Assembly (NCBI GenBank): GCA_003671275.1
Contig: QWPB01000061.1
Coordinates: forward strand, 1-64,000
Length of the DNA: 64,000 nt
Reading direction: 5' to 3'
Source of the DNA: Planctomycetota bacterium
GTDB lineage: Bacteria; Planctomycetota; Planctomycetia; Planctomycetales; Planctomycetaceae
This document shows, piece after piece, positions 1 to 64,000 of this stretch (positions are counted from its first letter, which is position 1; the number at the start of each line of letters is the position of its first letter). The notes beneath the pieces were generated by a model. That model had not been told where the DNA came from. It saw only the letters and a list, made by a program, of their open reading frames with translations, and made no database searches. The position numbers and the translations under genes are program-made.

Positions 1-1311
1 GGGGGGGGTGAGGGGACGACCGGCACGCTGTCGGACGATCTCCGGCGGCTGGGGTTTGAGCTGCAGCGTTTCAAGACGGGGACGCCGTGTCGGCTGAACG
101 GGCGGACGATCGACTTCCGCCAGCTCTCGGAGCAGCCGGGCGATGCCGATCCGGTGCCGTTCTCGTACCTGACCGACTCGATCACTGATCCGCAGATGCC
201 GTGCTGGTTGACCGAGACGAATCACGAGATCCACGAGCTGATCCGGGCGAACCTGCATCGGGCTCCGATGTACAGCGGGCAGATCCAATCGACCGGGCCG
301 CGCTACTGTCCGAGCATTGAAGACAAGGTCGTGCGGTTCGCCGACAAGACCTCGCACCAGATCTTTCTGGAGCCGGAAGGCCGCCACACGCACGAGTTCT
401 ACTGCAACGGAATCTCGACCAGCCTGCCGCGCGATGTGCAGGATCAGATGGTCCGCTCGATCAAAGGGCTCGAAAAAGCCGAGATCATGCGGTATGGATA
501 CGCGGTCGAGTACGACTTCGCCCCGCCGACCCAGCTCTTCCCCACGCTCGAAACCAAGCTCATTCCGGGCCTGTACTTCGCGGGCCAGATCAACGGGACG
601 ACGGGGTATGAGGAAGCTGCCGGGCAGGGATTGCTGGCTGGCATCAATGCGGTCCTCAAGATCAAAGGTCAAGAACCGCTGATTCTCGATCGCAGTCAGG
701 CCTACCTCGGCGTGATGGTCGATGATCTGGTCACGAAGGGCGTCGATGAGCCGTACCGGATGTTTACCTCACGGGCCGAGTTCCGGCTATTGCTGCGGCA
801 GGACAATGCTGATCGCCGGCTGACTCCGATTGGAGAGCGGATCGGACTGGCCAGCAGCGAGCGAGTTCGCCGCCACGTCGACTACGAGGCCGACCTCGCA
901 CGCGGGCTGGCCATGCTGGCCAAGCTCCGCCACCAAGGTCCCACCCTTGAAGAATGGCTCCGCCGTCCGGAGATGACGATCGAGTCGATCCGCGCGCTGT
1001 CGCCCGATGTGGCGGCGATGAACTTCTCGCCACGCGTCTGGGAACAGCTCGAAATCGAGGTCAAATACGCCGGGTATATCGAGCGGCAAGAGAAAGAGGT
1101 CGACCGCCAGATCAAGACCCAGGCGGTTCGTATTCCCGAAACGTTCGACTTCCGAGCGGCCCCCCAACTGCGGGCCGAGGCCCGCGAAAAACTCTCCCGC
1201 GTCCGCCCTCGCGATCTTGGCCAAGCCAGCCGCATCAGCGGGATTACCCCCGCCGATCTGGCGGTACTGTTGATGTATATCAAGGAGCCACAGCGGCTCA
1301 TCAGTGAGTAG
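1..1311 (+). CDS. mnmG: tRNA uridine-5-carboxymethylaminomethyl modification enzyme MnmG, 5'-truncated
   Basis: FAD-dependent subunit of the MnmE-MnmG complex, which puts the carboxymethylaminomethyl group on wobble uridine 34 of certain tRNAs in the cytoplasm. The reading frame is open from base 1, so the N-terminal part (about 170 residues, with the FAD-binding GxGxxG) lies outside the window. The visible part carries family-typical blocks: FKTGTP, MYSGQI, GPRYCPSIEDK, FLEPEG, NGISTSLP, FAGQINGTTGYEEA, SQAYLGVMVDDL and EPYRMFTSRAE, followed by the helical C-terminal tRNA/MnmE-binding domain. An internal GTG at 154 could open a frame but lies in conserved sequence and is not the start. The next gene begins about 250 bp downstream, so mnmG looks like the last gene of its unit. 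The identification is secure from the motif series. Confidence 0.97.
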   Translation, partial: GGGEGTTGTLSDDLRRLGFELQRFKTGTPCRLNGRTIDFRQLSEQPGDADPVPFSYLTDSITDPQMPCWLTETNHEIHELIRANLHRAPMYSGQIQSTGPRYCPSIEDKVVRFADKTSHQIFLEPEGRHTHEFYCNGISTSLPRDVQDQMVRSIKGLEKAEIMRYGYAVEYDFAPPTQLFPTLETKLIPGLYFAGQINGTTGYEEAAGQGLLAGINAVLKIKGQEPLILDRSQAYLGVMVDDLVTKGVDEPYRMFTSRAEFRLLLRQDNADRRLTPIGERIGLASSERVRRHVDYEADLARGLAMLAKLRHQGPTLEEWLRRPEMTIESIRALSPDVAAMNFSPRVWEQLEIEVKYAGYIERQEKEVDRQIKTQAVRIPETFDFRAAPQLRAEAREKLSRVRPRDLGQASRISGITPADLAVLLMYIKEPQRLISE

Positions 1312-1558
1312 CGGCTCCGGCTGGGGCGACCGAACGAATTCCGGGGTGGGTGAGGAAGTGGTCTCCGACACACGTGTCGCCAGATCCATTCGACAAACTC
1401 GGTATAATCGTCACGGACAATGCAAAGCCGACATCGTGGAGTGTTTCCTGCGTGACCGGGGTCATGGGGCGGTTCTATGCTCGTCGGGGGCATTGCCAAA
1501 ATGCAACGGCATCCTGCGATCTGGAACAGCCCGCGAGTACCCTGTCGGACGTGCATTG

Positions 1559-3169
1559 ATGAGTACCCTCACCCCACCCCCTATCGAGACTCGCGTGTCA
1601 GGCGGATCATTTCTCGAACATCGTGACCCGGACCTGTCGGTGCTTCAGGATCGCATCCCAGAACACTTGCGGCTGTCACGTCCGGCGATCGGCGTCATCA
1701 CTCTTCTGGCCTTACTGTTTCTGGTCACCAGTTATCAGCCGTTGCACTATTCCGATCTGTGGGGGCACCTGAGTTATGGCCGCTGGATCTGGGTCAATCA
1801 GGCCGTGCCGCGAGTGGAACCGTTGATGCCACTGGCCCATGGGGTTCCGTTTGTGGACACCGCATGGCTCAGTCAACTGACGGAGTTTGGTCTGGTCAAC
1901 CAGTTCGGGACAGCCGGGGGGCAATTCTTCTACGCCGGTTTAATCTCCGCAGCGTTTGCCTTCATTCTGGGAGCCGTCTATCGCCGGACGCAAAGCCTGC
2001 TCGCCGTGCTGGCGGCGTTCATCACATTTGGTGGGGGGGGATATCAGCAACTGCTGGTTGTGCGCCCCCAGTTGGCGGGGTTGGCGGCCTTCTGTCTGAC
2101 ACTGGTGATCGGTTCCTCCACGCTGGGGCGTAAGTGGCACTGGTGGGCGATTCCGCTGACGTTTGCCCTGTGGGGCAATATGCATGGGTCGTTTGTGGTT
2201 GGGATCGGCTTGCTGGGGTTGCTGGCTGTGGGGCGAATTTTCGATGTGATCTGGCGGACCGGAAAGCTGGGCGCGCCACTGCATGACAGCGTCTCATGGC
2301 GGTTGGTGCTGCTGACCCAGTTGGCTGCGACAGCCGTTCTGCTGAATCCATACGGGTTGCGAATCTATGCGGAGGCCCTGGCTGTCCCCCGCAATTTGAA
2401 CTTACAAGATCTCGTGGAGTGGGATGCCATGTCCCTGAAGATGAATCAGGGGCAGGCGGCTGCGGCGATCACGTTTGTTCTGTTTTTGATTTATCGGATG
2501 AGCCCCCGGCGAGTGACCTGCGGCGAGGTGCTGGCACTTACGACATTCGGACTGGCAGCATTGTGGACTTCACGGATGATGAACTGGTGGGCTCCTCTGG
2601 CAGCGTACTATGTCGGGGTGCATCTGGCGGCGATCTACTGGAAGAACTTTCACCGCCCGGTGGAGGCTCCTCGGCGTACCGGACTGAATAGTGTGCTTGC
2701 CGTCGGGCTGGTGTGGGTCTTTTTTGCCTACACCCCGTTTGGAGTCACGCTGCTGCATGGCCAGTCGAAAGACCCGACCGTGGCTGCCAAGAAGTTTCGC
2801 AATAGTGTGTCCCCGGAGACCCCTCTGGGCGTGACCAGTTACCTGCGGGAACATCCTCCCGTGGGACTCGTGTTCAACACCTACGAGTGGGGCGACTACC
2901 TGACCTGGGCCGGACCTCCGGGGATGCAGGTGTTCCTGAACTCTCATGCCCATCTTGTTCCCCGGGAAGTTTGGCTGGACTACATGCATATCTCCGGCGG
3001 CGGCTCCAACTGGGAAGCGAAGCTGAAGGCGTACTCTGTGAATACGGTCGTGGTGGATCGTCAGCGGCGGGGAAGCCTGATTCGAGCCATGGAACAGATG
3101 CCCGCTGACTGGAAGGCGGTTTACGAAGACGGTCTGGGGATTGTCTTCCAGCGGTCACAACCGCTGTAG
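1559..3169 (+). CDS. Polytopic GT-C-like membrane protein, function unknown
   Basis: Predicted inner-membrane protein of 536 residues with roughly ten hydrophobic segments between about residues 40 and 410, then a soluble C-terminal domain of about 120 residues. The first extracytoplasmic loop (DLWGHLSYGRWI, VPRVEPL, PFVDTAWLSQL) resembles the acidic first loop of GT-C glycosyltransferase-like proteins often annotated only as hypothetical membrane proteins. The tail (TYEWGDYLTW, VFLNSHAHLVP, VVVDRQRRGSL) fits the periplasmic domain seen in such proteins. I chose ATG 1559 because the frame upstream to 1304 overlaps mnmG and encodes no sensible signal or membrane segment. A glycosyl or polyprenyl-phosphate-sugar role is inference only. 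The next gene starts 61 bp downstream on the same strand and may be co-transcribed. Confidence 0.8.
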   Translation: MSTLTPPPIETRVSGGSFLEHRDPDLSVLQDRIPEHLRLSRPAIGVITLLALLFLVTSYQPLHYSDLWGHLSYGRWIWVNQAVPRVEPLMPLAHGVPFVDTAWLSQLTEFGLVNQFGTAGGQFFYAGLISAAFAFILGAVYRRTQSLLAVLAAFITFGGGGYQQLLVVRPQLAGLAAFCLTLVIGSSTLGRKWHWWAIPLTFALWGNMHGSFVVGIGLLGLLAVGRIFDVIWRTGKLGAPLHDSVSWRLVLLTQLAATAVLLNPYGLRIYAEALAVPRNLNLQDLVEWDAMSLKMNQGQAAAAITFVLFLIYRMSPRRVTCGEVLALTTFGLAALWTSRMMNWWAPLAAYYVGVHLAAIYWKNFHRPVEAPRRTGLNSVLAVGLVWVFFAYTPFGVTLLHGQSKDPTVAAKKFRNSVSPETPLGVTSYLREHPPVGLVFNTYEWGDYLTWAGPPGMQVFLNSHAHLVPREVWLDYMHISGGGSNWEAKLKAYSVNTVVVDRQRRGSLIRAMEQMPADWKAVYEDGLGIVFQRSQPL

Positions 3170-3230
3170 TCCCGGTTCCACTTCATGTGGATTCGTTCGT
3201 TCTCTTCCCGCGAACTTCGCGAGACCTGTC

Positions 3231-4499
3231 ATGTCCACCCGGCGTCCCAATCTCAAAACTGTCCTGCTGGTTCAGATGATTACCATGGGGGCGTTTGCCG
3301 CTGCATGGTTTACGGCCCAGCCATCCGCCAAGGCTCGCGTCGCGGAACAGCTGTGGTCCCGAGACGCCTTTGTCTCGGTGCCCGTGGATCGCAAGCAGCC
3401 GCTGCAAATCAGTCCGCTGTATGATCGCCCGGACTTGGTCAGCGAGGACGATCTGGCAGCTGTCCTGCGTCAGGTGCAGCCGAGATTTCCTCGCCAGTCG
3501 ATGAAACCAAACCATGTCGAGCACGCGCTGCGGACCTGGGGAGTGGGGGCCGAATTTCGTGATCCGACCGTTGTCTCCGGTCAGGAGATGGTCGAATTCC
3601 TGACCGACCATGAAAAGTTCCTGAACTCCTGGGGAGCCAAAACTCCTCCATTGCTGCAAGACCTGAGTACCGGAGTCAGCATTCGATTTGACCGCACCAA
3701 TGGGGCCAGTGTTCACCATGACCACTGGCTGGCCTGTCTGACGGAAGCGGGAATCGGTCTCAACACACCGGTCTATACCCCCGGGCGAAAGAACGCGACC
3801 ATCGCCATGGTCCTGGATCAGGCTCTGCGGGACTTTCGCCTGGATGAACGCGAGACCGAATGGACCGCACTGGCGTTCGCCTTCTGGATCGCACCGCAGA
3901 AAGAGTGGATCGGTGGGGATGGACGTGAATACTCCTTCGACCTGGTCTCCGAACGGTTGCGGCGGGGACAGAAAGAACTGGGCGTGTGCAGTGGGACGCA
4001 CCGCGTGTACTCCCTGATGGCGCTGGTTCGATTGGATGACGAGTACCACATCCTTTCACAGACTGAACGGCAGAATGCGTGGGGCTACCTGGAGTCGGTC
4101 CGCGATCGGATCACGGAATCTCAATTGCCCGACGGCCACTGGCCCAGCAACTGGCCCGATGGCAAATCCGCCGCCGAACGCCCCATCGTTAACGATTTGC
4201 GGCAGACTCTGATTGCCACGGGCCACCATATCGAATGGCTGTCGATCGCTCCGAAAGAACTGCATCCGCCCGAAGCAACGATCCGCCAGGGAATGAAGTG
4301 GATGATCGAGACCGTCAAGGCGATGCCTCAGCAGCAGGTGCTGGATAACTACACCTTTTGCAGCCATATCGGCAAGGCCGCTGCCATGTGGCGCAAGACC
4401 AGTCCGGAAGAATTCTGGGAAGCGTGGGAAGTGGACCACCCACCCGTCATCGCGCCGGTCACCACCGCACCGACTGCGACCTCGTCCGAAGTGCATTGA
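3231..4499 (+). CDS. Membrane-anchored protein with possible alpha/alpha-toroid fold, unknown function
   Basis: A 422-residue protein with one N-terminal hydrophobic stretch (VLLVQMITMGAFAAAWFTA, about residues 10-28) that should work as a signal anchor, leaving the bulk outside the cytoplasm. It is helical and contains SQLPDGHWPSNW at about residues 295-305, which fits the QW motif (Q-x3-G-x-W) of squalene-cyclase/prenyltransferase-like toroids. CSGTHRVYSLMALVRLDDEY and FCSHIGKAAAMWR would be further helix pairs. No catalytic DxDD motif is visible, so a cyclase reaction is not claimed. ATG 3231 was chosen because it places the hydrophobic segment at the N-terminus; the longer frame from 3141 overlaps the previous gene. 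It lies 61 bp after the polytopic membrane protein and 91 bp before the aminotransferase, so the three could form one unit. Confidence 0.7.
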   Translation: MSTRRPNLKTVLLVQMITMGAFAAAWFTAQPSAKARVAEQLWSRDAFVSVPVDRKQPLQISPLYDRPDLVSEDDLAAVLRQVQPRFPRQSMKPNHVEHALRTWGVGAEFRDPTVVSGQEMVEFLTDHEKFLNSWGAKTPPLLQDLSTGVSIRFDRTNGASVHHDHWLACLTEAGIGLNTPVYTPGRKNATIAMVLDQALRDFRLDERETEWTALAFAFWIAPQKEWIGGDGREYSFDLVSERLRRGQKELGVCSGTHRVYSLMALVRLDDEYHILSQTERQNAWGYLESVRDRITESQLPDGHWPSNWPDGKSAAERPIVNDLRQTLIATGHHIEWLSIAPKELHPPEATIRQGMKWMIETVKAMPQQQVLDNYTFCSHIGKAAAMWRKTSPEEFWEAWEVDHPPVIAPVTTAPTATSSEVH

Positions 4500-4590
4500 T
4501 CGGGATGTCTGATCGGAGCGGCCATGTTGGTCAGCGAATCCGCGGGCTGGTAATCTCACGACACCGGTTTCTCTTTCCCCGGATCGTGAC

Positions 4591-5835
4591 ATGCCCGTTC
4601 CACTCAGCCGCTTTGCCCGTTCCCTGACCAACGAGTCCGCGTTCAGCGTGCTTGCGATTGCCAAGGCCCTGAAGGCACGGGGCAAAGACGTTGTCGAACT
4701 CGAAATCGGCGACAGCCCGTTCGAGACGCCTGCCGCAGCCAAGGCCAGTGGAATCAGCGCGATTCAGGCCAATCAGACGCACTACTGCCCCTCTCCCGGG
4801 CTACCCGAATTCCGGCAGGCTGCCGCGGCTTTTGTGAAGCAGGAATTCGGCATTCCCGTCGGGCCGGAGAATATCGCTGTGGGGCCGGGGGCCAAAATCT
4901 TCGAGCAGTTTTTCTGCGAGGCTTTCCTTGAACCGGACGACAGCGTGCTGGTCTTCAGCCCGCAGTTCCCGACCTATGCCCCGAACATTCACCGTCGCGG
5001 GGCCCGGATGGTGACCAGCGACCTGAAACAGTCGCACCAGTTCCGCCCCGAAATTGCGGCCATTGAAAAGTTTCTGACGACCGAGAAGCAGCCGAAGGCC
5101 ATCTTCCTCAACTCGCCCCACAACCCGACGGGGGGGGTCACTACCGAGCAGGATCTGCGAGACATTGCCGATCTGATCCGGGGCAAGAACATCGCGGTCT
5201 TCAGCGACGAGCCGTACTGCCACATGGTCTGGGAGGGACAGCACCACTCTCTCCTGGCCCAGCCGGGGATGATAGACCAGTGCCTGGCCGCGTACACCTT
5301 CAGCAAGTCGTACAGCATGAGCGGATGGCGGCTGGGGTTCGCGGTGGCCAGTGCCGAAGTCACCGAAGCCATTGGAAAAATGATTAATACCTCGGTCTCC
5401 TGTACTCCGCCGCTCGTTCAGATGGCGGGACTCAACGCCCTCACACGTGAACGGACCGAACGTGACCGACAGATGGGTCTGTTTCACGAGAAGGTCCAGT
5501 TGCTGACCGCCGGGCTCAGTCAAATCGAGGGTTTTCAGACACTGCCCCCGGCTGCGACGTTCTATGTTTTTCCGAACGTCATGGCCATCTGCCAGCGACT
5601 GAAGATCACCAGCCACGGCCTGGCGATGTATCTGCTGGAAGGAGCCGATGACCAGTTCGGCGTTGCTTGCCTGGGCGGAGAGTGTTTCGGTGCTGCCGGT
5701 GCCGGGTTCCTGCGGTTCAGCTGCGCCGAGCCGAATGAGCGTCTCCAACAGGCGATCGATTTCATCTCCGTGGCGCTGGGACGCCGCGACCGGATTGATG
5801 CGTACCTGGCCACGCATCCGCACTATCGACTCTGA
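4591..5835 (+). CDS. Pyridoxal-phosphate-dependent class I/II aminotransferase
   Basis: Fold-type I aminotransferase of 414 residues, close to the usual 390-420. The pyridoxal-phosphate lysine is Lys239 in TFSKSYSMSGWRLGF. FLNSPHNPTGG holds the conserved Asn-Pro-x-Gly that contacts the cofactor, and FSDEPYCHMVW carries the aspartate/tyrosine pair. The C-terminal GxGFLRFSCA provides the arginine expected to hold the substrate carboxylate. The amino-acid substrate cannot be fixed from sequence: aspartate aminotransferase-like or an alanine/aromatic aminotransferase are both possible. ATG 4591 follows a GGA-containing leader (CCCCGGATCGTGAC) and starts just before the conserved N-terminal segment. 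The gene is last in a three-gene plus-strand run and converges on miaA. Confidence 0.92.
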   Translation: MPVPLSRFARSLTNESAFSVLAIAKALKARGKDVVELEIGDSPFETPAAAKASGISAIQANQTHYCPSPGLPEFRQAAAAFVKQEFGIPVGPENIAVGPGAKIFEQFFCEAFLEPDDSVLVFSPQFPTYAPNIHRRGARMVTSDLKQSHQFRPEIAAIEKFLTTEKQPKAIFLNSPHNPTGGVTTEQDLRDIADLIRGKNIAVFSDEPYCHMVWEGQHHSLLAQPGMIDQCLAAYTFSKSYSMSGWRLGFAVASAEVTEAIGKMINTSVSCTPPLVQMAGLNALTRERTERDRQMGLFHEKVQLLTAGLSQIEGFQTLPPAATFYVFPNVMAICQRLKITSHGLAMYLLEGADDQFGVACLGGECFGAAGAGFLRFSCAEPNERLQQAIDFISVALGRRDRIDAYLATHPHYRL

Positions 5836-5930
5836 CACCGGGTGCGGGCTGAGCGGGTCAGGGGCTGTTCAACCTTTCGAGGCCCTCACGGGTGGGCCCG
5901 GTTCCGGCGTCACGCCGATACCCAAGCGAT

Positions 5931-5948
5931 GTCTGGGCATCCCGCGAA
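5931..5948 (+). repeat. Intergenic stem-loop repeat, copy A
   Basis: The core CCCAAGCGATGTCTGGGC lies in the 194 bp spacer between the convergent aminotransferase and miaA genes. The same core with one or two changes recurs at 28320-28341, 30359-30380 and, inverted, 54166-54191, always outside genes. This copy has lost the left arm of the stem seen in the other copies. The rest of the spacer shows no gene. Confidence 0.55.
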
Positions 5949-6029
5949 ACGCCGCTGGTCGCCATTCCGCAATGGCAATCACGCCGCTCACTGTTGACGG
6001 TTCGGAAGCGGTGTTCGGCTTGCGATACC

Positions 6030-6980
6030 TCACGATACCGAATTCCACACCGCCAGAACTTGAGCGGCAACGGACTCCGCTGGTTCCGTCCCGGCGATAT
6101 CGATCGGGGTCAGCTCTTCCAGATTGCGAAACCAGGTGCACTGCCGTTTGGCGAACTGCCGGGTGCGGGTCTTCAGCTCGCGGACAGCGTCAGCCAGGGG
6201 CACGCCAGCTTCCTGGTGGGCGAGAATCTCCTTGTAACCCAACGCTTGCCGAGCGGTTCGCCCCAGCCCTTCCGGGGCCTGACGGAGCTGATCCACCTCC
6301 TGAACCAATCCGTCGGCGAGCATCTGATCGACACGGGAGTCGATTCGCTGATGCAGGATGTCTCGCGGGGGGTTGAGCCAGTGAACGTAACGAGGCCGCT
6401 CCTCAAGGGGGAGCGGTTGTTCCTGATGGCTCTCGGAAGCGGTTCGCCCGGTCAGTGCCTGGATCTCCAGGGCGCGAATCACCCGTCGCTGGTCATGGGG
6501 GTGCAATCGCTGGGCGGTCGCGGGGTCGATTGCCGCCAATTGAGCGTGCAGAGCGATCGCTCCCTGCTGGCGGGCATACAGTTCCCACTGTCGCCGCAGC
6601 TCCCAGTTCGCGGACGGTCCTTCAAACACTCCCCGCAACAGCGACCGCAGATAAAGTCCCGTCCCCCCGATGAACAGGGGAATTCGCCCCCGTGACAGGA
6701 TCTCTTCGCAGGCGGTGAGGGCCGCAGCTATGAATTCAGCGGTCGAGAACTCTTCGCCCGGATGGCGGATATCCAGCAGATGATGGGGTGCCCGTGCCCG
6801 TTCGGCTGCGGTCGGTTTGGCAGTGCCGATGTCCATCCCGCGAAAGACCGTCATCGAGTCCAGGCTGATAATCTCCGCGGAGATCTGTTCGGCGATTCGG
6901 ATCCCGACCGCAGTCTTGCCGCTGGCTGTGGGGCCCGCCAGAAAACGGCATTGTTTCAGAATCGAACCGGGAAATCGCAT
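6030..6980 (-). CDS. miaA: tRNA dimethylallyltransferase MiaA
   Basis: Transfers a dimethylallyl group from DMAPP to N6 of adenosine 37 in tRNAs reading codons that start with U. It has 316 residues, the normal family length. The P-loop is AGPTASGKTAVG (about residues 15-26), followed by the substrate-binding ISLDSMTVFRGMDIGTAKPT, HHLLDIRHP and FIGGTGLYLRSLLRG. The C-terminal tRNA-binding region has RRVIRALEI, GYKEI and RTRQFAKRQCTWFR. ATG 6980 directly precedes the P-loop strand. It is divergent from cstA, with a 166 bp shared upstream region. The identification is secure. Confidence 0.96.
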   Translation of the reverse strand: MRFPGSILKQCRFLAGPTASGKTAVGIRIAEQISAEIISLDSMTVFRGMDIGTAKPTAAERARAPHHLLDIRHPGEEFSTAEFIAAALTACEEILSRGRIPLFIGGTGLYLRSLLRGVFEGPSANWELRRQWELYARQQGAIALHAQLAAIDPATAQRLHPHDQRRVIRALEIQALTGRTASESHQEQPLPLEERPRYVHWLNPPRDILHQRIDSRVDQMLADGLVQEVDQLRQAPEGLGRTARQALGYKEILAHQEAGVPLADAVRELKTRTRQFAKRQCTWFRNLEELTPIDIAGTEPAESVAAQVLAVWNSVS

Positions 6981-7146
6981 GGCAGTTCACCGAAGAGAAA
7001 AGTCCCACGGGGACGGAGTATCGGACTCGTCCCGGCCCGTCGCAAGGCGGCAGCCAGTCCCCTTTTGGTTGTGGATACGATATCCTGCAAGGATCGGTCA
7101 TTCAGGACCGTATTCCCATTTTCGCTGCCCCAGCGGAGCCCTCTTG

Positions 7147-8946
7147 ATGAACATGCTCCAGATTATCCTTGGTTCTGCCGCCCTGTTGACGGTGGCGTAC
7201 TGGACCTATGGGCCGATACTGGTTCGATTGTTGCGACTCGATCCCCAGGCAACGACCCCCGCAGTCGAGATGCGGGATGACGTTGATTACGCCCCATTGG
7301 CTCCCAACGAATTGCTCAGCCAGCACTTCTCGGCCATCGCAGCTGCCGGACCGATTGTCGGGCCGATTCTGGCGGGGGCCATGTTTGGGTGGCTGCCAGC
7401 GCTGATCTGGATACTGGTCGGGGCCATACTGGTGGGGGGCGTGCATGACTTTACCGCACTCGTCGCATCGATCCGGCATAAGGCACTCTCGATCGCGGAG
7501 GTTGTCCGCGACCACATGAGCCGCCGAGCCTTTCTGTTGTTTCTGAGTTTTGTGTGGCTGGCACTGGTCTACATCATTGTGGCGTTTACGGACATCACCG
7601 CAGCCTCGTTCATCGGGACGCAGACATTGGAAAACGGGGACAAGGTCTCCGGAGCCGGGATCGCCTCCTCCTCGCTGATGTATCTGGCATTGCCCATCAT
7701 CATGGGATTGGCGATGCGGTTCGGCAAACTGTCAGTCAACAAGGCGACCGTGATCTTCCTCCCGCTCGTTGGTCTGGCCATCTGGGGCGGACAGTATCTG
7801 CCCTTGGACATGGCCCAGCTGCTGCAAACCGTTGTTCCGACCGCCGACGACAAAATGGCCCACAAGGCGTGGGACGTGCTGCTGTTGGGGTATTGCTGCG
7901 TTGCCTCTGTCGTGCCGATGTGGCTGCTGTTGCAGCCGCGAGGCCATCTGGGTGGCTATTTCCTGTATGTGGCTTTGGGGGCCGGGGCGATTGGCCTATT
8001 GCTGGGTTCTCCATCGATCGAGTACCCGGCGTTTAACGGCTGGGAAGTCAACGGCCAGACACTGTTCCCCGTGTTGTTTATCACGATCGCGTGCGGAGCC
8101 TGCTCGGGTTTCCACTCGCTGATCGCATCGGGGACGACCTCGAAACAGCTGCGAGTCGAGACCGATGCCAAGCTGATCGGCTACGGGGCCATGCTGCTGG
8201 AAGCGATGGTGGCCATCGTTTCGCTGAGCTGTGTGATGATCTTGACCAAGGATGCTCCGCTCTTGAAGTCACCGCAGCCGAACCTGATCTACGCTCAGGG
8301 GATCGGCACGTTGCTGGAGAAGTTCGCCGCTGCCGCGCGGGGAGTCGGGATTCCGATTCACCTCTCCGCCCAGCTGGTGGTGTCGTTCGCCCTGATGGCC
8401 TTTACGACGTTTGTGTACGACACGCTCGATGTCTGTACGCGGCTGGGACGGTACATCATTCAGGAACTGACCGGCTGGAAAGATGCCAAGGGGCGCTGGC
8501 TGGGAACAGGTCTGACAGCCGGGGTGCCGGCCTTCTTCGTGATGCAGTCGCTGTCCGATAAGGATGGCAACCCGCTGCCGCTGTGGAAGGCCTTCTGGGC
8601 CTTGTTCGGAGCCAGTAATCAACTGCTGGCCGCGTTGACGCTGCTGGGTGTTACGGTGTGGTTGTGGCGAACCCGGCGACAGGTGTGGGTGCTGTTCGTC
8701 ACCGGGATTCCGACCGTCCTGATGTATACGATGAGCATCTGGGCTCTGGTTCGAATGATCGCCAGCGACTACCAGAAGGTGCAGGAGACCAATCCACAGC
8801 CGATCACTTATGTCCTGCTGGGAGTTTCTTCATTACTGGTGGTGCTCGCCCTGGCGATGCTGGTCGAGGCGTACCTGGCTCTGACTCGTACGGACAAGAG
8901 CCATCCGCAGTCGCAGGCGTCAGCTCCCAGTCTGGCTGCTGGCTGA
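7147..8946 (+). CDS. cstA: Carbon starvation protein CstA family, peptide/pyruvate transporter
   Basis: Polytopic inner-membrane protein of the CstA family, whose members take up peptides or pyruvate under carbon limitation. The first part carries the family signature: DYAPL, LSQHFSAIAAAGPIVGPILAGAMFGWLP, GGVHDFTALVASIRHKALSIAEV and FTDITAASFIG. Later come ACGACSGFHSLIASGTTSKQL and TFVYDTLDVCTRLGRYI, also family hallmarks, and about 15 hydrophobic segments in all. At 599 residues it is nearer the short CstA type than the roughly 700-residue E. coli protein. ATG 7147 was chosen because the longer frame from 6817 runs back through the miaA promoter region and is not hydrophobic. No regulator is adjacent. 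The next gene follows after 52 bp and may be co-transcribed. Confidence 0.93.
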   Translation: MNMLQIILGSAALLTVAYWTYGPILVRLLRLDPQATTPAVEMRDDVDYAPLAPNELLSQHFSAIAAAGPIVGPILAGAMFGWLPALIWILVGAILVGGVHDFTALVASIRHKALSIAEVVRDHMSRRAFLLFLSFVWLALVYIIVAFTDITAASFIGTQTLENGDKVSGAGIASSSLMYLALPIIMGLAMRFGKLSVNKATVIFLPLVGLAIWGGQYLPLDMAQLLQTVVPTADDKMAHKAWDVLLLGYCCVASVVPMWLLLQPRGHLGGYFLYVALGAGAIGLLLGSPSIEYPAFNGWEVNGQTLFPVLFITIACGACSGFHSLIASGTTSKQLRVETDAKLIGYGAMLLEAMVAIVSLSCVMILTKDAPLLKSPQPNLIYAQGIGTLLEKFAAAARGVGIPIHLSAQLVVSFALMAFTTFVYDTLDVCTRLGRYIIQELTGWKDAKGRWLGTGLTAGVPAFFVMQSLSDKDGNPLPLWKAFWALFGASNQLLAALTLLGVTVWLWRTRRQVWVLFVTGIPTVLMYTMSIWALVRMIASDYQKVQETNPQPITYVLLGVSSLLVVLALAMLVEAYLALTRTDKSHPQSQASAPSLAAG

Positions 8947-8985
8947 GCGGAATCGACATCTCGCAGACCATTTCTCATCGGGCTG

Positions 8986-8991
8986 AGGAGG
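8986..8991 (+). promoter_or_regulatory. Shine-Dalgarno AGGAGG fixing a GTG start
   Basis: A perfect AGGAGG lies 7 nt before GTG 8999 and decides this non-ATG start for the following gene. Most other genes in the window have only weak GGA or GAG elements, so this one is unusually strong. Confidence 0.75.
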
Positions 8992-8998
8992 CCCTGCC

Positions 8999-10078
8999 GT
9001 GACCTCAGCACCGGAATCCGTTTCACCTCGTCCGGACGGGCTATTGCGGTCTCGGGGTTTTCATCTGTTCCTGGGGCTGGCCGTATCGGCAGGTTGCCTG
9101 TGGTGGGCCACCCGCGATCTGTTCATGGATGCTGCCGCTCGGGGGCAGTTCTTTTCTGCTTTTCGGCAGGCCGATTATCGTCACCTGCCGTTGCTGCTGG
9201 GGATGTTGCTGGCATTCTATAGTCTGAAGGCGTATCGGTGGACGCTGCTCTTGCGACCAATCGGGGGGTATCGGACCTGGGCCGATTGTTTTGGACCAAT
9301 GCTGGCGGGATTCGCCGTCAACAACACCTTGCCGGCTCGTGCGGGAGAAGTGGTCCGCGTGATGGTCTTCGCCCGACGCAGTGGGCAGCCGGTGACCGCT
9401 GTACTGGCCACCGTGGCCCTCGAGAGGATTCTCGACATGCTGTCGATTCTTTCGCTGCTGGGGCTGGGGCTGGTCCTGCTGCCCGACATGGATGCGCGAA
9501 TTCGAGCGTCGGCCATGGGCATGGCCATCATCGCCGGGGCTGGAGTGGCGGGGGCGGTGGTGTTCCTGATGTGGTCCGCTCCGGTAATTCGGTTGACGGA
9601 TTGGGGGCTGGCGCGGATTCGAGTGCCGGAAATCGTCCACAAGAAGCTGATTCAGATGCTGGAGAGCGCCGCCCGAGGGCTGGCAGCACTGCGATCCCCG
9701 GGGATCTTTTTCCAGCTGATTGTGGTCTCACTCGCCAAGTGGCTGCTGAATGGCGGAATGATGTTTCTCAGTCTGCGGAGTTTTGCCGTGGATGTCCCTT
9801 TCGCGGCGGCTCTCGTCCTGTTGGGGGTGGTGGCGCTGGCGGTGGCTTTTCCGGCAGCACCTGGTTTTTTTGGTGTGATACAGGTCTGCTTCACCAGCAC
9901 CCTGAAAGGGTTCGCCGTGAGTCTTCCCGCAGTTCTGGCGGCATCGATCTACTACCACATCATTCAGTATGTTCCGGTCACCGTTGGCGGATTGCTTTGG
10001 CTCAGCAAGTCTGGATTTCGCATGCAGGCCATTCAGGGAACCACTCTTCCGAATACCCCACAGCCCCCGGATCTTTAG
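8999..10078 (+). CDS. Flippase-like integral membrane protein, YbhN/UPF0104 (lysylphosphatidylglycerol synthase TM-like)
   Basis: Inner-membrane protein of 359 residues with about eight hydrophobic segments, matching the transmembrane domain of MprF-type lysylphosphatidylglycerol synthases without the cytoplasmic synthase domain. Visible family traits are YSLKAYRWTLLLRP, FAVNNTLPARAGEVVRV (the GxxxNxxxPxRxGE element), ATVALERILD and FPAAPGFFGVIQ. Such proteins are thought to move lipids or lipid-linked molecules across the membrane; the substrate here is unknown. The start is GTG 8999, set by AGGAGG at 8986-8991. It sits 52 bp after cstA and converges on the sigma-54 activator. Confidence 0.88.
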   Translation: MTSAPESVSPRPDGLLRSRGFHLFLGLAVSAGCLWWATRDLFMDAAARGQFFSAFRQADYRHLPLLLGMLLAFYSLKAYRWTLLLRPIGGYRTWADCFGPMLAGFAVNNTLPARAGEVVRVMVFARRSGQPVTAVLATVALERILDMLSILSLLGLGLVLLPDMDARIRASAMGMAIIAGAGVAGAVVFLMWSAPVIRLTDWGLARIRVPEIVHKKLIQMLESAARGLAALRSPGIFFQLIVVSLAKWLLNGGMMFLSLRSFAVDVPFAAALVLLGVVALAVAFPAAPGFFGVIQVCFTSTLKGFAVSLPAVLAASIYYHIIQYVPVTVGGLLWLSKSGFRMQAIQGTTLPNTPQPPDL

Positions 10079-10111
10079 TGTCCGTTGAAAAAACGCGGGA
10101 CAGGCTGCTAG
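10077..10111 (+). repeat. Intergenic repeat, GTCCGTTGAAAAAACG type
   Basis: The 41 bp spacer between two convergent genes holds GTCCGTTGAAAAAACG followed by CGGGACAGGCTG. A related unit in opposite orientation is found at 24247-24272 (AGTCCGCAGAAAAACG then TGGGACAGGC), also between genes. A third related hairpin, GACAGGCT-TCCC-AGCCTGTC, is at 59916-59935. These look like one dispersed family of intergenic elements; the relation is my inference from the shared GGGACAGGC and GTCCG...GAAAAACG blocks. Confidence 0.5.
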
Positions 10112-10119
10112 CCCAGTTC

Positions 10120-13100
10120 TCAGCCCAAGCCATGCCGCCGCAGGCGACTGAAGAATGTACTGCGGGGAATCCCCATCAGGCGGGCGGCTTCGGCCTTGTT
10201 GCCGCCGCAGCGTTCCAGCGCCGCGATCAACTGCTGTTTCTCGTCCGCCGACCCGATGACGACCCGTTCCACCGCTGCGAAATTCGACGATGACCGCCGT
10301 GGGATCTCATGCCCCGGACGCGGTGAGGCCACTCCAAAGGTGGCCCGTGCGACCGCCAGTGGAAGCTCCGCCACGGTAATTTGGCCCCCTTCGCTCATCA
10401 CAACCGACCGCTCGATCACGTTATGCAGCTCGCGAATATTCCCCGGCCACGAGTACGCGGTCAGCGCCTCGATGGCTGCTTCGTCGAAGTAGCCAATCGG
10501 ACGCCCTGACTTTTGAGCCGACTGAGCCAGAAAGTGCATCGCCAGTTCGAGCAGGTCTTCCTTGCGTTCCCGCAGTGGCGGCAGCGTCACGCTGATCACA
10601 TTTAAGCGGTAGTACAAGTCTTCACGGAACTTGCCCTCGGCAATCAACCGTTCCAAATTCTGGTGCGTAGCAGCGATCACCCGCACATCGGCCTCGACGG
10701 GAACCGAACTTCCCACCGGTTCAAAGGTCCGCTCCTGCAAAACCCGCAGCAGTTTGATCTGCACATCGAGCGAGATGTCGCCGATTTCATCCAGGAACAG
10801 CGTCCCCCCATGGGCCATCGCGAACCGCCCCGGCTTGTCCTCGCGGGCGTCAGTAAAGGCTCCCTTCACATGCCCGAACAGTTCGCTTTCGAGCAGTTGA
10901 GGAGACAACGCGGCGCAGTGGACTGCCACCAGCGGCCCAGCCTTGCGGGGGCTGTTCTCGTGGATCGTCCGGGCCAGCAGTTCCTTACCCGTCCCGCTTT
11001 CCCCACGGACCAGCACACTGGCTTCGCTGGCGGCAACCTTCCGCACGGTTTCGAGAACCTGCGTGATGGCCGGTCCGTTTCCCTTGATTGTCGATCGCTG
11101 CAACTCGCCTGCCACCGCAAGGGGGCGTGGCGAGCTGTTTACGCTGTTCACGATTCCCTGCAACATCGTGATTCGGCGTTCCTGATCGACGAGCTTGTCG
11201 GTCTTGGTCTGCAAGTCTTCATTGAGCCGGGAAATTTCTTCGTGTACTTTGGCGCAGTGCAGAGCGACACCCGTGATCCGGCCCATTGCGGTCAGGAATG
11301 CCACGTCTTCGGCGGTGAACGCCGCGCCGCTTGGTTTTCGCCCCAGGGCCACGAAGCCCGCCAGTTCGCCATCCACTTCCAGCCCGGTAATCAGTTCCGC
11401 GTTCATCGCCCGCACCAGAACCTGATCGCCGGAATCCGCACTGGGAACCCGTTGAATCGAATTCCCCGGTCCCAGCAGCTTCAGTTGTTCCTCACTGCCG
11501 GGAAGTGTGGCGGGGGCCTCGGGCCAACCGACCGCCGATGCCAGCTTGAACCGCGAATGTTCCGGAACCCATAAGTACAGCGCCGCCTGCTCCACTCGCA
11601 GGGCTTCACAACAAGACCCCAGCAGATTCCCCGCGACCGCATCCCGTCCCCACAAGTTCGATACCGCTCGGTTCATCCGCAACAGGGCTCGATCCAGCTG
11701 GTACTTCTCGCGAAAAAATTCACGGTCGATCGACCGCTGCATCCGGTCTTTGGACCACAGCAGGCCAAACACAACCAGCGTCAGCACGATGACCATCGGA
11801 ACCGGTTGGCCAAACAGCGATGCGTTCTGGCTATGCAGCGCCACGCTGCCCACGCCAATGGCGGCACTGAACAGGAACCCCAGCCCACCACTCAGGACGA
11901 AATACCACATCCCGCGGCTGAGTACCTGGTCAATCAGCAGCAACTTGAACCGCGCGATGCCGACGGCGTACGCCACCATGAACAGCAGACTCGCGATGAA
12001 CATCGGAATCTGAGATGCCCCGAGTGCGAACTGCTGAGGGCGAAACAATGCCAGATAAAGCGCATAGCCCACCGGGATGGATGCCGCCATTCCGGCCCAC
12101 AGAATCGACTGCACCTGGCGTCGCTGGACCAGATCGCGAACCCGTACCAGGCTCTCGGCCATCGCCGCCAGGCTCGCTCCAAAATACAGGAGCGAGACGC
12201 TCAGGTAGGCCAGAATGGACCCCTGTAGCAGGTTCATCAGGACGATGGCCCCTCGAGCGATCGTTCGCGTCATCCACAAACCAAACGGACCTTCTCCCCA
12301 CGAACCCGACAGCCACGAACCGGCGACGGCCACCGCCACGGTCGCCAGCGACATGATCACGGGCCCCGCGTAGATCAATCCCAGAATGGTATGGGGCCGC
12401 TGCAGCAGCGCGGGCTTCGTCGTCGGGTAAACCAGAAAGAAGTGCAGCAATACCGCCGGAAGCAGAATCCCCGCCACGGCAAATGGCAGGATCAATGCCA
12501 GCCGACCGGAAATCACCCACCAGTGATCCCCGCCAACAAACGCGATCAGCGTCAGTCCGCTGAGGATGCAGAATAGCTTGAGTGACCGGTCAAACGGTCG
12601 CTGCCATGCCGCAATCCCGCTCACCAGTGTGATCCCGGTTTGCAGGATGAACCAGAAAAGAGTAATCCCGATCCGCAGGGCGGATTGCCGCTCGAGCTGC
12701 AACCAGCCTGTCAGGATGGAATCGGCTCCGGGGCGGCGGAATCGGACCTTCACATAGCGCAGCTGATCGGGGTACTCCACCAGGGTGAGCTCGGAGGTGG
12801 CTCCCAGATCTTTCGGGTTGGCTTCGGCGGGCAGTGCCCCCCCGGAATCAATGCGGGCGTACCGGAGAGCGGCGTGGGCCCAGGCGAAATCGACGAATGA
12901 GCGGACGGGACGTCCGTGGAACTCAACCAGAATGTCCCCGGCTTTGGGCAGGGTGACGAGTCCGTTTTTCGGGCCAACGCGGATCTCAACCCCACTGGTA
13001 TCCACATCATTCGACAGCAAGCATCGGAGCCCGGCATCGGGGCTGGTGGCGACATACCACAAGACCACAACGCCGTAGAGCAGCGCAGTCGCAGTGAAGA

Positions 13101-13152
13101 TGGCGAGAGTAGAGGAGGAGGATCGCACTGAAATCACTAAACAGGAGAACAC
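10120..13152 (-). CDS. Membrane-anchored sigma-54-dependent transcriptional activator (PDZ-like, multi-TM, GAF, AAA+, Fis HTH)
   Basis: A 1010-residue regulator with an unusual layout. TM1 is at about 16-36. A PDZ-like segment follows at about 50-130 (GLVTLPKAGDILVEFHGRPV). A block of about eight to ten TM helices spans 155-440, then a GAF domain at about 500-650, a short coiled coil, an AAA+ domain at about 690-910, and a Fis-type helix-turn-helix at the end (GNKAEAARLMGIPRSTFFSRL). Walker A is GESGTGKE (about residue 715) and Walker B is GGTLFLDEIGD. The sigma-54-contact loop reads GAFTDA instead of GAFTGA. R-fingers and NIRELHNVIERSV complete the core. Activators of this class hydrolyse ATP to remodel sigma-54 holoenzyme; here the sensor should be in the membrane. 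The gene faces a -24/-12 promoter at 13292. The ligand is unknown. Confidence 0.9.
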   Translation of the reverse strand: MFSCLVISVRSSSSTLAIFTATALLYGVVVLWYVATSPDAGLRCLLSNDVDTSGVEIRVGPKNGLVTLPKAGDILVEFHGRPVRSFVDFAWAHAALRYARIDSGGALPAEANPKDLGATSELTLVEYPDQLRYVKVRFRRPGADSILTGWLQLERQSALRIGITLFWFILQTGITLVSGIAAWQRPFDRSLKLFCILSGLTLIAFVGGDHWWVISGRLALILPFAVAGILLPAVLLHFFLVYPTTKPALLQRPHTILGLIYAGPVIMSLATVAVAVAGSWLSGSWGEGPFGLWMTRTIARGAIVLMNLLQGSILAYLSVSLLYFGASLAAMAESLVRVRDLVQRRQVQSILWAGMAASIPVGYALYLALFRPQQFALGASQIPMFIASLLFMVAYAVGIARFKLLLIDQVLSRGMWYFVLSGGLGFLFSAAIGVGSVALHSQNASLFGQPVPMVIVLTLVVFGLLWSKDRMQRSIDREFFREKYQLDRALLRMNRAVSNLWGRDAVAGNLLGSCCEALRVEQAALYLWVPEHSRFKLASAVGWPEAPATLPGSEEQLKLLGPGNSIQRVPSADSGDQVLVRAMNAELITGLEVDGELAGFVALGRKPSGAAFTAEDVAFLTAMGRITGVALHCAKVHEEISRLNEDLQTKTDKLVDQERRITMLQGIVNSVNSSPRPLAVAGELQRSTIKGNGPAITQVLETVRKVAASEASVLVRGESGTGKELLARTIHENSPRKAGPLVAVHCAALSPQLLESELFGHVKGAFTDAREDKPGRFAMAHGGTLFLDEIGDISLDVQIKLLRVLQERTFEPVGSSVPVEADVRVIAATHQNLERLIAEGKFREDLYYRLNVISVTLPPLRERKEDLLELAMHFLAQSAQKSGRPIGYFDEAAIEALTAYSWPGNIRELHNVIERSVVMSEGGQITVAELPLAVARATFGVASPRPGHEIPRRSSSNFAAVERVVIGSADEKQQLIAALERCGGNKAEAARLMGIPRSTFFSRLRRHGLG

Positions 13153-13291
13153 TGTTTCCAGCGCCGAACACTTCAGTCACGCTACCGCTTCAGCGCCGAT
13201 TCGTCAATCACGAACTTTCATCGTCAGTCGAAAAATTGGAAATACCAAGGAAAACAGAGTGTATGGCCAGCGCCGAAAAAAATAAAACCAT

Positions 13292-13308
13292 TTGGCACAC
13301 AGCATGCA
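13292..13308 (+). promoter_or_regulatory. Predicted sigma-54 (-24/-12) promoter
   Basis: TTGGCACACAGCATGCA matches the consensus TTGGCAC-N5-TTGCA with one mismatch (ATGCA for TTGCA). GG at 13294-13295 and GC at 13306-13307 are separated by exactly 10 bp, as sigma-54 requires. The predicted transcription start is near 13319. It lies 140 bp upstream of the divergent sigma-54 activator gene and points the other way, towards a putative short transcript and proA. The surrounding 30 bp are AT-rich for this genome. This is a pattern match, not proof of activity. Confidence 0.65.
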
Positions 13309-13318
13309 ATTCATTTTT

Positions 13319-13470
13319 GATGTCTGACCCCTGACCCCTCGAAGAGATGTGCCTCGCCTGACCCAGCCAGTAGCCGTCACTGTAAAGCAGCCTGACCCAA
13401 ATCTGCGACAACAATGACTCCCAAACGGCCTGCAGGGTAGTGGCATCGCTCTTCAGGGGTTTTTTATTTT
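13319..13470 (+). ncRNA. Candidate sigma-54-driven small RNA with four CTGACCC repeats
   Basis: From the predicted start at 13319 to the T-run at 13460-13470 is about 150 nt. Only very short open frames occur in it (ATG 13320 gives four codons before a stop). CTGACCC occurs four times, at 13324-13330, 13331-13337, 13358-13364 and 13392-13398, separated by non-repeated sequence. A hairpin plus T-run closes the segment. Repeated short C-rich motifs are typical of small RNAs that pair with several mRNAs, but the motif could equally be a DNA-binding site for the neighbouring activator, or the region may simply be the proA leader. No known RNA family was recognised. Confidence 0.35.
13429..13470 (+). 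terminator. Intrinsic-terminator-like hairpin with T-run
   Basis: CCTGCAG (13429-13435) pairs with CTTCAGG (13451-13457) with one internal mismatch and a 15 nt loop. GG, TTTTTT (13460-13465) and a further ATTTT follow. The stem is modest but the T-run is the strongest in the region. If it works, it separates the sigma-54 transcript from proA. Confidence 0.45.
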
Positions 13471-13520
13471 CCGGTCGTCCCCCTGATTCATTCACACACA
13501 TCGATAAGCACGGAGGCAGT

Positions 13521-13556
13521 CCTCTGGGCGAGAGGACGGAATCTCTTGCCCAGAGG
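13521..13556 (+). promoter_or_regulatory. Long hairpin in the proA leader
   Basis: CCTCTGGGC (13521-13529) is perfectly complementary to GCCCAGAGG (13548-13556). The helix continues inward through a G-T wobble and AGAG/CTCT, giving a 14-pair stem with an 8 nt loop. It lies 78 bp before the proA ATG and has no T-run. It could be an mRNA-stabilising or attenuating structure, or an intergenic repeat. Together with the preceding two entries it describes the 482 bp spacer 13153-13634, in which I see no protein gene. Confidence 0.5.
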
Positions 13557-13634
13557 ATCCTTTCGTTCCATATGCCAGATTTCTGGGGACCGAATCGCGT
13601 TGACATCAACGTCCGGGCTTCGAATACTCTGTCC

Positions 13635-14894
13635 ATGGACACTCTCACTGAATACACCACCCGCGTGGCCCGGCAAGCTCGTCAGGCCAGTCGCCAGCTG
13701 GCACTGACCTCAGAAATCCAGCGAAACCAATGGCTGCACGCCGCTGCGAATGGACTGCGAGCCGCCACCGCGACCCTGATCACGGAGAATGCCCGTGACT
13801 TGGAGGCCGCGCCGGGATATGGACTGAACGCTGCGGCGATCGACCGTTTGAGGCTGACTGAAGCCCGCATTCGTGATCTGGCCTCTGCCCTGGAAGAAGT
13901 GGCCACCCTGCCGGACCCGCTGGCCGGAGAGATCGATCGCAAGGTTCGCCCGAATGGACTGGTCGTTTCACGAGTTCGTGTGCCGCTCGGGGTTGTCTTC
14001 TTTATCTATGAATCGCGGCCCAATGTGACAGCCGACGCTGCGGCGCTGTGCGTCAAAAGCGGAAACGCCGTGATTCTGCGGGGTGGAAAGGAAGCCCTGC
14101 ACAGCAACCTGGCGATTCACCGCGTTCTCTCCGACACCCTGGAGGCGTGTGGCCTGCCACGACATGCTGTTCAGCTGGTTGAGACAACCGACCGGGCCGC
14201 CGTCGGAGAGTTTTTGAAGTTGCGCACACTGATTGACGTGACGATCCCGCGCGGCGGCAAGGATCTGATCGAGCGAGTGACTCGTGAAGCCACAATGCCG
14301 GTCATTAAGCACTTCGACGGGATCTGCCATGTTTACGTCGATGCCGCGGCGAACCTGGAGAAGGCTGCGAGCATCCTGATTAACTCCAAGTGTCAGCGTC
14401 CGGGAGTCTGTAATGCGGCGGAAACGCTGTTGGTCCATGCATCCGTCGTCGACAAATTCCTTCCACTGGTCGGCCCGGAGCTCGTACAGCGTGGCGTTGA
14501 GGTCCGGGGAGATGCCCGCATTCGGGAATACTGGCCCAATGCCAAATTGGCCACCGAGCAGGACTACCGCACCGAGTATCTCGATCTGATCCTGTCGGCC
14601 CGCGTCGTCGACTCCTTGGCAGAGGCCATCGACCACATTGATACCTACAGCTCGCACCACACCGAGACCATTGTCACCGAGGACACCACCGCCGCCCGGC
14701 AATTCACCGCTGCGGTCGACTCGTCTGCGGTAATGGTCAACGCCAGTACCAGGTTCAACGATGGTGGCGAGCTGGGGCTGGGAGCGGAGATTGGAATCAG
14801 CACCGACAAATTCCACGCCCGCGGCCCGTGCGGCCTGGTGGAACTGACCAGCTATAAATATGTCGTGATCGGCACCGGCCAGATCCGAGGATAA
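13635..14894 (+). CDS. proA: Gamma-glutamyl phosphate reductase ProA
   Basis: Reduces gamma-glutamyl phosphate with NADPH to glutamate semialdehyde in proline synthesis. The 419 residues match the usual length of about 417. Visible blocks are [29 protein letters not shown], the conserved [20 protein letters not shown], the catalytic cysteine in [17 protein letters not shown], and [18 protein letters not shown] near the end. ATG 13635 was chosen because family conservation begins there; the frame upstream to 13440 lacks homology-like sequence and includes the leader hairpin. proB is not nearby. The esterase gene follows after 26 bp, so the two are probably one operon. The gene may be read from the sigma-54 promoter at 13292 by read-through, or from its own promoter. 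Confidence 0.96.
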
Positions 14895-14920
14895 GCGACT
14901 CACCCGCCCCAGGACGCCCC

Positions 14921-15658
14921 ATGTCGATCACCGAACGAGCCGGACTGACTTGCCACGAGTTCCATCCCCGACGTACCGCACAGCATGTGGTCGTCTTGTG
15001 TCATGGGTTTGGAGCCGCTGGAGACGACCTGGTTCCGTTCGGTCGCGAGTTGCAACAGGCCGTTCCTCCGCTGGCGGAGTCGGCACTGATTGTGTTTCCG
15101 CAGGCCCCAATGTCACTCGACTCTCTGGGATGGGGGGATTCCCGCGCCTGGTGGATGATTGACATGGCCAAGCTGCAGTGGGCGCAGCAGACTGGAAATC
15201 TGCGCGATCTGCGAGGGGATCGTCCGGAGGGAATGGAGGCCGCTCGCAATCAACTGATCGCCGCCCTGACCGAGATCCAGCTGGAAACGGGCATACCGTG
15301 GTCGCGATTTGTGCTGGGAGGGTTCTCTCAGGGGGCCATGCTTGCGGTGGAGACCTTAAGGCATCTGCCCGAACGGCTGGGTGGGGCGATTCTGTTCTCC
15401 GGCACGCTTCTCAACGAAGCCGAATGGCGACAGCCATCCCCGACGTTGTCTGGCCTGCCGATCATGCAGTCACATGGTCGCAGCGATGTGATTCTGCCGT
15501 ACTCGCTGGCGGTGGAGCTCAGGTCCGTTCTGGAACTGCACGGAGCCATCGTGCAGTTCGTTGAATTCGCGGGCGGGCACGCGATCCCCGAGCCCGTTTT
15601 TCGGGCCGCCTGTCGCTTGCTGTCTCTGGTCTGCGAAGCCGTTCCGGCTGACAAGTGA
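14921..15658 (+). CDS. Alpha/beta-hydrolase, phospholipase/carboxylesterase family
   Basis: A 245-residue serine esterase of the small carboxylesterase/acyl-protein-thioesterase-like family. The oxyanion strand motif is VVVLCHGFGAAGDD. The nucleophile is Ser136 in GGFSQGA, the acid is Asp189 in HGRSD, and the base is His220 in AGGHAIP, so the triad is complete. No signal peptide is present, so it acts in the cytoplasm. ATG 14921 lies 7 nt after an AGGA element and 26 bp after proA, suggesting co-transcription, though no metabolic link is evident. The substrate is not predictable. Confidence 0.92.
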   Translation: MSITERAGLTCHEFHPRRTAQHVVVLCHGFGAAGDDLVPFGRELQQAVPPLAESALIVFPQAPMSLDSLGWGDSRAWWMIDMAKLQWAQQTGNLRDLRGDRPEGMEAARNQLIAALTEIQLETGIPWSRFVLGGFSQGAMLAVETLRHLPERLGGAILFSGTLLNEAEWRQPSPTLSGLPIMQSHGRSDVILPYSLAVELRSVLELHGAIVQFVEFAGGHAIPEPVFRAACRLLSLVCEAVPADK

Positions 15659-15661
15659 GTG

Positions 15662-15684
15662 CTGCCCGGCTTGTGACCGGGCGC
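15662..15684. terminator. Hairpin between convergent genes
   Basis: GCCCGG (15664-15669) pairs with CCGGGC (15677-15682) over a 7 nt loop, just after the esterase stop and before the stop of the convergent oxidoreductase. There is no T-run, so it may slow rather than end transcription. Confidence 0.35.
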
Positions 15685-15700
15685 AGCCTGCCCCCACCGA

Positions 15701-16771
15701 TCAGGCTGGCCGCTGGGGGTCGGCTGCCAGGGGGAGCGTGACCTTGCGTCCCGTCCAGGCTGATTCGTAGATCGACAGGATAATCTCCACGCTCTTACGC
15801 CCTTCGAGGCCGTCAATCGCGGGCTTCGTTCCGCTGTTCACGGCCTTCAAAAAGTCCTCGAACTGCTTCTGGTGCCCGACAAACGAGATCGCCTTGGGGT
15901 CGCTTGCTCCGCCGGTGTTTCCAGACTTCCTGGCGAGCGATTCTCGCAGTACCGCGTCGTCCGGTTGCTCGTGCTCGAACTGCCACATCAGGACGTCGTC
16001 CTGCTCGATGATCGCCGAGCCCTGAGAGCCGTGGATCTCCGTCTTCTTCAACAGGCCCGGCCACGCGGCGGTTGTTGCCTGCAAGGTGCCGATCGCTCCA
16101 TTTTTGAACTTCACGACCGCCGAACCCACGTCCTCCACCTCGATTCGTTCATGAGCCAGCGTGGCGGTCATCCCAATCACCTCCACCACATCGCCCATCA
16201 TCCAGTACAGCAGGTCGACGTTGTGGATCGCCTGATTCATATAGGCCCCACCGCCGTCCAGCTGCCACGTGCCGCGCCATTGTCCGCTGTCGTAATACTG
16301 CTGAGTCCGCCACCATTTTACGTAAGTGTCACCCATCGTCAGCTTGCCGAATCGACCGCTGTCGATTGCCTGTTTCAGAGCCAGATTCGCCGCAGAGAAC
16401 CGCGAGGGCAGGATCGCCCCCAGCTGAACACCTGCCTTGGCCGCTGCGTTGATGATCGCATCACAGCGGGAGAGAGTGATCTCCAGGGGCTTTTCGACGA
16501 GGATGTGTTTCCCCGCGCGGGCGGCCTCGACGGCGGGCTCCATGTGGGCCCCGCTGGGGGTGCAGATCGTTACAACCTGGATGGCTGTGTTTCCGAGGAA
16601 TGCGTCAAAGTCTTCATACCCCTGACAGCCATACTCCTTGGCGAACTCAGCAGCCCGACCCGGGACTCGGTCATAACAGCCAACGAGCTTCGCACCGGGG
16701 ATGGCGGCAATCGCCTTTGCGTGAAAATGGGCGATCATGCCCGTGCCAATGATGCCAAAACCGTTCGCCAT
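15701..16771 (-). CDS. Gfo/Idh/MocA family NAD(P)-dependent oxidoreductase, cytoplasmic
   Basis: A 356-residue sugar or inositol dehydrogenase-type enzyme. The N-terminal Rossmann fold has GIIGTGMIAHFHAKAI (about residues 6-21) and CTPSGAH. Lys94 in LVEKPLE is the family's conserved catalytic lysine. GGAYMNQAIHNVDLLYWMMGD provides the D-x3-H-type substrate-binding motif. No signal peptide is present, unlike the second family member at 62319-63611. ATG 16771 precedes the Rossmann strand directly. It stands alone between the convergent esterase and a 501 bp spacer. The sugar substrate is unknown. Confidence 0.93.
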   Translation of the reverse strand: MANGFGIIGTGMIAHFHAKAIAAIPGAKLVGCYDRVPGRAAEFAKEYGCQGYEDFDAFLGNTAIQVVTICTPSGAHMEPAVEAARAGKHILVEKPLEITLSRCDAIINAAAKAGVQLGAILPSRFSAANLALKQAIDSGRFGKLTMGDTYVKWWRTQQYYDSGQWRGTWQLDGGGAYMNQAIHNVDLLYWMMGDVVEVIGMTATLAHERIEVEDVGSAVVKFKNGAIGTLQATTAAWPGLLKKTEIHGSQGSAIIEQDDVLMWQFEHEQPDDAVLRESLARKSGNTGGASDPKAISFVGHQKQFEDFLKAVNSGTKPAIDGLEGRKSVEIILSIYESAWTGRKVTLPLAADPQRPA

Positions 16772-17272
16772 GAATGCACTTTCTCTGGATCTGAATCACG
16801 GTCGACACCGTGATCCGAGGATGCCGTTTCATCCGCACCGGGCTGACATTCCTGGGAGGGAATGAGTCACTCGCAGGCCGTTGAACTCGAATGTGGAAGA
16901 GACGTCAGCGCCGAATCAGACTCTGCCTTCAGCAGGCACAGATCGGAATGTCCGGGCCACTGATCGGTGGCACCAACATTCCGGTCAGTCTTTTCGAGAC
17001 ACCAAAACCGAACTCGCTTCAGGACAGAGAGAATGACTACAAAGCCGTGGGATCGCAACCGAATCCCCACAAACCAGCGGTGATCGCGACGGATGTGGGT
17101 CAAATGCCCAAGCCGGTGATGAATGGAATTCTTTCGTACCTCGCGATCCCTGTGAATCCTCGCGGGACACTCTGTCGCGGCGAAGGAGGGAGCCCTGAGG
17201 CTCGCATTCGATTTCGAGTTGGTCATTACGGACCGGTATTAGAGAACCCCTGCCTGTCGCCCGCCCTGAAGT
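16772..17272. other. Non-coding spacer, 501 bp
   Basis: Frames of 119 and 158 codons exist on opposite strands but neither resembles a protein in composition or has a convincing start. No repeat or clear promoter was seen. It must hold the promoter of the minus-strand oxidoreductase. Confidence 0.5.
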
Positions 17273-19066
17273 TTATGCCGGTGCCAGAATGGGCAAGGTC
17301 ATCAGCAGATCATCGGATTTTGGCACCGCGGAGACATTCGGGTCTTCCGCCAGCACGGTGTCGATGAAGAAGTAGAGCAGCTTGCGGAGTGCTTCCGACT
17401 CGACTCCATCGGCCAGGGACTCAGCTCGATCGCGGGATTTTTCGACGAGCTGTTCCGCCGCCTGAAAGGCCCCCGTGGCGGAGAAGATTCTTCGCAGGCG
17501 GGCCAGCCGCAGGGTGTCCTCGCCGTTGTTTTCCAGAATATCGCGAATCTCCTGTCGCTGCTCCGGAGATGCGACTTGCAAGGCCAGGGCCAGCAGCACC
17601 GTCGGGCGGAGAGACAGGGCATCCTGCCCCGCGACCAGCTTGTTGTTATTGTCCCCGGCCCAGTCGTTGAGGTCATTCAGAATCTGGAATCCGACCCCGA
17701 CCTGCCGACAGAACTGCGGGACCAGATCGCCGTACTTGTCCATTGGCCCCGCCATCCGCAGCCCCGCATAGAGCGCAGCTTCGAATGCCGGAGAGGTCTT
17801 CAGCGAGTAGATTTGCAGGGCGTCCAACGCGGTCATTGACCAGTCCGGGCTGTCTTTCCAGGCCATCTCGGCCCCTTGCCCGTCGCACAGCCGGATGTGG
17901 GCGTTGGCCATGCTTTCAATAATGTCACAAGCAACATCGGTCCCCAAATCACCCCGGCAGCTGTTGACCAGCTTGTACCCGAGCCCAATCAGGTAGTCGC
18001 CGATGTTGATCGCCGGACCCATCCCGTGGCTGCGGTGGATCGTGTCGCGACCGTAGCGGAACAGGTCATCGTCCTGGATGTCATCGTGGACGAGTGACGC
18101 CTTGTGGAAAGCTTCGATCGCCATCGCCACGCGGCAGACTGAGTCGCTGAACGCGACTGTGTCGCCCGTGGCGTTGTTGCCCTCGCGGGTCAGGGCATCG
18201 TACGCCGCCAGAGTGATGAACGGACGGAACCGCTTGCCGCCATTGGCCAGCCAGTCGTAGGCCACATCCTCGGTCAGACCGAGCGGGCTCTTGGCCTTCT
18301 CCGGGGTCTTGCTGCGGACTCGTGGCAGCAGGCGGTCAAAATCCTCCGTGAACAGCTTGTTCCCGGCCCGCATCAGCGGGACGTAGCTGTTGGTCTCGGG
18401 GGATGGCAACGGTTCGTATTTGTCGAGCACTTCCCAGACCCAGCTCTCATCCAGAGATGTGTTTTTGCAGTCTCCGCTGTGCAGCGGAACGGCATAGGAG
18501 GGGACTCCCGCGAGGAGTACCTTATCGATCGCCTTTTCCAGCACGTTCAGGCAGGCCACGCCCAGAATGCCATCGATGTACCCCTCGACGATGATCTTCA
18601 GGACGATCGGGGAACCTTCGGCGACCAGCACCTTATAGCCGAGTTGTTCCGCGCGGACTTTATAGTCAGCGATCGAGCAGGCTCCGCACTTTTCGCAGTC
18701 CAGACCAAACTGATCGTACTCGGCAGGGCAGCCTTCCGCGTGTTTCAGACAGTGCGGCAGCAGCAGCATCCGCTTATCGAAAGGGATCGCGAGAAACTGC
18801 CGCTTCCAGAAGGCATTTCCCAGCAGCACCATGGAGAACCCCAGGAACTTCTCGGGCAGGTTCTGCTCGACCAGAAATTTACGACCAATCTGCTCCAGGT
18901 CATCGCGGGTGAACGCGTGGGTGCGGTCAATCGACTGCATGAATAGGTTGGCCGAAGCCTGGATGGCATCGCGCTGTGCCAGCGTCTCCGGGACCGCTTT
19001 CAGGTGGCTGGTACTGCGGCGGGTCTTCTTGACGGGCACCGGGTCGTCCAGATCGGCAGCTGACAT
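17273..19066 (-). CDS. DUF116 domain fused to polyprenyl (isoprenyl diphosphate) synthase
   Basis: A 597-residue two-domain protein. The N-terminal half (about 40-250) is DUF116-like, with cysteines arranged as [11 protein letters not shown] and [10 protein letters not shown] (about residues 105-127), suggesting a metal or Fe-S site. The C-terminal half (about 260-590) is a trans-isoprenyl diphosphate synthase. GGKRFRP, the first Asp-rich motif HDDIQDDD (about residue 325) and a second motif NDLND (about 467), in which the first Asp of DDxxD is Asn, are all visible. It should extend allylic diphosphates; the chain length is unknown. Start choice: ATG 19066 has GGAG 8 nt upstream; ATG 19096 or further upstream starts are possible but lack a well-spaced site. 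No quinone or carotenoid genes are adjacent. Confidence 0.85.
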
Positions 19067-19607
19067 GGCGGTCTCCGTGACGGCAGCCAGCGACATGCCT
19101 CCATGATGTCCATGCGCGACTGTCTCTGCGAGACCGACATGGGGAGCGGCATTGTCCAAGGCTGACTCCTCTCGAAACCGCACAGCCGGGAAGCGAATAA
19201 CAGCCCGTTCCCGGATGGACCAACCCGGAATGGGCGATTCCGGAGCCAGCCTGACACATCCTGCACAAAGATTCACCAAGAACCTTCCAGGATTTGCGAC
19301 TCCTAGAGTACACACTCAGAGTCCCATTTGCATCTGCGAACCTGTTCAAAGCTTCTCAAAAAGGAGGGGCTCGAACCTGCCATCACCGACGATCCGGCCT
19401 GTGATGAGCGGTCGCCGGATCTCTCCCCGCAGGGGACATCAGGCCCCGCCCGGAGAGGCGGACCCGCACAATTCCCTCACCCCGACACATTTCAGTTTTT
19501 ATCCGGGCGTGAAGAAAGAAACAGTTCGTCACCCGAACAGGCTCCCGCCCCCCCTGCCAAACCGGTAAAGTGTCTGTCGTACCCGACCTTCGGAAACTCA
19601 ACCGCTC
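19067..19607. other. Divergent spacer, 541 bp
   Basis: Separates the minus-strand DUF116-synthase from the plus-strand pseudouridine synthase. The frame of the former stays open to 19315 but that stretch lacks conserved features. A T-arm-like GGTTCGAGCCCC (minus strand, near 19370) does not fold into a tRNA. No other feature was recognised. Confidence 0.45.
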
Positions 19608-20342
19608 ATGCAGTATCAAGACCTTGACATCCTGTGTGAGGACGGACCGGTAATCGCCGTCAACAAGCCACCGGGGCTGATCTCCCAGGGGGCGCCTGTC
19701 GGTGTCCCCAGTCTCGTCGGGCTCGTGAAAGAGTATCTCAAGGCCAAGTACGACAAGCCGGGCGATGTCTATCTGGGAATCCCGCATCGAATTGACCGAC
19801 CGGTCTCTGGGGTGGTGGTCTTTTCCCGCAATTCGAAGTGTGCTGCCCGACTGGCTGAGCAGTTCGCCGAGCGGCAGGTAAAAAAAACCTACCTCGCGGT
19901 CCTGCAGCGACCGCCCACCGACAATCAGGGAACGCTGACTGACTGGCTTTATCGCATTCCCAACGAGCCCCGCGTGATTGTCTGTGGCCCGGATCAGCCC
20001 GATTCCCGACAGGCCGTGTTGCATTATCGGGTGGTGGCTCGGCATCAGGGGCGGGCGCTCGTCGAGATTGATCTGGGAACGGGCCGGATGCACCAGATTC
20101 GTATTCAGTTTGGCAGCCGGGGAACCCCCATTGTTGGCGACCTGCAGTACGGCGCGACGGTGCCCTTCCCCGGATTTCGCTTGGAAGACCCCCGCGATTC
20201 ACCCATTGCCCTGCATGCCGCCCAGCTGACAATCCAGCATCCGATCCGGTACGAGCCACTGGAAATCCGGGCTCCCGTGCCGCGTCCTTGGCGTGAATTC
20301 GGGTTTCCGGCAGTGAACTCCGGCAGTGAAATCCGGCAGTGA
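19608..20342 (+). CDS. RluA-family pseudouridine synthase
   Basis: Isomerises specific uridines to pseudouridine in rRNA or tRNA. The 244 residues form a single catalytic domain without the N-terminal S4 domain of RluC and RluD. The catalytic aspartate is Asp63 in PHRIDRPVSG. KKTYLAV, TGRMHQIRIQF and PIVGDLQYG are further family blocks. The enzyme target cannot be fixed from sequence; a TruC- or RluA-like short form is likely. The last ten codons run into a 13 bp tandem repeat (20306-20357), and the stop lies within its third copy, so the C-terminal tail is made by the repeat. It stands alone, 116 bp before the next gene. Confidence 0.93.
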   Translation: MQYQDLDILCEDGPVIAVNKPPGLISQGAPVGVPSLVGLVKEYLKAKYDKPGDVYLGIPHRIDRPVSGVVVFSRNSKCAARLAEQFAERQVKKTYLAVLQRPPTDNQGTLTDWLYRIPNEPRVIVCGPDQPDSRQAVLHYRVVARHQGRALVEIDLGTGRMHQIRIQFGSRGTPIVGDLQYGATVPFPGFRLEDPRDSPIALHAAQLTIQHPIRYEPLEIRAPVPRPWREFGFPAVNSGSEIRQ

Positions 20343-20357
20343 AATCCGGCAGTGAAC
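20306..20357 (+). repeat. Tandem repeat, 13 bp x 4, spanning the end of the pseudouridine synthase gene
   Basis: Four adjacent units of TCCGGCAGTGAA(A/C) at 20306-20318, 20319-20331, 20332-20344 and 20345-20357, differing only at the last base. Because 13 is not a multiple of three, each unit is read in a new frame, until TGA in the third unit ends the protein. Loss or gain of a unit would change the C-terminal residues. Confidence 0.9.
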
Positions 20358-20458
20358 TTCTGTTTGTTTTGTATGAAGTCTCGCTCGCGAAGCGTGCCCC
20401 GCCGCAGTGGGTCGGATAGGCTGCGGTAGAGAACCCAGGAATTTCCGCAGAACGTACC

Positions 20459-21136
20459 ATGACTGTCAAAACCGCCTGCTTCCCTGCCGTCGCAGAACAT
20501 GCTGACCTCTTGTCGGCCAGCGGTGATGGGGTGATCGGCCACCCTCACGAACATGCCATGGCGGAGATTTCTGCGTGGATCACGCGGCAAATGGCCCGCC
20601 AAGCGGAATGTTCGGTCATCATGGTTTGCACAGGGAATTCCCGGCGGAGCATTCTCGGTGCGACCATGGGAAACATTGCTGCGGCGACACTGGACCTGCC
20701 CGTGCGGTTCTTCAGCGGAGGAACGACCCCGTCAGCCTTCAACCCTCGTACGATTCGGGCGCTACAGGCGATCGGTGTCCAGATTACGGCCACCGTAGAG
20801 CAGGCTGCCGAAGGAACTGCGGAGGAACCGAATCCCCGTTATCTGATCCGCTGGGGGGCGGGCGAACAATCCTTCGCCATCGAGTTCTCGAAAACATACG
20901 ACGACCCTGCGAATCCTCAGCACGATTTCGCGGCGGTCATGGTCTGCACCGATGCGGAACAGAATTGCCCGCTGGTGCTGGGGGCCACCTTGCGGGTCGG
21001 CATGCCGTTTGAAGACCCCAAGGAGTTCGACGGTCAACCGATCGAAGCTGAACAGTATGCCGCCCGCCGGGACGAAATCGGTCGTGTTCTGTTTCAAACC
21101 CTGCAGCGAGTTCGCCGACCGATGGCCGCTCCGTAA
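20459..21136 (+). CDS. Low-molecular-weight phosphatase / thioredoxin-type arsenate reductase-like protein
   Basis: A 225-residue cytoplasmic protein with the LMW-phosphatase P-loop VCTGNSRRS, giving the CX5R pair Cys57 and Arg63. VCTDAEQNCP near residue 162 resembles the region of thioredoxin-coupled arsenate reductases that holds the acid and a resolving cysteine. About 40 extra residues precede the catalytic strand, and the domain is longer than the usual 130-160. It could dephosphorylate tyrosine or reduce arsenate; no ars genes are nearby, so a phosphatase role is at least as likely. ATG 20459 is the first start after the tandem-repeat spacer. The next gene starts 198 bp later. Confidence 0.8.
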   Translation: MTVKTACFPAVAEHADLLSASGDGVIGHPHEHAMAEISAWITRQMARQAECSVIMVCTGNSRRSILGATMGNIAAATLDLPVRFFSGGTTPSAFNPRTIRALQAIGVQITATVEQAAEGTAEEPNPRYLIRWGAGEQSFAIEFSKTYDDPANPQHDFAAVMVCTDAEQNCPLVLGATLRVGMPFEDPKEFDGQPIEAEQYAARRDEIGRVLFQTLQRVRRPMAAP

Positions 21137-21334
21137 AACCGGTCCCAGAATGCTCCGTTACGGGTCACACAAGGCGGGGACCAACGGCAGGGGCCGTGAA
21201 TGAAGTGGCATCCCCGTTCGCGAATGCCCTCTAGCGACTTGTTTCGTTTGTTTCGCGGTTGACAGCTGATTTCTCCAAGACGTATGGTCTCATGAGCCGA
21301 TATTGATTGGTTGTGTCCTTCTGATCGGGTCAGC

Positions 21335-22714
21335 ATGTCCCAGCAGCCCCGCCCGCCTTCCGTAATCAGCACTCCGCCAGGTGGAGCTTGGGATCGGCGC
21401 AGTGTACTACGGTGGGGTGTTCTCGGCGGGTTAACCCTCCCGCAAGTGCTGCGCGCGAATGCCGCAGCCCCCGTTGATAAACGACAGAACTCGGTGATTC
21501 TGCTGCATATGCGGGGCGGTCCATCCCAGCTGGATACGTGGGACATGAAGCCGAACGCCCCGGTGGAATACCGGGGGGAGTTCAAACCGATTCCGACCGT
21601 TGTGCCGGGAATTGATCTGTGCGAGTGGTTGCCCCGATCGGCGGCAATCATGGATAAATGGTCGATCATCCGCAGTCTGGAGCACCCCCAGGAATACGGG
21701 GATGTCAGCCACTCGCGAGGGGATCAGGTGGTGTTTACCGGGCATGCTCCCGGCATTAACGAGAATGTCAACACCCACCCCAGCGTCGGATCGGTCGTCG
21801 CCCGTCAGTTGCAGGATCGGGATCGGTCGATGCTGGCCTATGTCATGGTGCCCCGGATGATTCCGGGGACCGGACCGGCGTATCTGGGAGCGAAGTGCGC
21901 CCCGTTCGAAACCCTGGCAGACCCGGCAAATCGGGGGCAGAAGTTCGAAGTCCCCAATCTCAGCATCCCGGCTGAGGCGACGGGGCGGGCGACCGACCGC
22001 CGTTCACTGCTGAGTTCACTGGACGGGATTCGCCGGGATCTCGACCGCAGTGGACTGCTGGAAGCCACGGACACTTATCAGCAACAGGCCTGGGAACTGG
22101 TGACGGGCCAGCGAGTGCAACGGGCGTTCGACCTGGATGCCGAGCCGCAATCCGTTCGCGACCGTTATGGTTATCCCGAGAAATACACGCCCCGCATGCG
22201 AGCGGGGGGCGATAACCCCGGCTGGAATCAACGTTTGCTGCTGGCCCGGAGGCTCGTGGAATCGGGAGTCCGACTGGTCACCGTCGATGTTCGCTGGTGG
22301 GACACCCATGATGACAACTTCTGGTCCCTGAAGAACGGGTTTCTGCCGCCGTGGGATCAGTGCTACTCTGCACTTATCGAGGATCTGGACCAGCGCGGTC
22401 TGCTGGATACCACGCTGGTCGTTGCGTGGGGAGAGCACGGGCGGACCCCGCGGATCAACGGCACCGCCGGACGCGATCACTGGATGAGCGCGTTCAGTGC
22501 CGCCCTGGCTGGAGGGGGCGTGAAAGGGGGCCGGGCCATCGGAACCACGGACTCCAAGGCGGAAACGGTCAAAGAAAATCCGAAACACCCCCAGGACGTA
22601 CTGGCGACGATCTATCGCCATCTGGGTGTTGATCCTGACGTGTCGTACCTTGACCACGCCGGTCGCCCGATTCCGGTCTTGCCGTTTGGGAAACCGGTGG
22701 ATGAGCTGTTTTGA
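21335..22714 (+). CDS. DUF1501 Tat-secreted sulfatase-fold protein
   Basis: A 459-residue DUF1501 protein, a planctomycete-enriched relative of the alkaline phosphatase/sulfatase fold with no assigned reaction. The Tat signal is RRSVLRWGVLGGLTLP (about residues 22-37). Signature blocks are LLHMRGGPSQLDTWDMKP, DRRSLLSSLDGIRRDLD, VRWWDTHDDN and GEHGRTPRINGTAGRDHW. ATG 21335 puts the twin arginines near the N-terminus. These genes usually sit beside a DUF1549/DUF1553 cytochrome gene; here there is none. Instead a lipoprotein metallopeptidase and a Nudix hydrolase follow closely. Confidence 0.93.
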   Translation: MSQQPRPPSVISTPPGGAWDRRSVLRWGVLGGLTLPQVLRANAAAPVDKRQNSVILLHMRGGPSQLDTWDMKPNAPVEYRGEFKPIPTVVPGIDLCEWLPRSAAIMDKWSIIRSLEHPQEYGDVSHSRGDQVVFTGHAPGINENVNTHPSVGSVVARQLQDRDRSMLAYVMVPRMIPGTGPAYLGAKCAPFETLADPANRGQKFEVPNLSIPAEATGRATDRRSLLSSLDGIRRDLDRSGLLEATDTYQQQAWELVTGQRVQRAFDLDAEPQSVRDRYGYPEKYTPRMRAGGDNPGWNQRLLLARRLVESGVRLVTVDVRWWDTHDDNFWSLKNGFLPPWDQCYSALIEDLDQRGLLDTTLVVAWGEHGRTPRINGTAGRDHWMSAFSAALAGGGVKGGRAIGTTDSKAETVKENPKHPQDVLATIYRHLGVDPDVSYLDHAGRPIPVLPFGKPVDELF

Positions 22715-22833
22715 GATCACTGAGCGGGGCATTGAAACCCGCCGTACCGCGTACCTGGCGGACCCTCGTCTTGAGCCATTTCGTGATATATGGGACGATT
22801 CCGCGCTGTCCCGCCCCCTTTTGGATCCACCCT

Positions 22834-23712
22834 GTGCCGCGGTTTCGCCAGCTCATTGATCGCGCACGCGTCGCACTGGCTGTGGCAGCTATGGGGCTGG
22901 GGCTGGCTGGTTGCCAGACCTCATCAGTCCCCAAGATTTCCAGCCTGCCCCGGCAGTGTGAAGTGAACCTGCCACATCTGACCGTCCGGTCCGATGTCGA
23001 GATCCATCGAGAAGACCCGTTTCTGCAGGATCTGCTCAACCTCGGAAAGGAAGTCCGGGCCACGCTTCATTTGCCCCCGGCCAAGCGTCCCGTAACGGTA
23101 TATTTGTTCCGCGACGAGGCCCGGTATGTGCGATTCATGCGGGACCGGCACCCCGGCTTACCAGCCCGACGAGCATACTTCATTGGCACATCCAAAGAGT
23201 TGATGGTTTACGCCTTCTGGGGTGACAAAACGATGGAGGATCTGCGACACGAGTACACCCATGGGGTGCTGCACGCGTCCTTGAAAACCGTACCACTCTG
23301 GCTCGACGAAGGGCTCGCGGAATATTTCGAAGTGACCCCCACCGGTCCGATCGGCTTGAATCGGGATCACGCCGAGAGTCTTTCGCTGGCGGTCCACAAC
23401 GGCTGGAAGCCCGACCTGCGTCGCCTGGAGCAAGTGGACGACGTCAGCCAGATGCAGCGTGGCGACTACCAGGAGGCCTGGGCATGGGTCCATTACCTGT
23501 TGCAGGGCTCGCCCGATGGCCCCAGGCAACTGATGGACTATCTGAAGGCTTTGGAGGATGCGGCCGTGGCCCCCGCGCTGGCGTCACGGCTGGAAGCGGA
23601 TCTGCACGAATCAGAACAACGGCTGGTCGTACACGTGGCGGGGCTGGGACTCAGTGCGCTGACCAGTCACCGGTCACCGCCGGGAAAGCCTGAACATGCA
23701 ATCGCCCGATGA
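22834..23712 (+). CDS. Lipoprotein zinc metallopeptidase-like protein (HExxH)
   Basis: A 292-residue predicted lipoprotein. From GTG 22834 the N-terminus is basic, then hydrophobic, then the lipobox LAGC (Cys27), so it should be anchored to a membrane facing the periplasm. LRHEYTHGVLHAS supplies H-E-x-x-H and PLWLDEGLAEYFE the downstream acidic ligand, the gluzincin arrangement found in secreted planctomycete peptidase-like proteins. A longer frame begins at TTG 22711, overlapping the DUF1501 stop, but would bury the signal peptide 40 residues in. Its 3' end overlaps the Nudix gene by 17 bp, showing close co-expression. The substrate is unknown. Confidence 0.78.
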   Translation: MPRFRQLIDRARVALAVAAMGLGLAGCQTSSVPKISSLPRQCEVNLPHLTVRSDVEIHREDPFLQDLLNLGKEVRATLHLPPAKRPVTVYLFRDEARYVRFMRDRHPGLPARRAYFIGTSKELMVYAFWGDKTMEDLRHEYTHGVLHASLKTVPLWLDEGLAEYFEVTPTGPIGLNRDHAESLSLAVHNGWKPDLRRLEQVDDVSQMQRGDYQEAWAWVHYLLQGSPDGPRQLMDYLKALEDAAVAPALASRLEADLHESEQRLVVHVAGLGLSALTSHRSPPGKPEHAIAR

Positions 23713-24211
23713 GATTTTCGATCTTTGCGATGAGCAGGATCGCGTGATTGGCCAGGCCCGTCGGGCCGATGTGCACGCGAATCACTGGCTGCACCGGGCG
23801 GTTCACGTCTGGATCATCCGCAGCGATAACCGGCTGGTCGTTCAGCGACGCTCCGGCAGTAAAGATGAATATCCGCATGGCCTGACCTCATCGGCCTCGG
23901 GGCACCTCGATACCGGTGAGGATTACCTGACCGCTGCCCGCCGCGAATTAGGCGAAGAGCTGGGGTTGCGGGATTGTGTTCTGGAGTACGCAACCAAGCT
24001 CCCCGCCAGTGCCCGTACCGCCTATGAGCATACCGTGCTCTACATGGGGCGCACCGATGCGGATCTATTCCCGCATCCCGGGGAAGTCGCGGGGCTGGAA
24101 CTCTACACCTGGGCCCAATTGCAAGCGATGTTGACTGCGGGGGACGCGGTGATCACCCCCCCGTTCCGCCAGCTACTGGAATGGTATCTCACGCGGCAGA
24201 ATGCCGACTAA
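23696..24211 (+). CDS. Nudix hydrolase, IPP-isomerase/YfcD-like
   Basis: A 171-residue Nudix protein. The box GX5EX7REUXEEXGU is intact at residues 69-91 (GHLDTGE then RRELGEELGL). The N-terminal DLCDEQDRVIGQARRADVHANHWLHRAVHVWI resembles YfcD and isopentenyl-diphosphate isomerase-like Nudix enzymes, which hydrolyse or isomerise diphosphate substrates with divalent metal. Its start ATG 23696 overlaps the previous gene by 17 bp, so translational coupling is likely. A true type I IPP isomerase also needs catalytic Cys and Glu residues; the Cys is not evident at the expected place, so I prefer the hydrolase call. Confidence 0.9.
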   Translation: MQSPDEIFDLCDEQDRVIGQARRADVHANHWLHRAVHVWIIRSDNRLVVQRRSGSKDEYPHGLTSSASGHLDTGEDYLTAARRELGEELGLRDCVLEYATKLPASARTAYEHTVLYMGRTDADLFPHPGEVAGLELYTWAQLQAMLTAGDAVITPPFRQLLEWYLTRQNAD

Positions 24212-24212
24212 C

Positions 24213-24272
24213 AGCCTGTTGAAGAACGCCGCAGGATAGACTTCCGGCCTGTCCCACGTTTTTCTGCGGACT
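24213..24272 (-). repeat. Intergenic repeat with terminal inverted motif
   Basis: Between convergent Nudix and amidohydrolase genes. The minus strand reads AGTCCGCAGAAAAACGTGGG then ACAGGC (24247-24272), related to the element at 10077-10111. CCGCAG and CTGCGG flank a loop. GTTGAAGAACG at 24218-24228 is a second, inverted version of the same motif. It may double as a transcription barrier between the convergent genes. Confidence 0.45.
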
Positions 24273-24309
24273 GCTAAGCCCCCGCTTTACCGCCCACTGG
24301 GCATACGGG

Positions 24310-25311
24310 CTACTGGGCCAGACTCGGCCGCTTCAGCTCCCGAGGCAACCGGTACACCGTCACGGCGTTCTCCGACCACAGCTTGCGTCGATCCGCCAGT
24401 GGACGGTTCTCCATGATCGTGGTCAGTGCTGCGACCCATTTCGAGAGGGGAGCCCCCAGCAGGCAGACCGGCCAATCCCCACCAAAAACCACTCGATCGG
24501 GTCCGAATGAATCGAGACAGTGGTTCACTACGGGAGCCAGGTCGGCCACGGTCCAGCCCGCCTGCGCCTTGGCAATAATCCCCGAGATTTTGCAGAAGAC
24601 ATTGGGCCGTTGAGCCAGAGCGGCGATTTCCCGCTTCCAGGCAGCGGGGTCATGGCTGGGAGGGGCCGCACCCGCCACAAAGGCATTAATATCGGCGTTG
24701 CCGCAATGATCGAGGACAAACCGCGTCTCGGGGCATTTTTCTGTCAGCTGTCGGGCATCCGCCAGTTCACCGGGGCGCATGCACAGATCGAAGTTCACAC
24801 CGAGCTTTCCTAGCAGTTGAACCCCTTGGACAAACTCGGGGCGCAGGCAATGGCCAGCCGGAGTGGAGTCCCCGTGCAGTACCTGCCGTACACCCCGGAC
24901 CTGTCCCGAGGCGACATGTTTTTGGATGTAGTCCGCGAACTGCGGAGCATCGGGCCGCCCACCGATGACAGCCCCGACCATCGGATGTTGTGGTTCGCGG
25001 CACAGACCAATCACGAACTCGGCTTCCGCATCGTGCTGTTCTGGTGCCACATCGACTTCCATGTAGACCGTGCGCATCAGCAGACCGGTCGTCGCCGCCG
25101 CATACTCCTGTGAGCGATAGTCATGCTTCAGCACGTCCGGCGCACCGGCCAGCCAGGGCAGTGTTTGACGCGACAGATCCCACAGATGCTGATGAGTATC
25201 CACAATCAGACTGCGGGCATCCTCCGCGGCATGCAAACCCGGCGGCATCCAGCAGGCTGCGCCAGAAGCCAAGATGGTTGACTGCAGAAACTGACGGCGT
25301 GTTGCTGACAT
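24310..25311 (-). CDS. Secreted amidohydrolase family 2 protein (lactonase-like)
   Basis: A 333-residue metal-dependent hydrolase of the amidohydrolase-2 type, related to fucono- and rhamnono-lactonases. A Tat-like signal, ATRRQFLQSTILASGAA, leads the protein. VDTHQHLWD carries the first metal-site histidines, FVLDHCGN and KISGI the middle strands, and FGGDWPVC the final conserved aspartate. ATG 25311 places the twin arginines at residues 4-5; a TTG at 25329 is less likely. Being exported separates it from the usual cytoplasmic sugar lactonases. It stands upstream of nothing on its own strand except a short spacer, with purM 129 bp upstream. Confidence 0.88.
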   Translation of the reverse strand: MSATRRQFLQSTILASGAACWMPPGLHAAEDARSLIVDTHQHLWDLSRQTLPWLAGAPDVLKHDYRSQEYAAATTGLLMRTVYMEVDVAPEQHDAEAEFVIGLCREPQHPMVGAVIGGRPDAPQFADYIQKHVASGQVRGVRQVLHGDSTPAGHCLRPEFVQGVQLLGKLGVNFDLCMRPGELADARQLTEKCPETRFVLDHCGNADINAFVAGAAPPSHDPAAWKREIAALAQRPNVFCKISGIIAKAQAGWTVADLAPVVNHCLDSFGPDRVVFGGDWPVCLLGAPLSKWVAALTTIMENRPLADRRKLWSENAVTVYRLPRELKRPSLAQ

Positions 25312-25440
25312 CTGAAACCCCGAATCCAAGGATCAATTCACTGCCACACATCAGAGCAGATGGATTCCAGGAACTCAAAGGTACGAGAGGTTCCGGCCCC
25401 AGAAAGGGAAGACGTACCGGCGGTCAGCGGGGAATGGGAC

Positions 25441-26490
25441 TCAGTGGACGTACTCGCAGTTCTGTTCGCCTTCGGTGACTTCGCCCAGCACGTACGCCGT
25501 TTCGTTCTGGCTTCGCAGATGCTCCAGCATGCGATCGGTGAGATTCTTTCGCACGATGAAGACCATCCCGATCCCCATGTTAAAGACCCGGAACATCTCT
25601 TCGCGGTCGATCTGTCCCAGTCCCTGAACCCAGCCAAACACCGGATTCGGATCCCAGCTGGAACGGTCGATGCGGATCGCACAGCCCTCGGGGAGCAGCC
25701 GGGTGATATTATCTCCCAGCCCCCCGCCCGTGATGTGGGCAATGGCCATCAGATCGATCCCCGGAATAAACTTCGCCATCACGCTGGCGGTGAGCGAAGC
25801 ATAAATCCGCGTGGGACGCAGCAACGCTTCAGCCACTGTCTGGCCGAGTTCCGGCACATGGTCGTCGATCTTCTTCTGCCCGGCCCCGAAGACCGCCTTG
25901 CGGACCAGGCTGTAACCGTTGGAATGAAAACCGGTACTGGGGACCCCGATCAGGACGTCGCCCGGGCGAATCGAGGCCCCGGTCAGCAACTTGTCCTTCT
26001 CAGCCACCGCCACACAAAACCCGGCCAGGTCGAAATCGTCCACGCTGTAGACGTCCGGCATAATCGCCGTTTCACCGCCGAGCAAAGCCGTGCCCGCCTG
26101 CACACATCCGTCGGTGACCCCCTTGACGATCTGGGTCAGCCGGTCGGGGTTGTCCTTCCCCATGGCGACATAATCGAGGAAGAACAGCGGCTCAGCACCC
26201 AGACACAGGCAGTCATTGACACACATGGCGACCAGATCGATGCCGATCGTGTCATAAACCCCGGCCATGTGGGCCACCTTGATCTTGGTACCCACGCCGT
26301 CAGTTCCCGAGACCAGTACGGGGTCGCGGTACTTGTGCGTGGCATCCTGCAACTTGAACAGGCCGGCAAACCCCCCTGGCAGCGGCATCACACGCGGCGT
26401 ATTCGTCCGGGCGAGCAGCGCCGGAATGCGGCCCATGGCCTGCTCGTAGAGTTCAAGATCAACACCGGAATCGCGGTACGACAGGGCCAT
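25441..26490 (-). CDS. purM: Phosphoribosylformylglycinamidine cyclo-ligase PurM
   Basis: AIR synthetase of purine biosynthesis: closes the imidazole ring of FGAM with ATP. It has 349 residues, the usual length. Family blocks are YRDSGVDLELYEQAM, DPVLVSGTDGVGTKIKVA, IGIDLVAMCVNDCLCLGAEPLFFLDY, LLGGETAIMPDVY and GVPSTGFHSNGYSLVR. ITGGGLGDNI marks the second half. ATG 26490 is directly before the conserved start. No other pur gene is nearby. The 255 bp upstream spacer separates it from a DUF1501 gene and ends in a 16 bp tandem duplication. Confidence 0.97.
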   Translation of the reverse strand: MALSYRDSGVDLELYEQAMGRIPALLARTNTPRVMPLPGGFAGLFKLQDATHKYRDPVLVSGTDGVGTKIKVAHMAGVYDTIGIDLVAMCVNDCLCLGAEPLFFLDYVAMGKDNPDRLTQIVKGVTDGCVQAGTALLGGETAIMPDVYSVDDFDLAGFCVAVAEKDKLLTGASIRPGDVLIGVPSTGFHSNGYSLVRKAVFGAGQKKIDDHVPELGQTVAEALLRPTRIYASLTASVMAKFIPGIDLMAIAHITGGGLGDNITRLLPEGCAIRIDRSSWDPNPVFGWVQGLGQIDREEMFRVFNMGIGMVFIVRKNLTDRMLEHLRSQNETAYVLGEVTEGEQNCEYVH

Positions 26491-26714
26491 GGTTGCAGTC
26501 TGACAGGGGCGGGGCGGAGACCGAAAGCGGATCGGGACCGGTGGAACATGACTTGTCCGACCGATTCAGCCAGCGAACTCTCCGACAGTCGTCACTTTGG
26601 CCGATCCCTGCGAAAATCGCAACATTGCCGCCCACAGATCGGCTAATCTCGATCAATGGGACTGCGATTCCCGTGATCGACACGTGCGAGTTTCGGCTTA
26701 TCAGCGAAAATCAC

Positions 26715-26746
26715 GGGTCCGTTTCGTACTGGGTCCGTTTCGTACT
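26715..26746 (+). repeat. Perfect 16 bp tandem duplication at a gene end
   Basis: GGGTCCGTTTCGTACT occurs twice in direct succession (26715-26730, 26731-26746). Its last base is the final base of the DUF1501 stop codon on the minus strand. Similar abutting duplications occur at 47163-47194 and 20306-20357. Confidence 0.9.
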
Positions 26747-28068
26747 CAGATCAGTTCCGCGATCGGACGGCCTTCCGGCAACACGGGTAGCGGACGGCGA
26801 GCCTGATCGTAGAAGACATGCTGATAATCCACGCCCAGGGTGTGATACATCGTCGACAGGACACAGCCTGGCGAATAGGGCTTTGAGATCGGATATTCGG
26901 CCTTGGAATCGGTAGCCCCGATGACCTGCCCCATTTTCAGGCCCCCGCCCGCAAACAGCACCGACATCGCCCCCGGCCAATGATCGCGACCGGCCCCGCC
27001 GTTGATTCGCGGCGTCCGCCCGAATTCACCAAAGGCCATCACCAGCACATCGTTGGCCAGTCCTCGCGCTGCCAGATCACCCACCAGGGCAGCCACCGCG
27101 GTGTCGTACTTGGGAAGCAGGTTGGTCTTCAACTGGTTGAAGTTATCGCCGTGGGTGTCCCAGCCACCCCCCGCCTGAATGGTCACGTAACTGACCCCGG
27201 CCTCCACGAGCCGTCGCGCCAGCAGACAACTCTGTCCCAGATCGTTTCGGCCATACTGATCGCGTAGAGTCGCTTCTTCCTGTGAGATGTCGAAGGCCCG
27301 GAGAGCCTTTTCGCTGACAACCATCTCCAGGCCGTCCTGGTAAAACTTGTCGAGTTGAGCCAGATCCCCGGCGGCATCGATGTCGCGACGGATCGTGTCG
27401 ACTTGCGAGAGCAGGCTGCGACGATTTTCCAGCCGCGACAGATCCATCCGGCTGTTGAGTTTCAGGTTTCGAACCTTGAACCCGGCATTGTTGGGATCAT
27501 CCTCCGGGGCAAACGGATTGTGCGAAGCCCCCAGGTAGGCCGCTTTGCCCAACCCCAGGTTGCGGGGCAGATTGACATACGAGGGCAAGCCATCTGAGTT
27601 GGCTCCCTTCAACTGGGAGACGACCGATCCGCAGGCGGGGTAAATGTTGTTGTTGACTTCAATGGTCGGCTGCCAACCGGTCAGCATCCACTGCGACCCC
27701 ATGCCATGCCCGGCATTGGTGTGAAAGGCCGATCGGACGATCGACATTTTGTCCATCATCTGAGCCTGCCGGGGCAGATGCTCGCCAATGTCGATCCCCG
27801 GCACGTTGGTGGGAATCGGACGGAATTCCCCGCGATACTCCAGCGGAGCCCCCGGCTTCAGATCGTACATGTCGATATGACTGGGCCCCCCCGCCAGCCA
27901 GACCTGAATCACGGATTTCTTGGGACGTTGCCCGTCCGCACCGAGCGCCTGTTGCTGAGCCCAGGAGGCCATCGACAGCCCCCCCAGCGCCAGTGATCCC
28001 ACCTGCAGAAACCCGCGTCGCGAAACCCCATCGCAAGTCCGGGCACCCGGCAGTTCCCAATGCAACAT
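26746..28068 (-). CDS. DUF1501 Tat-secreted sulfatase-fold protein
   Basis: A 440-residue DUF1501 protein. The Tat signal is SRRGFLQVGSLALGGLS (about residues 17-33). Signature blocks are VWLAGGPSHIDMYDLKPGAP, FHTNAGHGMGSQWM, ENRRSLLSQVDTIRRDID, GGGWDTHGDN and GEFGRTPRINGGAGRDHWP, with the typical ending PLPVLPEGRPIAELI. ATG 28068 has GAGGG 8 nt upstream; the longer frame to 28227 lacks these features. Its usual DUF1553 partner is absent. The 3' end abuts a perfect 16 bp tandem duplication. The reaction is unknown; location is the periplasm. Confidence 0.93.
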   Translation of the reverse strand: MLHWELPGARTCDGVSRRGFLQVGSLALGGLSMASWAQQQALGADGQRPKKSVIQVWLAGGPSHIDMYDLKPGAPLEYRGEFRPIPTNVPGIDIGEHLPRQAQMMDKMSIVRSAFHTNAGHGMGSQWMLTGWQPTIEVNNNIYPACGSVVSQLKGANSDGLPSYVNLPRNLGLGKAAYLGASHNPFAPEDDPNNAGFKVRNLKLNSRMDLSRLENRRSLLSQVDTIRRDIDAAGDLAQLDKFYQDGLEMVVSEKALRAFDISQEEATLRDQYGRNDLGQSCLLARRLVEAGVSYVTIQAGGGWDTHGDNFNQLKTNLLPKYDTAVAALVGDLAARGLANDVLVMAFGEFGRTPRINGGAGRDHWPGAMSVLFAGGGLKMGQVIGATDSKAEYPISKPYSPGCVLSTMYHTLGVDYQHVFYDQARRPLPVLPEGRPIAELI

Positions 28069-28375
28069 GTTGCCGACCCTCAATGCTCGCTGGCGACACC
28101 CGAAGAAAACCCAGACCATGCAGTTTAATCGACCGTCGCTGATGCGTTCCAGCGGGAAATCTCCCTTTGGGGGAGAAACGTTGATAATCCCAGATCGATG
28201 TGACCAGCGCCCCAATACCCGATCCACGGGATCGAGAGTCTAACCCCGATCACCGCAGATCGACGACGTTGCCACGACAACGCTCGCTCGTCCCTCCCAC
28301 TTGTTCCTGCGTCACCCAAACTTCCCTAGCGATGTCTGGGCCATCGATGAAGAACAGTGGAGGTCAAGCTGTCGC
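28069..28375. repeat. Spacer of 307 bp with intergenic stem-loop repeat, copy B
   Basis: CCCAAAC at about 28315-28321 and GTCTGGG at 28334-28340 pair with one mismatch around a loop TTCCCTAGCGAT, matching copies at 5931, 30359 and 54166. The rest of the spacer, upstream of the DUF1501 gene and downstream of the protease gene, shows no gene. Confidence 0.5.
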
Positions 28376-30160
28376 TTAGTGATAACGATTAAAAGGTAGC
28401 GGAGAAAATGGACATTTTACGACTCCACTCCCCCTGCATTTTTGACAAGCTTTCTTGACTCCTCGTTGTTGAAACTGATCCTTGCCTGTGAGCTTGTTGG
28501 TTCCGACCTTGACCATTTCTTTGACGGAGATCGTGCCCGTGCTGCGGCAGACCCCGCATTCCACCTTGCCGGTTCCTACACAGCATGTGGGGAGCAAATC
28601 GACGGCGAATGTCGGATTGGCTGCCTGCCCGAAGCCAAAGTTGTGATAGCGTTTTGTCACTTCAACTCGTGCCACGGAGTCAGCCATCCGCGAATGGATC
28701 ATTTCAGGCGTCACGACGTTCTTCTCTGTCCTCCGCATCGCTCGAAATTCAGGGAGATGCTTTTCGACGAACGCGTCAAGTACAGCCGTGGGGATTGTTG
28801 GAGTCAGTCCCCGGTCCAGCGATCCCAAGGTGGTTGACATGCCAATTACGTTTCCCGCTCCGTCGCAGACCGGTCCCCCGCTGAATCCAGGATTGGCAAT
28901 TCCCTGATAGAGCAGTAGTTGGGAATAGTGTGTCGTATTGGGAATCGGGCTGAGTTTGAACTGTCGCGTGGCAAGCGGACTGCTGCTGATCCGTGAGGAG
29001 AACCCCAACTGAGTGACGGAATCGGATGCTGGCGGAGTCACAGCAGAAAACGGCAACGAGGAAGCGTTTTCGTTGGGAAGCTTGAGGATTGCCAGATCAT
29101 GCACCACGGAGATCACCAGTGGTTCCACTTCGACGGGGGCCGCTGAACCCAGCGTGACTGTAATCGAGTTGGCATCAAGCACCAGATGAGCGGCGGTCAA
29201 CAGATATCCGGGATGCACAACAAAGCCGGTTCCCGAACTGGCTGGTGCGTTGACGGCAGTCTGATCGAATCGCGTACGAGCCTCTTCGGCCTGGGACAGT
29301 GTCAGATTGGTGTACCGCCAGCCCGGTGTACGGGGGGCTCGACTCGCACCACTCCCCGCTGTCAGGTCCGCATAGAACGATTGAATCGCCTTCTCGTCGG
29401 TCTTGCCGAGGTACACTCGCCCCTTTTTGATCTGCTCCACCAGCTCCGACACATTATGCAGAACATGAGGAGAGTCGGGGTCTTCTTTGTTCAGGTCATT
29501 CCAGAGAACGAGGGCCTCCTTGTAGCGTGCCTGTCGAACATAGATCAGTGCCAGGTTGTTAACGACACAGCTGAGGTCGGGAGACCTTACGAGAATCTGT
29601 CGGAAGTGTCCCTCTGCGGCCTTAAAGAACTCCTTCCATTCCTTGGGGCTATTGGGCGTCTCGGGGCCGAGCGGAGAATTCAGGATACCCAGGACGAAGT
29701 CCGCTCGTATTCCAGCGCGATCCTTCTCGCTCGCTTCCTGAAAGGCTTCCTTCGCCGTCGCATGATTGCCCGCTTGCATGTATGAAACGCCCCGTTCGAT
29801 CAGGCTGTCCGCTTCTGCTGCACGGCGCTGGGCCTCATCGAATTCAATCCAAGTCGGTCCCTGTCGCACCATGTTCGTCTGTTGATAATCGCGGTACTTG
29901 ACCAGATCCTTGGTGACTCTCGCGAGCTGTTCTGAACTGAGTTTTTCTGAGGCCAACAAATGTTCCAGTATCTCAATCGACTGCCCACTCTTGGGGAGTA
30001 ATCGTGCGCGGGTGAGTGTAGAGTCGATTCGCCGATCAACAGCCGTGCGTCCTGGGAACGGAGTGCTGGACTGCCCGTGGACAACGGGCAACTGAAGTGA
30101 CGCAGGATGTAGTGTCCACAGCAAGGCGATCCAGCACAAACAAAATCGGCAACGAACCAT
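28376..30160 (-). CDS. Secreted trypsin-like serine protease with TPR-like region and C-terminal DnaJ-type zinc finger
   Basis: A 594-residue protein with an N-terminal signal peptide (hydrophobic residues 8-28). Residues 45-250 are helical and TPR-like (NHATAKEAFQEASEKD, NNLALIYVRQARYKEALVLW). A trypsin-fold domain follows at about 300-470 with a full triad: His325 in LLTAAHLV, Asp355 in VHDLAILKL, Ser427 in NPGFSGGPV. At the end are two DnaJ-like half-fingers, Cys535-xx-Cys538 (CGVCRSTG) and Cys572-xx-Cys575 (CQKCRGSG), plus Cys583. Expected location is the periplasm or envelope. A protease-chaperone quality role is inference. It lies 301 bp downstream of the lipoprotein operon. Confidence 0.87.
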   Translation of the reverse strand: MVRCRFCLCWIALLWTLHPASLQLPVVHGQSSTPFPGRTAVDRRIDSTLTRARLLPKSGQSIEILEHLLASEKLSSEQLARVTKDLVKYRDYQQTNMVRQGPTWIEFDEAQRRAAEADSLIERGVSYMQAGNHATAKEAFQEASEKDRAGIRADFVLGILNSPLGPETPNSPKEWKEFFKAAEGHFRQILVRSPDLSCVVNNLALIYVRQARYKEALVLWNDLNKEDPDSPHVLHNVSELVEQIKKGRVYLGKTDEKAIQSFYADLTAGSGASRAPRTPGWRYTNLTLSQAEEARTRFDQTAVNAPASSGTGFVVHPGYLLTAAHLVLDANSITVTLGSAAPVEVEPLVISVVHDLAILKLPNENASSLPFSAVTPPASDSVTQLGFSSRISSSPLATRQFKLSPIPNTTHYSQLLLYQGIANPGFSGGPVCDGAGNVIGMSTTLGSLDRGLTPTIPTAVLDAFVEKHLPEFRAMRRTEKNVVTPEMIHSRMADSVARVEVTKRYHNFGFGQAANPTFAVDLLPTCCVGTGKVECGVCRSTGTISVKEMVKVGTNKLTGKDQFQQRGVKKACQKCRGSGVVKCPFSPLPFNRYH

Positions 30161-30461
30161 GGAATTGGCACTCCAGCTTAAAGATCAACCAACGAAACCC
30201 AAGCGGGCAACAGACCCGCCAGGCGACGGATTCCTTGTACTGTATCCAACGCCGTCAGTCAACGTGCAGGCTGGTAGCTCGGACGCTGTCTTGAGCGTCT
30301 GGTTGACGCCGGATCAGGAGGATTGGTCCTGCATATCCTCTTGTTTCTCTTCACCCCAGACCTCCCAAGCGATGTCTGGACTATCCCGCTATGTATTACC
30401 TCACGGACTCACTGCTGGGCAAGCCAGCAGTGCCACACTCAAATTCCCACCGAAACCAATA
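30161..30461. repeat. Spacer of 301 bp with intergenic stem-loop repeat, copy C
   Basis: CCAGAC (30356-30361) pairs perfectly with GTCTGG (30374-30379) around CTCCCAAGCGAT, the best-formed copy of the repeat also at 5931, 28320 and 54166. A second hairpin GACGCT-GTCTTG-AGCGTC lies near 30280-30297. No gene was seen. Confidence 0.55.
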
Positions 30462-31040
30462 TCACTGGGAGTGAACGGTCACTGAGTCGATGAGCGTCAC
30501 GGGACGTTCCTCCATGACAACAGCTGCGTGGCCACGATCATCTTTCAGTAGAGTGGCGCGTAAAAACCAGCCTGGACGCGTAGGCCGACCGTTGGGTGCC
30601 ATGGGCGGGGCAATCATGTTCGCACTGGCAACATAGATTCCACTTTTCTGTTTAACAATAGACACCACCTTGGAGTTTCCGATAATCACTTTTCCATCAG
30701 GTGTCTTAATCGAAAATGTTAATAATATGCGGTCATTTTTTTCGGGAAACGTCGAATCCCGAGAGAGTGACGGTTGAGAACGACGGAACTGGTAGCGGAG
30801 ACTTATTTTTTCTCCCCGTCGGCACGAATCGACAGGTTGGCCACTTTTCAGGATGATGGCGAGCGACTCATCCGTAATCTCTGGCAGAATCCGGGGAATG
30901 TCAACTTGTTTCGAAATGACGGGCTTCACAATCGCCGGTGGCCTCAGATCGGGGAGTTGCTGTAATTCATCATTTGGTGGAGAACACCCACAGAAAACAA
31001 CAAGAGAGAACCCTAGAAAGTCTTTCATGCGAACATACAT
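30462..31040 (-). CDS. Lipoprotein of unknown function, third gene of the DUF1559 operon
   Basis: A 192-residue predicted lipoprotein. A short basic-hydrophobic leader ends in the lipobox FCGC near residue 18. The mature part is beta-rich (LTFSIKTPDGKVIIGNSKVVSI, GWFLRATLLKDDRGHAAVV), resembling an Ig- or transthyretin-like domain. ATG 31040 has a near-ideal GGGAGGGG 5 nt upstream. In planctomycetes, small beta-rich lipoproteins often follow DUF1559 pseudopilin genes, as here. The local sequence is more AT-rich than the window average (for example runs of T near 30730). I do not recognise a named family. Confidence 0.75.
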   Translation of the reverse strand: MYVRMKDFLGFSLVVFCGCSPPNDELQQLPDLRPPAIVKPVISKQVDIPRILPEITDESLAIILKSGQPVDSCRRGEKISLRYQFRRSQPSLSRDSTFPEKNDRILLTFSIKTPDGKVIIGNSKVVSIVKQKSGIYVASANMIAPPMAPNGRPTRPGWFLRATLLKDDRGHAAVVMEERPVTLIDSVTVHSQ

Positions 31041-31113
31041 GGCATCCCCTCCCAAAATTCCCCAGCAAGGAAATGAGTGGGCCAGCGATTGCACTAGCCC
31101 ACTACCATGAAGC

Positions 31114-31491
31114 CTATTCCGGGTCGCCGATCGTGATAACATTAGCGGTTTTCATCACCAATGAGCCACTGGACGTATCGTAGAGTCTTACCGCCGCCAA
31201 GTCCGAGGGTATCCATCCATTCGCAGAAGCTTCGAAATCTTCAGTCCACATGGTCTCCTCTTCCCAAGTAAAAGATTTCGAATCCATGATGATGTCTTGC
31301 CAGTCGTTGGTAGTATGGACCAGCTGTACTTGTCCAGTCGCATTTTCAGCACCAGTGCCTGAACTCGAGATCGTAGCGGATGTCGTATAGACAGAAGACA
31401 CTTCAGGGCTCGTGATGGTCCAACTCCTGAGGATCCCTGCTGAGCTACACACGCACACGACGATGCATTGGAACACGATTTTCGCTGACAT
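31114..31491 (-). CDS. Small secreted beta-rich protein, second gene of the DUF1559 operon
   Basis: A 125-residue protein with a cleavable-looking signal (KIVFQCIVVCVCSSAGILRS). The rest is Ser/Thr-rich and beta-like (TITSPEVSSVYTTSATISSSG, LYDTSSGSLVMKTANVITI), with no cysteines after the signal. ATG 31491 has GGGAG 6 nt upstream. It starts 22 bp after the DUF1559 stop and ends 73 bp before the lipoprotein start, so the three are very likely one transcript. I do not recognise the family; a surface or pilus-associated Ig-like role is only suggested by context. Confidence 0.7.
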   Translation of the reverse strand: MSAKIVFQCIVVCVCSSAGILRSWTITSPEVSSVYTTSATISSSGTGAENATGQVQLVHTTNDWQDIIMDSKSFTWEEETMWTEDFEASANGWIPSDLAAVRLYDTSSGSLVMKTANVITIGDPE

Positions 31492-31513
31492 TCAAATCTC
31501 CCAAGTACTGCAC

Positions 31514-32440
31514 TCAGAACTGACCGGAGGGTTCGCCACTGTGACGATCTCCAATCCCTCTCCAGACAAACAGATCAATTCCCGAGGGAATAAATCGGAC
31601 GTGACCATCACACAGGAGCAAGTTGACCCCCCCTGGATGAAAACTCCCCGGAGACATAATCCCGCTTTGGAGATTCCAATTGTTCGAACAACTCACATCG
31701 TTGGGGAATAATGTGTGCGTGTACAAACAGCCTGTTATTCCCTCAATCCATGTTCCCCCGACAATTCCTAGTGCTCTGGTGCGATTTTCGGCCGCTATCC
31801 GGCAGGCAGCAATCAACAGCTCCAGCTGACTTGAGTCTTGATAGTGCATTGGAGTTTCATACATTCGTGACTTCCACGAAGAGGGACCAATTGCTTCGGA
31901 AACGACCGCCGTAGTGGAGAGTCCATCAGTTATTTCACGGAAAGTCAGCCGGCTGCCATTCCCAATCGTTCCATTGAAACCATGCCTCAGAAAACCATGC
32001 CCAAAATTTCCGACGTAGCTGGTTCGCCCTGGATATTCTTCGAGATCGGGGTCCGAGGGACATTCGTAGAGATTGGGGCGGTCGCTTCCGAGGCCTCCGT
32101 AAAATGGAAACGGTTCATACTTTGTTAGCAATTTGCCTTGTTCGATTTGCGGAAGAATTGATACCAGAAACGAGTGCGGCGCTAAGCTGTTGAGCGGGAT
32201 ACATCGATGGATTGATTCGTAATTGTGTATGGCGACGCCGATTTGCCGCATCTGAGACGTACACTGCGTGCGACGCGCTGCTTCCCGAGAAGCCTGTACC
32301 GCCGGAAACAATAAGGCGAGTAGTATGCCAATCACCGACAACGTGACTAGCAACTCAATGATCGTAAAGCCCGTGGATAGCGATAATGGTCGCTGTCGCG
32401 AACGAACCACGAAATGTTTGGGTGAAGGACAAGATGCCAT
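31514..32440 (-). CDS. DUF1559 pseudopilin-like protein
   Basis: A 308-residue DUF1559 protein, a family greatly expanded in planctomycetes. The type IV prepilin-like N-terminus is GFTIIELLVTLSVIGILLALLFPAVQ (split across the Gly cleavage site and glutamate 5), followed by ASREAARRTQC, the family's usual continuation. The C-terminus has FHPGGVNLLLCDGHVRFI, the H-x-GG...DGHV signature. It should be processed by a prepilin peptidase and assembled or retained at the inner membrane. It leads a three-gene operon with a small secreted protein and a lipoprotein. The leader upstream contains a nine-G run and an inverted repeat (32482-32514). Confidence 0.95.
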   Translation of the reverse strand: MASCPSPKHFVVRSRQRPLSLSTGFTIIELLVTLSVIGILLALLFPAVQASREAARRTQCTSQMRQIGVAIHNYESIHRCIPLNSLAPHSFLVSILPQIEQGKLLTKYEPFPFYGGLGSDRPNLYECPSDPDLEEYPGRTSYVGNFGHGFLRHGFNGTIGNGSRLTFREITDGLSTTAVVSEAIGPSSWKSRMYETPMHYQDSSQLELLIAACRIAAENRTRALGIVGGTWIEGITGCLYTHTLFPNDVSCSNNWNLQSGIMSPGSFHPGGVNLLLCDGHVRFIPSGIDLFVWRGIGDRHSGEPSGQF

Positions 32441-32481
32441 GAGCCACCATTGAAAAATACTCCCTTGATTGTGCAGAGGGA

Positions 32482-32514
32482 GGGGGGGGGCTTGTCAATA
32501 GGAACAAGTGACAA
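32482..32514. promoter_or_regulatory. Nine-G run and inverted repeat upstream of DUF1559 operon
   Basis: Nine consecutive G (32482-32490, C in the minus-strand transcript) are followed by TTGTCA (32492-32497) and TGACAA (32509-32514), a 6 bp inverted repeat. The position, 42-74 bp before the DUF1559 start in an otherwise AT-rich leader, fits an operator. The binding factor is unknown. Confidence 0.3.
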
Positions 32515-32689
32515 TTTGTTTGTCGCGGATATTTTATGTTCGGGATGTGTCAAAGGGGGAGAAGTGTAAAGCATTTCGAAAGCCCGTCCTCGGCCCCTGC
32601 CCCGGTTGCCTTCCTGGTGTGGGTCGTGGACAATCCTTGGCAGAGGGGGTCTGCCGTCGTTGACCCCTGTGGTGTGGAGCCGGGTGGAA

Positions 32690-33202
32690 ATGGCGATCCG
32701 TTCTAATCATTATGACGCCGCCTTCGAGGCGTACCTGCTCGCCACGGGGCGTCCGTTTGTGGCGATTGATGAAGCTCGCCGCGCCCAACTGGCGGAAGTC
32801 TCGCTCAAATCGATGGATTTTATCGTCGATGGGGGCTCGCATCGGTTGCTGCTGGATATCAAGGGGCGGCGGTTTCCGACGGGCGGTTCGTCGGGAAATC
32901 GCTGGGAATGCTGGGCGGACGAAGACGATATTGCCTCGCTATTGCGGTGGGAAACGGTCTTCGGAAACCAGTACCGCGCGGCCCTGGTGTTTGCGTATCA
33001 CATTACGGATTCGCAGTGGCATCCCCTGCATCCCGTTCGCTGGGAATACGCCGGACGGGTCTACGCGTTCTATGCGGTCTGGGTTCGAGACTACGCCCGC
33101 CAGATGCGGACGCGATCTCCCCGCTGGGCCACCGTGGCCCTTCGCAAGCCTGACTACGCCCAGCTGCGCTGTCCTTGGGAAGAGTTCTCGCGAGGGGTTT
33201 GA
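32690..33202 (+). CDS. PD-(D/E)XK nuclease-like protein of unknown function
   Basis: A 170-residue cytoplasmic protein. NHYDAAFEAYLLATGRPFVAIDE opens a helix-strand unit common to a planctomycete family of hypothetical proteins. Asp43 (MDFIVDG) and Asp56-Ile-Lys58 (LLLDIKGRRF) are spaced like the D...(D/E)xK catalytic motif of restriction-endonuclease-fold nucleases. No partner methylase or helicase is nearby, so a restriction role is unlikely; repair or RNA processing are open. ATG 32690 has a GGAG element 9 nt upstream. It is 134 bp before the GH38-like gene on the same strand. Confidence 0.7.
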   Translation: MAIRSNHYDAAFEAYLLATGRPFVAIDEARRAQLAEVSLKSMDFIVDGGSHRLLLDIKGRRFPTGGSSGNRWECWADEDDIASLLRWETVFGNQYRAALVFAYHITDSQWHPLHPVRWEYAGRVYAFYAVWVRDYARQMRTRSPRWATVALRKPDYAQLRCPWEEFSRGV

Positions 33203-33335
33203 ACGCCCGTTGGGATGTGCGTGCGTCCGGGAAGGGGCGTCCGCCTCGTGTGGGCTGTGACGCGGTTCGCTATCATGCAGGCTGGTCACCCCTGCGGGGG
33301 TATTCCGGAGCCCCCTGGCCCGTCCTGCTGAATCC

Positions 33336-36176
33336 ATGAGCGTCTCCGAAGTTCTGGTTCTGATTCCCTGCCATAGTCTGGAAGATTTCCCGTCGGAGTT
33401 GGGTGAAAAGCCCGCGGGCAGTCTGCTCAATGCCTTTGCCGTGGCATGGCATCCGGCATGCCTGCTGGAAACACGGAGCTTGCCTCGCTGGCACCGGGCA
33501 GATGACCAGATTGTGGCCCAGTCGGACCGGCTGGTGATTGTCCCGATGTCTTGCGATGAGTCGATTACCTCGGAGTGGGTGCAGGTCTCCCAGTCGACCG
33601 GGGCCAAGGTGGTCCGCGGGCATCATGAACGCGGCTCCATGCTCGCCGCCACCTTAGCCCAGCTGGAAAATCCCCCCGCCATCGATGCAGATCTGGCCAA
33701 CGACTTCATGGCCCTGGGAACCTGCTGGCTGTGGACCGAGCTGTTGACACGGCATATGCGGAACTATGCCAGTCTGGACGAAGTCCGCATGAAGGACGAG
33801 ATTTTGGCCGCTGCCGAGGCCGCCATCGCGGGAGACGCCCAGACCACCCGGACCCATCTTAAGCACGCCTTTGAAATGCTGCTGGAGGGGCGGGAGCGGT
33901 TCTATCCCGTTCCGTGTTACCTTCTGGATCTTTGCCTGGCGGGCCCGGCGGTCAACGTTCCGGCCCTTGAGACGCTACTCCACGATACCGTCCCCACCAA
34001 CATCCTGCTGATGGGGCAGGACTTGGACGGGCTGGTTCGAAATACACCCGCTTTCGGCGAATCACTGCGTACCGCAGTGGTCCAGCGACGCGTGGAATTG
34101 ATCGGCGGGGACTGGCGGGAAGGGCCGACCCAACTGTCTTCGGTGAATGCAATTCTTGGGTCATTGCAGCGGGGACGCCGGAGTTACATCGAACAGGTGG
34201 GCCAGCCTCCGGTCACGTGGGGCCGCCGACGGTTTGGGGTCAATCTGGCCATGCCCCAGTTCTTGAGCCGGGCGGGGTTTCGAGGCGGGCTGCACTTCGT
34301 GATGGACGATGGCCTCTACCCCGATGACGAACAGTCCCGACTCCGCTGGCAGGGCCAGGACGGTTCCGTACTGGAAGCGTTCAGTCGGATTCCACTGGCC
34401 GGCGACAGTGCCTCCAGCTTTCTTCGTCTGCCGGTGCGACTGGCCGAGTCGATGGACCACGATCATGTGGCTGCGGTCTGTTTTGCCCGCTGGCCCGATT
34501 TGCGGACCCCCTGGCTCGACGACCTGCGACGGATGGCCCGTTATGCCCCGGTGCTGGGTTCATTCATTACCTTTGGCGAGTTCTTTCAGTCGACCGACAC
34601 TCGCGACCGCTACCATGACCAGAGTGGCGCGGATTACCTCTCTCCCTTCCTTGTACAAGCGGTGGCCCGTCAGGAAGTCGACCCCATCCGACGCTATTCC
34701 CGTTCCCGTTTACAGCGGATGCGGCTGGAGCGGGCGGAGTGGTGCCAGCATCTGGCACAACTGCTCGGTCAGCCGCCGCTGACGACAAGCTCAAACGAAC
34801 TGGAAGACCGACTGGACCAGTCCGGGCCGGATATCCCGGAGACACCGGATACCACGCTCGATGCCGACCTGGCCGCCCGAGAAGCTCAGGCGGTGGCTGC
34901 TCTTCAGCCACTCCTGACCGGAGCGACCGCGCGTCCGGGAGTGGTCGTCGTGAACACGCTGTCGTTCGCTCGGCGAACGCTGGTGGAGTGGCCTGAGAGG
35001 CTGGGGTTCCCGACGGTCGGCGGGTCCGTTGTCTCGATCGCCTCGCGTGCGGAGCGCAGCACGGTACTGGTTGATCTGCCTCCATCCGGGTTTGTCTGGC
35101 TCGCTGCGGATGGAGCCCCGCCGCAGTCAATCCCCAAGCCCCAGCGGTCGGGAGCCTGGGCCGAGGATCTGGCGCTGGGGAACGAGTTCTGCGATCTGCG
35201 GATCAGCGAAGAGACCGGGGGGCTGATGGAACTGCGCACACCGACCCTGTTAGGGAACCGGCTGAGCCAGCAGTTGGCCTATCGCTTTCCGACGCAGCGT
35301 ACGGTCAAAAGCGGGGAAGGTGACGAGGCGGTTGAATCCACGACCTACTATTCGGTCATGCAGCGGGAAAGTCACCGGGTGATTGAGTCCGGTCCCGAAC
35401 GGGCTGCCGTGGAAACTACCGGCCAACTGGTCGATCCTCAGAATCTGACGCGTTTGCTGGCCACCTTTCGCCAGGTGATTCGTATCGGCAGTGGGCGGCC
35501 ATTAATCGAGATCGAGTTCGAAATCACGCCGGCGAAACCACTGGAGGGTGAACCTTGGACGAACTACTTCGCGGCTCGCTGGGCGTGGAAGAACGAAGAG
35601 GCCGCCCTCACGAAGGGGGTGCTGCAAGCCGCTCAGCCCGTTCTTGGGGAGCGGATCGAAGCTCCAGACTATCTCGAAATCGCCGATGGGCAAGGGCGGC
35701 TGGCGCTGCTGGCTCCGGGAACGCCGTTCCATCGCCGGACCGGCCCCCGGATGCTCGACACGTTACTGCTGGTTGCGGGTGAATCGACCGATTCACAGAC
35801 CGTGCGGATTGCTCTGGACCAGCCGTTTCCGATGCAGGCCGCGCTCTCTTCGCTGACCCCACCACTGGTGATTCCGGTCACTCACGGCCCCCCGGCGTCG
35901 GGTGAATCCGGCTGGTTCTTTCATGTCGGGGCCAAGAATGTCGTGCTGCTGCGGCTGCTACCGACACCCACCGGAACACGGGGATGTGTGGTCCGGCTGC
36001 TGGAGACGGAAGGCCGGGCCAGGGCCTTTAAGCTCACCGCATTCCGGACCCCCACGACTGCCCGGCAGATCGACCTGCAGGGGCAGACCATCAGTACGCT
36101 GGGCATCGATCCGGATGGCGGAGTGATCCTGGAGATCGCAGCCTATGAAGTTCTGGAAGTCGAACTCAACTGGTGA
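33336..36176 (+). CDS. GH38 alpha-mannosidase-like protein lacking the usual nucleophile
   Basis: A 946-residue cytoplasmic protein with no signal peptide. Its middle part (about 200-480) resembles the catalytic barrel of GH38 alpha-mannosidases (LIGGDWREG, NAILGSLQRGRRSYIEQVG, MPQFLSRAGFRGGLHF). Where GH38 enzymes have W-x-I-D-P-F-G with the nucleophilic Asp, this protein reads W295-GRRR-F300-G301, so the Asp position is Arg298. The C-terminal half (about 520-946) is beta-rich like the GH38 lid domains (VVVNTLSFARRTLVEWP, LGNEFCDLRISEETGGL). Either it is a pseudoenzyme that binds glycans or the chemistry has changed. ATG 33336 lacks a clear Shine-Dalgarno element. Family placement is from pattern recognition. 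Confidence 0.75.
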   Translation: MSVSEVLVLIPCHSLEDFPSELGEKPAGSLLNAFAVAWHPACLLETRSLPRWHRADDQIVAQSDRLVIVPMSCDESITSEWVQVSQSTGAKVVRGHHERGSMLAATLAQLENPPAIDADLANDFMALGTCWLWTELLTRHMRNYASLDEVRMKDEILAAAEAAIAGDAQTTRTHLKHAFEMLLEGRERFYPVPCYLLDLCLAGPAVNVPALETLLHDTVPTNILLMGQDLDGLVRNTPAFGESLRTAVVQRRVELIGGDWREGPTQLSSVNAILGSLQRGRRSYIEQVGQPPVTWGRRRFGVNLAMPQFLSRAGFRGGLHFVMDDGLYPDDEQSRLRWQGQDGSVLEAFSRIPLAGDSASSFLRLPVRLAESMDHDHVAAVCFARWPDLRTPWLDDLRRMARYAPVLGSFITFGEFFQSTDTRDRYHDQSGADYLSPFLVQAVARQEVDPIRRYSRSRLQRMRLERAEWCQHLAQLLGQPPLTTSSNELEDRLDQSGPDIPETPDTTLDADLAAREAQAVAALQPLLTGATARPGVVVVNTLSFARRTLVEWPERLGFPTVGGSVVSIASRAERSTVLVDLPPSGFVWLAADGAPPQSIPKPQRSGAWAEDLALGNEFCDLRISEETGGLMELRTPTLLGNRLSQQLAYRFPTQRTVKSGEGDEAVESTTYYSVMQRESHRVIESGPERAAVETTGQLVDPQNLTRLLATFRQVIRIGSGRPLIEIEFEITPAKPLEGEPWTNYFAARWAWKNEEAALTKGVLQAAQPVLGERIEAPDYLEIADGQGRLALLAPGTPFHRRTGPRMLDTLLLVAGESTDSQTVRIALDQPFPMQAALSSLTPPLVIPVTHGPPASGESGWFFHVGAKNVVLLRLLPTPTGTRGCVVRLLETEGRARAFKLTAFRTPTTARQIDLQGQTISTLGIDPDGGVILEIAAYEVLEVELNW

Positions 36177-36278
36177 CCCGCTCGACGAACACTTGGGAAA
36201 AGAGTCCGAACCAAGAATTCGGGAGCCCCGGTTGGGGGGGCCCGAACGGATCGCAGGAGTGTCCTGGCGGCGGTGATT

Positions 36279-39200
36279 CTAACGCGTGAAGCCCACGTAG
36301 AAGCTGAAGACCCGGCGGTTGTCTTCTTCCTGGTCAACCAGCGGCCAGGCGAAGTCAAACGCGATCGGAGCGGGCCCCATTGCGGGGATCACGAGGCGAA
36401 AACCGAAACCGGCGGACACGCGGAAATCATCAAAGCCGATATTCTTCTCCACCGTACCGAAGTCAGTAAAGACCACCGTTCGAATCTGATCATTGGCGGT
36501 GATCGGCATCATGTATTCCACAGTGCCCAGAGCCATCCAGTTCCCCCCGACCCGCACACCGTTTTCACGCGGAGTCACTCCCCGGAATGCAAACCCTCGG
36601 AACAGCGAGTAGCCCCCGCCGTAGTACCGCTCGAAGATCGGCGTGTCATCACCCGACCAGGACCACGCACCGTGAACTTGCAGGATATGCTTGCCGAAAC
36701 CATCCGCCCGCTCGTACAGGGTGAAGTACTGGGAAGCCGAAAGTTCGACGCGCGGGTAGTTGAATTCCCCGAATGCCTGCTCGAAGGTCCCTTCGAGGAA
36801 GTGTCCTTCCGATGGCAAGAACGAGTTGTCCCGAGTGTCGTTGGATAGAGTAAAGGCCACCGTGGAAAGGAAGTTGTTTCCTTTCACATCCTGCAGATCC
36901 TGCGGGGCCACGGCCGGGATGCTACGGATTTTCACATCTTCCAGCCGGAGCGAAATGTTCGCCGACCAGTATTCGTTCAGGATCTTGCCGATGCTGAAGC
37001 GGCCCCCCAGTCGGTCTTCCACCCATTCGTTGTAGAACCGGTTAAAATAGAAGCCGCTGACGCCAACGTTGAAGTCCGACCTCATGAAGTACGGGTCGCT
37101 CCAACTCAGCATGTAACGACTGACCTGGTCACCGGGCTGAGCCTCTAGGCGGAAGCTCTGGCCGGCTCCGCGCCAGGCGTAACCGTTGACGATGTCGGAC
37201 CAGCTGCGGGGAGGCCGCAGAATGTCAAAGTTGTCTTCCTGCAGGACAGCCGAACCGACCACTCCGTTGTTACTGTTGACCCCGGCTCCGATCATGAACC
37301 GCCCGGTCCGGCCTTCCGTCACATCGATATCGAAGTCGACGTAACCCGGCGGCGGGGCGGTTCGTCCGAAGGTCGTTCCGCCCAGCGGATCTCCCGAACC
37401 ATTGGCACCGCTACTGAGATCACCCGGCACCGGGCGACCATACCCGTCGATACTCTGCCCCCGAGGGACCGAGTCTGATTGCCCTCGGGCAAACGCCACG
37501 TCTTCCGCACTGGGACCGATCAGCTCGGACTGACCTCGAACAATCAGATCCGGGTCCTCCACATAGTTGAACAGCCCTTCGGGGTCGACGTGGTAGAGTG
37601 CGGGCGGCACATACTTCGCACGAGCTTTGGACGGCAGGGAAGCGGATGGTCCGGCTTTTGTGGAGTTCAATGGAGAGCGGGGCGTGCGATTCACCGCCGG
37701 AGCATTCACGACGGGAGGGGCTGCCATCGGGTGAACCGGAGTGGCCCCTTGAGTCGTGGTGTGGGGTTGATCCTGAGACCGGATCGCGATGGCGGAACCT
37801 TCGGAATCCCGCAGGGGAGACGGACGAGCGGTCGTCCGGGCAACGCGTTGCTCGCGAAGGCTGTGGCCGTATCCGGCAGTCGGCTGATAGGGGCGTTTCT
37901 CTCCGAAGAAGCTCTCGTCGAAGCTTTGTCCCCGCAGGATCTCGCCCAGCGGATCGTCTTCCGCAGCCAGCGTGTAGTCCCGACCATCGACCGGCACAAT
38001 TTCAAAGGTGGCTGGCTCTGCCGGATCCCACAGCTGACTGCGCATCACGCGGGCCCGGGCCAGATTGATCTTGCGACCATTCGCCAACTGCCCCGGTTTC
38101 ACCAGGCGGACCACCGGGTTCAGAACCACATCTTCCCGTGTATGCGGGTTGTCACCGCGAAAGTTCACCCGGATATCGCCGACTAGAAATGGCCGGTCTT
38201 CGTTAATTCGGTATTCCAGATCGATCACGCCGGGGGTGTCGAGGAAAATCGGGGTCGGCTTCACCTCGGCGAACAGACGGCCCAGTTCATCGTACTGGTC
38301 CTTCATCGTGTTCAGATCATGCTGCAGGTGTCGATAGTTGAACGGATCGCCGGGACGCAGCTTGGGATCGTCAAATAGCGTTTCCTCTTCCAGAACCTCA
38401 TTGCCAATCAGGTCAATATTGCGGATGGTATATCGCTGACCCTCATTCACAACGAAGGTCACATTGACCCACTTGTGGTCCGGGGTCTCTTCGGCACGGT
38501 ACTCGACCGTCGCATCGAAGAACCCCAGGTTGTTGTAGTATTTCGTGATCGTCAGCACGTCATTTTCGACGGTCTCCGGGTTATAGACCCCACCAAACAA
38601 CCACAGGATCGGCAGCTTCGAAGCCAGCTTGGATCGCAGTACGCCATCCGGTTCAAAGGTGTTTCCTTCGAATGCGGTCCAGTTCACCCGCGTTTTGGGG
38701 CCTTCGGTGATGTTGATGACCACTTCGCGATCATCCGGATGCCCTCCCTGAGAGAGGACGACCTCGGCGTATCGATAGCCCTTCTCGCGATACAGCGACT
38801 GGATGCGGGCGACCGCTTCCTTGTTCAGATTGACATCAAACGGCTGGTTCATTCGCAGCCCGGTGTGGGCTTCGAGCTCACTCTTCTTGATTTTCTTGTG
38901 GCCAATGAACTGTACCGAACGAATGATCGGTTTCTCGCGGACCATATAGACCAGCACAAGACCCGTATCGATCCGGCGATAGACCGGGCGCACGCTGCTG
39001 AACCATTGGGTTCGCCGGAGGGCAGTCACGTCTTCCTGAATCTCGCGGGGGGTGATAATCCGCCCGGATTTGGCTTGCACGTAATGCAGGACCGCATGTT
39101 CGGCAATCGTCTTGCGGCCTTCGATGACGACATCGACGATCGGTTCTTCGAGTTGCTGGTCGGCCGAGAACTCCTCGTTGGGCAGATCCGCGGCAATTTC

Positions 39201-39377
39201 GCCCAGCGGCACCAATTCTTCGATCAGTTCGGGGTTCTGGAACAACTCACGGGAACGGGGAGTGAGCGCTTGCTCCGCGTCCTGGGCAACGATCGGCGTC
39301 ACCAGGACCAGGAGAAACGCAGCGATTCCCAGCGTCCAGCCCCACCGCCCGGATTGCGATGTGCGGCCATCCGGCAT
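36279..39377 (-). CDS. bamA: Outer-membrane protein assembly factor BamA with long pre-barrel linker
   Basis: Omp85-family protein that inserts beta-barrels into the outer membrane. From ATG 39377 it has 1032 residues, against about 800 in E. coli. The signal peptide is followed by POTRA repeats (VDVVIEGRKTIAE, RSVQFIGHKKIKKSEL, YREKGYRYAEVVLS, IRNIDLIGNEVLEEETLF, LEYRINEDRPFLVGDIRVNF). A linker of about 200 residues (about 472-676) is rich in Ser, Pro, Gly and Gln. The barrel then begins with FDIDVTEGRTGRFMIGAGVNS; LFRGFAFRGVTP is the conserved RGF-type loop. The protein ends in GFTR, not the usual aromatic. The start is not certain: GTG 39395, with GGAAAG upstream, is an alternative. The gene is isolated; no skp or lpx genes follow. 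Confidence 0.94.
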   Translation of the reverse strand: MPDGRTSQSGRWGWTLGIAAFLLVLVTPIVAQDAEQALTPRSRELFQNPELIEELVPLGEIAADLPNEEFSADQQLEEPIVDVVIEGRKTIAEHAVLHYVQAKSGRIITPREIQEDVTALRRTQWFSSVRPVYRRIDTGLVLVYMVREKPIIRSVQFIGHKKIKKSELEAHTGLRMNQPFDVNLNKEAVARIQSLYREKGYRYAEVVLSQGGHPDDREVVINITEGPKTRVNWTAFEGNTFEPDGVLRSKLASKLPILWLFGGVYNPETVENDVLTITKYYNNLGFFDATVEYRAEETPDHKWVNVTFVVNEGQRYTIRNIDLIGNEVLEEETLFDDPKLRPGDPFNYRHLQHDLNTMKDQYDELGRLFAEVKPTPIFLDTPGVIDLEYRINEDRPFLVGDIRVNFRGDNPHTREDVVLNPVVRLVKPGQLANGRKINLARARVMRSQLWDPAEPATFEIVPVDGRDYTLAAEDDPLGEILRGQSFDESFFGEKRPYQPTAGYGHSLREQRVARTTARPSPLRDSEGSAIAIRSQDQPHTTTQGATPVHPMAAPPVVNAPAVNRTPRSPLNSTKAGPSASLPSKARAKYVPPALYHVDPEGLFNYVEDPDLIVRGQSELIGPSAEDVAFARGQSDSVPRGQSIDGYGRPVPGDLSSGANGSGDPLGGTTFGRTAPPPGYVDFDIDVTEGRTGRFMIGAGVNSNNGVVGSAVLQEDNFDILRPPRSWSDIVNGYAWRGAGQSFRLEAQPGDQVSRYMLSWSDPYFMRSDFNVGVSGFYFNRFYNEWVEDRLGGRFSIGKILNEYWSANISLRLEDVKIRSIPAVAPQDLQDVKGNNFLSTVAFTLSNDTRDNSFLPSEGHFLEGTFEQAFGEFNYPRVELSASQYFTLYERADGFGKHILQVHGAWSWSGDDTPIFERYYGGGYSLFRGFAFRGVTPRENGVRVGGNWMALGTVEYMMPITANDQIRTVVFTDFGTVEKNIGFDDFRVSAGFGFRLVIPAMGPAPIAFDFAWPLVDQEEDNRRVFSFYVGFTR

Positions 39378-40005
39378 GGCGACAGCAAGCGTCACAGCAG
39401 GACTTTCCGAGGGGAGGAGGCAGGGATGAAGCACGACAGACCCCACCGCAGTCGGGTCAGACTTGACCCACGATCTCGTGAGGGGAGCGGAGGGATATGC
39501 GAATTTCAGAAATCACTCAAGACGAGTTTCAATGGTCCTCAAGTTCCCGGACGAATCTGCCGAACTGTCGGGCTCCCTCAGAAGGGGGGTGTCCTTACGG
39601 CTGAAACGTCGGATTGGACGATGTCAGACCTCGTTCGATGGGCGAAGTTAGCGCCTGTCATGGTGTCCGCCGGGTTGTTTCAATTTCAAGAAAAATCGCC
39701 TTCAAGCAGAATCACCGAGTGATCGCTCCTCGGTGGCCTCTTCACGGCAGGTTCTCAGCAGTTGTCGTTTCTGGCATGACCCGTAAGTCGTTCAGGCAAC
39801 ACGGTCCCGGAGATCCCCGATTGTCGACGGGATCAAATTCAAATAGTCTGATGTGATCTTGGGGAGGCAGTCGACAGTAGTTTCCCCGTAAGACGGCCTT
39901 TCCAGGCCGTCTCAGCCGGGAACAGTCGATCTCAAACGGCCTGGAAAGGCCGTTCTACCGGGACGTTCATTCCCGCCGCTGGCCTTGGAGTCGTCGGAGT
40001 CCGTG
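39378..40005. repeat. Spacer of 628 bp with paired inverted hairpins at 39891-39954
   Basis: AGACGGCCT-TTCC-AGGCCGTCT (39891-39912) and AACGGCCT-GGAA-AGGCCGTT (39935-39954) are two perfect hairpins. The second, with flanks, is an inverted near-copy of the first, so the 70 bp unit is itself a large inverted repeat. No gene was found; frames up to 80 codons here lack protein-like features. It separates divergent bamA and a DUF1501 gene. Confidence 0.6.
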
Positions 40006-41478
40006 ATGTCACCCATCGTTTCTACTGGATGTTGTACCGGAACGCACCGGCGGTCGTTCCTGGCGGACCTGGGAATGGGGTTCACGGGGTTGGCGCTGGG
40101 GGCCATGCTTTCCCGGGAGGGGATCCTCCGAGCGAATGACATCGAGACCTGGCAACCACCCAGCGGTCAGCCGCACTTCACGCCCCGCGCCCAAAGCGTC
40201 ATCTGGCTGTTCATGAACGGCGGGATGTCGCACATGGAGAGTTTCGACCCCAAGCCCGAATTGACCAAGTACGCGGGCAAGTCGATTCACGAGACGCCCT
40301 ACGCCGATACCCAGAATCCCGATAAGTTGAAACTGGCCCGCGTCACGGTCATCAACGACGCCAACGGCCAGCAGCGAAACAAACTCTACCCGTTGCAGAT
40401 CGGCTATCAAAAGTACGGCGAGTCGGGTATTGAACTCAGCGACTGGGTGCCCCACATGGGCCGTTGCGTCGATGACCTGGCGATTATCCGGTCGATGTGG
40501 ACCACCGACGACAACCATGGAGCCCAGACGCAATTCCATTCGGGCCGACACATGCTCGATGGAGAGTTTCCGACACTCGGGGCGTGGGTGCATTACGGGC
40601 TGGGGGCGCTCAGTGACAACCTGCCGCAGTTCATCTCCATGGGTAACCGCGAGTACTGGAACAAGAAGGATGGCCACTACCTGGGGCCGTCCCACGATGC
40701 GATCCCGTTGCGGGTCGATCCGAATAATCCACTCGACTATGGCAAATCGGCCCGGTCCCTGACTGTTGACCAGCAACAGGTCGCCTTTGATCTGGTCGGA
40801 CGGCTCAATCAACAGCGCGCCGTGGAGTACCCCGACGACCCCGCTCTGGCAGCCCGGATCAAGGCGTACGAGCTGGCCTTCCGGATGCAAACTTCCGTTC
40901 CCGAAACCCTGGATTTTGCCAGCGAGACCCAGGCCACGCAGCAGCTATATGGTCTCGATGATCCCGCCACCCGGGAGTTCGGGATGCAGATGCTGGCGAG
41001 CCGTCGATTGGTCGAACGGGGGGTCCGATTCATCCAGGTCCAGCACGGTGCAGGCGGTGCCGGAGCGTGGGACGCTCATGGAGGACTCAAGGCCAATCAC
41101 GAACGGAATTTTAAGGCGGTCGACAAACCGGTGGCCGGACTGATCCAGGATCTGAAGCAACGCGGACTGCTCGATTCCACGCTCGTCATCTTTGCGAGTG
41201 AATTTGGCCGAACCCCCGGCACCCAGGGCTCCGATGGCCGCGACCATCATATCTTTGGGTTCTCCGTCTGGATGGCCGGCGGCGGGCTCAAGGGCGGTAT
41301 CGTTCATGGTGCGACCGACGAGATTGGGTTCCACGCCGTCCAGAACCGCCACTATGTCACCGATATCCACGCGACAATCCTGAAGCAGCTGGGACTGGAC
41401 TCCCGAAAATTGGAAGTCCCTGGCCGCAAACGGCTCGATATCGACCATGGGAAACCGATCGACGAGATCATCGCGTAG
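40006..41478 (+). CDS. DUF1501 Tat-secreted sulfatase-fold protein (longer type)
   Basis: A 490-residue DUF1501 protein of the longer subtype. The Tat signal is [22 protein letters not shown]. Signature blocks are [55 protein letters not shown] and [20 protein letters not shown], ending in [15 protein letters not shown] 40006 has GGAG 7 nt upstream. This subtype is normally paired with a PSD1 (DUF1549/DUF1553) gene; here the only PSD1 gene is 5.7 kb away on the other strand. The reaction is unknown; location is the periplasm. Confidence 0.94.
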
Positions 41479-41583
41479 GAGTGCGAACTTCCCCCTCCCG
41501 CCAACGGCTTTGCCCGACCGAAGGGAGCTTAACCCCCGCCTGCGGATCAATGCTTACTGCCTGAGGCTCGTTATGCGGGCTCC

Positions 41584-42939
41584 CTATTTCGCAACGGGTG
41601 GCGTGCTGCCGCTGCGGGGAATTCCCGTCAGGGCAAACAGGGCAATGGCCATAAATAAAGCGGCTGAGATATGCGGCCAGTAGACGTGTTCGCGAGTACA
41701 GAGGGCCACACCGACAGCGGGGCCGGCGATACGGGCGAGCGCGGACAGCCCCTGTCCCACTCCCAGAATTGCACCTTGGTCCGAATCCGCCGTGGCCAGT
41801 GACAGGATCGCCTGCAGCGAGGGGGAAATCGCCGCAAATCCCATGATGCTCAGCGGCAGAACCAGCAACAGCATCCGTACCCCGGGATTGGCCACCATGG
41901 ACTGACCCGCTTGTGCGACGGTCTGAGCTTCCGCCCGTGCGACAGCGGGCATGGCCCCGATGTAATAGTGCCCGACCCACCCGGCCAATCCCAGCCCCAG
42001 AATCAGCAGCCCTCCTCCTGCGATCGCCATCCGGCGTTCTCCGACACGCGGCAACAGCCGCCGCACCAGGAATCCCTGGCAGAGCATTAACGTAAATCCC
42101 AGGTAGGCGAAGACCAGGAAGTTTCCGCGTTCCGCCATCCCCAGCTCTTTCGTCACCAGGGCCAGCGTGGTCTCGAACTGAGCAAACGCAAACGTCGACA
42201 GAAAGATCCCCACCAGGACGCGGAACCGCAGGGGATGGTTCCAGCAGTTGGCCAGGGTTCGCGGATCCAGGAACCGCCGCCGGGCGGGCTTGGACTCGCC
42301 ATGCAGTGATTCTTTCAGCGTGAAGACCGCCAGCAACAGCGCCAACCCTGACAGGGCCGAGGCCGCATAGCCCACCATGGGATTTGGGGGGGCCGCTTTG
42401 TCGGGACTGGAAAACGCCGCAGCCAGCAGTGGACCAAACGTAAACCCCAGTCCAAAGGCCGCCCCGATGAGTGCCATTCCCTTACCGCGACTGGTGGCCC
42501 CGGTGCAGTCGGCGATGTACGCCTGAGCGGTGGCGATGGTGGCCCCGGCAATTCCAGCTCCTGTTCGGGCAATCAGCATCCACCAGATCGGCCGTAACCC
42601 CAGGAGCAAACCTTCAGCCCCCAGGGACACCGCATACCCAAACAGGGCGTAGAACAATGTCGATCCCAGCAGCCCCACGAGCAGCACCGGACGGCGTCCG
42701 ATCCGGTCTGACACCCGCCCCCACAGTGGTGCAAACACAAACTGCATCGCCGAGAACGAGGCCATCAGCAGGATCAGCATCAGTTTCGATGCGGCGAACA
42801 CTTCGCCATACCGCGGCAGGACCGGGATCACGATGCCGAACCCCAGCAAATCGATGAACACCACCAGAAACACCACCAGCAAGCTGGGAGTCGATGCGGA
42901 GCGTGGAGTCTCGTTCGATGGGGCAGGGTTATCGTTCAC
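41584..42939 (-). CDS. MFS transporter, TetA-like drug/metabolite exporter
   Basis: About 451 residues and 12 hydrophobic segments of the major facilitator superfamily. Motif A is GRVSDRIGRRPVLL between helices 2 and 3, and motif C-like GAAFGLGFTFGPLLAA in helix 5 marks the proton-antiporter (exporter) branch. FLVVFIDLLGFGIVIPVLPRYG in helix 1 resembles TetA proteins. The substrate is unknown and resistance cannot be inferred. The start is uncertain: GTG 42939 or 42951 give a short N-terminal tail before helix 1, and neither has a good Shine-Dalgarno site; the frame is open to 43110. It converges on the DUF1501 gene. Confidence 0.88.
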   Translation of the reverse strand: MNDNPAPSNETPRSASTPSLLVVFLVVFIDLLGFGIVIPVLPRYGEVFAASKLMLILLMASFSAMQFVFAPLWGRVSDRIGRRPVLLVGLLGSTLFYALFGYAVSLGAEGLLLGLRPIWWMLIARTGAGIAGATIATAQAYIADCTGATSRGKGMALIGAAFGLGFTFGPLLAAAFSSPDKAAPPNPMVGYAASALSGLALLLAVFTLKESLHGESKPARRRFLDPRTLANCWNHPLRFRVLVGIFLSTFAFAQFETTLALVTKELGMAERGNFLVFAYLGFTLMLCQGFLVRRLLPRVGERRMAIAGGGLLILGLGLAGWVGHYYIGAMPAVARAEAQTVAQAGQSMVANPGVRMLLLVLPLSIMGFAAISPSLQAILSLATADSDQGAILGVGQGLSALARIAGPAVGVALCTREHVYWPHISAALFMAIALFALTGIPRSGSTPPVAK

Positions 42940-43436
42940 AGAAGACCACACAGAGGGGGAGCCGGACACGGACGCACGAGAATCCAACAGTGTCCCGTCC
43001 GTGACAATACAGTGCAATGGTCGCCCCGCTGTCCCCACGGCTGGCCAGAAAGTACTTCTGGGAAGTTTGTGCGGTGGGGATGGCGAAGCTCCCGCTGCGC
43101 AGCGACTCATTGAAAGCCTGGCTCCCTCGCATGCGGCTCGGCAGGAGCCTCGCCCTTCCGATACGGCAGATTCACAATCTGGTCAGCCGTGGGCTGTCCC
43201 CCTTCAGATGTCCCGGTCTTCGTTGGCAACTCTACCCAGAAGCCATGACATGGAATGCAAAGTTTACAAAGCTGCCCGGCAGACTCACGCCCAGTCTTTT
43301 CTGTAATCACTGACCTGTATGCAATTTGCAGCCAGCGATGCTCACCCGGATCAGTGAGGCATGCGGTTTGCTTAACGTCCCTGTCCCTGTCGTGATGGAT
43401 CACGCAGGTCTCCGATGACTTACGGGCAGGGACGCA
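42940..43436. repeat. Spacer of 497 bp with imperfect inverted repeat
   Basis: GGCGAAGCTCC (43082-43092) and GGAGCCTCGCC (43144-43154) are inverted with one mismatch, and GCTGCGCAGC (43094-43103) is a perfect palindrome inside. No gene was recognised. The spacer lies between divergent genes and must hold both promoters. Confidence 0.4.
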
Positions 43437-44474
43437 ATGCTGATCCGCTGGCTGGCCGGGTTGACACTGTCGTTAGTGCTTTCGGGCGTCGCTTGGGGGG
43501 CTACATTTGCCACCCCGAATTTTGTCGCCCATGCTGAAGACGCGGCGGTCGCCGAAAAAGTGGCCTGCACGGCTGAATACTTTCGCCGGGAACTGGCCCA
43601 AGAATGGATTGGAGAGGAACTGCCTCGCTGGTCCCGTCCCTGTCCGATTCAGGTCAGCGTCGGCTCCATGGGAGCCAGCGGCTCCACAACGTTCACCTTT
43701 GAAGACGGCGAGGTTCACAGCTGGGACATGCGAGTCCGAGGTTCGATGGAACGGATTCTCGACTCGGTCGTTCCCCATGAAGTCTGCCACACGATTTTTG
43801 CGTCACGGTTTCGCCGTCCACTGCCCCGCTGGGCGGATGAAGGGGCCGCCACGCTGGTCGAACATCCCAGCGAACGACTGCGACAGGTGGAGCATCTGAA
43901 TATGGTGTTTCGCAAGCAAAAGCAGATCCCCCTGAAGAAACTGTTTGAGATCCGCGAATACCCCAGCGATCCAGAAGGTCTGTATACGTTATATGCAGAG
44001 GGATACTCACTCGCCGAATTTCTGGTCCAGCGGACCACGGCACAGGCCACCGCCGATGGCAAGCGGGCCTATCTTCAGTTCCTGGCCGATGCCCTGAGTC
44101 AGGGGTGGGACGAGGCGCTGCTGACCCATTACGGCTACCGGTCCACGGACGCCCTGGAGACCGATTGGCATCGCTGGGTGATCGCGGGCAGCCCGAGCCA
44201 GGCACGGGGAACCCAACTCGCCAGTCACGCCACGCCACGCCCGTCCCAGGACTCCGACCAGCCGTTGATCCGCTCGCAAAGTCCCGAGACCCCGGCCCCG
44301 CTGGCAGCCATCGCCCGGCCATTCCGCCGCATCGCCCAGGCCGACGAAGCTCCCCGGATTGATGCGGCCCTGAAATCCACCACGGATATCGATGCCCCAG
44401 AGCCCGGTTTGCTAAATGGCCGCAGTCACGCCGCCCGTCCGCTCCAATTGCGACTGCCTGTTCGGCGACTTTGA
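43437..44474 (+). CDS. Secreted gluzincin-type metallopeptidase-like protein
   Basis: A 345-residue protein with a clear Sec signal (LIRWLAGLTLSLVLSGVAWGA). The zinc site is VVPHEVCHTIFASRF (H-E-x-x-H) with the third ligand in RWADEGAATLVE, the same arrangement as the lipoprotein at 22834-23712, although overall sequences differ. The region after residue 250 is Pro/Ser-rich and likely disordered. It probably acts in the periplasm on proteins or peptidoglycan peptides; the substrate is unknown. ATG 43437 follows a CAGGGA element at a 5-6 nt distance. It stands alone. Confidence 0.8.
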   Translation: MLIRWLAGLTLSLVLSGVAWGATFATPNFVAHAEDAAVAEKVACTAEYFRRELAQEWIGEELPRWSRPCPIQVSVGSMGASGSTTFTFEDGEVHSWDMRVRGSMERILDSVVPHEVCHTIFASRFRRPLPRWADEGAATLVEHPSERLRQVEHLNMVFRKQKQIPLKKLFEIREYPSDPEGLYTLYAEGYSLAEFLVQRTTAQATADGKRAYLQFLADALSQGWDEALLTHYGYRSTDALETDWHRWVIAGSPSQARGTQLASHATPRPSQDSDQPLIRSQSPETPAPLAAIARPFRRIAQADEAPRIDAALKSTTDIDAPEPGLLNGRSHAARPLQLRLPVRRL

Positions 44475-44816
44475 AATCCACGGCGGCGTTCCAATCGATG
44501 GGTCTGCGAGCCGTTCACCACCCGCGCTACTCCAGCCCCCCCTAATGATGGGGGGGACGCCACGAAAGAGGCTGGATGGGGCGGCAATCTGGCCTGCCCC
44601 AGGAGCTCCATGAAAACGATGCCCCGTGGGGCAGGCTGCGACAGGCAGGATTGTCTGCCATCACAACTTGCCTGTCGAACGATACTCCAAGGCCCAGTTG
44701 CGGTTGGATTCGTACACGGTCCGGGGATTGGATATCATCGCCGGGAGGTGACGAGCCACTGGTGAGAGTCTGTTTCCGCTGGTGCGACAAAGCGGTGTCT
44801 TTACGGGACGCGGGCG
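44475..44816. repeat. Spacer of 342 bp with three successive hairpins
   Basis: Seven C and seven G pair over TAATGAT (44536-44556). GCCTGCCCC (44592-44600) pairs with GGGGCAGGC (44628-44636). CGACAGGCA (44639-44647) pairs with TGCCTGTCG (44669-44677). All three are perfect. The first may end transcription of the peptidase gene; the others resemble the palindromic intergenic elements elsewhere in the window. No gene was seen. Confidence 0.55.
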
Positions 44817-47081
44817 ATGGGTTTTGGCTTTTTCAATGGGGCAATGCTGATCGGGCTGAGCGCGATGGCATTGCCGTTGCTGGCCCATCTCATCAGTCGA
44901 CGGCGGTTCGATGTCGTTTCCTGGGGGGCGATGCAGTTTCTGCAGCTGGGCCGTAAGACCCGCCGCCGAATCCGTCTGGAAGAACTGTTGCTGATGGCGA
45001 TGCGGATGGGGGTGCTGGGGCTGATCGCCTTTGGGATGTCGCGTCCCTGGGCCAGTGGGGGGGCGTTGTCGGCATTATCGGGGCGGGCCAGTCGGGATGT
45101 CGTGCTGGTCGTGGACAGTTCGTACAGCATGGGATGGAAGGGACCGATCAACACTCCCCATGCCCAGGCGATCCAGTGGGGGCATCAGTGCCTGGATACA
45201 TTGCGACCGGGCGATACGGTGAGTCTGCTGGATGTACGCGATCAGGTGCGTTCGGTGATCGACACACCCAGCAGTGATTTCGACTATGCCCGGCAGTCTC
45301 TCGACGAGTTGCCCACGCCATCGGGCTCATCCAATCTGGCCTCGGGTGTCCGTCAGGCCATCCAGATATTGTCGCGGTCGTCCAATGCCTCGCGTGAGGT
45401 GATTGTGTTGACCGACAGTCAGAAACTGCCGTGGCGTCCCGAAGATATCTATCAATGGACACGCATCGAAGACTCGTCGAAGCGAATGTCCGTGCCGCCC
45501 CGGATATGGGTGGTCGATCTGGTGGGAGAAGTGGCTGACCGCTCCAATGTCGCCGTCGGGGCGATTGAGCTGTCTCGCCAGTTGACAGTACCGGAGTTTC
45601 CGATTCGGATTCGGTCCACGATTTCCCAGACACATCCCGCTCAGAAACGAGTGGTGGCCCATCTGGAGGTCAACGGGCAGCGGGTGGTCGAAAAGTCTCA
45701 GGCGGTGGAACTGCCCGCGAATGGAGAGGCGTCCGTCGAGTTTGAACATCGTTTTATGGACACTGGCAGCCATCTGATCAGCGTTGTTGTGGATGAGGAC
45801 AACCTGCCGGGAGATGATCGGGCCGACGCCGTGGTCGAAGTCGCCGACGGAATTCCGGTCCTAGTGGTTGATGGTGATCCTCGAGCGGACCCGACACAGT
45901 CGGATTCGTTTTTTGTGATGTCGGCATTTTCAGCGGTGCGGGAATCGCCCTGGGTTCGTGCCCAAAAGATTTCGCTCTCCGAGATGAATTCGGAGTCGTT
46001 TCAGGGCAAGGCCGTGGTCTGGTTGCTCAACGTCCCCACGCTGACGCAGCCGCAGGCGGAAGCCATGATCAAGTTCGCCCGTGAGGGAGGCGCGATTGTG
46101 TTTGCCGCCGGAAACCAGAATCAGGCGGGCTGGTACAACGCCTTGCCACCGGCCCTCAGCAAGACGCTGGCTCCGGCGAAGCTGATCGAGGTGCAGTCGG
46201 ATGTGGACCTGAAGCTTGGGGCCATGCGGTTGGAAGGCGATAGCCTCACCGCCCCGTGGCTGGAGCGATTTCAGACGGACCAGGGAGTCGACCTGACTTC
46301 CACCCGCTTTTCACAGTGGTGGCGGATGGAGCCGGTGGCAGCCGAGGTGGTCCCGCAGCCAAATCCCGGGGTTCCATTGCCAGTTGCCAATCTCTCGGGA
46401 GAACCGGCGGTCCCGCAGACCATCCCCGGAGGGACCGTACTGGCCAAGCTCGATAATGGGGCGCCCTGGCTCATCACCCGCCCATTAGGGAAAGGGATCG
46501 TGGCACAGTTGGCGGTGCCGCTCGATTCCGACTGGTCGACGCTACCAAGTAAGAACGACTTCGTCCCGCTGCTGCATGAAATGGTGTTTGCCTACTCGAC
46601 GCAAAGCACGACTCGAAATGTGGATCTGGGGGCGCCGCTGGTGTTGAATCAGGCCGCCCTCGGGGAGATGGTAGTTCGTGGTCCGGATGGTAAGGAAACG
46701 CGGATCGCAACCAAGACCGAAGGGGATCGACGAACGGCCCGATACACCCAGGCGGAGTTGCCCGGTGTGTATGAAATGCGCCCGGTCGTCGGCGGAGGCA
46801 AGACCGAGCGGTTTGCAGTGAATTTTGATCGCCGCGAATCGGACCTGGCCCGATTGACACCTCCCGAACAGGAAGGACTGGCGAAAAAAGGATTGGTCTT
46901 TACCGCCGACCCCGCTGACATTGAGAAGGGGGCGATCGATAATCAGGCCCCGTCGGAATTCTGGTGGTGGCTTCTGCTGATCGTGATCGGGTTGCTGGTC
47001 TTTGAAGTGGTGATGACCCGCCGATTGGTTCAAGGGGGCCATATCCTCATTGAACCTCCATTGGCCACCCCGCAGGTGTAG
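44817..47081 (+). CDS. BatA-domain and VWA-domain membrane protein
   Basis: A 754-residue protein. The first 75 residues form the BatA N-terminal domain (two TM helices around LIGLSAMALPLLAHLISRRR and ELLLMAMRMGVLGLIAFGM). A von Willebrand A domain follows with the metal-ion site DSSYS (Asp100, Ser102, Ser104), then VIVLTDSQ. The centre is beta-rich with a glutamine-amidotransferase-like segment (PVLVVDGDP, GGAIVFAAGN). A final TM helix lies at about 715-735. In planctomycetes such genes usually belong to a MoxR-DUF58-BatA cluster; here no partner is present. The function is presumably metal- or chaperone-linked envelope maturation. ATG 44817 is the first start of the conserved frame. Confidence 0.87.
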   Translation: MGFGFFNGAMLIGLSAMALPLLAHLISRRRFDVVSWGAMQFLQLGRKTRRRIRLEELLLMAMRMGVLGLIAFGMSRPWASGGALSALSGRASRDVVLVVDSSYSMGWKGPINTPHAQAIQWGHQCLDTLRPGDTVSLLDVRDQVRSVIDTPSSDFDYARQSLDELPTPSGSSNLASGVRQAIQILSRSSNASREVIVLTDSQKLPWRPEDIYQWTRIEDSSKRMSVPPRIWVVDLVGEVADRSNVAVGAIELSRQLTVPEFPIRIRSTISQTHPAQKRVVAHLEVNGQRVVEKSQAVELPANGEASVEFEHRFMDTGSHLISVVVDEDNLPGDDRADAVVEVADGIPVLVVDGDPRADPTQSDSFFVMSAFSAVRESPWVRAQKISLSEMNSESFQGKAVVWLLNVPTLTQPQAEAMIKFAREGGAIVFAAGNQNQAGWYNALPPALSKTLAPAKLIEVQSDVDLKLGAMRLEGDSLTAPWLERFQTDQGVDLTSTRFSQWWRMEPVAAEVVPQPNPGVPLPVANLSGEPAVPQTIPGGTVLAKLDNGAPWLITRPLGKGIVAQLAVPLDSDWSTLPSKNDFVPLLHEMVFAYSTQSTTRNVDLGAPLVLNQAALGEMVVRGPDGKETRIATKTEGDRRTARYTQAELPGVYEMRPVVGGGKTERFAVNFDRRESDLARLTPPEQEGLAKKGLVFTADPADIEKGAIDNQAPSEFWWWLLLIVIGLLVFEVVMTRRLVQGGHILIEPPLATPQV

Positions 47082-47162
47082 CGGCAGGCTCGATGGTCGG
47101 ACTCGGTCCCAGATGCTGTTCGCGGTCATTCCAGGGAGCCCGCTGTTCTTACGGGTATGAAC

Positions 47163-47194
47163 CGAGTGTGGACATGGTCGAGTGTGGACATGGT
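47163..47194 (+). repeat. Perfect 16 bp tandem duplication near a gene end
   Basis: CGAGTGTGGACATGGT occurs twice in direct succession (47163-47178, 47179-47194), 4 bp from the stop codon of the minus-strand PSD1 gene. The same arrangement is seen at 26715-26746. Confidence 0.9.
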
Positions 47195-47198
47195 ACGG

Positions 47199-50100
47199 TC
47201 AGTCGATGAACATCAGTTCGTTCGATAGCAGCAGTACCTGGGCCAACTGCTCCCAGGTGGTCAGCAGGATCGGAGCCGGGCCCGTGAAATCGTTCTGAGC
47301 GTTCCAGGTTACGGAGTCGGCGGTGTCGGTTGACTGGATGGCCGGTGCCCAGAAATGCTGGTCGCTGTTGAGGACCGCATGAATGTCGACGATGAAGTCG
47401 AGCGTGTCACCGGCCTCCAGGATGACCGAGGGGACATTCAGTTCTTCCGTCCGGTTCTGAATGGCCGTCTTTGCCAGGATGCCGCCGCGACTGGCGACGA
47501 TCCAGCAGCGGATCCCATCACCCGCTGCGACTTCGTGAATCACTTTCGATGTGATGGAGTACGATCCCGACCGCGGGGCTGTCCATCGACGGATGCTGGC
47601 ATGTTGCAAGTCGTTCCCCGGATGCCCGCCGCGGGCGGTGATCTGGACCCAGCCGAGGGCGGCATCGGGCCAGCTGACACTCCCCTGCCAGGCGGTTCCG
47701 TTGAAGAACGGGAGGGGGGTAAAGCTTTTGGGCTTTTGCGAGGTTTCGTCGAACTCTCCGTAACCATAGCTCCAGGCTTTCGATTCCGCACTCGGTGAGG
47801 GCGGGGGAGGTTCGACTTCCGTGGTCACGAACGCCAGTGCCGCCTCTCGTTCCGACGAGGTCGGAGGCCGCTGATACGCCGACCGAAACAACCGCTCCAG
47901 CTTCTGGACGGGATCGTCGACTTCGGACAGCCGGGCCCAGGCGACCAGGCTGCGCGACTTCTCCGCCATCAGCGGATGGTTCATGGCAAACAGGGCTTGC
48001 TGTGGGACGGTTGTCTCACTGCGGGCCGGGATGTGCAGGTCCGGATTGGCGAAGTCAAACATTCGCAGCACCGAAGGCAGGAACTGGCGATCCACGGTTC
48101 CATAGAGCGTCCGCCGGTGGTTCGTGGAGCCGTTACCCGCGAATAGATCGGACGAGCGACCTCCCAGTTGGCGATCGAGCTGGCCGGTGGTTGTCAGCAG
48201 CGTGTCACGGAACTCTTCCCAACTCAATCGGTGGATATTCATTCGCCACAAAAGCCGATTATCGGGATCCAGTTGTTGTGCCCGCTGCCGGACGGTGGCG
48301 GACACGGGACCGTCAGATCGTTGCTGGTAAGTGTCGGAGAGCACGATCAGCCGATGGATGGTCTTGGTACTCCATCCATTGGTCATCAGTTGACTGGCCA
48401 GCCAATCGAGCAGTTCGGGGTGGCTGGGATCTTCGGCCCGGATTCCGAAGTCGCTGGGTGTGCGTACCAGACCAATTCCAAAATGGTGCTGCCAGAGCCG
48501 GTTGACCCAGACTCGTGCCGTCAGTGGATTCGTCGGGGCAATGAGAGATTCCGCTAATTCGCGGCGACCACTTCCCTGAGTGAAGGGAGTTGGCTGCGCT
48601 TCGCCCACCAGCGATAGAAAATGACGCGAGACGAAGTCCGTTTTCATGGCTGGGTTTCCCCGTCGCAGTACCCGGTGGGGGCGCAGGGCCTCCCGCTCCT
48701 GCAGGATGACGGTGTGTCGGGGGGCCAGCGGGTTCTGCATGAGCACCCGGTCCACGTCGTTCTGTAACTTCCACAGTTCGTTGACAGTGCCGGAGTCATA
48801 CAGCAGTTCGGTGGAAACGATGGACTCGTTGGGGATCTCACAGGGAGAGGCTGGGCCGTACAGCACCTGCCGCAGGGCTTCGGCCGATGGATCGGACAGT
48901 TGGGTCGGAGCCGGCATCCCCGTATCGACGGCGGCTTTCAGGGCGGCTTTCCATTGTCCGTCAATGTCGGTGAGCAATTGAGCGTAGCGTTCGGTGACTT
49001 CTCGCATGGAGGTGGGCGGAGGGGTCAGGGCCTGTACGACGAGCGGGTTCGACGGAGTTTCGGTGTCGGCGGTGAGTGTCTGAAGAGTCTCGGCGGCTCG
49101 TGCTGCGAACGGCTCGACGGGCAGCGCCGCAAAGCGTTTCCAGGGAACAAATACAGGGTTATGGCCATGCATTTCACCGGCAATGTAAGCCTCGATCCGC
49201 CAGATCTGTGCCGGGACCAGATCGGTGGTGGCGATGATTATGTCGAACCCCTCCTGAGGCGCTTTGTGCAGCTCGGTCTGAGCCACGAGGTAGTCCTTCA
49301 GGCGGCTGCGGACGCGGTCCGCCGCCTCGCCTCGCTTGCGGGCAATGGCATCGGCCAGCGCGGTTTGTTTGGCGGACAGATCTGTCTCGAATGCCAGGTA
49401 GGCAGCGCTCTTCTCGCCGGGTTCCTCGACCGCTGTCAACTGCTCACGCGAGTTTAAGAACACGCCGTAGAGCGAGTAATAATCGGTGGTCGGAATCGGG
49501 TCGTACTTGTGGTCATGGCAACGGGCACAGGCAACGGTCAGAGCCATGGTGCCGCGGGTGATGACATCGATCCGGTCATCGTAGATATCGTGTGTCACTC
49601 CCAAAAAACGCCGGTTTAAGGTCAGGAACCCCATTGCCGCCAAGTGGGCTTTCTCCCCCGGAGCGATCTGGTCCGCGGCAATCTGCAAGGCGAGGAAACG
49701 GTCATACGGCATGTCCTCGTTCATGGCCCGCACGACCCAGTCGCGGTAGGTGGGAGCATGGACCCAGACCCGTTCTTCCCGACCGTAGACGTACCCTTTG
49801 GTGTCGGAGTACCGGGCCACATCCAGCCAATGCCGGGCCCATTGCTCACCATATTGCGGAGAGGCCAGCAGTCGTTCGACCAACTGGCGGTATGCCTCGG
49901 GATGTTGATCCTGTACGAACGCCTCGACCTCCTCCGGCGTCGGGGGCAAGCCCGTCAGGTCATAGGTCACCCGCCGGATCAGCGTCCGACGATCGGCAGC
50001 GGGAGTCGGCGACAGCTGTTGTCTCTCCAGTCGCTGGAGCACGAACTGATCGACGGGCGTGCGGCACCAGCCGGAATCGGTGACGGAGGGGATCTCGACT

Positions 50101-50546
50101 GGTTTCACGGGCTGAAAGGCCCAATGTTTCCGTTGTTTCTCGATCCGCTCGGCATCCGGCAATGAGACCGTGGCGGGCCACGGAGCCCCCATGGCAATCC
50201 ACTTTTCGAGTGAGGCGATCTGCTCCTCAGCCAGTTTCCCCGCCGGGGGCATCTGCGTGTCTCCGGTGTATTTGATCGCCGTCAGCAGCAGACTCGCAGT
50301 GGGGTTTCCGGGGATGAGGGCGGGGCCCTGATCTCCACCCGCGAGGGCGGCCATACGCGAGTCGAGTCGCAGCCCGGCCTGCTGCTTGGCGGTTCCGTGG
50401 CATTTCTGACAATGTTCGACCAGCAGCGGACGTACGTGCGTTTCGAAATACTCGACTTGTTCGGGAGTGAATGTCGGGGGATCAGCGGCCCCCGCGGAAA
50501 CCGTTCCCAGAAGGCATAGCCCCCATGCCCAGAGGTACGCTCGCAT
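47199..50546 (-). CDS. PSD1 protein: planctomycete cytochrome c, DUF1549 and DUF1553 domains
   Basis: A 1115-residue secreted protein. After the signal peptide, HCQKCHG (about residues 46-52) is the haem-c site of the PSCyt1 domain, with the distal region TGDTQMPPAGKL. DUF1549 follows (about 160-370), with LTGLPPTPEEV, EQWARHWLDVARYSDTKG and a second C-x-x-C-H, ACARCHDHKYDP. DUF1553 (about 620-910) has NPLTARVWVNRLWQHHFG, RTPSDFG and FDFANPD. Between it and the closing WEQLAQVLLLSNELMFID helix is an added segment of about 170 residues that looks like a beta-sandwich. ATG 50546 has GGGAG 7 nt upstream. The usual DUF1501 partner is missing. Role in polysaccharide breakdown is presumed only. Confidence 0.95.
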   Translation of the reverse strand: MRAYLWAWGLCLLGTVSAGAADPPTFTPEQVEYFETHVRPLLVEHCQKCHGTAKQQAGLRLDSRMAALAGGDQGPALIPGNPTASLLLTAIKYTGDTQMPPAGKLAEEQIASLEKWIAMGAPWPATVSLPDAERIEKQRKHWAFQPVKPVEIPSVTDSGWCRTPVDQFVLQRLERQQLSPTPAADRRTLIRRVTYDLTGLPPTPEEVEAFVQDQHPEAYRQLVERLLASPQYGEQWARHWLDVARYSDTKGYVYGREERVWVHAPTYRDWVVRAMNEDMPYDRFLALQIAADQIAPGEKAHLAAMGFLTLNRRFLGVTHDIYDDRIDVITRGTMALTVACARCHDHKYDPIPTTDYYSLYGVFLNSREQLTAVEEPGEKSAAYLAFETDLSAKQTALADAIARKRGEAADRVRSRLKDYLVAQTELHKAPQEGFDIIIATTDLVPAQIWRIEAYIAGEMHGHNPVFVPWKRFAALPVEPFAARAAETLQTLTADTETPSNPLVVQALTPPPTSMREVTERYAQLLTDIDGQWKAALKAAVDTGMPAPTQLSDPSAEALRQVLYGPASPCEIPNESIVSTELLYDSGTVNELWKLQNDVDRVLMQNPLAPRHTVILQEREALRPHRVLRRGNPAMKTDFVSRHFLSLVGEAQPTPFTQGSGRRELAESLIAPTNPLTARVWVNRLWQHHFGIGLVRTPSDFGIRAEDPSHPELLDWLASQLMTNGWSTKTIHRLIVLSDTYQQRSDGPVSATVRQRAQQLDPDNRLLWRMNIHRLSWEEFRDTLLTTTGQLDRQLGGRSSDLFAGNGSTNHRRTLYGTVDRQFLPSVLRMFDFANPDLHIPARSETTVPQQALFAMNHPLMAEKSRSLVAWARLSEVDDPVQKLERLFRSAYQRPPTSSEREAALAFVTTEVEPPPPSPSAESKAWSYGYGEFDETSQKPKSFTPLPFFNGTAWQGSVSWPDAALGWVQITARGGHPGNDLQHASIRRWTAPRSGSYSITSKVIHEVAAGDGIRCWIVASRGGILAKTAIQNRTEELNVPSVILEAGDTLDFIVDIHAVLNSDQHFWAPAIQSTDTADSVTWNAQNDFTGPAPILLTTWEQLAQVLLLSNELMFID

Positions 50547-50809
50547 GTCATCTCTCCCGCTCTCGACCGACGGAGGTGAGTCATCAGTGAATGTTGATGA
50601 TAGCAGGCCTGAGCGTTGGTGATGAACCACCCCGTAGGTGAATGCCGGTGAAATCGATGCAGATCATACATCCCCTACAGTCGCATCCTGAGTGTCGGTT
50701 TAAAGCTGGTGATAACACTGCAAGGGGGAATCAGCCGGTAGTTTAAGTTGTGGCTGGAAGGAATCCGTGTCGATGTTTTGAAGGAATGGACTCGGTTCCC
50801 TGGGGGATC

Positions 50810-52096
50810 ATGATGCGATCATGGATGTCGGCAGCTTCTGCCACTTTAGCATTGCTCTGCCTCTTGGCAGATAGTCAACTCGCTCTGGCACAAGGGTTCG
50901 TCCTGTCGGGCGTGGGAGCGGTGAACCGCTCGATGGGGGGCGCGGGGACGGCGGCTCCGCTCGATGCCATCGGTGCATTGCACTGGAACCCCGGTAGCAT
51001 TACGGCGCTTCCCGGTTCGCGAGTCGACTTTAATGTCGAATCGATTTACGACCGGCATTCGCTGGACTCTTCGCTCTTTGGGGGAGCCGTTAGTGGATCA
51101 TCCGAGTCCGATACCGGGGTCATGGCCCTGCCCGCGTTTGGACTGGTGTATCAGCCGAATGATTCCTCGCTGACCTATGGACTGGAAGTGGCTGCGATCG
51201 GTGGTTTCTCGGTCAACCATGGCCCCAGTCTCACCAATCCGATTTTGACGCCTGCGGCCCTTGGGAAGTCGTACTCCAAGCTGGCCATTATGCAGGTGGC
51301 CCCGACGATGGCGGTCAAGCTGACGGACACGATCTCGTTTGGTGTTGCCCCTACGTTCAATATGGCGGAGGCTCAACTCGATCCGTTTGGATTGGCGGCA
51401 CCGGATGATGCGAACGGAGACACGATATTTACCTATCAGAGTGCCATCCAGTCACGGATGCGCCCGGGGATCGGCGTTCAGGCGGGACTGTTCATGGACA
51501 CCGAACTGTTCAATCTGGGACTGAGTCTGAAGAGCCCCCAGTGGTTTCAGAAGTTTGAATATGAAACGACCGACGAAATCGGTATGCCGCGGCAGGTCGA
51601 GGCGGACATTACCTATCCGATGATTCTGTCGCTGGGCTATGCCTACAAGGGATGGGATCGCTGGTTGATCGCCGTGGATGCCCGGTATGTGGACTTCAGC
51701 AGTACCGAAACGTTCGGTGATTCGGCCGGGTTTGATGGCACCGGTGCGGTGACCGGACTCGGTTGGAAGAGTGTCTTTTTGACCGGTGTCGGAGCCCAGT
51801 ATCAGGTGACTGATCGCTGGACGCTACGGGGCGGATACTCCTACAACACCAACCCCATTCCCGACCAGGCGGCGTTCTACAATACTCAGGCTGCGGCGGT
51901 CTACCAGCATGTGTTGTCCGTGGGTTCGTCGTATCAGCTGACCCGCAATATCGTGAGCAGCATTACCTGGGTTCACGGGTTCCACAATGCCATCGACGGA
52001 CCCTGGCAGTCGCCCCTGGGGCCGGTGCCGGGTTCCGTGGTGCGTGTGGATCAGGAAGTGGATTCCCTGGTGATGGGGCTGGGTGTGGTATTCTAG
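50810..52096 (+). CDS. FadL/OmpP1/TodX-type outer-membrane transport protein
   Basis: A 428-residue beta-barrel protein for uptake of hydrophobic compounds. After the signal peptide the mature start is QGFVLSGVGAVNRSMGGAGTAAPLDAIGALHWNPGS (two family hallmarks: the N-terminal hatch and the NPA/NPG motif). Later come MAVKLTDTISFGVAPTFN, RYVDFSSTETFG and GGYSYNTNPIPDQAAFYN. The final residue is Phe (GLGVVF), as expected for BAM substrates. Start: ATG 50810 or the next codon 50813 both fit; the frame is open back to 50750. It is 56 bp before the STN-like gene and probably co-transcribed. Confidence 0.92.
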   Translation: MMRSWMSAASATLALLCLLADSQLALAQGFVLSGVGAVNRSMGGAGTAAPLDAIGALHWNPGSITALPGSRVDFNVESIYDRHSLDSSLFGGAVSGSSESDTGVMALPAFGLVYQPNDSSLTYGLEVAAIGGFSVNHGPSLTNPILTPAALGKSYSKLAIMQVAPTMAVKLTDTISFGVAPTFNMAEAQLDPFGLAAPDDANGDTIFTYQSAIQSRMRPGIGVQAGLFMDTELFNLGLSLKSPQWFQKFEYETTDEIGMPRQVEADITYPMILSLGYAYKGWDRWLIAVDARYVDFSSTETFGDSAGFDGTGAVTGLGWKSVFLTGVGAQYQVTDRWTLRGGYSYNTNPIPDQAAFYNTQAAAVYQHVLSVGSSYQLTRNIVSSITWVHGFHNAIDGPWQSPLGPVPGSVVRVDQEVDSLVMGLGVVF

Positions 52097-52152
52097 TGAG
52101 CCGCCCAACCGGAGTGATTTCGGTCGATCGATTCTGACTCAGGACAGCCGGC

Positions 52153-53394
52153 ATGGAAGCGACCCTTATCCGAATTGCCCAGTTCTTATTGGTGATGGGG
52201 CTGGTCTGCACTCCGCTCACCGGGCAGGACACGGTCCCCGTCCAGCCTGCTGCCAAACCGCGCGCTACCGAAACGATTCAGGGCAATGGCAGTCGTCTGT
52301 TGCTGACGCCCTCTCGGAACAAACTCCAGCCCGCCGCTCCGATCGAGCGCCCGGCAACGAACCGGCCCCTGCCCGCTGCCGGGAACAAACCGGACGTGAC
52401 CACGATTCTGGAGTTCGAGATTCTCACGACACGCCAGCAGGCCGACACGTCAGCGCAGGCTTGGGGCAAAGTCTTCGAAAAACTCGGGCATAAGGTCTCG
52501 ATCCGCTCGGCGGGCGAAGGGGCCACCGCCGGAGTCGTCGAACGCCCTCGCGGGTCGCTTCGCTTTGTGACAGCCACGGCCTTCCTCGGTCGGCAGGGCA
52601 ATCTGGAGTTCGGCCAACAGTCGTTCACACTGGATCAGAGCGAACAGCTGGGGGAATGGATTGGCGAACTGGTGGTCTACGGGGCCCAGGGATCGCCCGA
52701 CGGGCAACCGATGTGGGGCTTGAACCGCAAGCAATTTGAGGAGCTGTATACGCTGCTGGCGAAGCCCTTGCCCGTGTCACCCGCCGGGATGGAAGTCCGG
52801 CAACTGCTGGAAGCACTTCGTCGTGACCATCACATTCCCCTCCGGTTGCATACGACATTGGCGACCCAGCTGGATGCGGCGGCAGAGGTTGTCGTTGTGA
52901 CGGGCCTGCACGAGGGATTCTCGACGGGTACGGGGCTGGCTGTGGCTCTGCGTGAAGTGGGAGCGGGTTTTCGCCCGGTGCGGACGCCAGCGGGCCCGGT
53001 GGAACTGGAGGTCTTGCCCCTGGACCAGATGAAAACTCCGTGGCCGATGGGGTGGGAACCCAAGGCCGAGACCCCCCGCAACCGGATCGTGCCCGCCCTG
53101 TTCAAGAATAATCCCGTGGTGGAATTGCAGGACGCCCCGCTGGGAGAGGTGTTGGTGGCACTGGCTGCGGAGACCCAGACGCCCATCGTGGTCGATGAAC
53201 GTCAATGTCTCGCCAGGAAGGTCGACGTGCGCACGGTGGTAACCAGCTATCCCGCAAAGCGAAATACAGCCTGGATACTGGTGCTGGCCAGCACCGTCCG
53301 AAAGGCTGGACTCGATTATCAGGTCCGGCAGGATGAAGCCGGATTGGGATTCATCCTGATCGCTCCCTTCGCACCACAGGCAGCTGCGAAGTAA
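52153..53394 (+). CDS. Secreted STN-domain-like protein, partner of FadL
   Basis: A 413-residue protein with an N-terminal signal (IRIAQFLLVMGLVCTPLTG). The region to about 80 is Pro/Ala/Arg-rich and likely disordered. Two later segments resemble short secretin/TonB N-terminal (STN) domains: VSPAGMEVRQLLEALRRDHHIPLRLH at about 213-240 (with segments of at most 20 residues conserved) and ELQDAPLGEVLVALAAETQT near 325. No secretin barrel is present. The gene follows the FadL-type gene after 56 bp. A periplasmic adaptor or secretin-like scaffold is possible. I do not recognise a named family. Confidence 0.72.
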   Translation: MEATLIRIAQFLLVMGLVCTPLTGQDTVPVQPAAKPRATETIQGNGSRLLLTPSRNKLQPAAPIERPATNRPLPAAGNKPDVTTILEFEILTTRQQADTSAQAWGKVFEKLGHKVSIRSAGEGATAGVVERPRGSLRFVTATAFLGRQGNLEFGQQSFTLDQSEQLGEWIGELVVYGAQGSPDGQPMWGLNRKQFEELYTLLAKPLPVSPAGMEVRQLLEALRRDHHIPLRLHTTLATQLDAAAEVVVVTGLHEGFSTGTGLAVALREVGAGFRPVRTPAGPVELEVLPLDQMKTPWPMGWEPKAETPRNRIVPALFKNNPVVELQDAPLGEVLVALAAETQTPIVVDERQCLARKVDVRTVVTSYPAKRNTAWILVLASTVRKAGLDYQVRQDEAGLGFILIAPFAPQAAAK

Positions 53395-53623
53395 CGGTCG
53401 CGTCCTCAGCCAAGTGAGTGCCTTTTAGACATGCCGTGAATCGTCCCGCAGATCGGCCGAACCACGATAGACTCATTTCAAAACGAGCCGTGAACGGTTA
53501 CGGGCCACCCCGCCGATCAATGGGCAGTGTGGGGCCCTCCTGTCAACGACATCAACGACAGTAGAATGAACGCAGGAGTGTCTAGTTCAGTTCGCAGAAC
53601 CTGACTCTGTGGGGAGTAGATGG

Positions 53624-54139
53624 GTGACCAATGCGACATTTCTGCAATCGCAAATCTCCTTTCGTACTTGGCCGTATTGGGGGTTCGTGGCCCTCTTTCT
53701 CTCGGTGGACCTGTTCCTGTTGTCGAATGCCGTTCGGAATTGGGATCAATTCACATTCGCTGCAGAGCAACTTCCCGGAGCTGTCATGGGCGGGCTCATG
53801 ATTCTGGGTTTCAGTGCCGTTCCAGTGTTGCTGCTCTGGACGATGGTCTTTCGTCCGATTACGACTTCGCGTATCGATGAGGAGGGGATCACGATCAACA
53901 CCAAAACAATCCCCTGGCGAGAGATTGGTGTCCTCTACCCGTACCGCATGAGTTCCGGACCGCTGGCTGCCCCCCGGTGGAGCATCGGCTATCACTTCGG
54001 AGGTTCATCGATCCTGATGTTACGACGTGCCGTTTTTATGCCGCCGGTGACGCGCGATGAGTATCAACGCATCATCGAACCGATTGCAGATTTCCTTTCG
54101 AATGCTCATCCGCACGTGATTGTCAGACAGTTAGACTAG
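53624..54139 (+). CDS. Small membrane protein with PH-like domain, unknown function
   Basis: A 171-residue protein with two hydrophobic segments, WPYWGFVALFLSVDLFLLSNA (given here in two halves, about residues 16-36) and AVMGGLMILGFSAVPVLLLW (about 54-74). A C-terminal soluble part follows (FRPITTSRIDEEGITINTKT, IPWREIGVLYPY) that resembles a bacterial PH-like domain. GTG 53624 has GGGGAG 8 nt upstream; the alternative GTG 53609 lacks one. Nothing nearby explains its role. It is followed by a 713 bp spacer. Confidence 0.7.
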   Translation: MTNATFLQSQISFRTWPYWGFVALFLSVDLFLLSNAVRNWDQFTFAAEQLPGAVMGGLMILGFSAVPVLLLWTMVFRPITTSRIDEEGITINTKTIPWREIGVLYPYRMSSGPLAAPRWSIGYHFGGSSILMLRRAVFMPPVTRDEYQRIIEPIADFLSNAHPHVIVRQLD

Positions 54140-54852
54140 GCCGGTTCCCATCTCCGGCGGGGTGGCCCGGAAATCGCTTGGGAAGTCTGGGAGACGCGGG
54201 AACGGGAGGGATTGAAGAGAGATCGTCGCCGTCGTAACCTCTTGTTGTTTGACAACCCGGATGCTCGAAGCCGCGTCCGGGCTGTCCCGTCGATTCCGTC
54301 ACAGGGTGACCACCGCGAATTTGCAGAGATGGACCACCATCCGGCGAAGTTGGCCGGGGGGGCTTTTCATCCCTGTTGTTCCCACTGACAGGCCAGTCGG
54401 GGCCCCCGGGGATTCCGCCATTTGTGATTTCCACACGGAAGCTGGGTGCATGCGTCTCAATCGTCGGTGAAATCTCGTTACACCACTGGACTCCGATTGA
54501 GTGGCTCGTCCTCCACCGCGAAGCAGCGACAGCGAGCCCGCATTCACCGAAACCGTCGTTGACGCCCAGCGCCCCGTCAACCCTGACAATGGGGACGGAG
54601 GCAGACCTGCCCGAGAGGGCGAATCCCCATGAATCCCGTGGGTTTCAGCTACGACTACAGGCGGTCACCGCTTCGCGGTTCAGAACACAGCCTTGGCGAG
54701 AGGTAATGCCACCGACGATTGAGACGCACACACGGCAGCGGATACGGGTCCGGGAATGGCTGACAGTTGGCCATCGGTTTCGATAAGCTACTGTTGATGC
54801 GGTCTGTGGGCTGTGTCATCTGGCGGATGAAACTTTCCCGGTGGGGGCTCTG
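54140..54852. repeat. Spacer of 713 bp with stem-loop repeat (copy D) and a 19 bp perfect inverted repeat
   Basis: At 54166-54191 is an inverted copy of the repeat seen at 5931, 28320 and 30359. TGCGTCTCAATCGTCGGTG (54451-54469) and its exact reverse complement (54710-54728) bound a 278 bp segment. Inside are further palindromic bits (GCGGTCACCGCTTCGCGGT near 54660). No convincing gene occurs, though a 136-codon frame is open at 54376-54786. The segment could be a non-autonomous element. Confidence 0.55.
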
Positions 54853-55776
54853 ATGAAGCTGCGATGTGGATTGTGTTGTCTGGTTTCGGCGGCGCTGGCC
54901 GCGCTGCTGATCGCGATGAGCCACGGCGAAGTGGGTGCGGCTGACAAGATCGATGTGCTGATCGTGGATGGTCAGAACAATCATGATTTTGAGCGGACGA
55001 CGCCGTACCTCCGGAAGGTGCTGGAAGCCACGGGGCGGTTTCGGACCTATGTCGTGACCACTCCCGCCAGTGGGGCCGAGCCAGGGGCTTGGAAAGGGTT
55101 CCGTCCCCAGTTTGCCGACTACGATGTCGTGCTGAGCAATTACAATGGCGAGACGTGGCCCGAGCATGCCCGGACGGCGTACGAGGAGTTTGTTCTGAAT
55201 GGGGGCGGGGTCATGAACGTTCATGCGGCCAACAACCCGTTTCCCGACTGGCCGCGATGGAATGAGATGACTGGTCTGGCGTGGCGTCCGAGTTCCTTTG
55301 GCGATCGGATCACGGTCGATGCCGAAGGGAAGCCGGTCCGCACCGCCAAGGGGGAAGGCCCTGGAGCCGGTCATGGACGGCAGCATGCCTATGCCGTGAT
55401 TACCCGTGATCGCGAACACCCGATCACAAAGGGTCTCCCCGCCGAGTGGATGCACCCGCAAGATGAACTCTATCACGGCCAGCGCGGGCCGGGGTTAAAC
55501 ATGAATATCCTGGCGACCGCTTTCAGCTCCCAGGAGTCAGGCGGAACGGGCGACCATGAACCGATGGTGTGGTGGATTCCCGCGGGCAAGGGGCGTGTGG
55601 TGACGACCGTTCTGGGTCATGTGGGTCGTGGTCAGGACGAGAAGACTTGGCCGATGCGGTGCGCTGGATTCCATGCCATTGTCACCCGCGGAACCGAATG
55701 GGCTGCCACGGGCGAAGTGACGATTCCGTTGCCCAAAGAACTGCCCACGGCAACCGATGTGAAGCTGATCGAATAA
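54853..55776 (+). CDS. Secreted ThuA-like protein
   Basis: A 307-residue protein of the ThuA (trehalose-utilisation) type, with a class I glutamine-amidotransferase-like fold. The signal peptide is LRCGLCCLVSAALAALLIAM. VLIVDGQNNHDFE is the first strand and loop, GGGVMNVHAANNPFPDWP the central turn, and PADGK-like PAGKGRVVTTVLGHVG the C-terminal part. HPITKGLPAEWMHPQDELYHG is typical of planctomycete members. ThuA-like proteins are thought to act in sugar metabolism, but the reaction is unproven. ATG 54853 puts the signal at the N-terminus. An intrinsic terminator follows 36 bp after the stop. Confidence 0.9.
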   Translation: MKLRCGLCCLVSAALAALLIAMSHGEVGAADKIDVLIVDGQNNHDFERTTPYLRKVLEATGRFRTYVVTTPASGAEPGAWKGFRPQFADYDVVLSNYNGETWPEHARTAYEEFVLNGGGVMNVHAANNPFPDWPRWNEMTGLAWRPSSFGDRITVDAEGKPVRTAKGEGPGAGHGRQHAYAVITRDREHPITKGLPAEWMHPQDELYHGQRGPGLNMNILATAFSSQESGGTGDHEPMVWWIPAGKGRVVTTVLGHVGRGQDEKTWPMRCAGFHAIVTRGTEWAATGEVTIPLPKELPTATDVKLIE

Positions 55777-55811
55777 CCGGGTCAGACAGTAATTGAGTCC
55801 GACAGGGAACC

Positions 55812-55847
55812 GCCCGGCATTTCCACGAAATGCCGGGCTTTGTTTTT
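55812..55847 (+). terminator. Rho-independent terminator after the ThuA-like gene
   Basis: GCCCGGCATTTC (55812-55823) is perfectly complementary to GAAATGCCGGGC (55827-55838) with a CAC loop, followed by TTTGTTTTT (55839-55847). This is the clearest intrinsic terminator in the window. Confidence 0.92.
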
Positions 55848-55927
55848 GAAGGCCATCGACGAGGCTGAGGAGGGCGTTCTGGCTCCGGGAGCCAAGGTCA
55901 ACGGGACGCCTCAACTGGGATCACGAT

Positions 55928-56239
55928 TCACAAAATCCACAACGCGATGTACCAATTCAGGAACTCTCCCAGTGGTGGAAAGATCCCCGCCAGCTGATAA
56001 AGCGGCTCGTAGAACGCCGCGACCAGATTGGGGCCGCTGACGTGTTTGCCTTCGAACCACTTCCAGTACAGGGGGCCGATCGACAGGACATAGACCGTCC
56101 AGGTGATGAGGATCTGCAAAATGGTCGATCGCCACCAGCGCCAGCGGGCACTGCGAGCTCCCGCCTCAGCGGTGGATTCCGTCGAGGGGGACACGGGCTC
56201 CAGGCCAGCAGGCGGGACAGTGGTCATGGGCTCTTTCAT
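55928..56239 (-). CDS. Small membrane protein, unknown function
   Basis: A 103-residue protein with a polar, Ser/Thr/Pro-rich N-terminus and two hydrophobic segments (STILQILITWTVYVLSIGPL, LYQLAGIFPPLGEFLNWYIA). The composition and aromatic-rich ends look like a genuine membrane protein and not a shadow frame. ATG 56239 is taken; ATG 56227 is also possible. The gene lies 77 bp downstream of secA on the same strand, so it may be co-transcribed. I do not recognise it; an Sec-linked role is not supported. Confidence 0.6.
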   Translation of the reverse strand: MKEPMTTVPPAGLEPVSPSTESTAEAGARSARWRWWRSTILQILITWTVYVLSIGPLYWKWFEGKHVSGPNLVAAFYEPLYQLAGIFPPLGEFLNWYIALWIL

Positions 56240-56316
56240 CGGCTGTGAAGGGCCGGGGCCGCAGTGCGGCAGACAGGCTCACCGGTCCGCGCCACCCCGT
56301 GAACCGCTTCACGGGA

Positions 56317-59300
56317 TCAGGCTCCGTGGCAGTTCTTGTACTTCTTGCCGCTGCCACACGGGCATGGGTCGTTGCGTCCGACTTTTTTCTCTCGATTGCG
56401 GATGGGCTCGATGGTCGCGGGGGCTTGCCCCGGCTGAGTTCCGGATTCGAGGTAACCCGTTTCGGTCGGGGTTGTGGGGGCCTCCGCGACCGCGGAGACG
56501 GGGGCCGCGGTTTCATGAACGGCTGCGGTTTCGTGCCAGACATCGTTGAGGAAATTGGGATTTCCTTCGCGTTCGAGGCGGAAGACCGAAGCGGTGACCT
56601 GTTCGGCAATTCCTTCCCACATGCCGTCGAACTGTTCCATTCCCTGCCGCTTGTATTCGACCTTGGGATCCTTTTGGGCATAGCCTACCAGGCCGACGTT
56701 CTGTCGCAGGAAGTCCATGCTGTAGAGATGTTCCTTCCACGAGTTGTCGAGCACTTCGAGCAGCACCAGCCGCTCGGCCTGACCCATTTCAGGACGGTAC
56801 TTCTTCTCGTAGGCTTTGAGGGCGTCCAGCTCGATCTGTTCCGGAGTCTGCTTCTTCATCTCATCGAGATCAAGTTCGCTGTCGAACCGCCGAAACACGA
56901 AGTCATGCAACTCGCGTAGCGCGGTCACATCCTGAAGGGGCCCGACCTTTCCCTTGATGAGCGGGAAGGCCCGGTTGAGCAGGGCTTTCACCTGAGCGGA
57001 GATGTCGTCCTTGGGGAGGAACTCCCGGCTCTTTTCGACGATCTGATCGACGACTTCGCGATTGGAGGCCGCGGTGGCTCCCTCCAACTGGCTGCGAAAG
57101 CGATTGTTGGCCCAGCGGATCAGCCCTTCGCGATCGCCCTGCGCATTGGCGGTCACCTGGAACCGCATCAGGCTGATGTTGACCGGGAAGATGGCATCCT
57201 GTTCGTCGTAGCGTTCCCGAATCCGGACCATGACGGTCGCCGTGGTTTTTTCGGGCTCCTCGTAACGTCCGAAAGAGGAGGACGGAATGGTCAATCCATA
57301 CTGATGGTTGAGCCAACCGGACAATTGATTCCGTCCGAAGTCCTCGTGCAGGATCATATCGAGGGGGCTGAAGTCGGTCTTTTCGATGTGCTCGATGGCT
57401 CGCGCGACCATGGCTTCATGCAGTCGGCCCGGGTCGAACGTCTCGGGCCCGCCCGGCAAGGCGACCGATCGCAGATCACGGGGCGTGACGTTTTGTGAAT
57501 AGCGACGGTTGAACCAGCCGCAGAGTGCCTGCCAATTCCATTCGGATTCGGGCTGTCCCTCGGGAAGAGTTTCTTCAATTTGCTCGCGGAGCAGCCGCTC
57601 GGCTTGCCGTTCAGCTTCCGTGGTCAGATAGAGGACCGCCTGATCCCGATCCATTCCGTGGACATCATGAGCCTTGATGTCGTCGATCCCCAGAGTGGAA
57701 GTGGCCCAGGCTGCAACAGTTTCGGCGGGGTATCGAACTGCCAGGAACTTTTCCACCTGCTTGGCCACCTGCCGCGACATCATCTCCAGTACGATGTCCC
57801 GACAACTGGCTCCATCGAGGAGCCGCTGGCGGTACGAGTAAACCATCTTCCGCTGGAAGTCCATGACCTCGTCATATTCGAGGAGGTTTTTGCGAGAGTC
57901 GAAGTGTCGCTCCTCGACTTTCTTCTGGGCTTTCTCGATCTGTTTGGTGACCATCGAGTGCTCGATGGCTTCGCCTTCCTGCATGCCGAGCCAGGCCAGG
58001 ACTCCCTTGACCCAGTCCCCGGCGAAGATCCGCATCAGATCGTCTTCCAGTGACAGGAAGAATCGGCTGGAACCGGGGTCTCCCTGGCGGCCCGACCGGC
58101 CGCGCAGTTGGAGGTCGATTCGGCGGGAGTCGTGACGTTCGGAGCCAATGACATGCAGTCCGCCGACCTCCGCGACCTTGCGACCTTCGGCCTTCATGCC
58201 GAGGCGGTTCGAGATTTCATCGCTGGTGTTGTCCCAGACTGACTTGGGGACATCGAGTCGCGAAGCGAACTGTGTCTTGAGTGTTTCCCAGGCGAGGAAT
58301 TCGGGGTTGCCGCCGAGGATGATGTCGGTGCCGCGACCGGCCATGTTGGTGGCGATGGTGACCGATGCCAGCCGACCGGCCTGGGCAATGATTTCGGCTT
58401 CGCGTTCATGGTGGCGGGCGTTGAGTACCTCGTGCTTGATCCCCCGGCGACCGAGCATGGCGGACAGCAGTTCGCTCTTCTCGATCGATTTGGTGCCCAC
58501 GAGGATGGGTCGACCGGTCTGGTTGACGTCGACGATCTCATTGACGACCGCGTTCCACTTTTCGCGTTCCGTCCGGTAGATCACGTCCGGGTGATTGATA
58601 CGCTGGGTCGGTCGATTGGTCGGGATGGCGACCACTTCCAGGTTGTAGATCTTCATGAACTCGGTCGACTCGGTCATGGCGGTACCGGTCATTCCGCCTA
58701 GTTTATTGTAAAGCTTGAAGTAGTTTTGGAGCGTGACGGTGGCCAGTGTCTGGGACACCTGTTTGACGCGGACTCCTTCCTTGGCTTCGCACGCCTGATG
58801 CAGACCATCGCTCCACTGACGACCGGGCATTTTGCGACCGGTGTTTTCGTCGACAATGACGATCTCGCCCTGCTCGACGACGTAGCTCACGTCGCGCTTG
58901 TAGAGGAAGTGGGCCTTCAGCGCCTGGTCAATCAGGTGCGGCCATTCCATGTTGCCGGTGGTGTAGAAGCTCTCGACCCCGGCCAGCTGTTCCGCTCGGC
59001 GGATTCCGGACTCGGTGAGGTGGCAGGAGTGTTCTTTTTCTTTGACCTCGAAGTCGACCCCGCTTTGCAGCTGCCGGGCCACCTTGTCGGCCTTGGAGTA
59101 CTTGGTCACGTCATCATGGGCGGGGCCACTGATGATGAGCGGGGTGCGGGCCTCGTCGATCAGGATGTTGTCGATTTCGTCGACGATCGCATAATCCAGG
59201 TGCCCTTGCACCTGCAGATCCTGTCGGGACTTCATATTGTCGCGGAGGTAGTCAAAACCAAACTCATTGCTGGTGCCGTAGGTAATATCGCAGGCATACT

Positions 59301-59892
59301 GGGGCTGCCGCTCATGCGGCTGCATGATCGACTGGATCGCCCCCACGGAGAGGCCGAGTCCAATGTGCGTTGGGCCGACCCACTCCATATCGCGTTTGGC
59401 GAGGTAGTCGTTGACGGTGACCACGTGGACCTTACCCGCCAAGGCGTTGAGGTAGGCGGGCAGGGTGCAGACGAGGGTCTTGCCTTCCCCGGTCACCATC
59501 TCGGCAATCTTGCCCTGATGCAGGGCATAACCGCCCACCATCTGGACATCGTAATGCCGCATCTTGAGGTAGCGTTTTCCGGACTCGCGAACCGCCGCGA
59601 AGGCTTCGGGCAGAATGTCGTCCAGCGTCTTGCCATCGGCCAGCATCGCGCGCAGTCGGACGGTTGTCCCTTTCAACTCGCCATCGGACAGTCTTTCGAA
59701 GTCCGGTTCGAGCTGGTTGATTCGGTCGAGAACCGAGCCGGGAATGATTTCACTGCGGCCATCGCGATGGCGAATGAACCCGACGCGACGAACCTGCCGC
59801 TCGTTGGAGGAGCCAAAGACGCCGCGAATTCCCCGCTCCGCGAGCGCAGTCATCCCGGTGAAGAACTCGCCAACGCGATCAAAGACGTCCAT
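56317..59892 (-). CDS. secA: Preprotein translocase ATPase SecA, enlarged
   Basis: Drives export of unfolded proteins through SecYEG. At 1191 residues it is about 290 longer than E. coli SecA. NBD1 has [16 protein letters not shown] (Walker A near residue 133), [12 protein letters not shown] and the DEAD region [15 protein letters not shown] (about 234-249). NBD2 has [22 protein letters not shown] and [24 protein letters not shown]. The extra length is mainly in the C-terminal helical part (about 740-1000), before [22 protein letters not shown] zinc motif, [17 protein letters not shown], ends the protein and should bind SecB or the ribosome. Planctomycete SecA proteins are often long. The gene stands beside no sec partner. 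Confidence 0.97.
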
Positions 59893-60271
59893 GGTGTCTC
59901 ACTATTCTCTACGATGACAGGCTTCCCAGCCTGTCCTGCTCAGTCCGGACCAGCAGGGGCTGGCTCAACGGCTGACGATGACCGAAAGGTGAGCTTTCGG
60001 CGACTTTTGCCGGTCCGCTTGACCTATTCCGCCTGCATTGCCGCGCCCCATCGAGTGCCGCAATCCTCGTTCCGAGAGTCGTGCCTGGGAGGCAGCCGAC
60101 AGTCGATCACGAGCGGAAATCCCTGCCGTGTCGGAGTTTATTGCTCTGGAGAAATGGGGTCAATATGGTACAACGCCCCATCAGTTTCGCACGGTGTGCC
60201 GATCTGGCATAGTGGCTCCTGAAAGCCCGCCTGCCACGTTCATGGATTCGAAGTTTTCTGGGAGTGAGCGC
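59893..60271. repeat. Spacer with perfect hairpin at 59916-59935
   Basis: GACAGGCT-TCCC-AGCCTGTC (59916-59935) is a perfect 8 bp hairpin only 24 bp before the secA start, on a region that should be in or near its leader. It shares the ACAGGC block with the elements at 10077 and 24213. The rest shows no gene. Confidence 0.5.
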
Positions 60272-60529
60272 ATGTCCAAAGGCCGACCGATAGTCCGCCT
60301 GCCCGCCTCCAAAAAACCCAACCTTCAGAAAAAACAGAGACAGCAGGTCCAGTCCAAGTCACAATTGATGCGAACGCAGGCTCTGGGCAAGTCCGCTGAC
60401 GCGGCGGGGCGTCACGGATCGGGTCAGGGTTCATGCCCGATGAATCAAGGGCCGTCGACGACCTGGAACTGGGCTGCGCTACCATCGGGCTTGGTGAACT
60501 CCAGCTTCAGGCTGGACGCGGGACGCTGA
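60272..60529 (+). CDS. Candidate small basic protein, unverified
   Basis: An 85-codon frame starting at ATG 60272, preceded by GGGAGTGAG at a good distance. The first 40 residues are strongly basic and Gln-rich (MSKGRPIVRLPASKKP, LQKKQRQQVQSKSQ). The last 28 codons overlap the 3' end of the convergent haem-protein gene in antisense and look less protein-like. It could be a small nucleic-acid-binding or ribosome-associated protein, or a chance frame. A frame upstream to 60038 is open but unconvincing. Confidence 0.3.
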   Translation: MSKGRPIVRLPASKKPNLQKKQRQQVQSKSQLMRTQALGKSADAAGRHGSGQGSCPMNQGPSTTWNWAALPSGLVNSSFRLDAGR

Positions 60530-62208
60530 CGAGTGTCGACACGCAGTGTGATCGATTGCCGACCGGCTTCCAGATCCAGCGTGGCCCCTTGGGGGTTGTC
60601 GAGAAGCTCCTTGCCCACCCAAACGGTCAGGCCAGTGATCTCATCGAACTGAAGCTGGGCCGGGCCGCCTTGCACGACATCGATTTCGGCTTGCAAATAG
60701 AAGACCGGTGACATCCGGGTCGCGGCAATTTCGTCCAGCGGCAACGTTCCGTTGACCAGAGAATAAGCGGAGATCCAGACTGGGCTTGCGAGTACATCCG
60801 TTTCAAAGATCACGGTATTGGGAAGATCACCCAGCAGGGCGGCATCGCTGGTTGCCAGTTGTCGCCACCGCTGAACACGCTGAGTGGAACGCACTTCATA
60901 CGCGCCCGGGCGCCCCATGACGGACAGGAATTTCAACAGGTCCAGCACTTCGGCTTCGGTCATCAGTGTGGGCAGGCCCTTGGGCATCAGGGACTTGCCT
61001 TCGATCTCTTCATCAATATCCGATATCGGGATTTCGATCAGCTGGCTGTCGGTATTGCGCAGGACGACCGTCGTGTCGGTCCGGTCGACGGCGATTCCCT
61101 GCAGGACGCGACCTTCGAGGGTGGTGATGGTCTTCGTGATATACGCTTCCTTGATTTGAGCATCCGGGTCGAAGATCGCGGTGACCAGGTAATCCATGGG
61201 GGAATTGGCCCCGACCGGGGTCAGGTCCGGGCCGATTTGCCCCCCGGCTTTATTCACGGCATGGCACTTCATGCAGCTGAGATCCGACCGGCGGAACACC
61301 TGTTCCCCACGGGCCGCGTCTCCCTTCTGTTCGGCGGCAAGGGCCATCTCCCGAACCTGTGTGGAGGTGAGCTGGATCGGTTTGGCACTGACTCCCGCCA
61401 GCGGTGCGAGGACATCGATCAGGGCCGCATCGCTCCGCCCGGTCGCATAGACCCGACGGAGGCACAGCTTGGCGACATCCCCACTGGGAGGATTCGCTTT
61501 CAGGGCGGCCCCCAAGGCGGCAGGCCCACCGGTTTGCGCCAGCAGGGAGTCAATGATTCCCTCAACTGAATCGCCGGGTTGAGCGGTCTGAAGGATCTTG
61601 GCCGCCGCTGTCGCCGCCGCTGGAGTGTCGATCTTGGCGAGAACGGTCACGCCCAAACTGCGAGTGGCGAACTGGTCACCGGTGGCCACCAGTGCCTCGG
61701 CGAGCTGGCGACCTTGGACGGGATCGATGGCCCCGATGGCGGTGAGGGCCGCAGCGCGCGTCGTCCGGGGGGTGGTGGGGGCCTTGATCAGTGCGGCCAG
61801 AGCCGGAGCGGCCGCCTGGAGTTTCCAGGCTGCGGCCAGGTCGATCGCTCCGGGTTGAAGTTCAGCGGATTCAGAGGGGCTGGCGGTGAGCAGCGTTGCC
61901 AAGGGGGTCAGATCGCCTGCCGGCTGGACCTTGCGGTTGGTTGCCGCCTCTTTCAGCCAGCCCAGCACCTGCTTGCGTAGAGCCAGTGGATAGACATCCC
62001 CGGCGACCTGTCCAAAGACGTAGGCCAGGTCGTGCTCGTTTCCACGGGTACAGACCATCTCCACCACACTGCCCAGTCGGGCGGGCGGCACTTTACCGCT
62101 TTGCAGGAGCTTCATGACCGACCCGACAGCCGATGGCGGCGGGTCTGCCGCTTCACTCATCGAGGTGACCAGTCCACAGATGACGAAGAACAGGCAACGC
62201 AGATTCAA
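60445..62208 (-). CDS. Secreted HEAT-repeat protein with c-type haem domain (TIGR02603-like)
   Basis: A 587-residue protein with a Sec signal (LRCLFFVICGLVTSMSEA). The region 30-290 is helical and Ala/Leu-rich, compatible with HEAT-like repeats. The haem site is SCMKCHAVNKAGGQIGPDL near residue 310, followed by PDAQIKEAYITKTI and the distal-ligand region GKSLMPKGLPTLMTEAEV, the layout of the planctomycete putative haem-binding domain. The last 150 residues are beta-rich. It should be a periplasmic redox or structural protein. It lies 110 bp downstream of a Tat-secreted Gfo/Idh oxidoreductase, a common partner type in planctomycetes, so a shared transcript is likely. Confidence 0.88.
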   Translation of the reverse strand: MNLRCLFFVICGLVTSMSEAADPPPSAVGSVMKLLQSGKVPPARLGSVVEMVCTRGNEHDLAYVFGQVAGDVYPLALRKQVLGWLKEAATNRKVQPAGDLTPLATLLTASPSESAELQPGAIDLAAAWKLQAAAPALAALIKAPTTPRTTRAAALTAIGAIDPVQGRQLAEALVATGDQFATRSLGVTVLAKIDTPAAATAAAKILQTAQPGDSVEGIIDSLLAQTGGPAALGAALKANPPSGDVAKLCLRRVYATGRSDAALIDVLAPLAGVSAKPIQLTSTQVREMALAAEQKGDAARGEQVFRRSDLSCMKCHAVNKAGGQIGPDLTPVGANSPMDYLVTAIFDPDAQIKEAYITKTITTLEGRVLQGIAVDRTDTTVVLRNTDSQLIEIPISDIDEEIEGKSLMPKGLPTLMTEAEVLDLLKFLSVMGRPGAYEVRSTQRVQRWRQLATSDAALLGDLPNTVIFETDVLASPVWISAYSLVNGTLPLDEIAATRMSPVFYLQAEIDVVQGGPAQLQFDEITGLTVWVGKELLDNPQGATLDLEAGRQSITLRVDTRQRPASSLKLEFTKPDGSAAQFQVVDGP

Positions 62209-62318
62209 AGCGACGACTCACTGTTAGCAGGGACTACGAGTTCACGGGGAGACAGCGGGCCAACTGTCGTCAGGTCGCGCGGAGTTTCCGCGAGACCTCG
62301 CCGCACGGGGCATCCCCT

Positions 62319-63611
62319 TCAGCTCTTGGCGGTGTACCGCATGTCGTGTGTGTACGGGGTCCGATAGTCCTTGTCGATCAGGCTCTGCGCCGCATCGTCG
62401 CCGACGATCTTTTCAGCAGCGGGATCCCACTTCACACCATGGCCCAGGCGGGCGACCAGGTTACCGAGGTGGCAGACCGTTGCCGAGCGGTGACCGATTT
62501 CGACATCGCAGATCGGCAGCTCGCGGCTCTTGATACAGTCCAGGAAGTTCTGGTGGTGGTTCTTGCTGCGGTACAGCTGGGTCTTGGCCCCGTCGAGTTT
62601 CTGATCGAGCAGCCCGTCAACCGTCGAGGTGATCTTGCCGCGATTGACCCAGACTTCGCCTTTGGAGCCGATGAACCGGGCCCCCTGCTGAATGTCCTTT
62701 TGTCCCTGACCACAGGTGACTTTCACACCGTTGGCATAGGTGTAGACCAGCCGCACCGTTTCGGTGACTTCGTGGAACTTCTCGGGGTGGAAGGTGGCCG
62801 TACCGTCGCAGGCGACCGGTCCGGACTCGTCCATGCCGAGTCCCCACTGCGCGATATCGAGGTGGTGCGCCCCGAAGTTCGTCATCTGGCCACCGGAGTA
62901 GTCCCACCAGAAGCGGAAGTTGTAGTGGACCCGCTTCTCGTTGTACTTCTTCAGTGGAGCGGGCCCGAGCCACAGGTCGTAGTTCAGCTCCGAGGGAGCT
63001 TCGGTATCAGGACCGAGTTTGCCGGGGTGGTTCGGTCCCGGGATGCCGACGTGGACTTCGGAGATGTCGCCGATCATGCCATTGCGAACCAGCATGCAAG
63101 CCTGCCAGAACTCGGAGCTGGAGCGCTGCTGCGAGCCAGTCTGCACGATCCGCTTGTTGTCACGGGCGGCCTGCACCATGCGGCGGCCCTCCATGATGGT
63201 CAGCGACAACGGCTTCTCGCAGTAGACATCCTTGCCGGCCTGACAGGCATGAATCGACATCAGGGCGTGCCAGTGGTCGGGCACGGTGATAATGACGGCG
63301 TCGATCCCCTTTTGGTCCAGGATCTCGCGGTAGTCGCCACAGGTTGTTGGCTTCGGTCGGTCTTTTCCCACCAGCTCCGCCGCTGTGCCGAGCACCTTGG
63401 AATCGACATCGCACAGGGCCGCGATATCGACATTGGTCTTGAAGAAGCTCTTGAGGTTGTTGGTTCCCTGATTCTTGACACCGATCGAGGCCAGCGTGAT
63501 TCGCTCGTTGGCCCCAAAAACCCGGCTCGGGAGGATCATCGGAGCGGCAAACGCCGAGGCGGCGAGAAGCCCGGCCTGCTTGAGAAAGGAACGACGAGGA
63601 GTGCGCGACAT
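62319..63611 (-). CDS. Tat-secreted Gfo/Idh/MocA family oxidoreductase
   Basis: A 430-residue NAD(P)-dependent oxidoreductase with a Tat signal (RRSFLKQAGLLAASAFAAP, from residue 6). The Rossmann part reads LASIGVKNQGTNN, with the Gly-rich loop altered from the usual GxGxxG, then ALCDVD and VPDHWHALMSIHA. The catalytic lysine is in YCEKPLS. RFWWDYSGGQMTNFGAHHLDIAQW holds the conserved Asp and His of the substrate site (given as motif positions about 235-258). The C-terminus ends YTHDMRYTAKS. As cofactor must be bound before Tat export, it probably keeps NAD(P) tightly. It leads a likely two-gene unit with the haem-HEAT protein. Confidence 0.93.
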   Translation of the reverse strand: MSRTPRRSFLKQAGLLAASAFAAPMILPSRVFGANERITLASIGVKNQGTNNLKSFFKTNVDIAALCDVDSKVLGTAAELVGKDRPKPTTCGDYREILDQKGIDAVIITVPDHWHALMSIHACQAGKDVYCEKPLSLTIMEGRRMVQAARDNKRIVQTGSQQRSSSEFWQACMLVRNGMIGDISEVHVGIPGPNHPGKLGPDTEAPSELNYDLWLGPAPLKKYNEKRVHYNFRFWWDYSGGQMTNFGAHHLDIAQWGLGMDESGPVACDGTATFHPEKFHEVTETVRLVYTYANGVKVTCGQGQKDIQQGARFIGSKGEVWVNRGKITSTVDGLLDQKLDGAKTQLYRSKNHHQNFLDCIKSRELPICDVEIGHRSATVCHLGNLVARLGHGVKWDPAAEKIVGDDAAQSLIDKDYRTPYTHDMRYTAKS

Positions 63612-64000
63612 AGATCACCTGAGCGAGGTCGAGGAGGCCGGAACGAACTGAAAGAGATAAGGTAACCCGGTCCAGCACAACTCGCCACTGCGGTGGCGGT
63701 TTCCCGCGTTGCAGGGGATGGCGATTTTGTTGCAAGTGATTTATTTTAAAATGGTTATGTCTGATTGTTCAGATTTTTACAGTTTTTGAATCGGCGAGAT
63801 TTCCGCCTGTGCTGATTGGGTAAGCAGGGCAAGAGACGACTGGCGTAGGTTCTCTAACAATCGTGCTTCGCATGCGAATCGATCATCCTGTGCGGATCGC
63901 TCCGACGATATCCCAGATACCGATCAATCCGATTATGCGACTCTGGGAGCATCCGCCGATGCGGAAGTCTCGTTGGAACCACTGCCGAAATCTGACCGCC
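63612..64000. other. Right-edge spacer with AT-rich promoter-like region
   Basis: The stretch 63730-63790 is the most AT-rich of the window and contains TCTGA-TTGT-TCAGA (63760-63773), a small palindrome that could be an operator for the minus-strand oxidoreductase. On the plus strand a frame without ATG, GTG or TTG start runs from about 63790 to the end and reads Asp/Ser-rich, which might belong to a gene beyond the edge. Nothing firmer can be said. Confidence 0.35.

Follow-up and report, generated by a model that had tools for sequence, protein, structure and literature searches.

The CsrB/RsmZ RNAs are structured RNAs that display one short single-stranded motif several times over, GGA being what CsrA binds, and in Enterobacteriaceae the sigma-54-controlled RNA GlmY is found near the GlrR activator operon. 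The RapZ-GlmZ system uses GlmY as a decoy RNA (PMC7073468). In the LuxO-Qrr1 system of Vibrionaceae, the small RNA lies directly upstream of the gene for the sigma-54 activator and is read in the opposite direction, with the activator sites and the -24/-12 element placed between the two (PMC8043402). In the CbrAB-CrcZ/CrcY system of Pseudomonas, the Crc protein is sequestered by a small RNA, the expression of which is driven by a sigma-54 activator (PMC6296734).

The locus described here is found in a window of 64,000 nt, by which we mean the whole stretch of Planctomycetota DNA that was analyzed (contig QWPB01000061.1). It resembles LuxO-Qrr1 in that the activator-RNA unit of Planctomycetaceae has the same genetic layout, and the comparisons presented below indicate that it very probably contains a real sigma-54-dependent RNA that is controlled by the adjacent activator. 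The best explanation of the locus as a whole is a sensor-activator-RNA unit with a trans-acting RNA, for which we estimate a probability of about 0.72. The features of the unit, as predicted, are the following.

10120-13152, minus strand: membrane-integral sigma-54 activator of 1010 aa (from Pfam, hydropathy, AF2 models, and Foldseek)
13159-13167, plus strand: putative enhancer element 1, CAGCGCCGA (a repeat, with the motif TC[A/G]GCGCCGA in orthologous intergenic regions)
13191-13199, plus strand: putative enhancer element 2, CAGCGCCGA (on the same basis; forms a close pair with element 1)
13268-13276, plus strand: enhancer-like element 3, CAGCGCCGA, directly upstream of the promoter (a repeat that has the family motif)
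13292-13308, plus strand: sigma-54 promoter TTGGCAC-ACAGC-ATGCA, of conserved direction, with +1 predicted at 13319
13319-13467, plus strand: predicted small RNA of about 150 nt (from the match to covariance model R1)
13324-13337, plus strand: 5′ tail with two CTGACCC copies, the counterpart of the ACCCAGCC tail of the family
13336-13346, plus strand: 5′ arm of stem P1, CCCTCGAAGAG (from P1 covariation in homologues)
13358-13364, plus strand: third CTGACCC copy, within the rod and specific to the variant of the window's species
13387-13406, plus strand: P2 hairpin GCAG-CCTGACCCAAAT-CTGC, whose loop carries the fourth CTGACCC copy and which is the most conserved part of the family
13449-13465, plus strand: 3′ arm of P1, CTCTTCAGGGG, with a T-run, the predicted terminator of the RNA

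The promoter sequence TTGGCACACAGCATGCA has exact GG-N10-GC spacing and matches 11 of 12 consensus positions, and in this the preliminary description of the locus, which had reported TTGGCAC-N5-ATGCA with that spacing and a single mismatch, was accurate. Comparably good sigma-54 matches are no rarity over 64 kb, with four found in the window against 2.1 expected, so that the window alone cannot exclude chance. Orthologues of the activator were found in 76 of 99 relatives, and upstream regions were read for 53 orthologues from Planctomycetaceae and 17 from other families. Within the 560 nt upstream of the activator, and at a cut-off of at least 9 of 12 consensus positions, a site directed away from the activator is present in 45 of the 50 family loci that could be assessed, compared with 3.5 in dinucleotide shuffles and nine on the opposite strand, and when at least 10 of 12 positions are required the corresponding numbers are 32, 0.6, and one. 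The -24/-12 element is thus conserved in Planctomycetaceae that retain the activator, a point on which the same description had made its proposal depend. The gene for sigma-54 itself, rpoN, was found in each of the 16 genomes examined for it.

Of the 8-mers found between activator and promoter, the most frequent all belong to a palindromic sequence, TC(A/G)GCGCCGA. Its GCGCCGA portion occurs in 49 of 50 loci, with about four copies in each and often at a distance of 90-200 nt on the upstream side of the promoter, and the TCRGCGCCGA clusters are probably the binding sites of the activator. Elements 1 and 2 are the sole direct pair of the form RGCGCCGA-N8..38-RGCGCCGA in the window's genome, and the same pair occurs once each in two congeners, while high-GC genomes contain many pairs by chance. 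When 30 sigma-54-like sites were read in the window's genome, the RNA promoter was the only one with several such elements upstream. A natural separation test is provided by genome G022, in which the RNA (C267:19118-19261, L102) and the activator (C144:23686-26787, L065) are on different contigs: the RNA has kept its enhancer elements along with a sigma-54 site (TTGGTACGATGAATGCG), and none are found upstream of the activator, which favors the RNA as the target.

The predicted RNA was matched by R1, from whose training the window sequence had been left out, at 13336-13467 with 32.1 bits and an E-value of 9.7e-5 for the whole genome, and this is the sole match in the genome. Its long stem pairs 13336-13346 with 13449-13459, is followed by TTTTTTATTTT, and encloses about 100 nt, which is nearly the whole RNA. 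The fold is moderately better than that of shuffled sequences (z -2.1). The RNA is a derived member of its family, and the variant found in the window's genus, which has four copies of the repeat, is derived as well. CTGACCC is at 13324, 13331, 13358, and 13392, and 4 of the 12 plus-strand copies in the window fall inside 75 nt. The four copies within about 150 nt had already been pointed out in the preliminary description and are indeed there, though they are better read as displayed ACCCA/GACCC motifs, which usually number two or three. Its statement that the RNA has no useful ORF also holds, the sole ORF that starts with ATG and also ends within the RNA having 8 codons. The hairpin with a T-run that it proposed needs revision, since the stem closed by the T-run is real but is the base of the long stem and not a local hairpin, which is also why a simple terminator scan missed it.

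A common plan can be recognized in nearly every readable locus of the family, consisting of a 5′ tail that ends in (A)CCCAGCC, the long stem P1, which starts with CCCU and ends with AGGG followed by a U-run, and the internal hairpin P2, typically CUGAUUGCAG-CCUGACCCACU-CUGCAAUCAG, which displays GACCCA. Covariation was counted on the P1-anchored alignment A2 of 25 sequences, where 85% of the P1 and P2 cells are paired and 15 of 17 pairs have double changes. The two stems contain 62 compensatory cells compared with 22 in shuffles, with a signal that collapses when the partner is slid; the boundaries of P1 were picked by searching for pairing, so that its values are biased upward, and a slide of one column drops pairing to about 50%. 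All 17 pairs have double changes in 52 distinct model-aligned sequences, an alignment of a kind that leans toward structure. Over 46 homologous RNAs, fold stability relative to shuffles has a mean z of -4.8, and the ACCCA/GACCC motif is present in 108 copies against 27 in shuffles, or two to four per RNA, with a mean unpaired probability of 0.74 against 0.38. Rfam contains no family of this kind, with none near threshold for the RNAs of the window, L034, or L047 and no match to the Qrr family. A CsrA decoy was likewise rejected, the RNAs having too few GGA triplets (1.5 per RNA on average, and 0.6 for ANGGA/AGGA). No report of the RNA was found in the literature searched, although this does not prove that there is none, and on sequence grounds we consider it to be a previously uncatalogued folded RNA that is specific to Planctomycetaceae.

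R1 was built without the promoter, the tail, or the window's own sequence. At E ≤ 0.01 the model finds the RNA in 46 of the 53 family activator loci, of which 21 had not been used for training, and the 17 activator loci from other families give no match. CCCAGC, the tail sequence that the model does not cover, occurs in 16 of the 21 non-training members and in all 21 if near variants are counted. There is one R1 match per whole genome, and it adjoins the activator wherever both positions are known, G022 excepted. Across 298 genomes of the class, matches occur in 53 Planctomycetaceae, with three short and weak ones in other families, and across 392 genomes of the phylum nothing was found outside Planctomycetaceae at E ≤ 1e-4. 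Under the strict filters of the 298-genome survey, 20 sampled genomes of the family are without a match; G021 is without a convincing RNA, and G009 and G026 score weakly. The covariance search in relatives that the preliminary description had suggested has thus found the promoter, the C-rich motif, and the closing stem to be conserved opposite the activator in Planctomycetaceae, and in the sequences compared the same is true of the enhancer cluster, the RNA structure, the single copy, and the linkage to the activator. In G033 two tandem copies of the RNA stand behind one sigma-54 site (L033:3594-3713 and 3729-3867).

The activator was assigned by Pfam to PF00158 (E 1e-69) and HTH_8 (1e-10), with a weak GAF_3 match. 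Its domain order within one polypeptide is a TM helix, an extracytoplasmic domain of ~115 residues, 8-9 more TM helices (about 9-10 in total by hydropathy), a GAF domain, an AAA+ domain, and a Fis-type HTH. The extracytoplasmic domain comprises residues 37-156 (12685-13044 of the window, minus strand) and has a pLDDT of 90 in the AF2 model, and its best Foldseek matches are the PDZ domains of HtrA, CtpA/CtpB, DegS, DegP, and RseP, at E-values of 0.026-0.2. By sequence, PDZ_6 is matched weakly, in 3 of 30 members with a best E-value of 0.007, and the PDZ-like nature of the modeled domain is probable but not proven. A fold search with the full membrane part returned only generic 7-TM matches. 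The likeness to the PDZ domains of HtrA, DegS, and RseP suggests an input of the envelope-stress type, and the envelope signal is a guess in that it is deduced from the type of domain. The earlier proposal of a self-contained unit composed of membrane sensor, activator, and RNA effector is supported, except that sensor and activator are not separate but form one polypeptide.

Several other explanations of the conserved sequence have to be considered. In the window, proA follows the RNA on the same strand at a distance of about 170 nt, as would be expected if the RNA served the downstream gene as a leader or attenuator, but across the 46 loci the downstream gene varies (there are one cluster of seven and one congener pair, and the rest are unrelated), and 28 of the 46 have their longest downstream ORF on the opposite strand. 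The RNA also has its own closing stem and T-run, and a separate sigma-70-like site is present ahead of proA at 13600-13628. Since the downstream genes differ among loci, we conclude that the RNA is not a proA leader, and a leader role of any kind has a very small chance of being correct. The sigma-70-like site, TTGACA-17-AATACT, is separated by just a few bases from the start codon of proA (ATG at 13635), and proA may be transcribed from a promoter of its own and have almost no leader. A 17-pair stem at 13519-13558, GTCCTCTGGGC...GCCCAGAGGAT, in the interval that separates the RNA from proA, may be a terminator or a leader element of proA. The position of the enhancer sites between both genes means that they could also act on expression of the activator, in which case the conserved elements would serve its autoregulation and the structured sequence would be a terminator or insulator. 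The sigma-54 site is directed away from the activator, however, and in G022 the promoter and enhancers stay with the RNA rather than with the activator, while the conserved loop and tail far exceed the needs of a terminator; we give this explanation a small chance, slightly above that of a leader. The length of the RNA would permit a small protein of up to about 45 codons, but an ORF of at least 15 codons that starts with ATG (GTG and TTG starts were not counted) is found in only 4 of the 46 homologues, and the four sequences are unrelated, making a coding function the least probable of the alternatives considered here. The lack of a conserved ORF, taken with the structure and the T-run, speaks for a discrete noncoding transcript that ends at an intrinsic terminator.

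With regard to its mode of action, the RNA is likely to act in trans. Loops that are conserved, unpaired, and rich in C are typical of antisense seeds, and the P2 loop and 5′ tail resemble them, suggesting the possibility that the RNA pairs, independently of Hfq, with G-rich stretches of mRNA (UGGGU, GGGUCAGG). Qrr1, a known adjacent sigma-54 RNA, acts on target mRNAs (PMC8043402). Exact 11-nt complements of the P2 loop are not enriched, however, with 52 in 14 genomes compared with 77 in a reversed control, and about a quarter of the 52 are the RNA gene itself. The 30 sites that were retrieved contain no recurrent gene, the search being one for exact 11-nt matches; imperfect or short-seed pairing may still occur. 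Furthermore, Hfq (PF17209) was found in none of 16 Planctomycetia genomes, with the control genomes positive, and two to four copies of one motif in each RNA look more like a sponge. It is the repeated, unpaired, and nearly identical motifs, together with the lack of Hfq and of complement enrichment or recurrence, that lead us to favor a decoy, in which the RNA titrates an RNA-binding protein that recognizes the repeated motif. We propose the decoy tentatively, at somewhat less than even odds, and consider antisense pairing possible but rather unlikely; modes other than these two share the remaining probability.

We infer that an envelope or periplasmic signal causes the RNA to be made, with the activator binding its sites and firing the promoter, and that the RNA acts in trans, most probably by protein titration. 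The cue would be read by the PDZ-like domain of the activator, which would bind the palindromic TCRGCGCCGA cluster and switch on sigma-54 RNA polymerase at the divergent promoter. The product would be a rod-shaped, intrinsically terminated regulatory RNA of ~150 nt that presents at least two single-stranded ACCCA/GACCC motifs, in the 5′ tail and the P2 loop, and that may thereby sequester a protein binding the repeated motif. In its most specific form, the proposal is of a new decoy RNA family, confined to Planctomycetaceae and operating without a recognizable Hfq, that titrates a protein binding the ACCCA/GACCC loop, where a PDZ-containing, envelope-sensing membrane protein activates sigma-54 directly and has the RNA as its only target; this complete version is doubtful, though conceivable.

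Activator orthologues from other families (L071-L090) face a gene for an alpha/beta-hydrolase (PF00561) instead of the RNA, and of these hydrolase-facing loci several have a sigma-54-like site and some have the same enhancer elements (TCGGCGC). The RNA may have replaced or displaced the hydrolase output in Planctomycetaceae, and a switch between protein and RNA output may be traceable, in either direction, between families. In nearly all of the Planctomycetaceae examined, the activator and the RNA look like a compact, lineage-specific signaling switch. There are few descriptions of post-transcriptional regulation in Planctomycetota, and the locus provides a defined and conserved RNA with its promoter, a probable enhancer code, and a regulator, in a single copy per genome. 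Because the unit is defined and present once, its signal and its partner could both come to light from a single deletion and a single pull-down in a member of the family that can be cultured.

The known systems each share some part of this arrangement. LuxO is a soluble response regulator that is phosphorylated (LuxO-P), whereas the activator in Planctomycetaceae is a one-piece membrane protein without a Pfam receiver domain, and Qrr is present in several copies in some vibrios, whereas the RNA of Planctomycetaceae is present in one, in genomes where no Hfq was found, and is unrelated to Qrr in sequence. For a decoy that repeats its motif, CrcZ is the nearest model, but its motif and partner are different, and CbrB is a two-component regulator with at least 61 other target genes, while the enhancer pair of the RNA occurs nowhere else in the window's genome. 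GlrR is a soluble two-component regulator, and GlmY is a different RNA from a phylogenetically remote group. The CsrB/RsmZ RNAs are similar in displaying a repeated motif, although the conserved motif of the Planctomycetaceae RNA is ACCCA/GACCC. Compared with luxO-qrr1, CbrB-CrcZ, and GlmY, then, the unit differs in its RNA, in its phylum, in the lack of Hfq, and in having a one-piece membrane activator, and the layout known from LuxO-Qrr1 is combined here with an RNA that is unrelated and an activator that belongs to another class.
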